Source: Acidobacteriota bacterium (GTDB lineage: Bacteria > Acidobacteriota > UBA6911 > RPQK01 > JAJDTT01). From it: DNA of 33,769 nucleotides. This document shows, one piece after another, positions 1 through 33,769 of this stretch. Numbering within the stretch: position 1 is the first letter of the stretch; each line of letters starts with the position of its first letter. The stretch covers positions 1 through 33,769 of the forward strand of contig JAJDTT010000033.1 of NCBI GenBank assembly GCA_022827025.1, given 5' to 3'. The translations under genes were made by a program, and so were the position numbers. The notes under the pieces were generated by a model. It was not told where the DNA came from. It made no database searches and saw only the letters and a program-made list of their open reading frames with translations.

Positions 1-223
1 CGGCATGGCGATTCACGAAGTGGGGACGGCCCGGATGGGGCACGATCCGGCCAAATCGGTGCTGAACGCCTACAACCAGTGCCACGACATCGACAACCTG
101 CTGGTCACCGACGGAGCCTGTTTCGTGAGCGCCGGCTGCCAGAACCCCACCCTGACCATGATGGCCCTCACGGTCCGGGCCTGCGATCACCTGTTGGAGC
201 GGTTCCGCAGGGACGAAGTCTGA
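1..223 (+). CDS. GMC-family oxidoreductase, C-terminal end (truncated by window edge)
   Basis: Only about the last 73 codons are present; the frame is open through the left edge and ends at TGA 221-223. The visible part carries the signature C-terminus of glucose-methanol-choline flavoprotein oxidoreductases: HEVGTARMG, then [19 protein letters not shown] and an [10 protein letters not shown] helix. In this family the histidine of HEVGTARMG and the asparagine of QNPT lie at the FAD active site where alcohols are oxidised. The wording is closest to the membrane-associated sugar or gluconate dehydrogenase branch, which is inferred and not proven. It converges on the minus-strand gene ending at 278, with only 54 bases between. 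The last codons and stop match a second short stretch at 1410-1420. Confidence 0.88.
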
Positions 224-273
224 GAACTTCCCGACGTCACTTTTCCGAGTATCGAGTCAGCGAGACGCGGGTG
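213..273. repeat. Duplicated junction sequence, copy 1
   Basis: This stretch starts with ACGAAGTCTGA, which includes the GMC stop codon, and ends with GTCAGCGAGACGCGG plus a TG. The same two blocks occur in the same order and orientation at 1410-1478, separated by 32 bases here and 40 there. In the second copy the end block encodes the last codons of the alcohol dehydrogenase. The pair looks like a scar of local duplication. Confidence 0.5.
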
Positions 274-277
274 ATGT

Positions 278-1180
278 TCATTTGATGGCGAAGGCCTGGG
301 GGGTGATCCGGTGTTCGTGAGAAATGCGGTCGATCTTGATCTCCCAGTGCCCTGCGAAGCCGTTACGGGGGGCGAAGCCGGCACCTGAGTCCATGCCGCT
401 GGCCGCAGACTCGTTGAGGGTGATCCGGTAATGGTGCGGCAGGGTCAACCCGTCGACTTCCTTGAATTCCGAAAAGGTTTCTATCAATTGGATCCGCGTG
501 TTGTCCGCGGGCCCGTCGGCGGCGCCAAAGACGGGTCCTTGTTGCACGTGCATCAACCCCCGCCCCACGCCGGCCGGAATGGTCAGGCGATAGCTGCTGG
601 CCACGTGTCGGTAAGTCTCAGGCTCGAAGTAGAGCCGGATTCTGTATTCCACTCCCTTCTTGGGCCGATACTCCAACTCATGCAGCTTCCTGTCCTCGAA
701 CGTCTTGAGCCCCCGGTAGCGGACCTTGGCGCGCCTCTTTTCGAGATCCAGCAGAGCCCAGTCGGTGGTGAGGACACCCCCGTAGAGACCCTCCTGTGCC
801 AGTCGGGGGAAGTGGATCCAGAGGGCGGTGCCCAACTGGGAACGGATGCCGGGAGTGATGTAGGCGATGTCCAACTTGTCGCCGTTCCGGATCAGGAGTT
901 CCCTGGGATACTGGATGTGGCCGAAGCCGAAACTGGTCCGGAGTTTGTCCCCCTCCGCCAGAATCATGGCCGGACCGCCCAGCTTACCCAGGCCGCCGAC
1001 GCGGATGTCCAACGTCCCCAATCCCTGTGCCACCCGATTCTTACGCACCGGGTTCTCGCCCATGGCCTTTAGATGGAGGGCGATCAGATCGTCCGCCTCT
1101 AATTTCCTGGCCGTTCCGTCCACTCCCGCGAGCGGAAACACCAAGACGGAAAGAGCAATCCGGAATCCCCACTTACGCAT
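278..1180 (-). CDS. Secreted LolA-like protein of unknown function, paralog 1 of 4
   Basis: This is a 300-residue protein with an N-terminal signal peptide (hydrophobic stretch about residues 7-20, likely cut near GTA/RK). It belongs to a four-member family encoded at 278-1180, 2568-3521, 3604-4509 and 4532-5476. Shared blocks are ALHLK.GEN.VRKNRVAQG, the IAY(I/V).PG.RSQLGT region, TDWALL, LYFEPETYRHVAS.YR and VDGLTLPH.YRI. The pattern 'PETY' followed by 'F.(E/D)F..VDGLTLPH' resembles exported proteins annotated as LolA-like (outer-membrane lipoprotein sorting), but the match is distant and the function unknown. The protein contains no cysteine. Its linker before ETFSEF is short (24 residues), and it has a unique 12-residue insertion near the C-terminus (SGMDSGAGFAPRN). 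The start is supported by GAGGTG five bases upstream, in a leader shared with the 3521 copy. Confidence 0.8.
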   Translation of the reverse strand: MRKWGFRIALSVLVFPLAGVDGTARKLEADDLIALHLKAMGENPVRKNRVAQGLGTLDIRVGGLGKLGGPAMILAEGDKLRTSFGFGHIQYPRELLIRNGDKLDIAYITPGIRSQLGTALWIHFPRLAQEGLYGGVLTTDWALLDLEKRRAKVRYRGLKTFEDRKLHELEYRPKKGVEYRIRLYFEPETYRHVASSYRLTIPAGVGRGLMHVQQGPVFGAADGPADNTRIQLIETFSEFKEVDGLTLPHHYRITLNESAASGMDSGAGFAPRNGFAGHWEIKIDRISHEHRITPQAFAIK

Positions 1181-1453
1181 GATTCACCTCTTTGTCATTC
1201 GGCCGTAATCCGGTCTGAAGCCACTGCGGCTTTCTTTCATTCGCAGATCGATTGGGAACGTTCTCGCTCAAGGGCATCCAAGCCGTTTCGAGGTCGGGTC
1301 CTGACAATTGTTCTTGTGCCATTGTCCATAATAGATGTTCTCTCAGCCGGGAGAGTTCACGTCCGTCGGAGCCGTGGCGAGCAGCGTGATATTCGAGCCG
1401 CTGGCGGGTACGAAGTCTGAAACTCGGCTTGTGTCAATTCCCGTCGATTCGAA
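1181..1453. other. Intergenic gap with duplicated junction scar
   Basis: No gene is visible. The part next to paralog 1 (about 1181-1210) matches the leader of the paralog starting at 3521. An inverted pair GACAAT (1303-1308) and ATTGTC (1321-1326) could form a weak hairpin or binding site, but nothing nearby explains it. The end nearest the dehydrogenase, from 1410, repeats the sequence at 213-273. Confidence 0.4.
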
Positions 1454-1478
1454 TCAGGAGGTCAGCGAGACGCGGATG
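1410..1478. repeat. Duplicated junction sequence, copy 2
   Basis: ACGAAGTCTGA (1410-1420) and GTCAGCGAGACGCGG (1461-1475) match 213-223 and 256-270 in the same order. Bases 1461-1478 encode the last residues of the alcohol dehydrogenase on the minus strand, while 1410-1420 look like a leftover of the GMC gene end. The sequence just before (GAGC.G...CGGG) is also loosely similar to the GMC tail. Confidence 0.5.
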
Positions 1479-2545
1479 GCCTTGCCTTCGTCGGCCAGGG
1501 CGAAGGCCTCGTTGAGCTCCGTCAGGGGGAAAGTGTGGGAGATGATCTGCTCGAAGGGGTAGGCATGTCCGCGGCGGGCCAGAAAGTCCAGTGCCCGGGG
1601 CAGGACCCAAGGAGCATACGCGATGACCCCGCGGATGGTGTGTCCGGACCGGACACTGATGGCCGGGTCCAGGGCGGCGGTCCTCCCCGGGGCGACGTTT
1701 CCCACCCAAAGATAGCGGCCGAACTGGCGGAGCAGGTGCACGCCCTCCTCCACCGGCAGGGGCGATCCGGCGAACTCGGCCACCACGTCGGCGCCCTGGC
1801 CCCGGGTCAGGTCCAGGATCATCTCTCGACGGGTCTTCCGGTTCACGGATTCGATGTTGACCGTGAGGTCGGCGCCGAAGGAGCGGGCCAGCTCCAGCCG
1901 GCTCTCCAACCGGTCGAAGGCGATGACCTGGCCGGCGCCCATCTCCTTGGCCAGGGAGCAGGCGTACAGTCCCAGTCCGCCCGCGCCCTGGACGATGATG
2001 GTGTCGCCCAGGCGGACCCCGATCTGGTCCAGTCCGTAGAGCACCTGGCAGAGGGCGCAATTGACCGGTGAGACCTCCGAGTTGCTCAATCCGGGAGGGA
2101 CCTTGCACACCGTCTGTCCCCGGCGCAGGTAATAGTACTCTCCGTAGGCTCCCCGGAAGTGGGGAGATTCACCGGCATCCTGGAACCAATGGTCGGACCG
2201 GTTGGGGCAGGCGGGCGATCCGTCCATGCACGCCGCGCAATTTCCGCAGGGAAGGAAGTAGGTGTAGGCGATCCGGTCGCCCTCCTCGAGCCGCTGCCCC
2301 AGAACGTCGGTCTTCACCCGGCGGCCGAGGCGAAAGACTTCTCCGACCATTTCATGCCCGGGGACGAAGCCCTCCCCCTGGGTGAACTCGGGACCATGCC
2401 CGTGCCAGATGTGCAGATCCGAACCGCAGATGTTGGAGCGGCGCACCCGGACCAGAATGTCGTCCGGGCCCACGTCGGGAAGAGGGAATTCCCGGAAAAC
2501 CATCTCTTTTCGGGGGCCCAGCGAAACGGCGGCGATTCCTTGCAT
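1454..2545 (-). CDS. Zinc-dependent alcohol dehydrogenase (MDR superfamily)
   Basis: This 363-residue medium-chain dehydrogenase oxidises an alcohol or polyol with NAD(P). The catalytic zinc site is visible as C40 (NICGSD) and H64-E65 (GHE), with C163 a likely third ligand. The structural zinc lobe is C100-x2-C103-x2-C106-x6-C113, one residue shorter in the last gap than the common x7 spacing. The nucleotide-binding fold starts at GAGGLG (187-192), followed by an acidic strand end (AFDR). The substrate cannot be read from sequence; threonine- and sorbitol-dehydrogenase relatives are similar. The gene lies 22 bases downstream of the secreted paralog at 2568-3521 on the same strand, so the two are probably co-transcribed. 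Its last codons are the source of a short duplicated scar at 256-270. Confidence 0.9.
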   Translation of the reverse strand: MQGIAAVSLGPRKEMVFREFPLPDVGPDDILVRVRRSNICGSDLHIWHGHGPEFTQGEGFVPGHEMVGEVFRLGRRVKTDVLGQRLEEGDRIAYTYFLPCGNCAACMDGSPACPNRSDHWFQDAGESPHFRGAYGEYYYLRRGQTVCKVPPGLSNSEVSPVNCALCQVLYGLDQIGVRLGDTIIVQGAGGLGLYACSLAKEMGAGQVIAFDRLESRLELARSFGADLTVNIESVNRKTRREMILDLTRGQGADVVAEFAGSPLPVEEGVHLLRQFGRYLWVGNVAPGRTAALDPAISVRSGHTIRGVIAYAPWVLPRALDFLARRGHAYPFEQIISHTFPLTELNEAFALADEGKAIRVSLTS

Positions 2546-2567
2546 CGGTCCTGATCCCTGCGCCCGG

Positions 2568-3521
2568 CTACGGAATGACGAAGGCCTTGGGGGCGATCTG
2601 ACGATCGTGCGACATGCGTTCGAGCTGCATCGCCCAATGGCCCACGAATCCGGTATTGGCGTCGACGTTGAGAGTGATCTGGTAGTGATGCGGCAGGGTC
2701 AGACCATCAACCTGCTTGAATTCCGAGAACCTCTCCGTCAGTTCGACCGTGCTGCGGGTGGTGGGGTCGTCCCCGGCTCCCGGGCCTCCGATCTGCCCCA
2801 ACAGGCTGCTTTGACTGTTGGATACGGTGCGGTTTCCAGGAGTAATTCCCCCGCCGGAGCCCACCGGGGCCCCTCCTCCGCTGGAAATGTTGGTCAGCCC
2901 CCGCATGGCGCTGCGGGGAACCACGATCCGATACTTGCTGGCCACGTGGCGGTAGGTCTCCGGCTCGAAGTAGAGGCGGACCCGGTAGCGAACCTTTTTC
3001 CGGGGCTTGTAGTCGACTTCGTGGAGCTTTCGGCCCTCGAATGTCTTGAGTCCGCGGTAGCGGATCCTGGCTCGTTTGTCCTTCAGTTTGAGCAGCGCCC
3101 AGTCGGTGGAAAGGACGCCGGCGTAGAGTCCCTCCTGGACCAGCCGCGGGAAGTTTTCCCAGAGAACCGTCCCCAGTTGAGACCGGACACCGGTAGTGAT
3201 GTAGGCGATGTCCAGTTGGTCACCGTTTCGGATGAGGGTTTCCTTGGGATATTGGACGTGGTTGAAGATCAGCGCGGTCCGAAGCTTGTCCCCCTCCGAC
3301 AAAAGCATGGCCCGGCCGTTCAGATTGCCCTGGCCGCCCACCCGGATGTCCATGGTGCCCGTTCCCTGGGCGACCCGGTTCTTCCGTACGGCGTTCTCGC
3401 CGATGGATTTTAGGTGGAGGGCGATCAGCTCCTCCTTCTTCAGTTTCCTGGCCGTTGCATCCCCAACCGCGAACGGCAACATCAGGGCGAAGAGAGCGAT
3501 CCGGACTCCCCAATTTCGCAT
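2568..3521 (-). CDS. Secreted LolA-like protein of unknown function, paralog 2 of 4
   Basis: This 317-residue member of the four-gene family has signal peptide MRNWGVRIALFALMLPFAV and a likely cut near TARK. It is closest to paralog 1 at the N-terminus (MR.WG.RIAL). It has the longest variable linker, 53 Gly/Ser/Pro/Asn-rich residues between RGL and ERFSEF, against 23-24 in paralogs 1 and 3. In the shared block TE(T)FS.F, threonine is replaced by arginine (TERFSEF), and C-terminal HWE(I/F) becomes HWAM, so it is somewhat diverged. The ribosome site GAGGTG lies just before ATG, in a leader of about 30 bases also found before paralog 1. It is 22 bases upstream of the dehydrogenase gene and 82 bases downstream of paralog 3. 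Confidence 0.8.
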   Translation of the reverse strand: MRNWGVRIALFALMLPFAVGDATARKLKKEELIALHLKSIGENAVRKNRVAQGTGTMDIRVGGQGNLNGRAMLLSEGDKLRTALIFNHVQYPKETLIRNGDQLDIAYITTGVRSQLGTVLWENFPRLVQEGLYAGVLSTDWALLKLKDKRARIRYRGLKTFEGRKLHEVDYKPRKKVRYRVRLYFEPETYRHVASKYRIVVPRSAMRGLTNISSGGGAPVGSGGGITPGNRTVSNSQSSLLGQIGGPGAGDDPTTRSTVELTERFSEFKQVDGLTLPHHYQITLNVDANTGFVGHWAMQLERMSHDRQIAPKAFVIP

Positions 3522-3603
3522 GATTCACCTCATCGTTATCCGGCCGTCACCCAGTCCGAGGGTTCCAGCCGTTGCGCTCGTCCCTCGGATCCATTTGTCA
3601 TAT

Positions 3604-4509
3604 CTATTCGATCCTGAATGCTCTGGCGGCGATCCTCTGATCGTGCATCATGCGGTCGATCTGGAATTCCCAATGTCCCACGAAACCCCCGATGGCGGAT
3701 GTGTTGAGGGCAATCCTGTAGCGATGCGGCAGGGTCAGCCCATCCACTTCCTTGAAGTCCGAAAAAGTCTCCGTCAAGCGGATTCGAATCTTGTCTGCGG
3801 GCCCGGAACCGGCGCCGAACGCGCCTCCACGGATGTTTACGAGCCCCCGACCCATGCCGGCCGGCAGAGTCAGCCGGTATCTGCTCGCCACATGACGATA
3901 GGTCTCAGGTTCGAAGTAGATCCGAATCCGGTAGTCGACTCCGTTCTTCGGCCAGTACTCCAACCGGTGAAGCCTCCGGCCCTCGAACTTCTTGAGTCCG
4001 TGGTAACGAATCTTTGCCCGTCTCTTTTCCAAGTCCAGCAACGCCCAGTCGGTGGAGAGTATTCCTCCGTACAGGCCCTCTTGGGCCAGACGCGGGAAAA
4101 AGTCCCAAAGCGTACTCCCCAGCCGGGAGCGGGCGCCTGGACTGACGTATGCAATGTCCAGCTTCTCCCCGCTGCGGACGAGGGTCTCTTGAACGTATTG
4201 GGGATGACCGAATCTGATTTCGGTCCGGAGTTTGTTTCCCTCCGCCAGGAGCATGGCCTGACCGACCATCTTGGCTTGGTTTCCCACCCGGATGTCCACG
4301 GTGCCCAAACCCTGAGCGACCCGATTCTTCCGGACCAGGTTTTCGCCGATGGCCTGCAGGTGGAGCTCAACCAGCGCATCGGCCTTCAATTTCTTGGCCG
4401 ATACAAACGGAGTCGCCAAGAGGAGAGACGCGACGGCGAACGCGCCGAAGACTCTCCACGGCCCTGTGACTCGCCCCATGTCGGATGAATTGGATTTCCA
4501 GCCCATCAT
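3604..4509 (-). CDS. Secreted LolA-like protein of unknown function, paralog 3 of 4
   Basis: This 301-residue family member has a longer, polar N-region before its signal helix (GAFAVASLLLATPFVSA, residues about 22-38). Translation may start at the first or second ATG of the ATG-ATG pair (4509 or 4506) or at Met11. GGGAAGTG just upstream favours the first pair. The mature part starts with KKLKAD and keeps all family blocks: GENLVRKNRVAQG, TDWALLDLEKRRAK, FEPETYRHVASRYR and FKEVDGLTLPHRYRI. The variable linker is the shortest, 23 residues. It starts 22 bases after the stop of paralog 4, which suggests one transcript. Like paralog 1 it uses ARSRLGS/RSQLGT-type variants in the middle. Function is unknown; a periplasmic lipid- or lipoprotein-binding half-barrel is possible. 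Confidence 0.8.
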   Translation of the reverse strand: MMGWKSNSSDMGRVTGPWRVFGAFAVASLLLATPFVSAKKLKADALVELHLQAIGENLVRKNRVAQGLGTVDIRVGNQAKMVGQAMLLAEGNKLRTEIRFGHPQYVQETLVRSGEKLDIAYVSPGARSRLGSTLWDFFPRLAQEGLYGGILSTDWALLDLEKRRAKIRYHGLKKFEGRRLHRLEYWPKNGVDYRIRIYFEPETYRHVASRYRLTLPAGMGRGLVNIRGGAFGAGSGPADKIRIRLTETFSDFKEVDGLTLPHRYRIALNTSAIGGFVGHWEFQIDRMMHDQRIAARAFRIE

Positions 4510-4531
4510 TTCACTTCCCGGATTCGCGCGC

Positions 4532-5476
4532 CTACTTGATGGCGAAGGCCCTGGCGGCGATCTTGCGATTGTGCGACATGCGGTCGATCTTGATCTCCCA
4601 GTGTCCGACGAAACCGGATTGGGCGTCGACGTTGAGGGTGATCCGGTAAAGGTGCGGCAAGGTCAGCCCATCGACCTGCTTGAAGTCCGAGAAGGTCTCC
4701 ACCAGGTTGATCCGATTCTGGTTCGCCGGCCCGTCGGAGGGACCCGGACGAGTATTGTACTGCGGTCCCGAGAAGCCTCCGCCTCCCGGGGCCGTGGCGC
4801 CTCCCGCGCCTGCGCCTCCACCGGTGCGGCCGTCTCCGGCAATGTCCACCAATCCTCGCCCCATTCCGCCCGGCACCGAGAGCCGGTAGCTGCTGGCCAC
4901 GTGGCGGTAGGTTTCAGGTTCGAAGTAGAGGCGGATCCTGTAGTCGACCCCCTTCTTGGGCTTGTACTCCAGTTCGTGCAGCTCTTTCTCTTCGAACTTC
5001 TTGAGTCCCCGGTAGCGGACCTTGGCCCGCTTCTTCCTCAGGTCCAGCAGCGCCCAGTCGGTGGAAAGAACTCCTCCGTAGAGTCCCTCCTGTGCCAGCC
5101 GGGGAAAGTTGTCCCAGAGGGCCGTCCCCAGTTGGGACCGGACGCCCGGGCTGATGTAGGCAACGTCCACCTTGTCCCCATTGCGGATCAGGGTTTCCTG
5201 GGGGTATTGGGTGTGCCCGAAATTGAAGGAGGTCCGAATCTTGTCCGCCTCCGCCAACAGCATGGCGGGACCGCCCAGCTTGCCCTGGCCTCCGACCCGG
5301 ATGTCCATGGTGCCCAGTCCCTGGGCCACCCGGTTCTTCCAGACCAGGTTCTCGCCGATGGACTTCAGATGGAGGGCGACCAGTTGGTCCGCCTTCATCT
5401 TCCTGGCCGGCACATCCACCGTCGTGAGGAGAAACGCCGCGACGGCGGAAACGATCAGGAACGTCGATTTCTTCAT
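4532..5476 (-). CDS. Secreted LolA-like protein of unknown function, paralog 4 of 4
   Basis: This 314-residue member has signal peptide MKKSTFLIVSAVAAFLLTTV and a likely cut near VPARK. It keeps the family blocks (GENLVWKNRVAQG, with W in place of R; ALWDNFPRLAQEGLYGG; FEPETYRHVASSYRL; FKQVDGLTLPHLYRI). The linker is 50 residues and very rich in glycine, alanine and proline (GGGAGAGGATAPGGGG). It appears to be the first family gene of the array, 90 bases after the amidase gene and 22 bases before paralog 3. The ribosome site GGGGTG lies five bases from ATG and the short leader again reads GAATC before the start. The variation looks confined to a surface linker, while the folded core is held constant. 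Confidence 0.8.
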   Translation of the reverse strand: MKKSTFLIVSAVAAFLLTTVDVPARKMKADQLVALHLKSIGENLVWKNRVAQGLGTMDIRVGGQGKLGGPAMLLAEADKIRTSFNFGHTQYPQETLIRNGDKVDVAYISPGVRSQLGTALWDNFPRLAQEGLYGGVLSTDWALLDLRKKRAKVRYRGLKKFEEKELHELEYKPKKGVDYRIRLYFEPETYRHVASSYRLSVPGGMGRGLVDIAGDGRTGGGAGAGGATAPGGGGFSGPQYNTRPGPSDGPANQNRINLVETFSDFKQVDGLTLPHLYRITLNVDAQSGFVGHWEIKIDRMSHNRKIAARAFAIK

Positions 5477-5566
5477 GATTCACCCCTTGTTGAAGGACCC
5501 CCGTTCTCGATGCAGCAAGGACTGTTGCCCAAGAACGAACGGGCAAAATAATGCATGAACTGAATG

Positions 5567-6403
5567 TCATATTCGCTCAGTCGATCCGCCGGGGTCAAGT
5601 CTCCGGTGGCTCAGAGCGGGGAGTTCCCGGCGAATGGTCTCCTGCCGCCGGGCATCCAGCCGGGCCAGGACCACGCCTTCTCCGTCAGGAGCCACGGCGA
5701 GGGTCACGCCCCAGGGATCGATGATGGCGGAGCGGCCGCAGGTGGCGAATCCGGGCGTGTGCTGACCGCACTGATTGGGGGCGATGACGTACGCCTGATT
5801 TTCGATGGCGCGGCTCCGCAACAGGACCTCCCAGTGGTCCCGGCCCGTCGGCAACGAAAAGGCCGAAGGGACCATCAGGATGCGGCAGCCCCGGCGGACC
5901 AGCCGCCGGTAAAGCTCGGGGAAGCGCAGGTCGTAGCAGATGGAGAGGCCCAGACGCCCATGACCGGTATCGGCGGAGACGACGTCGCGGCCGGGAGCCA
6001 TCCAGCTCGATTCCCGGTAGGACACCCGCCCGGGCAGGTCCACGTCGAAGAGGTGGATCTTCCGGTAACGGGCCAGGAGGGTTCCCGACTCGTCGAACAG
6101 AAGACTGGTGTTGAAGACCCGGTCCCGGCCCTCAGCCCTCTCGCAGAGGCTGCCGGCCAACAAGGTGATCCGGAGACGGCGCGCCAGATCGCCCATCCTC
6201 CGGCTGGTGGGACCGGGGACCGGCTCGGCGGCGCGGATCACCTGCTCCTTGCGGCCCAGGCAGTTGAAGAGTTCGGGCAACGCCACCAGCCGGGCGCCCC
6301 GCTCGGCCGCTTCCCGGACCAGCCGCTCGGCGGTCTCCAGATTGCGCTCCTTGTCCTCCCCCGAGGTCATCTGAACCGCCGCCGCCCAATCGGTGTCGCC
6401 CAT
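5567..6403 (-). CDS. Carbon-nitrogen hydrolase (nitrilase superfamily, Nit1/Nit2-like amidase)
   Basis: This 278-residue protein has the full nitrilase catalytic triad: E44 (LPELFN), K115 (YRKIHLFD) and C157 (ICYDLRFPELYR). Length and motifs fit the Nit branch, whose studied members cleave amide bonds of deaminated glutathione or omega-amides such as alpha-ketoglutaramate. YRKIHLFDVD and CYDLRFPELYR are typical of that group, so an omega-amidase or repair amidase is most likely; the substrate is inferred. There is no signal peptide, so it should act in the cytoplasm. It is the first gene of the minus-strand block, and the secreted paralogs follow after 90 bases; whether they share its promoter is uncertain. 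Confidence 0.88.
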   Translation of the reverse strand: MGDTDWAAAVQMTSGEDKERNLETAERLVREAAERGARLVALPELFNCLGRKEQVIRAAEPVPGPTSRRMGDLARRLRITLLAGSLCERAEGRDRVFNTSLLFDESGTLLARYRKIHLFDVDLPGRVSYRESSWMAPGRDVVSADTGHGRLGLSICYDLRFPELYRRLVRRGCRILMVPSAFSLPTGRDHWEVLLRSRAIENQAYVIAPNQCGQHTPGFATCGRSAIIDPWGVTLAVAPDGEGVVLARLDARRQETIRRELPALSHRRLDPGGSTERI

Positions 6404-6480
6404 GCCGCCCCCGTTCCGAGAACTGGTATGATTCTACAGGTTTGGCGCCAGGCTGCGAGTGTGCTGTCCGTCAATTGGAA

Positions 6481-6708
6481 GTAGGGACGACCCTTGTGGC
6501 CGCCCGCCCGGCACCAGCGTGTGGAGCGGCGTCTTTCAGGCGCCGACTGGGAAGGGCGTCTTTCCAGGCGCCCGTTCTCCAGAGGAGTGGCTTGGTCCTG
6601 CGAAAGAACACGGGGCGCCTGAAACACGCCCCTCCCATGGGCGACAAGGATGTCGCCCCTCCTGGCGTGGTTCGGACCGAAGAGGGCGCCCGCAAGGGGT
6701 GCCCCTGC
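6481..6708. repeat. Palindromic dispersed repeat, locus A (composite)
   Basis: The outer arms are 6481-6505 (starting GTAGGGACGACC) and 6684-6708 (ending GGTGCCCCTGC). They match the arms at 29918-30065 with two or three changes each. Between them lie further hairpins: GGGCGACA/TGTCGCCC with loop AGGA (about 6638-6657), and GGCGTCTTT(C)CAGGCGCC units answered by GGGGCGCCTGAAACACGCCCC. This copy therefore looks like a repeat nested in a repeat. It resembles REP/REPIN-type or MITE-like elements; no transposase gene is near. Confidence 0.75.
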
Positions 6709-6760
6709 GGGGATTCGGAATCGAGGCTCGACCCGTTACGAATACATGGTTTTGCGGGAC
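6709..6760 (+). promoter_or_regulatory. Conserved flank of repeat A, upstream of the PIG-L gene
   Basis: After the right arm comes a stretch containing GGCTCGACCCGTT, GAATACATG and TTTGCGGGA that is nearly the same as 30079-30113. In both places it points at, and lies just upstream of, a plus-strand gene for an exported protein. No clear sigma-70 boxes are visible, so a promoter or leader role is only a possibility. Confidence 0.35.
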
Positions 6761-6782
6761 GCCTCACTAGAGAGTTCGGTCT

Positions 6783-9410
6783 ATGGATCCCGAAAGACTC
6801 GATATCAACCGTTGCGAGACAGCACGATGCGGAAGCGGACCGCTTTTCCTGGCGGGGCTCCTGCTGCTGTCGCTGTTCTCCATTCCACTGTCCGCGACTC
6901 CGCCGGAGTTGGAAGAGGACCAGGGGCTGACCGGCTTCGGGCTGGCGTTGCGGCGCCTCCCGGCCACGGGCTCACTTCTCTACATCACGGCCCATCCCGA
7001 CGACGAACACAACGCCGTCCTGGCCAAGTTGAGCCGGGGGCTCGGGATCCGGACCGCGCTTCTGAGCCTGACCCGGGGCGACGGCGGACAGAACGAGATC
7101 GGTCCCGAACTGTTCGAGGCCCTGGGAGTGCTCAGGACCCAGGAACTCCTGCGGGTGCACCGTTTCGACGGCGCCAGTCCATACTTCACACGGGCCTATG
7201 AGTTCGGTTACTCCTTCAGCGTTGAGGAGACCCTGGAGCGCTGGGGCGAGGAGGTTCTGCGGGACGTGGTCCGGGTGATCCGGGAGTTTCGGCCGGACGT
7301 GATCGTGACCCTCAACCCCCGCGGCGCCGGTGGCGGACAACATCACCAGGCGTCGGCTCGCCTGGCCGCCCGCGCCTTCCGGCAGGCATCGGATCCGGCT
7401 CGTTTCCCGGAGCAGATTGATGAGGGCCTGCGGACCTGGCGGACCTCGCGGCTGTTTCAAGCCCCGGGTGTGGGCTGGGCCTGGGGAGACGGACGTTCCG
7501 GTTCGGGCCGGACGGCCGCCATCGATGTGGGCGGCTACGATCCTCTCCTGGGAGAATCGTACGCCGAGTTTGGTGCCCGGGCCCGGAGCAGCCATCGCTG
7601 CCAGGGGATGAACATCCTGCCCGAGCCGGAATCGCGTACGGCTTACTTCCGCCTGGTCGAGGGCGATCCGGATCTGGGTGACGGAACCGGCTTCTTCGGC
7701 GGCCTCGAGATCTCATTGACGAGAGTCGCCCGGCATGATCGGGAGTTGACCGGCGGCCTGGAGAGGCTCCAACGGCTGATCCGGCAGATCCGGGGCGACT
7801 ACGCCGAGTCGCGACTGGATCAGGCGGCCGCAGGAGTCATGCAGGGCCTGGCGCTGGTCCGGGAATTGACGGCCCGAACCGGCGATGCCGAGGCTCGGTT
7901 TCTGCTTCGAGCCAAGGAGAAGGACTTTCTCGCGGCCGCCCGCCGGGGGCACTTCATCTACCTGGACGCGCTGGTCCGCCGTAGCCGGGACGGACGCGTC
8001 AATCCGGGCGAAGAAGTTTCGGTCCAGGTCCGTTTTTTGAGCCGTTCCGGGAATCCGGCGCGCCTGCGCTCGGTTCAGTTGTCGGGCGCTGGAGATTGGA
8101 ACGTCCGGAGCCTGGGAAGATCCGGTCCCATCAGCGAGTTCCGGGTCACGGTCCCGGCCGAAGCCGGCTACACGCAGCCGTACTGGTATCGGGCCGATTC
8201 GAAAAGCGACCTTTTTTCGGTCCGCGACGGATTCAGCGGCGTCGAGGCGGTGAGTCCACCCGCCCTGAAGGCCCAGGTTACGTATGTCTCGGACGATGTC
8301 GAAGCCAGCGCCGAGGTTCCCGTCCAGTACCGCTGGTTCGACCCGGTGATCGGCGGCGAGCGGCGGCGGGAACTCCAGGTGGTTCCGGAATTGACTCTCG
8401 GCCTGGAGCCGGAGGTCCGGATCTTCGTTCCGGGCGCCGCGCAAGGGAAGACCTTTCGCGTCCGGGTGGAGAACGAGCGTCCCGGGAGTCTCGATACGGT
8501 CGTGGAACTGCTGGCGCCGGACGGCTGGCGGGTGCAGCCCCGGACTCGGGACCTGTCGTTGCGGCGGGAGGGGGAGACCGCCACCGTCACCTTTGAAGTG
8601 GAGCCTCCGCAAGACCTCGAGCCGGGCAGCTTTCGTCTCGAGGCCCGGGCGAGGACGGTAGACAGGACCTACTCCCAGGGCTACCGGTCCATCGACTACC
8701 ACCACGTCGAGACCCGGCACCTCTATCGGCGAGCCCGTTCGCGGGTCCAGGCGTTCGACGTGCAGGTGGCCCCGGTCCGCGTCGGCTACGTGATGGGAGT
8801 CGGCGACCAGGTCCCGGCCGCCATCGAGGACCTGGGTTTGGATCTCACCTACCTGGACGCCCCGGATCTGGCCGAGAGCGACCTGTCCGGTTTCGACGTC
8901 ATCGTGACCGGGGTCCGGGCCTACCTGAACCGCGCCGACCTGAGATCCAACAACCACCGGCTCCTGGAATACGTGCGCCAGGGAGGCCATCTGCTGGTTC
9001 AATACAACAAGTACGAGTTCAACCGGGAGCAGTACGGCCCCTATCCGGCGCGCATTCACCGGCCCCATGACCGGGTCACCGACGAGACGTCGCCGGTACG
9101 GGTTCTGGAGCCGGATCATCCTGTCCTCAACTGGCCGAACGCCATCACGGATGCCGATTGGGAGGGATGGGTCCAGGAACGGGGTCTCTACTTCCTGGGC
9201 GAATGGGATCCCGCCTACCGGCCGCTGTTGGAGTTGCGGGACCCCTTCCCCAACAACCCCGATCCGAAACGGGGCGCCCTGGTCGTAGCCAGGTACGGCA
9301 AGGGCACTTACGTCTACACGGGCCTGGGATTCTTCCGGCAACTCCCCGCGGGCGTCCCGGGCGCCTTTCGCCTCTGGGCCAATCTGCTCTCCCTGGGCAA
9401 AGCACCGTAG
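6783..9410 (+). CDS. Secreted PIG-L family deacetylase with C-terminal beta and ThuA-like regions
   Basis: This 875-residue protein has an uncleaved-looking polar start, then a hydrophobic signal helix (about 20-37). The PIG-L (LmbE) zinc deacetylase domain follows, with the metal motif A-HPDDE (H71, D73, D74) and a second histidine pair in GGGQHHQAS (H187-H188). The family removes acetyl groups from N-acetylglucosamine-type substrates or cleaves related amides. The middle (about 390-640) looks like stacked beta-sandwich domains (VNPGEEVSVQVRF, FRVRVENERPGSLDTVVELLAPDGW). The end (about 650-870) has VIVTGVRAYLNR.......LLEYVRQGGHLLVQYNKYEF, reminiscent of ThuA or glutamine-amidotransferase-like folds. 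The combination fits extracellular processing of amino sugars. The start is ATG 6783; the ribosome site is weak. The stop codon TAG lies inside repeat B. Confidence 0.85.
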   Translation: MDPERLDINRCETARCGSGPLFLAGLLLLSLFSIPLSATPPELEEDQGLTGFGLALRRLPATGSLLYITAHPDDEHNAVLAKLSRGLGIRTALLSLTRGDGGQNEIGPELFEALGVLRTQELLRVHRFDGASPYFTRAYEFGYSFSVEETLERWGEEVLRDVVRVIREFRPDVIVTLNPRGAGGGQHHQASARLAARAFRQASDPARFPEQIDEGLRTWRTSRLFQAPGVGWAWGDGRSGSGRTAAIDVGGYDPLLGESYAEFGARARSSHRCQGMNILPEPESRTAYFRLVEGDPDLGDGTGFFGGLEISLTRVARHDRELTGGLERLQRLIRQIRGDYAESRLDQAAAGVMQGLALVRELTARTGDAEARFLLRAKEKDFLAAARRGHFIYLDALVRRSRDGRVNPGEEVSVQVRFLSRSGNPARLRSVQLSGAGDWNVRSLGRSGPISEFRVTVPAEAGYTQPYWYRADSKSDLFSVRDGFSGVEAVSPPALKAQVTYVSDDVEASAEVPVQYRWFDPVIGGERRRELQVVPELTLGLEPEVRIFVPGAAQGKTFRVRVENERPGSLDTVVELLAPDGWRVQPRTRDLSLRREGETATVTFEVEPPQDLEPGSFRLEARARTVDRTYSQGYRSIDYHHVETRHLYRRARSRVQAFDVQVAPVRVGYVMGVGDQVPAAIEDLGLDLTYLDAPDLAESDLSGFDVIVTGVRAYLNRADLRSNNHRLLEYVRQGGHLLVQYNKYEFNREQYGPYPARIHRPHDRVTDETSPVRVLEPDHPVLNWPNAITDADWEGWVQERGLYFLGEWDPAYRPLLELRDPFPNNPDPKRGALVVARYGKGTYVYTGLGFFRQLPAGVPGAFRLWANLLSLGKAP

Positions 9411-9458
9411 GTGCGGGAACGACCGGCGCCGGAGGGTGACCACGAGGGTCGCCCCTAC
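9407..9458. repeat. Palindromic dispersed repeat, locus B (short copy)
   Basis: This 52-base copy begins GTAGGTGCGGG and ends in the arm 9434-9458 (GGGTGACC, loop, GGTCGCCCCTAC). Read in reverse it matches the left arm at 29918-29942, including the preceding GG.CCGTAGGGG. The T-A-G of its left end (9408-9410) is the stop codon of the PIG-L gene. The ychF gene starts 37 bases later. Confidence 0.7.
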
Positions 9459-9495
9459 GGTCCTTCTTTTTCCCTTCAGTGGTTACAATGGACCG

Positions 9496-10596
9496 ATGCT
9501 CTCCCTCGGGATCGTCGGTCTGCCCAACGTGGGCAAGTCCACGCTCTTCAATGCACTGACGTCCGGAGCAGCCGGCGTTTCCAACTATCCCTTTGCCACC
9601 ATCGACCAGAACGTGGGCCAGGTGCCGGTCCCGGACCCCCGGCTTCGGGAGCTGGAGCGGCTGCTGGAGCCCGGCGAGTGCACTCCCTGCTTCGTTCAGT
9701 TCATCGACATTGCCGGTCTGGTCCGGGGTGCCAGCCGGGGCGAGGGACTGGGCAACCAGTTCCTCGGACATGTCCGGCAGGTGGACGCCCTCATCCACCT
9801 GGTCCGCTGCTTCCCGGACCCGGACATCGTCCACGTCCTGGATCAGGTGGACCCCGCCCGGGACGCGTCGGTGGTGGAGACGGAGCTGATGTTGGCCGAC
9901 CTGGAGGTCCTCGGCCGGGTCATCTCCAAGCAGCAGAACACCTGGAAGACCGATCCCCGGACACACGCCCGGGAGAAGGAGGAGTTTCTTCTTTTCCAGC
10001 AATGCTTGGAGAAGGGGGTTCCCCTCAGGTCGCTGGACCTGGACCCTCCGGCACAACGGCGCCTCAAAGGTCTGGGGCTGTTGACGGGCAAGCCCGTCGT
10101 CTACGTGGCCAACGTTGCCGAGGAGGACTATTCGCTCGGCGAGGACCACCCCTGCGTCCGGACGCTCGAGCAGGAGGTGGCCCGGTCCGGCCCTGCCTCG
10201 GTTCTGGTGGTCTCGGCATCCCTGGATCATGAACTTCATCAATTGGAGCCCGAGGACAGGGAGGAGTTCCTGAATGAACTGGACTTGCCGGCCCCGGGTC
10301 CGGAGCGCCTGATCAGGCGAGGGTTTCGACTTCTGGATCTGGTCACCTTCTACACCATCGCCCGGAACAAGCTCCGGGCCTGGGAGATTCCCCGGGGCAC
10401 GCCGGCCGTCCGGGCGGCCGGAAGGGTCCACACCGACATGGAACGGGGATTCATCCGTGCCCAGGTGGCTTCGGGTTTGGAGCTGTGCCGGACCGGGAGC
10501 TGGAAAGAGATGCACCAGAGGGGACGGGTCCGCACCGAGGGCCGGGAATACGAGATCCAGGACGGGGACGTCGTGGAGTTTCTCTTTACCCCGTAA
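9496..10596 (+). CDS. ychF: Ribosome-binding ATPase YchF (Obg-family)
   Basis: This 366-residue protein matches YchF in length. The P-loop is GLPNVGKST (residues 8-16), followed by switch-region FATIDQNVG, G3-like DIAGLVRGASRGEGLGNQFL and the family base-recognition motif NVAEED in place of the GTPase NKxD. That change underlies YchF's known preference for ATP over GTP. The C-terminus is the TGS domain ending REYEIQDGDVVEFLF. YchF binds ribosomes and modulates stress responses in other bacteria. The reading frame is open upstream through repeat B, but ATG 9496 gives the canonical MLSLGIVGLPNVGKS start, so it is preferred to ATG 9436. The ribosome site is weak. Confidence 0.95.
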   Translation: MLSLGIVGLPNVGKSTLFNALTSGAAGVSNYPFATIDQNVGQVPVPDPRLRELERLLEPGECTPCFVQFIDIAGLVRGASRGEGLGNQFLGHVRQVDALIHLVRCFPDPDIVHVLDQVDPARDASVVETELMLADLEVLGRVISKQQNTWKTDPRTHAREKEEFLLFQQCLEKGVPLRSLDLDPPAQRRLKGLGLLTGKPVVYVANVAEEDYSLGEDHPCVRTLEQEVARSGPASVLVVSASLDHELHQLEPEDREEFLNELDLPAPGPERLIRRGFRLLDLVTFYTIARNKLRAWEIPRGTPAVRAAGRVHTDMERGFIRAQVASGLELCRTGSWKEMHQRGRVRTEGREYEIQDGDVVEFLFTP

Positions 10597-10663
10597 CCTA
10601 CCGCGCCCGCTGCTGCCGCCGCCGGAGGCAGGAAAATGTCTGCCCAGGCATAATACCGGCGCC

Positions 10664-11899
10664 ATGCCAGACTCGGATGCCTCCCGGCCGGGCGTTTTCC
10701 TGAGGACCTTCCAGGCCTTCCGGTACCGTGACTACCGGTTGATGTGGACCGGGGCCTGCACCTCCGCCGTCGGGACCTGGATGCAGACGACGGCCCAGTC
10801 CTGGCTGGTCCTGACCCTGACCAACTCCCCCTTCTATCTGGGTCTGATCGGCTTCTTGGCCCAGATGCCCATCGTCTTGCTGTCTCTGCTGGGAGGAGCC
10901 GCCGCGGATCGGGTGGATCGGAGAAAGCTCCTGCTCTTTTCCACGTACACGCAGATGTTCTCCGCGTTCATCCTGACGCTTCTGGTCTTCGCCGGTGTGG
11001 TCCAGTTGTGGCATTTCCTGGTCCTGGTGACGGTGGTGGGGACGGCCCAGGCTTTCGGAGCTCCGGCCTTTGCGGCTCTGATGCCCGGCCTGGTGAAGCG
11101 CCGGGACATGGCCAACGCGGTTGCGTTGAATTCGATCCAATTCAATCTCGCTCTGGTGATCGGACCCGTCCTGGCCGGGTTGATCATGACCTCCTACGGC
11201 GCCGTCGCCTGCTTCGGCCTCAACAGCTTGTCCTTCGTGGCGGTGATCTGCAGCCTCTACCTGGTCAAGAGCAGTTGGCTTCCTGTTGCCCGAAAGGAAA
11301 CGGTCTGGGAGGGGATCCGGAACGGCCTCCGTTTCGTCCGCGTTCGCAAGTCGCTCTGGCAACTGAGCCTTCTGGGATTCGTCCTGACCTTCAGCGCCCT
11401 TCCCATGACGATGCTCCTGCCGGTCTATGCCCGGGACATCTACGGCCTGGGTCCCGAGGGATACGCCGGGATGATGACCTGTTCGGGGGTCGGAGCGGTG
11501 GTGGGGGCCCTGATCTCGGCCAACCTGGGATGGATGAGCCACCGCGGCCGGTTCAGCATCCAGGTCCAGGTCGTCCTGGCCCTGCTGCTGGCCCTGTTCG
11601 CCGTCTCCACGAACCTCTACATCGGGCTGTTGCTCCTCTTCCTGTGCCGGGTCTGCCTGATGGTGCTGTTTGCCTCCGTCATGTCGCTGGTCCAGGAAGG
11701 CACCACCGAAGAGATGCGGGGACGGGTCGTGAGCATCTTCAACCTGGCCATGAGGGGGGGCATGCCGCTGGGCAACCTGGTGGCCGGATTCCTGGCCTCC
11801 CGCATTTCCGCGCCCTTTGCCCTGCTGGTGGGCAGCGCACTAATGGGAGGCGTTGCCCTCTATTGCCTCTTCCTCCGGGTCCGGGTCACACGGCTGTAG
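10664..11899 (+). CDS. MFS transporter, EntS/DHA3-like exporter
   Basis: This 411-residue protein has about 11-12 hydrophobic helices across its length. The loop between helices 2 and 3 carries GGAAADRVDRRKLL, the major-facilitator A-motif. The start FRTFQAFRYRDYRLMWTGACTSAVGTWMQTTAQSWLVL is typical of the MFS_3 (EntS, enterobactin exporter) group, which is usually proton-driven export of siderophores, drugs or other small molecules. The cargo here is unknown. The frame is open upstream, but ATG 10664 starts the recognisable family sequence and avoids overlap with ychF, 67 bases before. No regulator or partner gene is next to it. Confidence 0.88.
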   Translation: MPDSDASRPGVFLRTFQAFRYRDYRLMWTGACTSAVGTWMQTTAQSWLVLTLTNSPFYLGLIGFLAQMPIVLLSLLGGAAADRVDRRKLLLFSTYTQMFSAFILTLLVFAGVVQLWHFLVLVTVVGTAQAFGAPAFAALMPGLVKRRDMANAVALNSIQFNLALVIGPVLAGLIMTSYGAVACFGLNSLSFVAVICSLYLVKSSWLPVARKETVWEGIRNGLRFVRVRKSLWQLSLLGFVLTFSALPMTMLLPVYARDIYGLGPEGYAGMMTCSGVGAVVGALISANLGWMSHRGRFSIQVQVVLALLLALFAVSTNLYIGLLLLFLCRVCLMVLFASVMSLVQEGTTEEMRGRVVSIFNLAMRGGMPLGNLVAGFLASRISAPFALLVGSALMGGVALYCLFLRVRVTRL

Positions 11900-11949
11900 T
11901 GGCTCGAGGCTTCCCAATATCGCCTGTTTGCCAAACCGAATTCACTGGA

Positions 11950-12366
11950 TCAACGTTGGCGGAGTCGCACCAGAGCTTCACGGGCAGTCACCACGGGGAT
12001 GCCTTCAACTTCCTGGAGTGCGAGCATATGTTTCTTGTCGCCGGAAACGATCAGGTCGACCCGGCCGGCGATTGCTGCGGCCAGAATCGGGTTGTCCTTG
12101 GGGTCGGGGGACAGTTCCACACCCGGCGGGTCTTCGAGGATCAAGGATCGGGTACCGATATTCTCGACGATGGCTGATGCTTCATCTGCGTCGAGAAACT
12201 TCTGAAGCCGGGGTCGTGCCAAGACGTCGGACAAATCGGCCAGTTGCGCCGCGGATGTCACCAGTTCCAACTCGCCACGCAACCAAGCCCGGTACAGCCT
12301 GTCCGGCGGGGTTCCCTTCGTGATCAGAGCTCCGATCAGGATGTTCGTATCAAGAATGACCCGCAC
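11950..12366 (-). CDS. PIN-domain ribonuclease toxin (VapC-like)
   Basis: This 138-residue PIN protein starts MRVILDTNILIGAL with the first metal-binding aspartate at D6. Later acidic residues sit in SPDPKDNPILAAAIAG and DLIVSGDKKHML, the standard PIN layout for Mg-dependent RNA cleavage. It is of the COG1569-like type often annotated as a putative toxin. Its start overlaps the upstream antitoxin gene by 17 bases, a sign of translational coupling. Known relatives cut tRNA or rRNA when freed from the antitoxin; the target here is not visible. Confidence 0.85.
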   Translation of the reverse strand: MRVILDTNILIGALITKGTPPDRLYRAWLRGELELVTSAAQLADLSDVLARPRLQKFLDADEASAIVENIGTRSLILEDPPGVELSPDPKDNPILAAAIAGRVDLIVSGDKKHMLALQEVEGIPVVTAREALVRLRQR

Positions 12367-12586
12367 GCGCGGCGTTCAGCTCTTCGTCGATCAGTTCGAG
12401 GATTTCTCGTTGGTTGTAACGCGCATTGCGGTCCTTGACCTGGGCAACGGTCAGGTCGAAAATCCGGCGCCGCACGGCTTCATCGACAAAACGGGATAGG
12501 TCCCCTTTCCTGCCCCCATTGCGGGCAAGGTACATGCGGAGTGCCCGGTCGGTTTCTTCCGGGATGGAAAGACTCCATCTGATCAT
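12350..12586 (-). CDS. Ribbon-helix-helix type antitoxin
   Basis: This 78-residue protein begins MIRWSLSIPEETDRALRMYLA, a beta strand and helix like those of CopG/Arc-type ribbon-helix-helix DNA-binding proteins. GGRKGDLSRFVDEAVRRRIFDLTV supplies the second helix. The C-terminal tail (ARYNQREILELIDEEL) would hold the toxin. It precedes and overlaps the PIN gene, the usual antitoxin-first order. Such proteins repress their own promoter, and an AT-rich palindrome lies just upstream at 12610-12621. No good Shine-Dalgarno sequence is seen before ATG 12586. Confidence 0.75.
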   Translation of the reverse strand: MIRWSLSIPEETDRALRMYLARNGGRKGDLSRFVDEAVRRRIFDLTVAQVKDRNARYNQREILELIDEELNAARAGHS

Positions 12587-12609
12587 GGGTCAAGTTCTAC
12601 GCATAAGCA

Positions 12610-12657
12610 CATAAATATTTATACGCACATCCTACCACGCATCCGCGCGTAACGTCA
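12610..12657 (-). promoter_or_regulatory. Promoter and palindromic operator of the toxin-antitoxin operon
   Basis: On the minus strand there is TTGACG (12652-12657) and TAGGAT (12628-12633) with an 18-base spacer, fair -35 and -10 boxes. Just downstream is the perfect 12-base palindrome ATAAATATTTAT (12610-12621). It extends outward to GC ends as a 20-base imperfect palindrome with 16 of 20 positions symmetric. This is a good site for a ribbon-helix-helix dimer pair, and the surroundings are clearly more AT-rich than the rest of the window. Confidence 0.5.
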
Positions 12658-12799
12658 AAATCGCAACAGCACCGCACTTCTCGCTTCCCGATCAGGAAGG
12701 CTGGTCACGTCGGTCCTGCCAAGGAACTTCTCGTTACTCCCTTCTCGTCTTCCTGTCGTAGTAGACTGAGCCGGAACTCTTTCAAGGCCGGGAGTCGTC

Positions 12800-13888
12800 A
12801 TGAAGAACGCATCACACTGGATGACCTGTCGGGTTGGGGTCCTTCTGAATCTGGCTGTCATGGTGTCGGTCGGGTGCATGGCGGCATCGATGTTGGCCCA
12901 GCCGGCCAAGGGCCGTGTGCTGGCCCGGGTCAACGGCGTGGAGGTCTTGGAGGACGAAGTCCGCCAGGCGGCGGCTCCGGAGTTGAAGAATCTTCGCCTG
13001 ACCCGTCTCCAGTACGAGGCGAAGCACAAGGAGAAGGTCCACGGAGCGGTCGAGTCGAATCTGGATCGGCTGGTGGGCCTGAAACTGGTGGAGCAGGAGG
13101 CGGAGCGGCGTTCGCTCCCGGTCCAGGAACTGCTGCGGCTGGAGGTCGGCGCCGGCCTGAAGAAGCCGACCGATCAGGAGGTGGCCAGTTTCTACCAGAG
13201 CAACCGGAAGAAGCTGAAGAAGTCCCTGGAGGAGATGTCCGGAGAGATTCGGAGATACCTGAGCCGGCAGCAGTACCAGAAGCGCTATCAAGCCTATGTG
13301 GATCGTCTCAAGTCAGCGAGCCGGGTCGAGTTGTACCTGGAGCCGAACCGGGTGGAGATCCGGACGCTGAGCAGTCCGTCTCTGGGACCGGTGGATGCAC
13401 CGGTCACGCTGGTGGAGTTTTCCGACTTCCAGTGCCCCTACTGCGCGCGTCTCGCCCCCGTCGTGAAAAAGATTGCCGGTGAATATCCTGACCGGGTCCG
13501 GGTCGTCTTCCGGCAGTTTCCGTTGAGGAGCATCCATCCCCACGCCCAGAAGGCGGCGGAGGCTTCCCTTTGCGCCTTCGATCAGGGCCGTTTCTGGGAG
13601 ATGCACGACGCCCTTTTCGGAGACATCAAGAAGTTGGGGCCCAAGGACCTGACGGACCGGGCCAAGAAACTGAACCTGGACCCGGAGGCATTCGGCCGGT
13701 GCCTGGAGTCCGGCAAGTATGCGGCGACCGTCCAGCAGGATCTGGAGGACGGCATGGTGGCCGGGGTTTCCGGGACGCCGGCGGTCTTCATCAATGGCCG
13801 TACCCTGAAGGGGTCCAAACCCTACGAAGGGATGAAGAAGGTGATTGAGGAGGAGTTGCAGAGGGCGGGGAGCCGACACGCCAGATGA
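12800..13888 (+). CDS. Exported chaperone-DsbA fusion: SurA-like N-domain plus thioredoxin-fold oxidoreductase
   Basis: This 362-residue protein has an N-terminal signal segment (about 10-33; the cysteine at VSVGC is not in a good lipobox). Residues about 38-165 (VLARVNGVEVLEDEVRQ, LDRLVGLKLVEQEAERRSLP) resemble the SurA/PpiC N-terminal helical chaperone domain. Residues about 195-355 form a DsbA/Thioredoxin_4 domain with active site C212-P-Y-C215 in FSDFQCPYCARLAP and the cis-proline loop VSGTPAVFING. It should oxidise, reduce or isomerise thiols of exported proteins. The stop overlaps the next gene's start by ATGA, so both are probably made together. GGGAG before ATG 12800 supports the start. 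Confidence 0.85.
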   Translation: MKNASHWMTCRVGVLLNLAVMVSVGCMAASMLAQPAKGRVLARVNGVEVLEDEVRQAAAPELKNLRLTRLQYEAKHKEKVHGAVESNLDRLVGLKLVEQEAERRSLPVQELLRLEVGAGLKKPTDQEVASFYQSNRKKLKKSLEEMSGEIRRYLSRQQYQKRYQAYVDRLKSASRVELYLEPNRVEIRTLSSPSLGPVDAPVTLVEFSDFQCPYCARLAPVVKKIAGEYPDRVRVVFRQFPLRSIHPHAQKAAEASLCAFDQGRFWEMHDALFGDIKKLGPKDLTDRAKKLNLDPEAFGRCLESGKYAATVQQDLEDGMVAGVSGTPAVFINGRTLKGSKPYEGMKKVIEEELQRAGSRHAR

Positions 13889-15000
13889 CGACTCCCGGGC
13901 CGGGGCCGCACCGGCGGATTTCGCTGCGGCTCAGTGCGATGCTCACGGGGTCGAGCCGGTGGGGCTGCCTTGCCTTGCTGCTCTTTTCCGCATCTCAGCT
14001 TCACGCCCACCAGGATTCGATCGGTTATTGGACGATTCGGGTGGAGCCGCCGCAAGTGCGGTCCACGATTCGCATTTCCATCCTGGATCTGAACTTTCTT
14101 CCCGAGTTGGATGCCAACAGCGACGGTGTCCTGGAGTATCAGGAAGTCTCGGCCCGGAGACAGGACATCCAGTCTCGACTCGTGGAGCACTTCCTGATTC
14201 GGAGCGGAGACCGCACTTCGGAGACCCGCGTTGAGGGATTCCGGATCCTGGACTCCGGGGAGCTGGAGTTGTCCCTGAACCACCTGTTTCATCAGCCGCC
14301 GGGCGAACTCCAGTTGGAATCCACCTTTCACAAGCTCACCGACGACCGTCACCGGACCTTTTGTCAAGTCGACATGGACGGAGCGTTGACCCAATACGTC
14401 CTGGACGTGAACCGCCCGGTGGAGAGGATCGAGGTGTTGACGGGGTGGTCCGGTCTCGCCCGCCGCGCGGGCCGTTTCCTGGTGCTGGGCGTGGAGCACA
14501 TCCTCACCGGCTACGATCATCTGGCCTTTCTCCTGGGCCTGATCATCCTGGGCGGGGCCCTGAAGTCGCTGGTCGGCATCGTCTCCTCCTTCACGGTGGC
14601 CCACAGCCTGACGCTGGTCCTGGCCACTCTGGACCTGGTCATCCTGCCCACCCGGTTCGTGGAAGCGGCCATCGCGCTGAGCATCTGCTATGTGGCGCTG
14701 GAGAACATGTTCGTGAGAGAGGTGCGGTACCGCTGGGTCATCACCTTCTTCTTCGGGCTGATTCACGGATTCGGGTTTTCCAACGTGCTGCGGGAGATGC
14801 AGCTTCCCAAGCCGGGGCTGGCCGTCTCCCTTCTCTCCTTCAACCTGGGCGTCGAGGTGGGACAACTGGCGATACTTCTCCTTCTTTTTCCCGCGGTCCT
14901 CTACCTGAGCCGGCGGCGCTGGCACTCCGTCGCCATCAATCTGGCCTCCGCCCTGATGCTGGGTCTGGGGGGCTTCTGGTTCGTGCAGCGGGTCATCTGA
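13885..15000 (+). CDS. HupE/UreJ-type membrane protein with EF-hand loop
   Basis: This 371-residue protein has a signal region (about 27-41, ending SQLHA/HQ) and a soluble domain (about 42-195). The C-terminal half then has about six or seven membrane helices, beginning with LGVEHILTGYDHLAFLLGLI, the hallmark of the HupE/UreJ_2 family. Further family features are HSLTLVLATL and FFFGLIHGFGFSNVL. HupE/UreJ relatives are linked to nickel or other metal handling; this subgroup is uncharacterised. Residues 76-87 (DANSDGVLEYQE) form a complete canonical EF-hand calcium loop in the exported domain. The ATGA overlap with the DsbA gene implies coupled translation. A later Met at residue 19 is a possible alternative start. 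Confidence 0.82.
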   Translation: MTTPGPGPHRRISLRLSAMLTGSSRWGCLALLLFSASQLHAHQDSIGYWTIRVEPPQVRSTIRISILDLNFLPELDANSDGVLEYQEVSARRQDIQSRLVEHFLIRSGDRTSETRVEGFRILDSGELELSLNHLFHQPPGELQLESTFHKLTDDRHRTFCQVDMDGALTQYVLDVNRPVERIEVLTGWSGLARRAGRFLVLGVEHILTGYDHLAFLLGLIILGGALKSLVGIVSSFTVAHSLTLVLATLDLVILPTRFVEAAIALSICYVALENMFVREVRYRWVITFFFGLIHGFGFSNVLREMQLPKPGLAVSLLSFNLGVEVGQLAILLLLFPAVLYLSRRRWHSVAINLASALMLGLGGFWFVQRVI

Positions 15001-15025
15001 AGACACGCTGAGGATTCCCCCGAAA

Positions 15026-15055
15026 TTGACCTGAAAGGATCAATCCTGCTACTGT
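15026..15055 (+). promoter_or_regulatory. Possible leuA promoter
   Basis: TTGACC (15026-15031) and TACTGT (15050-15055) are separated by 18 bases and lie 43 bases before the leuA start. The -35 is good and the -10 is weak. I see no T-box, leucine-rich leader peptide or attenuator in the short leader. Confidence 0.35.
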
Positions 15056-15098
15056 TTAAGGCTATTTTTCGGTTGAGTCCAACTCTGGGGAGGGGCCC

Positions 15099-16646
15099 AT
15101 GTCGGAAAAAATCTACATATTCGACACCACGTTGCGTGACGGCGAGCAGTCTCCCGGATGCTCCATGAACCTTCAGGAGAAGCTGAAGATGGCTCGCCAG
15201 TTGGAACGGCTGAACGTGGACATCATCGAGGCCGGGTTCCCCATCGCTTCCCAGGGAGATTTCGAGGCGGTGCAAGCCATTGCCGGAGAGGTGAGGGAGC
15301 CCACCATTGCCGGCCTGTGCCGGGCCAATCGAATGGACATCGAGCGGGCCTGGGAGGCCCTGCGGGAAGCGTACAGGCCCCGGATTCACACCTTCATCGC
15401 CACTTCGGACATCCACCTGAAACACAAGCTCAGAAGATCCCGGTCCGAAGTGCTGGAGGCCTCGGTGGAGGCCGTCAAGATTGCCCGGGACCTTTGTGAG
15501 GACGTCGAGTTCTCCGCCGAGGACGCCACCAGGAGCGACATCGACTACCTGGTGGAGGTGTTCGACGCCGTCCTCGAAGCGGGCGCCACGACCGTCAACA
15601 TCCCCGACACGGTGGGCTATTCCGTTCCCGGCGAATACGGGGCTCTGATCCAGATGCTCCGCTCCCGCCTCTCCCACCACGAGCACGCGATTTTCAGCAC
15701 CCACTGCCACAACGATCTGGGGCTGGCCGTCGCCAATACGCTGACCGCGTTGGAGCGCGGTTGCCGTCAGGTGGAATGCACCATCAACGGCATCGGCGAA
15801 CGGGCGGGGAATGCCTCGCTGGAAGAGATCGTCATGATGCTGCGGACCCGGGGCAGCATCCTGCCCTTCTACACCGACATCGTCTCGGAGGAGCTCTACG
15901 CGGCGAGCCGCATGGTAGTGAACCTGACCGGAAGCTTCGTCCAGGCCAACAAGGCCATCGTGGGCAAGAATGCCTTCGCCCACGAGGCGGGGATCCACCA
16001 GGACGGGATGCTCAAGAATGCCCAGACGTACGAGATCATGACTCCCCAGTCGGTGGGCCTCAAGAGCAGTTCGCTGGTGCTGGGCAAGCACAGCGGACGT
16101 CACGCCCTCCTGAGAAAGTACCAGGATCTGGGTTACGAACTCTCGCCGAACGAATTGCATCGAGCGTATTTCTTCTTTACCAAGTTGGCGGATCAGAAGA
16201 AGGAAATCTTCGACGAAGATCTGATCACCATCATCCAGGACGGGATCAAGACGATTCCGGACACCTACAAGCTCAAGTACGTTCATGCGCAGGGCGGCAA
16301 CCAGCAACTGGCATCGGCTGTGGTCCAGCTCCAGCAGGGCGACGATGAATTCGTCGCCACCGCCCACGGCGACGGCCCCATCGATGCCATCTACAAGGCC
16401 ATCGACCGGATTACGGGGATCACCGGCCGGCTGCTGGATTACAACGTCAGCGCCGTGAGCCGGGGCAAGGACGCCCTGGGTGAAGTCTTTGTTCGCACCA
16501 GGTTCGGCGGGATCGGATATACGGGGAAGGCCGCCAGCGTCGATGTCATCGATGCCAGCGCGCGGGCCTATCTGAACGCCGTCAACAAGGCTCTGTACGA
16601 GGCCGGCCGGTTGGAGCGGGAGGCGCCGCGCACCGCCTCGGCCTGA
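15099..16646 (+). CDS. leuA: 2-isopropylmalate synthase
   Basis: This 515-residue enzyme joins acetyl-CoA and 2-oxoisovalerate in the first committed step of leucine synthesis. The catalytic barrel opens [14 protein letters not shown] (residues 7-20), with R13-D14 and the metal site completed by H202-x-H204 ([11 protein letters not shown]). [10 protein letters not shown] and GKHSGRHA follow. The C-terminal regulatory domain (about 385-515, including [16 protein letters not shown]) is where leucine feedback acts in relatives. Length fits LeuA of the bacterial type, not homocitrate or citramalate synthase, and the following leuCD support the assignment. A GGGGAGGGG ribosome site is close to the ATG. 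Confidence 0.96.
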
Positions 16647-16677
16647 CGGGTCCGAGCGGACGGGCCCTTCCATAGAC

Positions 16678-18078
16678 ATGCCCAAGACCCTCTTCGCGAA
16701 GATCTGGGACGATCACGTGGTTCACCAGGAACCCGGCCGGCCCGACCTTCTCTACATCGATCGCCACCTGGTGCACGAGGTCACCTCGCCCCAGGCCTTC
16801 GAGGGCCTGCGTCAGGCGGGACGAGGGGTCAGGCGTCCCGACCTGACGACGGCCACGTTGGATCACAACATCCCCACCGTCGATCAGAAGCTGCCGATTG
16901 CCGACCTCATCGCCAGAAAGCAGGTGGAGACGCTTCGCCGGAATTGCCGCGAGTTCGGGGTCACGCTCTACGATCTGGACAGCCGGAATCAGGGCATCGT
17001 GCATGTGATCGGGCCCGAGCTGGGCCTGACCCGTCCCGGGCTGACCATGGTCTGCGGCGACAGCCACACCTCGACCCATGGCGCCTTCGGAGCCCTGGCC
17101 TTTGGAATCGGCACCAGCGAGGTGGAGCACGTACTGGCCACCCAGTGCCTGATCCAGAGCCGGCCGCGCACCATGCGGGTCCACTTCTCCGGCAGCCTCT
17201 CCGCCGGAGTGACCGCCAAGGACGTGATTCTCTACATGATTCGCACGCTGGGGACGGATGGCGCGGTGGGACACGTCATCGAGTACGCCGGGCCGGTGGT
17301 TGAAGGCTTCTCCATGGAGGAGCGGATGACGCTGTGCAACATGTCCATCGAGGCGGGGGCCCGGGCCGGAATGGTGGCTCCCGACGAAACCACGTTCGAG
17401 TATCTGGAGGGACGTCCGTTCGTCCCTCCGGGAAAGGAGTACCAGGAGGCGGTGGACCGGTGGCGGCTTCTCCCCAGCGATCCCCAGGCCGAATTCCACC
17501 GGGACCTGGACCTGGACGTGGATTCCCTGGCGCCCCAGGTGAGTTGGGGAACCAATCCCGGCATGGTGGTGGATGTGACGGGTGTGGTTCCCGATCCGGA
17601 GGCCTTTGACGAAGAGGCGGACCGGGAGTCGGGGCGGAGAGCCCTGGATTACATGGATCTGGATCCGGGAACTCCGGTCCAGAGGGTTCGCGTGGACCGG
17701 GTTTTCATCGGGTCCTGCACCAATTCCCGAATCGAGGACCTGCGCAGCGCCGCACGCATCGCCCGGGGACGGAAGGTGGACCAGAACGTCTATGCCATGG
17801 TGGTTCCCGGTTCCCAGCGCGTGAAGGGACAGGCCGAAGCGGAAGGACTGGATCGGATCTTCACCGAGGCCGGGTTCGACTGGCGGGAGTCGGGTTGCAG
17901 CATGTGCCTGGGCATGAACCCCGACGTCCTCCAGCCCGGACAGCGCTGCGCCTCCACCTCGAACCGGAATTTCGAGGGCCGTCAGGGGAAGGGCGGACGG
18001 ACCCACCTGGTGAGCCCCGCCATGGCGGCCGCGGCGGCGATCCAGGGAAGGTTCGTGGATATTCGAGACTGGCTCTGA
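16678..18078 (+). CDS. leuC: 3-isopropylmalate dehydratase, large subunit
   Basis: This 466-residue aconitase-family subunit has the three iron-sulfur cysteines at C347 (GSCTNSR), C407 and C410 (GCSMCLGMN), the same numbering as in well-studied LeuC proteins. It opens with [13 protein letters not shown] and contains the [31 protein letters not shown] block of the active site. With LeuD it isomerises 2-isopropylmalate to 3-isopropylmalate through isopropylmaleate. It starts 31 bases after leuA and ends 10 bases before leuD, so the three form one operon. Confidence 0.97.
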
Positions 18079-18088
18079 GGCAATCCCC

Positions 18089-18679
18089 ATGGAACCCTAC
18101 CGGCGGGAAACGGGCAAGGTGGCCACCCTGGATCGGGCCAATGTGGACACCGACCAGATCATTCCCAAGCAGTTCCTGAAGCGGATCGAGCGAAGCGGCT
18201 TCGGCCGGTTTCTCTTCTACGACTGGAGGTTCCGGGAGGACGGGAGCCTCGACCCCCGTTTCGAGTTGAACCGGTCCCGTTTCCGCGGCGCCACCGTGTT
18301 GTTGACCGGCAGCAATTTCGGCTGCGGATCCTCCCGGGAACACGCCCCCTGGGCGTTGCTGGACTACGGATTTCGGACCGTCATCGCGCCCTCGTTCGCC
18401 GACATCTTCTACAACAACTGCTTCAAGAACGGGATGCTGCCCATCAGGCTCCCGGGGCGGCAGGTGAAGGACCTCTTCCGGCGCGTCCGGGAGAACCCGG
18501 AGTACGCCCTGACGGTGGACTTGGAGAGCTGCACCCTCCGGGACGGCCGGGGTCTGAACCTGGAGTTCCCGGTGAAGCCGTTCCGGAGGCACTGCCTGTT
18601 GGAGGGGCTCGACGAGATCGGGCTCACCCTCCGGCACGAGGACAAGATCAGCCGCTACGAGGCGGCTCACTCCGCCTGA
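18089..18679 (+). CDS. leuD: 3-isopropylmalate dehydratase, small subunit
   Basis: This 196-residue swivel-domain partner of LeuC has the diagnostic [14 protein letters not shown] (about 18-31), [18 protein letters not shown] and [17 protein letters not shown] motifs. It completes the heterodimeric dehydratase that carries the second step of leucine synthesis. The next gene is convergent (Bcp, ending at 18733), and there is no leuB in the window. No clear stem plus T-run terminator is seen in the 53 bases between the two genes. Confidence 0.96.
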
Positions 18680-18732
18680 TTCCCGGTATCCGGAGAAACC
18701 GGTCGAGACGATTCCCGGGCCTCAGCGAGGGC

Positions 18733-19203
18733 TCAGGCAGACCTCAGCTTTTCCAGCTTGTCCCGCACCTTGGCGGCGTGTCCCTTGGCCCTGACGCTGC
18801 GCCAGTGGTGAGCCACGTTGCCGGACGGATCGATGATCACGGTGGAGCGTTTCACGCCCATGAAGGTCCTGCCGTACATCTTCTTTTCACCCCAGGCCTG
18901 GTACTCCTCCATGACCTTGTGATCGGGGTCCGACAGGAGCGAAATCTTCAGGTCGAACTTTTTGATGAAGTTGCGATGCTTGCGGGTGGTGTCGGGGCTG
19001 CAGCCCAGGACCACCGCGTCGAGCGCCGCGAATTCCTCCACGCCTGAGGTGAATTCACAGGCCTCGACGGTGCAGCCGGGGGTGTTGTCCCTGGGATAGA
19101 AGTAGAGGACGACCCACTGGCCGTCGTAATCACTGAGACGGACATCCTGGTCCGCCTGGTTCTTGAGGCTGAATTCAGGGGCTGGTTTTCCGATTTCGAT
19201 CAT
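18733..19203 (-). CDS. bcp: Thioredoxin-dependent peroxiredoxin (Bcp/PrxQ)
   Basis: This 156-residue protein has the peroxidatic cysteine C44 in DNTPGCTVEAC and the resolving cysteine C49 five residues on, the atypical 2-Cys PrxQ pattern. It reduces hydrogen peroxide and lipid or alkyl hydroperoxides with thioredoxin as electron donor in the cytoplasm. The remaining family marks are FYPRDNTPGCT, LGCSPDT and KFDLKISLLSDPDH. Both cysteines are encoded by normal Cys codons, so this is not a selenoprotein despite the neighbouring SelD gene. That gene ends 44 bases upstream on the same strand, and the two may share a transcript. Confidence 0.94.
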   Translation of the reverse strand: MIEIGKPAPEFSLKNQADQDVRLSDYDGQWVVLYFYPRDNTPGCTVEACEFTSGVEEFAALDAVVLGCSPDTTRKHRNFIKKFDLKISLLSDPDHKVMEEYQAWGEKKMYGRTFMGVKRSTVIIDPSGNVAHHWRSVRAKGHAAKVRDKLEKLRSA

Positions 19204-19247
19204 CTTCCTTGTTTCTCCAGGATGAAATGTTCCGCTGCCGCGGCCGT

Positions 19248-21512
19248 TCAGGGGTCGATGGTGATGGGTTCGCGCCCGTCCTCCTTCGTTTCCACGGCGC
19301 CGATGACGGCGGCCTCGGAGTCACCCCCGCCCCGCAACTCTTCGACACAGGCTTCCGAGCACTGGCCCGGCACGCTGGCAAGCAATCCTCCGGCGGTCTG
19401 GGGATCGAACAACAGCGGGAAGGCCGGTGCTCTCGACGCCAGTCTAGGGTTCCGAACGGCTCCCTGCAACCGGAGGTTCCGGGGTTGAAGCGAGCTGTGG
19501 ATCCCGGCGCGGGCGGTCTCGGCGGCGCCTTCCAGAAGGGGAACGGCAGGCAACGAAAGGCGGACCTGCACGTCGGAGTCCCGGACCATTTCGAACAGAT
19601 GGCCCACGAGACCGAATCCGCTCACGTCGGTGCAGGCATGGACCGCGTGGCGAAGTAAGCAGGCGGCGGCTCTCCGGTTGGACCGGAGCATGCACTCCAG
19701 AGCTCCCTGAATCCAGCGCCCCTTGGCCTTCAACCGCATCTCGGCGGCGAAGAGGGCGCCGGTTCCCAGGGGCTTGGTCAGGACGAGCCGGTCGCCCGGC
19801 TCCATCGCCCCTTTGCGCAGGAGCCGTCCGGAGTCGGCCAGGCCGGAGACCGCCAGTCCCAAGGCCAGCTCGGAGCCTTCCAGCGTGTGGCCTCCCACCA
19901 ACTCGGCCCCGGCCCGGCGCAGCACCTGCCTGGCGCCCTGGAGCAATTCCTCCAACGTCACTTCCATTTTGTCTTCGGATGCCCAGGGCAGAGCAGCGAT
20001 GGCCAATGCCGTCCGGGGCCGGCCCCCCATGGCGAAGATGTCGCTCAGACAGTGGTTGGCGGCGATCCGGCCGAAGACATAGGGGTCGTCGACGATGGCC
20101 GGAAACATGTCGACCGACTGGAGCAGGGTCTGTCCCGGCGGGACCGACAGCGCGGCCGCATCCTCCCCGGCCTCCAGTCCCAGCACCACATCCGGAAGGT
20201 TCCCCGGATCGATCCGGCCCAGCACCCGTTCCAGGACGGCGGCCCCCACCTTGGACCCGCATCCCCGGCAACGCATCAGGCGGTCCCCGGGCGGCGCCGC
20301 CGACGTCTCCACGACCCCTCTTCCAGGGGCAGCGGCCGGCGCAGCGTGAATCTTCGAAAGATCGTTGAAGCGCGCCATGAATCGCCGGTCGATCCAGTCC
20401 TTCCAATGCCAGGCCCAACGGCCCTCCAGGGACCAGGAGCCCCGGGAGGCCACGGCCCGCCGGTCTCCGGTGCTGATCAGACTGAGGAATTTTCTCTGGG
20501 GATGAAACGGTTTCGGAGGAAGTCCCCGCAGGGTCCGCCGGAGATTCCGTTCGAGCGGCTTGCCCTGGCGGACGGCGAAGACTCCCGCCTTCTCCCGGGG
20601 ATGGGCGGCCACGGCGGCCACGTCTCCCGCGGCGAAGACTCCCGGATGAGACGTCGACTCCAGGGTGGCTTCGACTTTCACGAATCCGTGGGCGTCCACC
20701 TCCAGCTTCGACTCCCGCAGCCAACCGGGAGCCGAGGCCCGTGTGACCCATAGAATCTCATCCATTTCATGGCTGGACCCGTCCTCCAGCACCAAGGTTC
20801 GCCCCCGGACCCGGACGACCCTCAATCCCGGGTAGAGCCGGATGCCGCGGCGCCGGAGCACCCGTTGAAACTTGGACCGGACCCACCGATTGTGGGTGGG
20901 AAGGATGGTCGCGGACTCGAAAAAAAGATGGAAATCCGGAGGCTGACGGGGCCGGCCCGATTCCCGGCGCAACATCTCCAGCGCATGCCGGGCCGACAAC
21001 AGGAGCTCGACGCCGCCGGCGCCGGCTCCCACCACGCCGATACGAGTGCTTCCGGATCTGCCCAGGACACGTTGCCTGAGCTCGGCCCAGCGCCTGAGAA
21101 AATTGCCGATGGGCTTGACCGGAACCACCGATTCGGCGGCTCCCGGAACCGGATCGAGAGTGGGTGTGGAGCCGATGTTGATGGAGACCAGATCGTAGGG
21201 CACGGGCGGCCGGGAACGGCACAGAATCCTCTTGGAGTCCAGGTCCAGGCCGACGGCCTCATCATGGTAGAGGCGGGCGCCGGCAAATCGGGAGAGGGGC
21301 CCCAGGTCGATGTGCGTCTCGTCGTATTCGTAGTGACCGGCGATCAGGCCCGGAAGCATCCCGGAGTACGGGGTGTGGACATCCCGGGTGATGAGGGTCA
21401 GGCGAACCCCCGGCATGGGCTTCGTGCCGAAGCCCTTCAGCACTCCCACGTGGCTGTGGCCGCCCCCGACCAGAACCAGATCCTTGGTGACGGGAGCTTG
21501 AATCGGATTCAT
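19248..21512 (-). CDS. selD: Pyridine-nucleotide oxidoreductase-like FAD domain fused to selenide, water dikinase
   Basis: This 754-residue fusion has two parts. Residues 1-390 form a flavoprotein of the NDH/sulfide-quinone-reductase type: VLVGGGHSHVGVL near the N-terminus, IGVVGAGAGGVEL (158-170) for the second nucleotide and VFAAGDVAAV (292-301). Residues 410-754 are SelD, which makes selenophosphate from selenide and ATP. The catalytic segment CRGCGSK gives C418 and K421, matching Cys17 and Lys20 of the E. coli enzyme. Position 19, often a second cysteine, is serine here. ATP and Mg residues follow in LGLEAGEDAAAL and VDMFPAIVDDPYVFG. This fusion type is known from cyanobacteria and some others; the flavin domain may reduce a selenium or sulfur donor. 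No user gene (selA, mnmH) is in the window. Confidence 0.9.
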   Translation of the reverse strand: MNPIQAPVTKDLVLVGGGHSHVGVLKGFGTKPMPGVRLTLITRDVHTPYSGMLPGLIAGHYEYDETHIDLGPLSRFAGARLYHDEAVGLDLDSKRILCRSRPPVPYDLVSINIGSTPTLDPVPGAAESVVPVKPIGNFLRRWAELRQRVLGRSGSTRIGVVGAGAGGVELLLSARHALEMLRRESGRPRQPPDFHLFFESATILPTHNRWVRSKFQRVLRRRGIRLYPGLRVVRVRGRTLVLEDGSSHEMDEILWVTRASAPGWLRESKLEVDAHGFVKVEATLESTSHPGVFAAGDVAAVAAHPREKAGVFAVRQGKPLERNLRRTLRGLPPKPFHPQRKFLSLISTGDRRAVASRGSWSLEGRWAWHWKDWIDRRFMARFNDLSKIHAAPAAAPGRGVVETSAAPPGDRLMRCRGCGSKVGAAVLERVLGRIDPGNLPDVVLGLEAGEDAAALSVPPGQTLLQSVDMFPAIVDDPYVFGRIAANHCLSDIFAMGGRPRTALAIAALPWASEDKMEVTLEELLQGARQVLRRAGAELVGGHTLEGSELALGLAVSGLADSGRLLRKGAMEPGDRLVLTKPLGTGALFAAEMRLKAKGRWIQGALECMLRSNRRAAACLLRHAVHACTDVSGFGLVGHLFEMVRDSDVQVRLSLPAVPLLEGAAETARAGIHSSLQPRNLRLQGAVRNPRLASRAPAFPLLFDPQTAGGLLASVPGQCSEACVEELRGGGDSEAAVIGAVETKEDGREPITIDP

Positions 21513-21706
21513 GACTCGTCAGGAGAAGGTGGTGGCAAACCGAAGCCGGTCCCGGACCGCAGGCCGATCGAGCCTACCACAGGGCGCGGAACGGGAACCA
21601 TATTCGTCCGGCGCGGAGGTCCCATGCTCCTGCTACTCTTTCGTCAGGTTCACGTTTAGCAGAATACGGCGTCGAGGGTGGGAGCCCCCTCGGGACCGGA
21701 GATGAA

Positions 21707-24328
21707 ATGGGGTTCGATCGCCGACGGTTCACGTCCTGCCTGCGCTTGGTGGCCGTGTATTGTCTGCTGCTCCCGCTGGCGGCCCAGACGCGGGAGGCCG
21801 CGGAGCAACAGAGCGGGACCGCCGGACAGGAGGAGACTGAGAAACGCCAGGAGCCCGCCCGGGAATCCCCACCCGAGTTGACCGAGGAGGTCGTGGTCGT
21901 CGGCACCCGGGCCCAGCCGCGGACGGTGACGGAGTCGGTGGTCCCCATCGACGTGATCTCGTCCAAGGACATCGTCAACCAGGGCGAGCCGGACGTGGCC
22001 GACCAGTTGCGAAACGTCCTTCCGGCCTACAACGTCAATCCGCAACCGGTGGGGGATGCGGCCCGCATCATCCGCCCGGCCACCCTCCGGGGCCTGGCTC
22101 CCGATCACACGCTGGTCCTGGTCAACGGAAAGAGGCGCCACCGCGGCGCCGTCATCACCTGGCTGGGGAACGGGGTCGCCGACGGCGCCCACGGACCCGA
22201 CATTTCCGTGATCCCATCCATCGCGTTGCGCCAGGTGGAGGTGCTGCGGGACGGCGCCTCGGCTCAATACGGCTCGGACGCCATCGCCGGCGTTCTGAAT
22301 TTCTTGCTCAAGGACGATTCCTCGGGGGGCAGCGTGGAGTTCCGGACCGGCCGCTTTCGCGCCGGAGACGGCGGAACCTACACCGTCTCCGGGAACGTCG
22401 GCCTGCCTCTCGGACCGGGTGGATTCGCCAACCTGAGCGTCGAATACGGCAACACCGCCGCCACCAGCCGCAGTGTCCAACGCGCGGACGCCGCGCACCT
22501 CATATCGGTCGGGAACACCCATGTCGCCGACCCGGCCCAGATCTGGGGCTCGCCCGCCATCGACGACGACTTCAAGTTCTGGGGCAATTTCGGGCGCGTG
22601 TTCGACCAGATGCAGTTCTACGGTCATACCAACTACGCCAGCAGGCGTGTCACCGGCGGCTTCTTCTTCCGGAATCCCACTACCCGGGCGGCCGTTTTCA
22701 GTCCCGACGGCGGAGAGACCCTCCTCATCGGCGACCGTCTCGACGCTCAGGACGGCATCCTGGACGGTTCGGCGGGCTGCCCCACGGTCGGCATCGACAA
22801 CGGGATCCCGGACCGCCGGGCGCTGGACCGGGTTTTCGCCGATCCCGACTGTTTCTCGTTTCAGGAGATCTTCCCGGGGGGCTTCCGGCCCCAGTTCGGG
22901 GGCGAGCTGGCCGACGCGTCGGTGGCGGCCGGCCTTCGGGGGCAGACCTCCGGCGGGATGGTGTGGGACGCCAGCTTCAGCCTGGGTTCCAACTCGGTGG
23001 ATTTCTTCATTTTCGACACGGTCAACGCTTCGTTGGGTCCGGCCACGCCCACCGAATTCGACCCCGGCCTCTACCGGCAACAGGACCTCGCCTTCAACTT
23101 GGATTTGAGCTATGCCCTGAGCGACCGGGTCCACCTGGCCGGGGGCGGCGAATGGAGGGAGGAGGACTTCAAGATCGGCCTGGGCCAGAACGAGTCATGG
23201 GAGATTGGACCCTACGCGCCTCAGGGCTTCAGCGCCGGCTCCAACGGATTTCCGGGATTCAGTCCCATCGCCGCCGGCCAGTGGGACCGGGCCAACTACG
23301 CCCTCTACGGCGACCTGGAGCTGCGCGGACGTTCCAACCAATGGACGGTCGGAGCCGCGGCGCGGATCGAAGACTATGAGGACTTCGGCGCCACGCTGAA
23401 CGGCAAGTTGGCGGGACGTTACCGGTTGAGCCCGGCCTGGGCCGTGCGCGGCAGCGTGAGCAGCGGTTTCCGGGCGCCCACGCCGGGCCAACAGAATGCC
23501 TTCAACGTGTCGACCCGCTACGATCTTCAGCTCAGGGACCTGGTCAATGACGGCACCATTCCCTCGACTTCCCGGGCGGCGCAACTCCGGGGCGGCAAGC
23601 TGCTGGAGCCGGAGCGGTCCGTCAACGCCAGTCTGGGCGCGGTGGCCGACCGGGGTCCGGTGAGGTTGACGGTCGACTATTTCCGCATCGATCTCTCCAA
23701 TCGCCTCGCCTTGACGCAATTGTTCGCCCTCGGCCCCGAGGAAGTGGAGACGCTCATCGCCGAGGGAGTCACCAGCGCCCGCAACCTGCAGAACTTCCGC
23801 TTCTTCACCAACGACTTCGAGACCCGGACCCAGGGGATCGACCTGGTGGCCACGGTGACGCCCGCCGCTCTCGGAGGCGCCACCACCTTCGGCTTTCTCT
23901 TCAACCACACCGACACGGAAGTCACACACTTCAACCCGGGCGTTCTGGACACCGTCCGGCTCCGGCAGTTGCAGGAGGCCATTCCCGGAACTCGCTGGAA
24001 CGTCTCCGCTCAACACGACCTGGGCCGCTGGCGCCTGCTGGGACGCCTGAACTACTATGGCGACTGGTACGATTCCCGGGACGTCCGGGTCTACAGCGGC
24101 GACGCCGTCTTCGATCTGCAGGCCTCTCGCTCCATCGGGGATTCCGTCACGCTCACCCTCGGCGCCCGGAACGTGTTCGACAATCAGCCGGAAGAAAACC
24201 CCAACGCGTCCGCCGTGGGCAATCGATACAGTCCCTACACGCCGTTCAACTACAACGGAGCGTTCTACTACTTCCGCATCGCCTACGAGTGGAAGTGGAA
24301 GAGCGGCGCCGGCCCGACCTTGCCCTGA
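21707..24328 (+). CDS. TonB-dependent outer-membrane receptor
   Basis: This 873-residue protein has a signal peptide (about residues 10-26). Next come a spacer rich in E, Q and P, then a plug domain starting EEVVVVGTR (about 61-69). The plug has RGLAPDHTLVLVNGKRRHRG and the typical VEVLRDGASAQYGSDAIAGVLNF. The remaining 650 or so residues are the beta-barrel, with alternating aromatic strands and a C-terminal region of YYFRIAYEW, though the final residue is not the usual aromatic. The protein takes up a large or scarce ligand across the outer membrane using TonB energy; neither tonB nor exbBD is nearby, so the ligand is unknown. The ribosome site is GGAG (21698-21701). The 194-base divergent gap to selD has no recognisable switch. 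Confidence 0.93.
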   Translation: MGFDRRRFTSCLRLVAVYCLLLPLAAQTREAAEQQSGTAGQEETEKRQEPARESPPELTEEVVVVGTRAQPRTVTESVVPIDVISSKDIVNQGEPDVADQLRNVLPAYNVNPQPVGDAARIIRPATLRGLAPDHTLVLVNGKRRHRGAVITWLGNGVADGAHGPDISVIPSIALRQVEVLRDGASAQYGSDAIAGVLNFLLKDDSSGGSVEFRTGRFRAGDGGTYTVSGNVGLPLGPGGFANLSVEYGNTAATSRSVQRADAAHLISVGNTHVADPAQIWGSPAIDDDFKFWGNFGRVFDQMQFYGHTNYASRRVTGGFFFRNPTTRAAVFSPDGGETLLIGDRLDAQDGILDGSAGCPTVGIDNGIPDRRALDRVFADPDCFSFQEIFPGGFRPQFGGELADASVAAGLRGQTSGGMVWDASFSLGSNSVDFFIFDTVNASLGPATPTEFDPGLYRQQDLAFNLDLSYALSDRVHLAGGGEWREEDFKIGLGQNESWEIGPYAPQGFSAGSNGFPGFSPIAAGQWDRANYALYGDLELRGRSNQWTVGAAARIEDYEDFGATLNGKLAGRYRLSPAWAVRGSVSSGFRAPTPGQQNAFNVSTRYDLQLRDLVNDGTIPSTSRAAQLRGGKLLEPERSVNASLGAVADRGPVRLTVDYFRIDLSNRLALTQLFALGPEEVETLIAEGVTSARNLQNFRFFTNDFETRTQGIDLVATVTPAALGGATTFGFLFNHTDTEVTHFNPGVLDTVRLRQLQEAIPGTRWNVSAQHDLGRWRLLGRLNYYGDWYDSRDVRVYSGDAVFDLQASRSIGDSVTLTLGARNVFDNQPEENPNASAVGNRYSPYTPFNYNGAFYYFRIAYEWKWKSGAGPTLP

Positions 24329-24452
24329 GGGGATTTGGACCGGGATTCGCCTGCCGGGTAGACTGAAACAGGGGAGCGTCCCGCTGGGCCGGTGGAGGAT
24401 GGTTCGCGATCCGGGCCGTGGCCGGGACCGCTCCGGAGAGGAGGAGATGGGG

Positions 24453-25361
24453 ATGCGAGTTCTGGTTACCGGAGCCACCGGGTTCGTCGGGCGCAGGCTG
24501 TGCGAGGTGTTGTCCGAGTCGGGTTGCCGGGTGACGGCCCTGTCACGCCGTCCGGACGCTGCCCGGACGGCCGTTCCCGGTCTTTCCCAGGTGTACGCGT
24601 GGCGTCCGGTGGAGGAGGCTCCGCCGCTCGAGAGCCTGGAGCGGGTGGACGCCGTCGTCCACCTGGCGGGTGAGAGCGTCGTCGGCCGCTGGACCGCCGG
24701 CAAACGGCGGGCCATCCGGGAGAGCCGGGTGCGCGCCACCCGGAATCTGGTCGACGCCATGCGGCGGGCGGAAGCGGGACCCCGGACGCTGATCTCGGCC
24801 AGCGCCATCGGCTACTACGGAGATCAGGGAGAGACGATCCTGACCGAGTTGATGCCGGCTGCCGGCGACTTCCTGGGGGAGGTCTGCGGCCAGTGGGAGA
24901 GAGAGGGCGCCCGCGCGTCGGAGGCGGGGGTCCGCGTGGTCCATCTCCGCATCGGCGTCGTCCTGGCCGCGGGCGGAGGGGCCCTGGACGCCATGCTGCT
25001 GCCGGCGCGGCTGGGGCTGGGGGGCCCCCTGGGTTCGGGCCGCCAGTGGTGGTCCTGGATTCACCGGGAGGACCTGATCGGCATGGTCCAACATGTGCTG
25101 GCCGGCGAAAACCTCTCGGGCCCCTTCAATGCAACCTCCTCGAACCCCGTACGGCAAAAGGACTTTGCCAAAGTGTTGGGAAGGGTCCTGTCCCGTCCCG
25201 CGTTCCTGCCCACGCCCGGGTTTGCCCTGAAACTGGTGCTGGGCGGTTTTGCAGTCGAGCTGCTCTCCAGCAAGAGAGTGCTGCCGGACCGGATTCAGGA
25301 GAGTGGCTACCGCTTTCGTTTCCCCGATCTGGAGCCGGCGCTCCGGGAAATCCTGGGGTAG
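24453..25361 (+). CDS. NAD-dependent epimerase-like protein (TIGR01777/YfcH family)
   Basis: This protein of about 302 residues begins MRVLVTGATGFVGRRLCEVL, with the TGxxGFVG dinucleotide loop of extended short-chain dehydrogenases. It carries VVHLAGESVVGRWT, SASAIGYYGDQGE and VCGQWEREG, all distinctive of the YfcH/TIGR01777 family, whose substrate is unknown. AGGAGG lies 8 bases before ATG 24453 and only 2 before the upstream ATG 24447, so 24453 is the better start. It lies 124 bases after the TonB receptor gene on the same strand and converges on the VOC gene, whose stop is 14 bases away. Confidence 0.87.
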   Translation: MRVLVTGATGFVGRRLCEVLSESGCRVTALSRRPDAARTAVPGLSQVYAWRPVEEAPPLESLERVDAVVHLAGESVVGRWTAGKRRAIRESRVRATRNLVDAMRRAEAGPRTLISASAIGYYGDQGETILTELMPAAGDFLGEVCGQWEREGARASEAGVRVVHLRIGVVLAAGGGALDAMLLPARLGLGGPLGSGRQWWSWIHREDLIGMVQHVLAGENLSGPFNATSSNPVRQKDFAKVLGRVLSRPAFLPTPGFALKLVLGGFAVELLSSKRVLPDRIQESGYRFRFPDLEPALREILG

Positions 25362-25375
25362 TCAATCCGGGTTGT

Positions 25376-25762
25376 TCACCTCAACGGTTTCGGGCGATAG
25401 ACGAACTGGAGGATGTTTCCCTCGAGATCCGGGAAAAAAGCCAGCTTGGTCCCCGTCGAACTCACGGAGATGGGTTGCAGGAGTTCGATGCCCTGCTCCT
25501 TGATGTGCTGACAGGCCTCTTCGAAATCGGTCACAGTGAAGGCGATGTGCCGTATGCCGGCGTCGTCCCCTTCGGCTTCCATGCGGGGACGGTCGCTGGA
25601 GGGGAGGATCTCCAACACTCCGGTTCCGGGAACGGCCACGAAGTAGGTGGAGTACGTCTCGTCGGCGATGGCGATCTCGCAACCCAGTGCCGTGCAGTAC
25701 CAGTCGGCCAGCGCTCGCGGGTCATCGGCCACGATGGCCACATGTTCCAATGATGTGATCAT
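25376..25762 (-). CDS. VOC-superfamily metalloprotein (glyoxalase/methylmalonyl-CoA epimerase-like)
   Basis: This 128-residue, single-domain-pair vicinal oxygen chelate protein has the four metal ligands H7 (LEHVAIV), E51 (VLEIL), H72 (IRHIAFTV) and E114 (LEGNILQF). The pattern GIRHIAFTV with HIKEQGI is like methylmalonyl-CoA epimerase, while PDLEGNILQFV is like glyoxalase I, so the exact reaction is open. There is no signal peptide. AAGGAG lies 8 bases before ATG 25762, a strong site. It stands alone between a convergent epimerase gene and repeat locus C. Confidence 0.85.
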   Translation of the reverse strand: MITSLEHVAIVADDPRALADWYCTALGCEIAIADETYSTYFVAVPGTGVLEILPSSDRPRMEAEGDDAGIRHIAFTVTDFEEACQHIKEQGIELLQPISVSSTGTKLAFFPDLEGNILQFVYRPKPLR

Positions 25763-25841
25763 GACTCATCTCCTTCCGTCCGGCGGGGTATTCCCGGAGA
25801 CAATGGAGCGCCAGTGTATGCAACGGGAAGAAAAGAGGAAA

Positions 25842-26036
25842 GTAGGGGCGACCCTTGTGTGGTCGCCCTCCCCGGACCTTGTGCCCTCCCTGACCGTTGT
25901 GGTTTCCCTCCCCGGACCGGGCAGTGAGGGGCGACGGCGGGCACCCAAAGGGGGTGCCCCTACGTGCGGAACATGGTGTCGACCGTGGAGCCGATGAATC
26001 CCGGCGCGAAGGGGTGCCCCTGCGTGCCGAGCATGG
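25842..26036. repeat. Palindromic dispersed repeat, locus C with partial tandem copy
   Basis: The left arm is 25842-25868 (GTAGGGGCGACCC, loop widened by an extra TG, GGTCGCCC). The right arm is 25939-25963 (GGGCACCC, loop AAAGG, GGGTGCCCCTAC). A partial second right end follows at 26008-26036 (AAGGGGTGCCCCTGCGTGC, then GAGCATGG), echoing 25948-25976 (CCCCTACGTGCGGAACATGG). The outer ends again pair as GTAGGGGC and GCCCCTAC. Confidence 0.75.
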
Positions 26037-26083
26037 CGCTGGAACCACACCGTCAATTGAGATTGCTGGAAGGTTCGGAGACC

Positions 26084-26113
26084 GTGACGTGGTCTGAGCC
26101 GGGCTGTTACTAT
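26084..26113 (+). promoter_or_regulatory. Possible promoter of the SDR-dehydrogenase-ADC operon
   Basis: GTGACG (26084-26089) and TACTAT (26108-26113) are 18 bases apart and lie 23 bases upstream of the SDR start. Each box matches four of six consensus bases, so this is a guess from position and spacing. Confidence 0.3.
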
Positions 26114-26136
26114 CCTGGGGTTTCGCGGGGGTGAGC

Positions 26137-26952
26137 ATGCCGCTTGAGAACAGGGTCGCGGTGGTGACGGGAGCCGCCCAGGGTCTGGGGTTGGCGATCG
26201 CCCGGAGACTGGCTCGGGATGGGGCCTCCGTCCTGCTCTGCGACCTCCAGGAGGAGAAGGTCCGAGGCGTCGCCGCCGCCATGGCGGGGGACGGGCTCCA
26301 GGCCGCGTCGGTCCCGCTGGACGTGACCGACGGCCCGGCGGTGACCGCCGTCTTCGAGGAGACGTTCCGGAACCGGGGGAGGTTGGACATCCTGGTCAAC
26401 AGCGCGGGTCTGGGCCAGAAGGTGACCCCGACCGTGGAACTGGACGGCGAAGAGTGGCGGCGGATCCTGGAGGTGAATCTGACCGGGACTTTCCTTTGCT
26501 GCCGTGCGGCGGGACGGTTCATGCGGCGGCAGGAATCGGGAAGCATGGTGAATCTGGCCTCCATCAATGCCCACAGTCCGGCGGCTCTGGTGGCCGCCTA
26601 CAATGCGGCCAAGGCGGGCGTCGCAAGCCTGACCCGGACGCTGGCCGTCGAGCTGGCCGCCTATGGGGTCCGGGTCAATGCCGTGAGCCCGGGTCCCGTC
26701 TACACCGATTTCAATCGCCGGACCATGGCCCAGCGAAGCCGGACGCTGGGGATCAGCCGGGATGAGATGGTCGAGCGGGTCCGCCAGGCGATTCCGCTGG
26801 GCCGCTGGGGTGAGCCGCGAGACATCGCCTCCATGGTCGCCTACTTGTGCGGGTCCGAAGCGTCCTGGATCACGGGTCAGGTCTTCCAGGTCAATGGAGG
26901 CCTCCAGGGCGTGTCGGCGGCGCCTCCCAGGACGCCCCGCAGCGAGTCATGA
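26137..26952 (+). CDS. Short-chain dehydrogenase/reductase (classical SDR)
   Basis: This 271-residue NAD(P)-dependent oxidoreductase has cofactor loop TGAAQGLG (11-18), N-S-A-G (88-91), active-site S142 (NLASIN) and Y155-x3-K159 (YNAAKAG), with N114 completing the tetrad. The end GSEASWITGQVFQVNGGLQG is typical of the FabG-like group. D37 after the second strand (LLCDLQEE) suggests NAD preference. The substrate is unknown. ATG 26137 is preferred to GTG 26131 because GGGGGTGAG then lies at a normal ribosome-site distance. The stop overlaps the next start by ATGA, so it is the first gene of a coupled operon. Confidence 0.9.
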   Translation: MPLENRVAVVTGAAQGLGLAIARRLARDGASVLLCDLQEEKVRGVAAAMAGDGLQAASVPLDVTDGPAVTAVFEETFRNRGRLDILVNSAGLGQKVTPTVELDGEEWRRILEVNLTGTFLCCRAAGRFMRRQESGSMVNLASINAHSPAALVAAYNAAKAGVASLTRTLAVELAAYGVRVNAVSPGPVYTDFNRRTMAQRSRTLGISRDEMVERVRQAIPLGRWGEPRDIASMVAYLCGSEASWITGQVFQVNGGLQGVSAAPPRTPRSES

Positions 26953-27965
26953 AACCCATCATCTTCATTCCCGAACCCATTGCCGCTCCCGGCGTGGAGT
27001 TGCTGCGCCGGCATTTCCGTTGCCGGACCCCGTGGGAAGAGGGAATCACGGTTCCCGTGGAGCCGGACGCCGAAGGAGCGGCTCCCCATCGGGCCGCCTT
27101 CCGGGATGCCGACGCGGCCCTGGTGCGGCTCTTCCTGGTCGGAGCCGAGGACATTCGAAACGCCCCCCGCCTCAGGGTGATCGCCAAGCATGGGGTCGGC
27201 GTGGACAACATCGACTGCGAGGCGGCGACCTCCAGAGGCCTGCCCGTCGTCTACACGCCCGGTTCCAACGGCCGGACCGTGGCCGAGCACGCCATGGCGC
27301 TCATGTTGGCGCTTTCGCGGCAGATCTATCCCTCCAGCCACGCCATCCGGACCGGAACCATGGAGGACCGGAATCGCTACCAGGGAGTGGAGCTGGCCGG
27401 GAAGAACCTGGGACTGATCGGACTGGGCCGTATCGGCAGCCGCGTCGCCGGGATCGCCGCCGGTGGATTCGGCATGAAGGTGCGCGCCTACGATCCGTTT
27501 CTGCGTCCGGGAACGGCGACGGGTCAAGCCGTGTTGGCCGATTCCCTGGAAGCCGTCCTGGGCTGGGCCGACTTCATCAGTCTCCACGTTCCCCTGAGCG
27601 ACGAGACGCATCATCTCATCGACCGGGAGCGCCTGAAGCTGATCAAGCCCGGTTGCCGGCTGGTGAACACCTCCCGGGGGCCCGTCATCGACGAGGCGGC
27701 CCTGGCCGGCGCGCTGCGGGACGGACGGCTGGCCGGGGCCGCCCTGGACGTCTTCGAAGAGGAACCTCTGCCGGCGGATCATCCCCTCTGCCGGACGCCC
27801 AACACCCTGTTGACGCCTCACATCTCCGGCCTGACGGACAGCGCTCTGGAGCGCGCCTCCCTGATGGCCGCCCAGGGCATCCTGGACGTGCTGCAGGGGC
27901 GTCGCCCGGAGCATGTCGCCAACCCCGGGTATCGCGAGAATCGGGATTCAGCAATCAGGAATTGA
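26949..27965 (+). CDS. D-2-hydroxyacid dehydrogenase (phosphoglycerate-dehydrogenase-like)
   Basis: This 338-residue protein has the NAD loop GLGRIG (158-163) and the catalytic trio R243 (NTSRGPVID), E272 (DVFEEEP) and H291 (LTPHISG). KHGVGVDNIDCEAA and NGRTVAEHAMALML are typical of the D-3-phosphoglycerate dehydrogenase and glyoxylate/hydroxypyruvate reductase group. There is no C-terminal ACT or ASB domain, so the feedback-regulated biosynthetic SerA form is less likely than a catabolic hydroxyacid dehydrogenase. It begins inside the SDR stop codon and is followed 16 bases later by the ADC-like gene. Together the three suggest oxidation and decarboxylation of a hydroxy- or keto-acid, which is inferred. 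Confidence 0.9.
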   Translation: MKPIIFIPEPIAAPGVELLRRHFRCRTPWEEGITVPVEPDAEGAAPHRAAFRDADAALVRLFLVGAEDIRNAPRLRVIAKHGVGVDNIDCEAATSRGLPVVYTPGSNGRTVAEHAMALMLALSRQIYPSSHAIRTGTMEDRNRYQGVELAGKNLGLIGLGRIGSRVAGIAAGGFGMKVRAYDPFLRPGTATGQAVLADSLEAVLGWADFISLHVPLSDETHHLIDRERLKLIKPGCRLVNTSRGPVIDEAALAGALRDGRLAGAALDVFEEEPLPADHPLCRTPNTLLTPHISGLTDSALERASLMAAQGILDVLQGRRPEHVANPGYRENRDSAIRN

Positions 27966-27981
27966 AGAAGGAAGATCAGCC

Positions 27982-28722
27982 ATGACCATCCCGCGGGATC
28001 AGATCGCCAACATGCCGGCCTTTTCTCCCTACTATCCCCCGCTGCCGGCCCGCTACCGGAACGTGCGCTTCCAGATGGTCTGCTTCCGGGCGGACCCGGG
28101 CGCGCTGGACCGGGTCCTCCCCTGGTGTTTCGAGCCGGACCCGGACGGCAACTGCGCCGCCATCGGCATCGACGCCACCTGGACGGCCAACTACGGCGGA
28201 TTCCTGGAGAGTGTGCTCGTCGTCAAGTGCAGCTACCGGGGACAGCCGGGCTACTTTGCGCCCATCGCGTTCCTCAACTCCAAGTCCAGCATTCCCGCCG
28301 GAAGGGAGATCTACGGGACGCCCAAGGTCTATTCCGACATTCGGGTGGGAATGGACGAGCGGGTCATGTATACGGACACCCGGCTGGCCGGCGCGTCGAT
28401 CCTGGCGATCCGGTCCACCATGCACCGGCCGGCCGACCCGGAGAGCCTGCCCGTGATGAAGCCGTCCTGGCGGTTGAAGGCGATCCCCAGGGTGGACGGC
28501 AAGGGATTCGACGTCCTCCAGGTCATCGACGGGGCCAAGTGCACCTCGGACGTGACCGTCCACGTGGCCCGGGCCGGCGACGGGGTCGTCCAGTTCGATC
28601 CCTCACCCATCTACGATCTGACCGGCTTCGCTCCCCGGGAGTACCTGGGGGCGTACTACATGGAGACCGACTACACCGAAGGGTTCGCGGAGATCGTGCA
28701 CGACTTCCTGCGGGAGTCGTGA
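27982..28722 (+). CDS. Acetoacetate decarboxylase-like protein (ADC superfamily)
   Basis: This 246-residue protein carries the ADC core block IPAGREIYGTPKVYSD, which places the Schiff-base lysine at K115, the number used for clostridial acetoacetate decarboxylase. True decarboxylases commonly have a second lysine next to it (GFPKK), which is valine here. This may mean another reaction of the superfamily, such as a decarboxylase of a different keto acid or an aldolase-dehydratase. It is cytoplasmic with no signal. AAGGAAG precedes ATG 27982. It ends the SDR / 2-hydroxyacid dehydrogenase operon and converges with the Gfo/Idh gene, only 9 bases away. Confidence 0.85.
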   Translation: MTIPRDQIANMPAFSPYYPPLPARYRNVRFQMVCFRADPGALDRVLPWCFEPDPDGNCAAIGIDATWTANYGGFLESVLVVKCSYRGQPGYFAPIAFLNSKSSIPAGREIYGTPKVYSDIRVGMDERVMYTDTRLAGASILAIRSTMHRPADPESLPVMKPSWRLKAIPRVDGKGFDVLQVIDGAKCTSDVTVHVARAGDGVVQFDPSPIYDLTGFAPREYLGAYYMETDYTEGFAEIVHDFLRES

Positions 28723-28731
28723 TTCGCCTTA

Positions 28732-29847
28732 TCAGAGGACGTTTTGAGCCCGTCCGGTCCGGGCCGCCTCGTAGGCGCTGAAGATGGATTTCAGGACGTG
28801 GAGGCACTCCTCGCCGGTGGCCGGCGGCGGGCCCGAGCCGCGGGCCGCGTCCAGAACGGCCTCCACGATACCGTGGTAGGGCCCGACCTCGTAGGCGAAG
28901 GGAAAGGCCTGGACCCCTTGGGGAGCATCGGGATGCGTGGAGTACCACTCCAGAGGCGAGTTGTCCTCGTCGAAGCGGAGCCATCCCTTGGAGCCCCAGA
29001 GGGTCAATCCCAGGTGGTAACCCCGGTCGAGATAGTATCCGCCGTGATACGTCCCCACCATCCCCTTCCGCGACTGGAAAGTGACCCCCACCGCGTCCTC
29101 GACGTCGATGGGCTGGCCCCCCACGTTGCGGGTCATGGCGGAGACCCGTTCGATGCGGTCCTGCGTCAGATACTGGAGCAGGTCCACGTAGTGGATTCCC
29201 AGCCAGATCAGGTTTCCTCCGCCCGCCGTGTCCCGCGAGGCGAGCCAGGAACGGTGAAACTCGGGCCGGGTGAGGCGGGTCTGATCCGCCACCACCAGCA
29301 GATGCGCCGCGTAGGGTTTGCCGATGAGACCGGACCGCACCAGTTCCCGGGCCTTGACGGCTCCCGGATTCGCCCGCAGGTAGAAAGCCAGCGTGAGCGT
29401 CAGCTTCCTGGCCTCGGAGAGCCGGACCAGCGGCTCGAAGTCTTCGGCGCGGGTGCAGGAGGGTTTTTCGGCCAGGACGTGGCAGCCGGCCTCCAGGGAC
29501 CTCCGGATCAAGGGTGGAGCCTTGTGGGCGGCCAGGCTGATGACGGCCGCGCGGGGCCGGAACTCCCGCAACATCCGGTCGTGGTCCCGAAACGTGGCTA
29601 CCTTCGCGCCCAGAGCATCCCGGGCGCTCGTGAACGTGGTCCCGCTCTCATCGGAGATTCCCACGGCTTCCACGCCGTCGATCTTGGCCAGCGATCGGAG
29701 ATAGGCGCTCAGATGGGGCCCCTTCTCCTGGGTGATCACGCCGACGCGGAGGGGTTCGACGGCGGCGGACCGAGCCTCGCGGCTGAGAATCGAAGGAGCG
29801 AGAAAGGCGCCGGCAGCGGCTCTGTGGAGAAAGGTTCTTCGTTTCAT
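28732..29847 (-). CDS. Tat-exported Gfo/Idh/MocA-family oxidoreductase
   Basis: This 371-residue protein starts MKRRTFLHRAAAGAFLAPSIL, a clear twin-arginine signal, so it is probably folded with its cofactor before export. The family core is present as LEAGCHVLAEKPSC (EKP at 127-129) and GGGNLIWLGIHYVDLL. Two features are odd. The N-terminal nucleotide loop reads VGVITQEKGPHL instead of GxGxxG. The usual D of 'GG.L.D.G.H..DL' is replaced by W, leaving only the histidine (and D) of GIHYVD. It may use a tightly bound cofactor differently or be a glycosidase-type member. The substrate is likely a sugar derivative, inferred from the family. No strong ribosome site is seen. Confidence 0.88.
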   Translation of the reverse strand: MKRRTFLHRAAAGAFLAPSILSREARSAAVEPLRVGVITQEKGPHLSAYLRSLAKIDGVEAVGISDESGTTFTSARDALGAKVATFRDHDRMLREFRPRAAVISLAAHKAPPLIRRSLEAGCHVLAEKPSCTRAEDFEPLVRLSEARKLTLTLAFYLRANPGAVKARELVRSGLIGKPYAAHLLVVADQTRLTRPEFHRSWLASRDTAGGGNLIWLGIHYVDLLQYLTQDRIERVSAMTRNVGGQPIDVEDAVGVTFQSRKGMVGTYHGGYYLDRGYHLGLTLWGSKGWLRFDEDNSPLEWYSTHPDAPQGVQAFPFAYEVGPYHGIVEAVLDAARGSGPPPATGEECLHVLKSIFSAYEAARTGRAQNVL

Positions 29848-29917
29848 GGCGGGAGAGTTTAACAGGGTTGACGGTCAGTGATGAAAGTCGCACGAAGAGC
29901 GATTGCCCTCCCGGTCC

Positions 29918-30065
29918 GTAGGGGCGACCCTTGTGGTCGCCCGGTCGGCGTCACCTGCCGAGATCATCCGGAGGGCCCGTCAGGACCTCCGCACCACGTC
30001 CCCGTGGTCGGCTGGGTCCTGGTCTGGTCCGGACCGAAGAGGGCACCCACAAGGGGTGCCCCTAC
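29918..30065. repeat. Palindromic dispersed repeat, locus D (cleanest copy)
   Basis: This 148-base element has two 25-base arms. The left arm (29918-29942) folds as GGGCGACC, loop CTTGT, GGTCGCCC. The right arm (30041-30065) folds as GGGCACCC, loop ACAAG, GGGTGCCC. The arms also pair with each other through GTAGGGGC and GCCCCTAC ends and complementary loops, with only four differing positions. Those four are two pairs of compensating changes that keep each arm's own stem intact. The interior (29943-30040) is unique in this window except near its right end. Confidence 0.8.
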
Positions 30066-30115
30066 GGTTCGAATCCCAGGCTCGACCCGTTCGGAATACA
30101 TGAATTTGCGGGAAA
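30066..30115 (+). promoter_or_regulatory. Conserved flank of repeat D, upstream of the 630-residue exported protein
   Basis: The stretch contains GGCTCGACCCGTT, GGAATACATG and TTTGCGGGA, matching 6725-6758 upstream of the PIG-L gene in the same orientation. It runs directly into the ribosome site AAAGGAG (30113-30119). It could carry a shared promoter or leader, or could simply be the element's own right flank. Confidence 0.35.
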
Positions 30116-30125
30116 GGAGTGGGGA

Positions 30126-32018
30126 ATGATCTTGTCCACCATCTCTGAAGCGATGAGGGCCGCACGCAGGACCGCGGGGTTCGGCGTCTGTCTGCTGCTG
30201 GTTGTCGATTGCTCCATGACCTTGGCCCGGGAAGAACTCCTGGTGGTGGATACGCCCATGGAGCCGCCCGAATGGGCCCTCTTGCAACGGCAACTCCTGG
30301 ATGCCAACAGCCAGGCCTGCCGGGTCCTGGCCCAACACGCCCTGGACGACCGCGGGTATCTCCTTCACGTTCCTCGTTGGGGAGTGATCGACGGGCCCGA
30401 CGACGCCATCGAGACCTTCAGCGACTGGCCTCTCCTCCACTCCCTGGGAGCCGACGATTCGGTCCTGGAGGACTACAAGAGGGCCCAGGAGGGACACTGG
30501 CTCCAATACGGCGAACTTCGGACGGTGAAGACGGACCTGGCGCGGGACGGGGCCTATTTTCAGGAATTCATCACCATGTCCGACTGGGCGCATACCCGGG
30601 AAGGGATGCAGCCCTTCATGTCCCTGGGGCTTTCGGAGCCGGACAACTCCCTCTACCGGAAGCGCATGGCCCGCTTCGCCGGCCTCTACATGAACGAGGA
30701 CCCGTCCGCCCCCAACTACGACCCGGTGCGCAAGCTGATCCGGAGCACCTGGACCGGCAGCAAGGGACCCATGCTGAGGGAGCCCACGGTCTACGATTGG
30801 GTGGGAGACCCCGTCCGCGGGCGATTCCATTTCCTCCACAGCTCGGCCGGGCTGGAGCGGATGTTGGACTTCGCGGCTCACTATCCCAAGATGCTGGCCC
30901 ACTGCCAGGACTACAGGGACAGCGTGGGGGACAGCCACTTGAACCTCTCCGCCACCAACCTGGCGTTGAACGCCTTCATGCTGACGGGCCGGGAGAAGTA
31001 CCGGCGCTGGCTCCTGGAATACGTGGATGCCTGGAAGGAGCGGACGCGCGCGAACAACGGCTTCATCCCCACCAAGGTGGGCCTGGACGGGCATCCGGGC
31101 GGCGCGTCGGGACAGTGGTGGAAAGGGCTCTACGGGTGGAATTTCACCAACTTCGACGCCGAAGTGGGTTACGTGAAGCACCGGGGAACCATCTTCATCG
31201 GGACCTGGGACGGATTCGGAAACGCTTTCCTCCTTACCGGGGACCCGGGCTATCTGGCGGTCATGAGACAACAGCTCATGCACTTCCACAGCCGGAAGAA
31301 GGTGGTCGACGGCAAGACGCTCATCCCCAAGATGTACGGCGACCCGCGGGGGCACACCTACACGGGGAAACCCGAATGGTACGCGTGGACGGAGAAATTG
31401 AACCTGGACCGCTGGACCGAGCTCTACCTGTGGGGCATGGATCGGGCCGACCTGGAACCCATTCCCAAGACCGGCTGGATCGGATTTCTGGAAGGGGTGG
31501 AGCCCGACTACCCGGTCCGGATCTTGAGGAAGGACCTGGAGCGGGTCCGGAATCGGGTGCAGGCGATCCGGGACGACCCCACGACGCCCGGCACCCGGCT
31601 GCCCGACTGGTTCATGCACCTGAACCCGTCCTCCAGCCGGAATCTGGCCAGTCTGATGACCGGGGCCTATCTTCCCAGTGTCATCTGGAGCGTGAACTTC
31701 CGATTGCGTTACTTCGATCCGGGCCGGCGCCGTTCGGGGGTCCCACCGGACGTGGGCGCACTCATCGAGCGAATGACCGGCGATTCCGTGACCGTGATCC
31801 TGACCAACCTGAATCCCGTCGTCCCTCGCACCGTCGTGGTGCAGGCGGGCGGATACGGGGAGCACCGGTTCACGGGAGTGGAAAAGGGCGAATCGAGAAT
31901 GGAGTTGAACGGCTCCCGCGTCACGGTCCGGCTGGAGCCAGGGTGCGGGGCGCGGATGACCTTCGGGATGAACCGGTACGCCAACGCACCGACACTGCTC
32001 CATCCCTGGGATCGTTGA
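30126..32018 (+). CDS. Large exported protein of unknown family, possibly an alpha/alpha-barrel carbohydrate enzyme
   Basis: This 630-residue protein has a signal region (about 17-35, ending near MTLA/RE; D before C argues against a lipobox). ATG 30126 is preferred because AAAGGAG lies 6 bases upstream; the frame is open further up through the repeat but lacks a ribosome site. The body is rich in helix-like stretches with repeated aromatic patches (SAGLERMLDFAAHYPKML, NLALNAFMLTGREKYRRWLLEYVDAWKER, GTWDGFGNAFLLTGDPGYLAVMRQQL). The helix-loop rhythm suggests an (alpha/alpha) toroid like those in polysaccharide lyases or glycosidases. The end (about 560-625) looks like a beta domain (VTVILTNLNPVVPRTVVVQAGG). 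I do not recognise a named family or catalytic motif. Confidence 0.7.
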   Translation: MILSTISEAMRAARRTAGFGVCLLLVVDCSMTLAREELLVVDTPMEPPEWALLQRQLLDANSQACRVLAQHALDDRGYLLHVPRWGVIDGPDDAIETFSDWPLLHSLGADDSVLEDYKRAQEGHWLQYGELRTVKTDLARDGAYFQEFITMSDWAHTREGMQPFMSLGLSEPDNSLYRKRMARFAGLYMNEDPSAPNYDPVRKLIRSTWTGSKGPMLREPTVYDWVGDPVRGRFHFLHSSAGLERMLDFAAHYPKMLAHCQDYRDSVGDSHLNLSATNLALNAFMLTGREKYRRWLLEYVDAWKERTRANNGFIPTKVGLDGHPGGASGQWWKGLYGWNFTNFDAEVGYVKHRGTIFIGTWDGFGNAFLLTGDPGYLAVMRQQLMHFHSRKKVVDGKTLIPKMYGDPRGHTYTGKPEWYAWTEKLNLDRWTELYLWGMDRADLEPIPKTGWIGFLEGVEPDYPVRILRKDLERVRNRVQAIRDDPTTPGTRLPDWFMHLNPSSSRNLASLMTGAYLPSVIWSVNFRLRYFDPGRRRSGVPPDVGALIERMTGDSVTVILTNLNPVVPRTVVVQAGGYGEHRFTGVEKGESRMELNGSRVTVRLEPGCGARMTFGMNRYANAPTLLHPWDR

Positions 32019-32193
32019 CGGTCCGGGGTGACGGCGCGGGAATTCCGGCTTCGGCGCGAACTCGGGACGAAGAATAGAGAAACAATCGACGGGGTGAGGC
32101 ACCCGGGCAACCCATACGGCCGCCCGGATGCCGTTTTATTCGGACCGGCACGCATATTCCGTCCTGATGCGGATGCGTCCAGTCGCGAGGGGG

Positions 32194-32823
32194 TCAGGAA
32201 CCCAACTTTTCGATCATCCTCACCAGTGTGCTGACCTGGTTGTTCAGCGCACCGGAGAATTCTTCCAACTGCCGGGCGTAAGCGCGCAGGGCCTGGAGTT
32301 CAGGGGCCAGAGCAGGCGTCACCGCCTCGGGAGCCGCCGGTTCAGGTTCCGGTTCCGGCTCGGGCTCCGGTTCAGGCTCCGGTTCCGGTGCGGGTTCCGG
32401 CTCGGGTGCGGGTTCCGGCTCGGGTTCAGGTTCAGGTTCGGGCTCCGGCTCCGGTGCGGGCTCGGGAGCTGCCGGAGCTTCCGGGGCGGCTTCCGCTTCG
32501 GCCTCGGGCTCAGGGGCGGGCTCTGCCGCGGGCTCGGGAGCCGGTTCGGGAGCTGCCGGAGCCTCGGCGGCGGCCGGCGGATCCTCGACCTGGAACACGA
32601 AAAAGAGTTCGCGGCCCCGTTTTTCCATCTCGACTCCGTCGACGGTATTCAGCAGCCGTTTGACCAGATTCTTGTCGTTCGGAGTCGACTTGAGACCCAG
32701 TTTGGATCCGTTCTTGGCGATGAGTTGACTCACACTGGCCGCCCCCGCTTTCCGAACGGCCTGATCCAAGCCGTCCTTTATCTTTTCCAACTCTTCTCGC
32801 TTTCGACGTTTCCTCTTGGCCAT
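32194..32823 (-). CDS. Pro-Glu repeat protein with basic N-terminus, possible nucleoid-associated protein
   Basis: This 209-residue protein has three parts. Residues 1-80 are strongly basic at the start ([10 protein letters not shown]), then probably helical with a short winged-helix-like block ([19 protein letters not shown], then [23 protein letters not shown]). Residues about 82-166 are almost only P, E and A, including long PEPEPE runs. Residues about 174-207 ([28 protein letters not shown]) form an amphipathic helix likely to oligomerise. There is no signal or membrane helix, so it should be cytoplasmic. A DNA-binding head, stiff spacer and pairing tail are suggested by layout only. AAAGGA lies 7 bases before ATG 32823. 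Confidence 0.7.
32329..32580. repeat. Imperfect hexanucleotide tract coding the Pro-Glu spacer
   Basis: The tract is built of six-base units such as TTCCGG, CTCGGG, TTCAGG and CTCCGG, each coding Pro-Glu on the minus strand, broken by GCG units that give Ala. Such tracts change length by slippage while keeping frame, so the spacer length may vary between strains. Confidence 0.7.
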
Positions 32824-32846
32824 TGACCCATCCTTTCATCTATTGT

Positions 32847-32882
32847 TTGTACAAGTAATACGAAACCTGGACAATATAACAA
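32847..32882 (-). promoter_or_regulatory. Possible promoter of the Pro-Glu protein gene
   Basis: Read on the minus strand, TTGTTA (32877-32882) and TATTAC (32855-32860) are 16 bases apart and each matches four of six consensus bases. The palindrome TTGTACAA (32847-32854) sits directly downstream of the -10 and could be an operator. Confidence 0.35.
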
Positions 32883-33109
32883 TGACTATTATCCATCAAT
32901 CCTCAGATCAAATCCACAATTTTAATGGTGGAAGTTGATTTTTGTTGGTTTCGGCCTTTCCCGCCAGAACCCTTAATGATTCGAAACAAATGTGGGAATG
33001 CGGTGTTGAGTTTCCGGTCCGGCCTTCAACAGAGAGTTTGTACGATAACAACATGGAGCAAAGTTCGGTGCGGCGTTCAAGCGGGTTTCCCCCGATTCGA
33101 AGGAGGTTT

Positions 33110-33178
33110 ATGTTCGCCATTCGACGGTCCGGACAGGTATCGAAATTCATGTTTCCCAGGATCGATGGTAGGCTGTGA
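33110..33178 (+). CDS. Possible 22-residue leader peptide upstream of a Tat-exported protein
   Basis: AAGGAGG (33100-33106), the best ribosome site in this stretch, stands three bases before ATG 33110. The ORF MFAIRRSGQVSKFMFPRIDG plus RL ends at TGA 33176-33178, 15 bases before the next gene. It is basic and has no recognised family. It could be a real small protein, a translated leader that couples expression of the next gene, or a relic start. The case rests only on the ribosome site and spacing. Confidence 0.35.
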   Translation: MFAIRRSGQVSKFMFPRIDGRL

Positions 33179-33193
33179 GAGAGGATTAAGCGA

Positions 33194-33769
33194 ATGATTA
33201 ACAGATTGAACAGGCGAAATTTTCTGGGCGGCGCCTTGGCGGCCTCTCCGTCCGTCATCGCTTCCGCCAAAGCCGTCCCGTGGACGGTTCGGGAGGAAGG
33301 GAAGCGGCGCCGTTTTCTCCTCTGGTGTGACAAGGGGGGCCTGATCAATCCGTCCGGCCCCGCCGATGATCCGAAAGTGGCCGAATTCGTCCGCAAATGC
33401 TCGGATCACGGAGTGACCGACCTGATCCCTTGGAGCGGAAGTCGCGTTCTGGTGGAGGAGGCGCGGAAGAAGGGTATAAACGTGCATCCGTACCTGGCCT
33501 TCAATTCCCATGGCTCCCGGCGAGTCAACTATGCCTGGTCCGTTCACTACCTGAGTGGGCCGCCCGGTTCTCCTGAAATGAAGAAAAAGCTGGAGCGCCA
33601 CCAGCCCATCTGGTCCCATCCCAGGTCGTCCCCCAGCCTGAGCGATTTCGCCCGCGCGCACCCCGGGTACTGGGCCCGCGACCGGAGTCGCCGCGATGAG
33701 ATCCGGCCGGGACAAAGGCGCACCCTGAGCCTCGCGGTCCCCGAGGCCCGGGAGCACGAGAAGCACAAC
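33194..33769 (+). CDS. Tat-exported protein, N-terminal part (truncated by window edge), possibly a TIM-barrel glycosidase-like enzyme
   Basis: The frame runs open from ATG 33194 to the right edge, giving 192 codons. It starts MINRLNRRNFLGGALAASPS, a twin-arginine signal, and GAGGA lies 8 bases upstream of the ATG. After cleavage near ASA/KA comes RRFLLWCDKGGLINPS, then DPKVAEFVRKCSDHGVTDLIPWSG and VLVEEARKKGINVHPYLAFNSHG. Alternating strands and helices with this wording are like the first turns of a (beta/alpha)8 barrel in putative family-10-like glycosidases. No catalytic acid is visible in the part seen, so the family call is tentative. Confidence 0.6.
   Translation, partial: MINRLNRRNFLGGALAASPSVIASAKAVPWTVREEGKRRRFLLWCDKGGLINPSGPADDPKVAEFVRKCSDHGVTDLIPWSGSRVLVEEARKKGINVHPYLAFNSHGSRRVNYAWSVHYLSGPPGSPEMKKKLERHQPIWSHPRSSPSLSDFARAHPGYWARDRSRRDEIRPGQRRTLSLAVPEAREHEKHN

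Follow-up and report, generated by a model that had tools for sequence, protein, structure and literature searches.

Locus D lies at positions 29918-30065 of a 33,769-nucleotide stretch of DNA from an Acidobacteriota bacterium (referred to as the window) and raises the question of what kind of element it is, as its two arms can each fold into a hairpin and can also pair with each other. The arms are inverted and 25 nt long, and each consists of GTAG, an 8-bp stem and a 5-nt loop. The left arm has the sequence GTAGGGGCGACCCTTGTGGTCGCCC, while the right arm is the reverse complement of GTAGGGGCACCCCTTGTGGGTGCCC. Locus D is composed of the following parts:

29918-29942, + strand: left arm (L type), GTAG followed by stem GGGCGACC/GGTCGCCC with loop CTTGT
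29943-30040: spacer of 98 nt, among the common spacer classes (~97 nt)
30041-30065, - strand: right arm (R type), read on the - strand as GTAG followed by stem GGGCACCC/GGGTGCCC with loop CTTGT
30066-30112: conserved tail past the right arm, GGTTCGAATCCCAGGCTCGACCC...TTTGCGGGA, from an alignment of 22 tail-bearing copies

Folded as DNA, the single arms gave -10.5 and -10.1 kcal/mol, values equalled by none of 200 shuffles, which bears out the proposal of the first-pass annotation that each arm forms its own hairpin with a perfect 8-base stem. The annotation had further described the arms as inverted repeats of each other, and indeed they agree at 21 of 25 positions and the full 148 nt fold arm to arm (-49.2 kcal/mol, z -5.4). 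The four positions at which they differ represent two compensated base pairs (G-C to A-T and A-T to C-G) and preserve the stems, as had been claimed. A paralogue of locus D was found at C21:3743-3952 (88% identity across window positions 29906-30116). The tail is part of a larger repeated and inserted unit, a MITE whose outermost end is degenerate here.

Three further loci of the window had been described as having the same design:

6457-6769, + strand: locus A, a MITE copy of 313 bp with a diverged REP dimer, without counterpart in three congeners
6457-6473 (+ strand) and 6753-6769 (- strand): terminal repeats of locus A
6481-6505, + strand: left arm of locus A, stem with two mismatches
6684-6708, - strand: right arm of locus A, stem with one mismatch
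9434-9458, - strand: locus B, a lone L-type arm without partner, one stem mismatch, site empty in congeners
25842-25868, + strand: left arm of locus C, intact stem, loop 2 nt longer
25939-25963, - strand: right arm of locus C, intact stem, altered loop

The design thus recurs at locus C, where both stems are present and the loops altered, and with mismatches at locus A, but not at locus B, which is a single arm. The spacer of locus A additionally holds other GC-rich hairpin repeats (GGAGCGGCGTC..., GGGGCGCCTGAAACACGCCCC; window positions 6523-6660).

A polar repeat family with covarying stems

Copies of the arms were counted in the 5.3-Mb source genome, a draft in 318 contigs. The exact 12-mer GTAGGGGCGACC was present 133 times, compared to 3 times for the reversed control. 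R-type arms were detected at 375 sites genome-wide (up to 2 mismatches; 0 in the control), and the L arm with its exact stem 105 times, compared to 16, 0 and 0 times in three other genomes of the genus. Left arms carry the GGGCGACC stem and right arms either GGGCACCC or GGGCGCCC, and pairs form almost exclusively between an L and an R arm, with the GTAG ends pointing outward. In the stretches around arm sites, which partly overlap, 67 convergent L-R pairs with GTAG outward were counted versus one L-L and zero R-R pairs (in the L+L- sense), and the few other neighbour types correspond to adjacent separate elements. An R partner was present for about 23 of the 27 L arms located away from contig edges. 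Both observations demonstrate that the family unit is a polar heterodimer. All 47 distinct copies had a C directly outside the GTAG of the L arm, although their flanks are related and hence not independent.

Pairing within the arms was analyzed with arms that had been chosen by their 5' half (GTAGGGGC) alone, so that the 3' half could be tested. All eight stem positions were paired at 112 of the 135 own-genome sites in the stretches around arm sites. When the 34 distinct 25-mers were taken unselected, all four inner pairs were present in 18, whereas shuffling yielded a mean of 8 and a maximum of 14. From these, 20 distinct arms in the full 25-nt register were drawn, excluding arms with shifted loops or broken stems. 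They contained 14 both-side changes at two variable pairs and reached a covariation score of 0.228, compared to 0.111 when shuffled; none of 500 shuffles attained 0.228, and each slid register scored lower. Since the set of 20 left out the shifted-loop and broken arms, the unselected figure is the fairer one. Across phyla, the four inner positions were all paired in 77 of 169 distinct arms, compared to 21 under shuffling. The covariation backs the internal stem of each arm. Pairing of arm with arm is a consequence of the inverted dimerisation, and it is weakened by the consistent difference between left and right stems, which also weakens the case for selection on a long cruciform. The suggestion that the double pairing reflects selection on structure is therefore upheld for the internal stems but not for the cruciform.

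Taken as a family, the arms show GTAG immediately 5' of a short perfect stem-loop, high copy number and compensatory stem changes, as is characteristic of GTAG REPs, and the inverted REP pair with outward GTAG as a repeated unit is characteristic of a REPIN or head-to-head (HH) dimer. The exact stem was also found in at least 117 stretches, mostly from MAGs. Among the matches listed were Chloroflexi, Clostridia, Bacteroidetes, Proteobacteria, Planctomycetota, Acidobacteriota, Gemmatimonadota, Armatimonadetes, Patescibacteria and others. A GC content of 64% in the window and the fragmented draft assembly might suggest palindromes arisen by chance or an assembly artefact. The excess of copies over the control, the orientation rule, the covariation, the empty sites described below and the recurrence of the same arm across many unrelated genomes make the probability of this negligible.

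Empty sites in sister species

The gene junctions at loci D and A are conserved in three congeners at about 85-93% DNA identity, and the element is missing in all three, demonstrating that the elements insert. The empty-site gap at locus D corresponds to window positions 29871-30111, and the gap at locus A coincides with the MITE ends. The locus B arm is likewise missing from the congeners. The locus C element is present in one sister species (G001) and missing in another (G003), indicating that the copies differ in age. Both outer ends of locus D have diverged from those of the intact MITE, and the empty-site boundaries of this locus are fuzzy (~90% flank identity), so that a target duplication and the exact cleavage point cannot be read.

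These sites also bear on the idea that the hairpins are retained as RNA or DNA regulatory structures, such as bidirectional terminators or mRNA stabilisers, and that mobility is only how they arose historically. Conserved, covarying stems and an intergenic location within the window would fit such a role. However, a T-tract terminator and a promoter pattern are both absent at locus D, an Rfam match is absent across the window, the genes on either side of loci A and D are divergently oriented, and the absence of both loci from the three sister species implies that they are not required there. A regulatory role is thus regarded as improbable.

The cognate RAYT and its relation to known systems

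A RAYT gene was searched for with a query from Rheinheimera sp. YQF-1, a RAYT present there in three tandem copies with flanking GTAGGGGCGACC arms. Its relative in the source genome is located on another contig than the window, at C20:354-1040, and harbors the HUH motif MPNHIH as well as WQ and YI..NP. An R-L dimer lies upstream and an R arm at the 3' end of the gene, although the context is incomplete as contig C20 starts inside an arm. The same REPs thus flank the RAYT gene in the same genome, as in a REPtron. Within the ORF, a head-to-head dimer of GTAG REPs is inserted in frame at C20 635-743, between the HUH and Tyr halves, and given this internal dimer the RAYT may be inactive. A profile built from nine such RAYTs had its best match in PDB 4ER8, 'TnpArep'.

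The internal dimer probably splits the domain, which would explain why PF01797 missed this gene. The RAYTs that PF01797 did detect, at C110 and C22, were rejected as cognate enzyme since different repeats flank both. Around the C22 gene, hairpin repeats (GGAGCGGCGTC..., GGGGCGCCTGAAACACGCCCC) are found in long inverted repeats (L032 ~960-1370 and 2100-2700), representing a second RAYT/TIR family, and the C110 gene is flanked by a third repeat family (GGGGGACTTTTAGTCCCCCC and GGGGGTAGGAAAACCCCC) as direct repeats (L031 ~1040-1100 and 1795-1850).

Within the genus, the C20 type of RAYT was found only in the arm-rich genome; in the sister genome with 16 arms (G001) a strong RAYT match was not found. 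Strong matches to the RAYT subfamily (E <= 1e-10) were obtained in 33 of 46 arm-bearing genomes versus 10 of 40 relatives of the window genome (p 3e-5), two groups made up of different taxa. In arm-bearing genomes of many phyla, GTAG hairpins were often located at most 400 bp away from 24 of 34 core ORFs of the same subfamily and inside the frame of 22 of the 34 (at about nt 100, at nt 250-270 and near the C-terminus), counts which include a few duplicated loci and marginal hairpins. In-frame REPs thus recur at three sites in the RAYTs of many phyla, and the N-terminal and C-terminal sites add to the HUH-Tyr site already published.

TnpAREP subclass 2.4, equivalent to RAYT group 4, was described as having a G-C stem foot, occurring across a wide range of phyla and carrying REPs inserted in frame (Quentin et al., 2018, PMC6006769). 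The C20 system has in common with it the NH.H, WQ and YI..NP motifs, three consecutive G-C pairs at the stem foot (GGG/CCC), gene-flanking REPs, in-frame REPs between the HUH and Tyr motifs and a scatter over many phyla. It goes beyond the subclass as published in that arms also lie in frame close to both termini (~codon 33 at the N-terminal end). That RAYT genes hold REPs in frame at all was rejected as a novelty, having already been reported (Quentin et al., 2018, PMC6006769). Locus D is therefore very probably a head-to-head GTAG REP heterodimer of the REPIN type, belonging to the REP family of the C20 RAYT/TnpAREP of Quentin subclass 2.4 (Bertels group 4), an assignment made by motifs and features rather than by class HMM or tree, the match to NCBIfam REP_Tyr_transpos being in two pieces (E 8e-11) and below the cut-off (42 of 80 bits). 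The first-pass annotation had proposed REPIN-type or MITE-like elements with a distant transposase, looking to copy number, orientation, covariation and a RAYT with matching ends; each of these is now in place, the last with arms around the C20 gene as well as inside it.

For other TnpAREP members, strand-specific recognition of REP hairpins was demonstrated (PMC8266576). For the C20 RAYT, we infer recognition and a moving step as follows. Single-stranded DNA, as on the lagging-strand template, would expose the GTAG foot and the arm hairpin, both of which the HUH/Tyr enzyme would recognise and cleave. The segment from left arm to right arm could then be excised or copied and inserted elsewhere, with the two arms marking its ends like the hairpins in IS200/IS605. 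The IS200/IS605 system shares with the family a related HUH/Tyr enzyme, single-strand recognition of hairpin ends and element polarity, whereas the locus D family is without an insertion-sequence body and the GTAG foot is REP-specific.

GTAG REPs, head-to-head heterodimers and REP dimers within longer palindromes were described earlier (Di Nocera et al., 2013, PMC3733652). Judged by that text description rather than by the 24 family consensuses, the locus D family shares with them GTAG at one end, a stem in the 6-13 bp range, a short loop, GTAG-outward dimers, heterodimers with different stems, conserved spacers and the association with a RAYT. With the REPINs (Bertels and Rainey, 2011, PMC3116915), it has in common the inverted REP pair as a unit and a RAYT in the same genome, but differs in its systematically different L and R arms, in spacers of 30 to more than 200 nt and in the many dimers that lie in longer repeats. 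The family is a mobile member of the known GTAG REP/REPIN class with its own RAYT, and provides a clean and testable RAYT/REP pair from the little-studied group 4 or subclass 2.4. Empty sites in sister species and distinguishable left and right arms are useful features of this pair, and the L-arm counts within one genus, together with a RAYT restricted to the richest genome, offer a natural contrast.

REP dimers nested in a MITE

Copies related to loci A and D have the tail past the R arm in common, and CTAGTGTGCYGTCCC inverted repeats form their ends; 49 sites of these repeats were found in the genome versus 2 in the control. The units between these ends measure about 202 bp, many of them exactly 202 bp. 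With terminal inverted repeats, zero coding capacity and multiple copies of constant length, the A/D lineage has the properties of a MITE. Its ends are CTAG-like, and a clear target duplication was not seen. Many REP dimers are nested in this MITE, including those of locus A, with intact ends, and locus D, with degenerate ends; this subset of dimers would have spread as part of the MITE.

In the extreme case, all elements would be MITEs moved by a DDE-type transposase acting on the CTAGTGTGCYGTCCC ends, and the GTAG hairpins passive cargo that was captured once. The enrichment of the terminal-repeat sites, the constant length from end to end and the match of the locus A empty-site gap to the MITE ends are in line with this. 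On the other hand, the same dimer occurs without MITE ends in other flanks, which carry different repeats (the GAACGACTC and CCCGTTC groups), and also within the RAYT gene; R arms are far more numerous than MITE ends; and a parent transposon or transposase with CTAGTGTGCYGTCCC ends was sought in vain. Pure MITEs are therefore considered unlikely, and the REPIN-type heterodimer remains the preferred explanation.

Unlike in the palindromes described for Anabaena variabilis GTAG-15 and H. neapolitanus CGTC-1 (PMC3733652), which also contain REP dimers, the enclosing repeat of the locus D family is a MITE with defined terminal repeats. A literature text search with the arm or MITE-end sequence retrieved no relevant paper, and REP dimers nested in a MITE with CTAGTGTGCYGTCCC ends are apparently unreported, no earlier description having been found. 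For the MITE we infer a separate transposase. Tentatively, two unrelated systems might thus act on one mobile unit, namely a single-strand HUH RAYT on the asymmetric REP hairpins (L and R) and, on the MITE around them, a transposase that depends on terminal repeats; the REPs would then partly hitch-hike and the RAYT gene would be a landing site for its own REPs. The nesting offers a way to ask if REPs spread alone or by hitch-hiking.

Two further repeats were observed in the window. A gene-sized segment is present in four diverged copies at 278-5551, three of which are in tandem with ~1 kb spacing, and positions 32297-32584 contain an imperfect repeat of a 6-bp unit (GGTTCC/GGCTCG), possibly encoding a low-complexity protein linker.
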